From assembly GCA_003693905.1 (NCBI GenBank), contig RFLL01000302.1:1-5070 (forward strand): a stretch of 5,070 nt of DNA. Direction: 5' to 3'. Both the position numbers and the translations under genes were made by a program. Below the pieces are notes generated by a model, which was not told the DNA's origin, searched no databases, and saw only the letters and a list, made by a program, of their open reading frames with translations. The DNA is from Alphaproteobacteria bacterium (GTDB lineage Bacteria > Pseudomonadota > Alphaproteobacteria > Kiloniellales > J153). Shown here piece by piece: positions 1 through 5,070 of the stretch; positions within the stretch are counted from its first letter, which is position 1; each line of letters starts with the position of its first letter.

Positions 1-1316
1 CCCTGTGCCCGGCCCGCCCCGGGGGGGCTCCCCTGGCCGAACCGCTGGCGCTACGTGTGCGTGCCGCGGTGGCACGCCAGCCGCGGGCGGTCGTCCTCGG
101 GGCCGCGCTCCTCGGCCTTGCTTCGTTGAGTGCGGTGCCGTACGCCCGTTTCGACGACGATCCGCTCAACCTGCGCGATCCCGAGGCGGAATCGGTGGCC
201 ACGTTGATCGACCTCATCGACGACCCCCGGGTGCAGCCCTACAGCGCCGAGGTTCTGACCTCCGATCTGGCTGCCGCCGAGGCCTTGGCGGCGCGATTGG
301 AACCATTGCCCGAAGTGGCCGAGGCGCGCACGCTGGCCGATTACGTGCCTCGCGATCAGGACGCGAAATTGCAGATCATCGAAGAAATGGGTTTCTTCCT
401 GGCGCCGCTGTTCTATGGCTTCGAGGTGTCTGTGCCGCCCGACGGTGAAGCCGAACGCCGTGCTCTGCGCGCCCTGCGTGCCGATCTCGAGGTGACGACC
501 GGGCCTCTGGCCGCGGCGGCGCGGGCCCTGGCCCGGGCCCTGGGCGAGGTGGGCGATGACGACGCGACCTTGGCGGCCCTGCGTCGTGCGTTGCTGGGCG
601 GGTTGCCGGCCCGGCTTGCGAGCCTGGAGACGGCGCTGGAGGCGGGGCCGGTGACGATCGACGATCTGCCGGCCTCGTTGCGCGCGCGCATGGTCGCCGG
701 CGACGGACGGGCGCTGGTCAAGGTCGTCCCCCGCGACGATCTGCGCGATGCGGCGGCGCGACGACGCTTTGTCGATGCCGTGCAGGCGGTGGCACCCGAG
801 GCCGGCGGTTTTCCGATCATCATCACCGCGGCCGGACGGGCGGTGGTGCGCGCCTTTTTCGAGGCCGGCGCCTATGCCGCGGCGGGGATCGTGGCGTTGC
901 TGCTGGTCGTGCTGCGCGACGGGCGCGACAGCCTGCTTGTTTTGGCGCCGCTCACCCTGGCTGCGGTGTTGAGCATTGCGGCGACGGTGGTGTTCGGGAT
1001 TCCGTTCAACTTCGCCAACGTGATCGTGCTGCCGCTGCTGTTCGGTCTTGGCGTTGCCGGGGGCATCCATATCGTCGTTCGGGCCCGTGATGCCGGAACC
1101 ATGGGCCTGATGGCGTCGAGCACGCCGCGCGCCGTGCTGTTGAGTGCGCTGACCACGATCGGCTCCTTCGGCGCGCTGGCGTTGTCTAGCCATCGGGGCA
1201 CGGCCAGCATGGGGCTGCTGCTGACCATCGCCATCACCTTGACTCTGGGCAGCACCCTGATCGTGCTGCCGGCGCTGCTGACGCTGGTGCGTCGTCGCAA
1301 CGGGGCGGAGCCATGA
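1..1316 (+). CDS. hpnN: HpnN-type hopanoid transporter (RND/MMPL family), C-terminal half, 5' end outside window
   Basis: The frame is open from the left edge (first full codon at 3) to TGA at 1314-1316, giving 437 visible residues. HpnN proteins are usually about 850-900 residues, so this is roughly the second half of the protein. A transmembrane helix (AVVLGAALLGLASL) leads into a periplasmic loop opening with FDDDPLNLRDPEAESV, which is characteristic of HpnN. A long, helix-rich, Ala/Arg/Glu/Leu-heavy periplasmic domain follows, then a C-terminal bundle of about five helices from about 860 on, including FNFANVIVLPLLFGLG and SSHRGTASMG. Family knowledge: HpnN is an inner-membrane RND-like protein that moves hopanoids towards the outer membrane. 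The GTG at 57 lies inside the conserved region and is not the start. The fourth-last helix has GVAGGIH, without the Asp seen in many RND pumps at this place. The gene overlaps the next one by 4 bp. The family call is firm; the substrate is inferred from the family. Confidence 0.9.
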   Translation, partial: LCPARPGGAPLAEPLALRVRAAVARQPRAVVLGAALLGLASLSAVPYARFDDDPLNLRDPEAESVATLIDLIDDPRVQPYSAEVLTSDLAAAEALAARLEPLPEVAEARTLADYVPRDQDAKLQIIEEMGFFLAPLFYGFEVSVPPDGEAERRALRALRADLEVTTGPLAAAARALARALGEVGDDDATLAALRRALLGGLPARLASLETALEAGPVTIDDLPASLRARMVAGDGRALVKVVPRDDLRDAAARRRFVDAVQAVAPEAGGFPIIITAAGRAVVRAFFEAGAYAAAGIVALLLVVLRDGRDSLLVLAPLTLAAVLSIAATVVFGIPFNFANVIVLPLLFGLGVAGGIHIVVRARDAGTMGLMASSTPRAVLLSALTTIGSFGALALSSHRGTASMGLLLTIAITLTLGSTLIVLPALLTLVRRRNGAEP

Positions 1317-2386
1317 TCGCGCGCATGGTGGCTCTGCTGCTCGGACTGGGGCTGTTCGGCCTGCTGGTGGTCGGTGCCGATTGGGCGCAGGTGTGGGCTG
1401 CGGTCTCGAACCTGGGCGGGGGCGGGGTGTCGGGTGTGCTGGGGATCTATCTGGCGGCCTTCGCGTTCGACACCGCCTCGTGGCATCTGATGCTGCCGAG
1501 TGCGCGGTGCGATCCGGCGTGGTTTGCCCGCCTCAACAGGGTGCGGCTGGTCGGCGAGGCCCTCAATGCCGTGGTGCCGGCCGGCTCACTCGGCGGCGAG
1601 CCGGCCAAGGCGATTCTGCTCAAACGCAACTACGCCATCGGTTATCGCGAGGCCATCGCCTCTCTGATCATGACCAAGACGGTCAATCTTCTGGCGCTGA
1701 TTGTCTTTTCACTGGGCGGACTTGTCTTGTTGTGGCAGAAGCCGGAGGTGCCGGCGGTCCTGCCGACGGCGATGACCGCCGGGCTCGGGCTGCTGGGGGC
1801 CGGGGTCATCGGCTTTTTCGTGGTTCAGCGGTGGCGCGCCGCCAGCCGCCTGGCGCAGTGGCTGGCCCGCCGGCGCATCGGGCAGGCGCTGGTTGCCTTC
1901 CTTGATCACATCCACGAGGTCGACGAGCGCTTTGTTGCCTTCTACGGCGGCCGCCCCGGGCGCTTTGCGCTGGCGTTCGCTCTGGCACTTGCGCACTGGG
2001 GTCTCGGCACGGCCGAGATCTATGTGGCGTTGCGGTTTCTCGGCCAGCCCGTGGGATGGGCCGAGGCCTGGATGATCGAGACGGCGGCGCAGCTCGTGCG
2101 GGCCGGAGCCTTTTTCATTCCCGGAGCGCTCGGCGCCAGCGAGGCCGGCTTCGTGTTTCTGCTTGATGCCCTGAGCGGGCGGCCGGCCCTCGGTCTGGCT
2201 CTTGCTCTTGTCCGCCGGGGTCGCGAAGCTCTGTGGATCGGGGCCGGGCTGGTGTTCGGCTGGCACTATGCTTGGCGGGTGCCGAGGGGGGACGGGGCCG
2301 TCCCGGTCCCGGCATCCGCACCCGCGCGCGAGCACGAGCCGCACCCCGATCCGGCCGGCGATCCTCGGGGGCGTTTGCGGTGGTGA
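1313..2386 (+). CDS. hpnL: HpnL-type integral membrane protein (LPG synthase transmembrane/YbhN-like family)
   Basis: This gene encodes a 357-residue polytopic inner-membrane protein. Hydrophobic segments lie at about residues 5-22, 38-58, 112-132, 143-165, 210-235, 250-280 and 290-315. Family features visible are GSLGGEPAKAILLKR after the second helix, the IPGALGASEAGFVFLLDAL stretch, and LALVRRGREALW near the end. These match the lysylphosphatidylglycerol-synthase transmembrane superfamily and its hopanoid-associated branch HpnL. No aminoacyl-transferase domain is present, so it is not an MprF enzyme. The biochemical role of HpnL is not established; its association with hopanoid genes is the main clue. 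The ATG overlaps the hpnN stop as ATGA, indicating translational coupling. The purine-rich GGGGCGGAG (1302-1310) sits very close to this ATG, so the in-frame ATG at 1325 (Met5) is an alternative start. The last ~35 residues are a Pro/Arg/Asp-rich, probably disordered cytoplasmic tail. Confidence 0.85.
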   Translation: MIARMVALLLGLGLFGLLVVGADWAQVWAAVSNLGGGGVSGVLGIYLAAFAFDTASWHLMLPSARCDPAWFARLNRVRLVGEALNAVVPAGSLGGEPAKAILLKRNYAIGYREAIASLIMTKTVNLLALIVFSLGGLVLLWQKPEVPAVLPTAMTAGLGLLGAGVIGFFVVQRWRAASRLAQWLARRRIGQALVAFLDHIHEVDERFVAFYGGRPGRFALAFALALAHWGLGTAEIYVALRFLGQPVGWAEAWMIETAAQLVRAGAFFIPGALGASEAGFVFLLDALSGRPALGLALALVRRGREALWIGAGLVFGWHYAWRVPRGDGAVPVPASAPAREHEPHPDPAGDPRGRLRW

Positions 2387-2434
2387 AACCGGTGCGCGCA
2401 GCCGTTGCAGGCCCCCGGCTTCGGCGCTAGAACA

Positions 2435-2455
2435 GGACCCGCTTTGCGCGGGTCC
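2435..2455 (+). terminator. Strong GC hairpin downstream of hpnL, possible transcription end
   Basis: A perfect 8-bp inverted repeat, GGACCCGC / GCGGGTCC, encloses the 5-nt loop TTTGC. It lies 48 nt after the hpnL stop and 39 nt before the tRNA. No T-run follows (the next bases are GGACATCTGG), so it is not a classical intrinsic terminator. It could be a terminator of the hopanoid operon working with Rho, an mRNA 3' end stabiliser, or part of the tRNA leader. The rest of 2387-2494 shows nothing coding. A weak promoter-like pair, TTGCAG (2405-2410) and TAGAAC (2428-2433) with 17-bp spacing, could serve the tRNA but matches consensus poorly. Confidence 0.4.
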
Positions 2456-2494
2456 GGACATCTGGTCTCATTCCGCCTTGAACAAACCCGCCGA

Positions 2495-2568
2495 TGGGGC
2501 GTAGCCAAGTGGTAAGGCAGCGGGTTTTGGTCCCGCGATCCCAGGTTCGAATCCTGGCGCCCCAGCCA
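2495..2568 (+). tRNA. tRNA-Gln (anticodon TTG)
   Basis: The gene folds into a complete cloverleaf. The acceptor stem is TGGGGCG (2495-2501) with CGCCCCA (2558-2564). The D stem is GCC (2504-2506) with GGC (2516-2518). The anticodon stem is GCGGG (2520-2524) with CCCGC (2532-2536), enclosing loop TTTTGGT with anticodon TTG at 2527-2529. A 4-nt variable loop follows. The T stem is CCAGG (2541-2545) with CCTGG (2553-2557), around TTCGAAT. Discriminator G2565 is followed by a genomically encoded CCA (2566-2568). The weak first pair T1-A72 is typical of bacterial glutamine tRNAs. It reads CAA codons and, by wobble, CAG. No second tRNA is visible beside it. Confidence 0.97.
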
Positions 2569-2575
2569 TTTTTTT
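2569..2575 (+). terminator. T7 run directly after tRNA-Gln, possible transcript end
   Basis: Seven consecutive T follow the encoded CCA of the tRNA. The T arm and acceptor stem just upstream could provide the RNA structure needed for release, so this is a plausible weak end point for the tRNA transcript. There is no separate dedicated hairpin before it, so the assignment is tentative. The next ~70 bases (2576-2647) show no gene and no clear signal. Confidence 0.35.
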
Positions 2576-2647
2576 GCTCATCCGACAGGTCCGTGAAGAC
2601 GGGTCCGGGCGCGGCCGAAGGCAGGGGCCGTCGAACAGAATGAACGG

Positions 2648-2719
2648 GCCGTTAGGGACGTCTCTTAGCCAGCCGTTAGGGACATCTCTTAGCGGGCCGT
2701 TAGGAACGCTTTTTCAGGT
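2648..2719 (+). repeat. Three tandem 24-bp direct repeats upstream of the flagellin-protease gene
   Basis: Units lie at 2648-2671, 2672-2695 and 2696-2719. Units 1 and 2 share GCCGTTAGGGAC, one variable base pair region (GT or AT), and CTCTTAGC, then end in CA or GG. Unit 3 keeps GCCGTTAGG but diverges afterwards into a T-rich segment. The repeats abut without spacers, so this is not a CRISPR array. On the minus strand each of the first two units reads AAGAGAYGTCCCTAACGGC. Two readings are possible: an array of binding sites for a regulator just upstream of the promoter region, or a remnant of an insertion-sequence end of the kind that carries several internal copies of a transposase site. 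No transposase is present in the window. Confidence 0.7.
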
Positions 2720-2752
2720 AAAATTTAGAACCCTTCCAATATACTGCGATTT
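2710..2752 (+). promoter_or_regulatory. AT-rich promoter candidate for the flagellin-protease gene
   Basis: This is the most AT-rich stretch in the window and lies 90-130 nt before the start codon. TAAAATTT (2719-2726) matches the sigma-28 -35 consensus TAAAGTTT at 7 of 8 positions. TCCAATAT (2735-2742) matches GCCGATAA at only 5 of 8, and the spacer is 8 nt rather than the usual 11. TATACT (2740-2745) would be a good housekeeping -10 but has no convincing -35. No GG/GC pair with sigma-54 spacing was found. It is reasonable as the promoter region, but the sigma factor cannot be fixed. Confidence 0.35.
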
Positions 2753-2771
2753 GCCAGAAATTGTTGCTGCA

Positions 2772-2806
2772 GGCAGGTCTGTCTGCCGCACTGAAGGTAT
2801 CAGTGC
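2772..2806 (+). promoter_or_regulatory. Two abutting hairpins in the likely 5' leader of the flagellin-protease mRNA
   Basis: Hairpin A pairs GGCAG (2772-2776) with CTGCC (2783-2787). Hairpin B pairs GCACTGA (2788-2794) with TCAGTGC (2800-2806), a perfect 7-bp stem with loop AGGTA. They touch with no gap and could stack coaxially. The ribosome binding site at 2827-2832 lies 20 nt downstream and is not covered by either stem. Alphaproteobacterial flagellin mRNAs are known to be controlled through their leaders (FlbT/FlaF in Caulobacter), so a post-transcriptional role is plausible. Hairpin B could instead be a DNA operator, since it is also a dyad. Confidence 0.5.
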
Positions 2807-2826
2807 GTTCTGCGAGTGCGAGAAAT

Positions 2827-2832
2827 AGGAAG
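2827..2832 (+). promoter_or_regulatory. Shine-Dalgarno of the flagellin-protease gene
   Basis: AGGAAG lies 8 nt before the ATG at 2841. An in-frame TAG at 2826-2828 overlaps this motif. No other start codon lies between that stop and 2841, so the translation start is fixed at 2841. Confidence 0.8.
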
Positions 2833-2840
2833 CAGCCAGG

Positions 2841-5070
2841 ATGGCGCTCTCTGTTCTGCATAACACCGGCGCGGCCGTTGCCAATCGCCTGCTCGTCGAG
2901 AACGACGCGCGGTTGACGCGCTCGATTGCGCAGCTTTCCGCTGGCACCCGCGTGCTCGGCGCGCGCGACGACGCGGCGGCGATGGCGATCGGCTCGCGCC
3001 TGAACGCAGAGATTGCGTCCTTGCAGCAGGCGGCGCTCAACGCCGGGCAGGCCAGCACCATGTTGCAGATCGCCGACGGTGCCGCCGCCTCGATCGACAT
3101 GATTCTCGTGCGCATGAAGACGCTGGCCGTACAGGCGGCGTCGGAGCAGATCTCCGACGTCGAACGGGCCATGCTCGACACCGAATTCAATGCGCTGGTG
3201 AAGGAGATCGACCGCATCTCCAAGGTCACCAAATTCAACGGCCGCAGTCTGCTTCAGGGCGATACGGAAAAGGGCATCATCTACACGATCCGCAGTCTGC
3301 CGACCAAAGGCACGATCGAACTCGACGGCAAGGCTCTGGGACTGGGCGATACCTTCACCCAGGCCGATATCGATGCCCGGCGCATCGTGTTTCTGGATGA
3401 CGGCAAAAGCACCGGCACCGACCGCCTGATCGTCACCGCCACCGACATCAACGGCAACGCCCTTGGCGCGGTCGTCGGCGAGCTTGATCGCACGACGTTC
3501 GAAACGGCCGAATATGCCGCCTCCAGCGCCCTCGACAATATTCGTGCTTCGGCCGCTTATGCCCGCGGGGCCACCGGCAAGGGCATCAAGGTGGCGGTCA
3601 TCGACAGCGGTGTCGATCGCACGCACACGGATCTCGACGACAACCTCAACACGGTCCAGTCGGTCGATATCGTCGACGGCATGGTCGGTGCGGCGGTCAA
3701 CCTCGGCGCCGTCACCTTCGGTGCCGAAAAGCTCGGCAATGTCGGCTTCGGTCACGGCCTTGCCAACGGTCAGCCCTTCTTCGGCACCTTCGGCGATTTC
3801 TCGTTTATGGACAAAAGTCAGGCCCAGGACCTGAGTTTTACCGGCACCGCCGACAACGCGACCGTGCGGCTGACCACCGATGATGGCACCATTTTCGAGG
3901 CCACCGGCGTCAACCTGAGCGCCGGGGTCGATGTGGCGACCGTGATCCTTGTCGGGCAGGGTGGCAACGGAGCCGGCAAGGCCGTCGCTCTGGAAATTGA
4001 TGCCAGTGGCGTGACCGGCACCGGTGCCGCGGCGGGTGGACCGGTCGATGTCAAAGCCATCTTCGATCGCACCACCAACCCCACCACCGGTCTCGGCGAC
4101 GATCTGGCCGGAACGTCCAATTCAGGCCACGGGACCCACGTCGCCGGCATCATCGCCGCGGAAAAGAACGATACCGGGGTGCATGGTGTTGCCTATGAGG
4201 CGGAGGTGGTATCCATCCGCGTCACCCGTGCGGATTCCGATCCGCTCGGCCCGATCAATCAGAACGACCTGGCCGATGCCATCGACTATGCGGTTTCGAC
4301 CGGGGTGCGCATCATCAACCTGAGCCTCGGCGCCTCCACGACGCAGATCGACCAGGATCTGGCTGACGCCATCGGCCGCGCCGTCAACGCCGGCGTGGTC
4401 GTGGTCGCTTCGGCCGGGAACTCAAGCCTGCAGTCGCCCGGTTCGCCAGCCAACTTTGCGGTCAAACCCGAGGCCAAGGGCATGCTGATCTCGGTGGTCG
4501 CAACCGACGACGACAATGCACTGGCAAGCTTCAGCAACCGCGCCGGTTTCGTCGCGGATTTCACCGTGGCCGCACCGGGGGTGGGCATCCTGTCGACCAA
4601 GGCGGGGGGTGATTTCGAACTCAAGGACGGCACTTCGATGGCGGCGCCGATGGTTTCGGGCGCATTGGCTCTGGTCATGGACAAGTTTTCGGACTTGTCC
4701 GGTCAAGAAGCGGTCAACCTGCTGTTCAGCACCGCCACCGACCTCGGTGAAGCGGGCATCGACGATGTCTTCGGCCGCGGTCTGATCGACCTCGATCGCG
4801 CCACGTTGCCGCAGCTTGCTCTGACCATCAATCTGGATTCGACGACCTTCATCGCCGATGCCATCAACGTCGCACCAGGGCAGGCGGCGCTGGTGGATGC
4901 GAGCCTGCTCGACCTCAGCCAGGCCTACACGGGCAAGCTTTCCATCGCCGCGCAGAACCTGGCCTACCGAATCGGTTCCGGGATTGTTGCCAGTGACGAG
5001 ATCGCAGTCACCATCGAGGCCATAAGCGCCGGTACCCTGGGGCTGGCCGGCACGCGCATTGCCACTATCG
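2841..5070 (+). CDS. Flagellin N-terminal domain fused to a subtilisin-like (S8) serine protease; 3' end outside window
   Basis: 743 residues are visible without a stop. Residues 1-140 are flagellin D0/D1: LTRSIAQLSAGTRV, RDDAAAMAIGSRL, LQIADGAAASIDMIL, RMKTLAVQAAS, EIDRI and FNGRSLL. Residues 145-216 resemble a cadherin-like/CSPG repeat (YTIRSLPTKGTIELDG, GDTFTQADID, DRLIVTATDINGN). Residues ~230-655 are an S8 subtilase: catalytic Asp255 in VAVIDSGVD, His430 in SGHGTHVAG, oxyanion Asn527 in ASAGN, Ser599 in DGTSMAAPMVSG, and a GRGLIDLDRA end. All key residues are present, so activity is expected. A ~160-residue Gly/Thr/Asp-rich insertion separates Asp and His. Residues 659-743 are beta-rich and unassigned. 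No signal peptide or I9-type propeptide is seen, so export through the flagellar type III system is inferred from the flagellin N-terminus. The expected role is a protease carried on the filament or secreted. The C-terminal flagellin domain lies beyond the window, if it exists. The domain calls are firm; the filament role is inferred. Confidence 0.92.
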   Translation, partial: MALSVLHNTGAAVANRLLVENDARLTRSIAQLSAGTRVLGARDDAAAMAIGSRLNAEIASLQQAALNAGQASTMLQIADGAAASIDMILVRMKTLAVQAASEQISDVERAMLDTEFNALVKEIDRISKVTKFNGRSLLQGDTEKGIIYTIRSLPTKGTIELDGKALGLGDTFTQADIDARRIVFLDDGKSTGTDRLIVTATDINGNALGAVVGELDRTTFETAEYAASSALDNIRASAAYARGATGKGIKVAVIDSGVDRTHTDLDDNLNTVQSVDIVDGMVGAAVNLGAVTFGAEKLGNVGFGHGLANGQPFFGTFGDFSFMDKSQAQDLSFTGTADNATVRLTTDDGTIFEATGVNLSAGVDVATVILVGQGGNGAGKAVALEIDASGVTGTGAAAGGPVDVKAIFDRTTNPTTGLGDDLAGTSNSGHGTHVAGIIAAEKNDTGVHGVAYEAEVVSIRVTRADSDPLGPINQNDLADAIDYAVSTGVRIINLSLGASTTQIDQDLADAIGRAVNAGVVVVASAGNSSLQSPGSPANFAVKPEAKGMLISVVATDDDNALASFSNRAGFVADFTVAAPGVGILSTKAGGDFELKDGTSMAAPMVSGALALVMDKFSDLSGQEAVNLLFSTATDLGEAGIDDVFGRGLIDLDRATLPQLALTINLDSTTFIADAINVAPGQAALVDASLLDLSQAYTGKLSIAAQNLAYRIGSGIVASDEIAVTIEAISAGTLGLAGTRIATI

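Follow-up and report, generated by a model that had tools for sequence, protein, structure and literature searches.

A flagellin gene that runs, in one uninterrupted reading frame, into a subtilisin-type serine protease raises the question of whether its product is a subunit of the flagellar filament and, if so, what a protease would do there. The gene lies at the 3′ end of the stretch of DNA analysed here (the window, 5,070 nt), which is one whole contig (C33) of an incomplete alphaproteobacterial genome (455 contigs, 59.6% complete). No stop codon is found in the frame up to the end of the contig and, judged from relatives, ∼93 codons are missing from its 3′ end. The gene and the parts of its product are as follows:

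2841-5069, plus strand: protease-flagellin gene, ATG start, 743 codons, truncated at its 3′ end where the contig stops
2856-3263, plus strand: Flagellin_N (D0/D1 N-terminal helices), residues 6-141 (PF00669, 105.1 bits against a cut-off of 26.6)
3261-3449, plus strand: Cadherin_3-like beta segment, residues 141-203 (PF16184, 36.7 bits)
3477-3575, plus strand: lead-in to the subtilase module (F-E-T-A-E-Y motif plus the helices that follow), residues ∼213-245 (similarity to non-flagellin S8 proteins)
3576-4781, plus strand: Peptidase_S8 domain, residues 246-647 (PF00082, 174.9 bits, full profile 1-288)
3603-3605, plus strand: catalytic Asp255, kept in 47 of 47 family members
3678-4115, plus strand: extra segment between the catalytic Asp and His, residues ∼280-425 (comparison of Asp-His spacing)
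4128-4130, plus strand: catalytic His430, kept in 47 of 47
4419-4421, plus strand: oxyanion-hole Asn527, kept in 47 of 47
4635-4637, plus strand: catalytic Ser599, kept in 47 of 47
4941-5066, plus strand: resumed flagellin sequence, residues 701-742, ahead of the missing C-terminal D1/D0 helix (profile match)

All three Pfam matches exceed their curated cut-offs, and D255, H430, N527 and S599 fall in the motifs VIDSG, GHGTH, SAGN and GTSM, respectively. A preliminary description of this DNA had reported a flagellin N-terminus and a complete S8 catalytic set in the same frame, with which the domains, coordinates and residue numbers found here all agree. S8 is the sole peptidase family that Pfam detects in the window and the relatives scanned, and the protease region is predicted by structure modelling to adopt the subtilisin fold; the best-scoring curated protease models are those for mycosin (165.5 bits) and for EprS, an autotransporter peptidase (136 bits), neither of which reaches its cut-off. 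Inhibitor_I9 is not among the four Pfam families detected in 43 members (E 0.001), a search that a diverged propeptide might escape. The catalytic Asp and His are 153-175 residues apart in 14 of the 47 members, including the window, vs. 36-51 in the other 33. The segment responsible has no separate Pfam match, and the structure model places beta strands at residues 328-386 with low confidence.

Whether a C-terminal flagellin half follows the protease was left as an alternative in the preliminary description, and the relatives fit the alternative in which it does. Pfam detected Flagellin_C in all 42 complete relatives covered by the scan. In these the protein extends exactly 93 residues (40 proteins) or 94 residues (two) beyond the last position of the window; the partial relative P0041 has none. 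Residues 701-742 of the window protein score 28.9 bits against a C-terminal profile built from 76 plain flagellins, whereas the best of 200 shuffles of this segment scores 6.2 bits, so that the flagellin-protease-flagellin sandwich is visible in the window itself, with the last helix lying past the contig end. In the window's own genome the flagellar rod family is matched three times and Flagellin_N by one gene, and the frames beside a PF00460 match (L064, G000:C334) are, by eye, presumably FlgB-, FlgC-, FliR- and CsrA-like. Neither Flagellin_C (PF00700), FlhA nor a second flagellin was found in this genome; the absence of the first two carries little weight, because the assembly is only 59.6% complete.

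The same architecture recurs in a family of at least 47 proteins, comprising the window protein, 45 complete relatives and one partial one. The best 120 of 1,941 matches in a protein search contained the window fragment (P0001), 43 proteins with flagellin and S8 parts, 42 of them with both flagellin ends (P0041 being partial), and 76 S8 proteins without flagellin. A profile search, of which the best 120 of 621 matches were considered and in which scoring was limited to the candidates sharing most words, added three complete members and returned 40 of the 43 earlier relatives (P0024, P0042 and P0044 being missing). In this search the lowest-scoring complete member among the matches listed reached 911 bits, P0041 756, P0001 567 and the first plain flagellin 396. 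The catalytic triad and the oxyanion Asn are conserved throughout the family, and Flagellin_N, Cadherin_3 and S8 are present in each of the 43 members, window included, that the Pfam scan covered (all except P0041 and P0121-P0123). Structural matches bear on the protease only, as those listed by VIA-align 2 for the P0032 model span residues 214-520 and the Foldseek matches listed are dominated by the protease domain; both are uninformative on the flagellin ends. The gene at L028:5098-6711 in genome G070, a 28% match over window residues 1-497 with both flagellin ends, was considered as a diverged member and rejected, as it has no S8 match.

The order of flagellin start and S8 domain is shared by 46 proteins besides that of the window, 45 of which also carry the flagellin end. 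An assembly join or frameshift was rejected on the strength of this shared order and, because these proteins sit on many separate contigs from several sources, it is very unlikely that chance or a faulty join produced the fusion. The preliminary description had allowed for a join artefact or for two separate genes in close relatives; no sign of a join was seen, and 46 relatives carry both domains (PF00669 and PF00082) in a single protein. Two relatives, both from named Hypericibacter species, are encoded on one contig each, of 5.87 and 5.89 Mb. The named carriers are Hypericibacter adhaerens (P0032, 5.87 Mb contig), H. terrae, a Hypericibacter MAG with a partial protein and a MAG labelled ‘Kiloniellales bacterium’. 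Hypericibacter belongs to the Rhodospirillales within the Alphaproteobacteria, and the name Kiloniellales likewise leads to Rhodospirillales. H. adhaerens, which we take to be a cultured organism, makes testing practical.

The fusion appears to be rare and patchy in its occurrence, as far as it has been sampled. Flagellin and protease parts were both matched in two of 61 genomes of the order (the window's own and G033), and the fusion is absent from all eight other genomes of the window's family. In a sample of the class, both parts were matched in at least three of 385 genomes (the window's own, G274 and G438), with 11 more reaching the threshold through the protease part only; in a sample of the phylum, in at least one of 398 (the window's own), these counts being lower bounds since at most two candidates were scored per genome. 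Within the order of G274 both parts were matched in two of 11 genomes. Carriage on plasmids was considered and rejected, as a tblastn search of 72,556 plasmid records with P0032 (E 1e-40) gave no match, and a scan of genome contigs returned one locus, covering query residues 404-632 only, with no fusion seen.

A single origin of the flagellin-S8 fusion is most likely, because flagellin ends and protease domains each form one clade. In a tree of 95 flagellin ends, 49 of them plain (every second one of the 76 plain flagellins, i.e., 38, plus 11 others), the 46 protease-flagellins other than the partial P0041 group together, with moderate support (0.73) for a single clade. The protease-domain tree, from which P0045 was excluded for its two S8 domains, puts all 47 members on one side and 75 other S8 domains on the other (support 0.955). 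Alignments with the 76 non-flagellin S8 proteins indicate the limits of the transplanted part. For P0015, similarity starts at residues 210-234 in 69 of 76 and ends at residues 525-569 in 74 of 76; the starting positions suggest that the lead-in with the T-A-E-Y motif belongs to the protease module. For the window protein, the matching stretch begins at residues 180-239 for 42 of 76 (200-239 for 40) and at residues 370-429 for the remaining 34. Alignment starts were used here because a T-A-E-Y regular expression, matching 17 of the 76, proved too strict.

Ordinary flagellins coexist with the protease-flagellin in the three relatives' genomes checked (G033, G438 and G274). G033 encodes two plain flagellins around a FliD gene and has its protease-flagellin on a different contig, between genes of type I secretion type and a pyrophosphatase. 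In both G438 and G274 the protease-flagellin lies near a contig end next to an amidohydrolase gene, and the plain flagellins are encoded elsewhere in the genome; a second match in G274 is truncated by a contig end. Pfam scans of neighbouring frames (seven in G033, three in G438, one in G274) revealed no flagellar gene, and in the window the gene follows a tRNA-Gln and genes resembling hpnN and hpnL. The surroundings in the window and in G033 include:

window 3-1316: C-terminal half of an HpnN-like hopanoid transporter (TIGR03480, 449.7 bits, below cut-off), frame cut by the contig end
window 1313-2386: HpnL-like membrane protein (TIGR03476, 165.2 bits against a cut-off of 195.65)
window 2648-2719, in the interval from tRNA-Gln to the flagellin gene: tandem array of three 24-base repeats in direct orientation, of which the last has diverged and matches the first at 63%
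L023:673-8539, opposite strand: type I secretion-type genes of G033 (outer-membrane efflux protein, HlyD-type, ABC transporter; Pfam)
L024:7203-9536 and 14028-16358: plain flagellins of G033, 777 and 776 residues, flanking the 999-residue FliD; both have long middle regions without any Pfam match at E 0.01

Simple pattern scoring of the 300 bases upstream of 11 genes, without a shuffled control, brought out no clear sigma-28 or sigma-54 promoter and was uninformative; the best sigma-28 scores (of 12) were 8 for the window, 9 for both the G438 and the G274 protease-flagellin, and 10 for a plain flagellin of G274. The protease-flagellins of G438 and G274 are 82.5% identical; dN and dS between their S8 domains are 0.106 and 0.445, which in this one pair argues against a decaying protease. 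dN is lower in the N-terminal part (0.071) and higher in the post-protease part (0.212) and the C-terminal part (0.218), and over the whole gene dN is 0.124 and dS 0.517, compared with 0.149 and 0.675 for a plain flagellin pair from the same genomes.

Flagellins are steered through the flagellar export channel by their D0/D1 ends, which also fix the subunit in the core of the filament, with the middle region facing outward. In the protease-flagellin, such ends would carry the protein unfolded through the export channel and anchor it in the core, whereas the protease would fold outside only, without a classical I9 propeptide, sparing the cytoplasm. The outward-facing protease domain may then free peptides from protein-rich surroundings, e.g., biofilm matrix or particles. 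The S8-bearing flagellin is quite probably exported by the flagellar route and built in as a minority subunit, in which case the filament would cut the proteins around it. We take it to be an accessory component of a mixed filament, because the genomes of three relatives hold ordinary flagellins and the few neighbours scanned are non-flagellar. The preliminary description had pictured thousands of possible active sites per flagellum; the coexisting ordinary flagellins make it more likely that the protease-bearing subunit would be a minority in the filament. Subtilisin usually needs a propeptide to fold, and the proposal raises the question of how a subtilisin stays harmless inside the cell and turns active outside, after passage through the flagellar channel.

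Some of the same observations could be accommodated if the protein left the cell through the flagellar channel and were then released as a soluble protease, its flagellin ends being export or anchoring remnants removed by self-cleavage. Subtilases often cut themselves, the few neighbours scanned include no flagellar gene, and the flagellin ends of the clade sit, by eye, on longer branches than most plain flagellins. Release nonetheless seems unlikely, as a whole D1/D0 C-terminus would be superfluous for a mere export signal and yet is kept in all 42 complete relatives scanned, its last 93 residues having a dN of 0.218 and a dS of 0.717 in the one pair compared. Export by a type I secretion system is suggested by the ABC transporter, HlyD-type and outer-membrane efflux genes that adjoin the G033 gene on the opposite strand, but no such gene occurs in the frames scanned beside the gene in G438 (three), G274 (one) or the window (two), a small sample. 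Type I secretion signals are usually found at the C-terminus, which here is a flagellin helix, making this route very improbable. The kept C-terminal flagellin half counts most against both of these explanations. Least probable is an FlgL-like protein of the hook-filament junction, which would put only a few copies of the protease on each flagellum. Several relatives bear the JGI label ‘flagellin-like hook-associated protein FlgL’, which presumably also covers flagellins, but the best flagellin model outscores the FlgL model in all six proteins tested (NF009444 86.5 bits vs. TIGR02550 51.7 for the window protein, 178.2 vs. 83.4 for P0015), and a separate 304-residue frame in G274 matches Flagellin_N weakly (32.2 bits) and is FlgL-like by eye.

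A minority filament subunit bearing the protease can be set beside several known systems. Plain flagellins of related bacteria (G012 and G049, 390 residues; G438, 489 residues) share 59-62% identity with the window protein over approximately its first 140 residues, a comparison that leaves out G092, G045 and G035; they are shorter, and BLAST matches them in the N-terminal stretch only. The S8 domain is related to those of autotransporter subtilases such as EprS and Ssp of Serratia, the former by its model (NF051851, 136 bits in the window, below cut-off) and the latter by a place at row 46 of the fold matches to the modelled protease region (8e7f), but flagellin ends are present instead of an autotransporter barrel, of which none was found. 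Enzyme domains of other families, Peptidase_M26 and sialidase, have likewise been reported in flagellin variable regions, both within the top ten of the domains tabulated (Table 1, PMC5595980). S8 was not among the ten most frequent variable-region domains in that January 2017 survey, the main text of which does not appear to name S8 or subtilase (PMC5595980). No description of an S8 flagellin was found in the literature searched, which agrees with the preliminary description in knowing no described equivalent; the supplementary 61-domain list of the survey (PMC5595980) lies outside this scope.

The closest parallel is flagellinolysin, a demonstrated proteolytic flagellin whose enzyme is a zinc gluzincin (M9/collagenase-related, HExxH), with examples from Clostridium haemolyticum [FliA(H)] and Hylemonella gracilis (Eckhard, 2017; PMC5595980; PMC7643111). 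In C. haemolyticum, active flagellinolysin is present on the filament and both flagellin types occur in sheared filaments (PMC5595980). As in flagellinolysin, the protease of the S8 flagellin is inserted in the variable region between the two flagellin halves. HExxH was found in none of the 47 members and, as the defining metallopeptidase domain is absent, the S8 flagellin would work like a flagellinolysin yet not be one, as far as its sequence tells. Flagellinolysin is spread over several phyla, whereas S8 flagellins were seldom encountered and the few members with a named source come from Alphaproteobacteria. The enzyme families are unrelated, a subtilisin-fold serine protease standing in place of the zinc gluzincin, which supports the convergence that the preliminary description had proposed, and we lean towards regarding the S8 flagellin as a second, independently invented proteolytic flagellum, in which a subtilisin lacking a classical propeptide would be threaded out unfolded, fold outside and serve some alphaproteobacteria as a surface-bound digestive enzyme. 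If so, the flagellar filament has been armed with proteases at least twice, with unrelated folds, and enzymatic filaments such as that of flagellinolysin would be a recurrent solution and not a single oddity.
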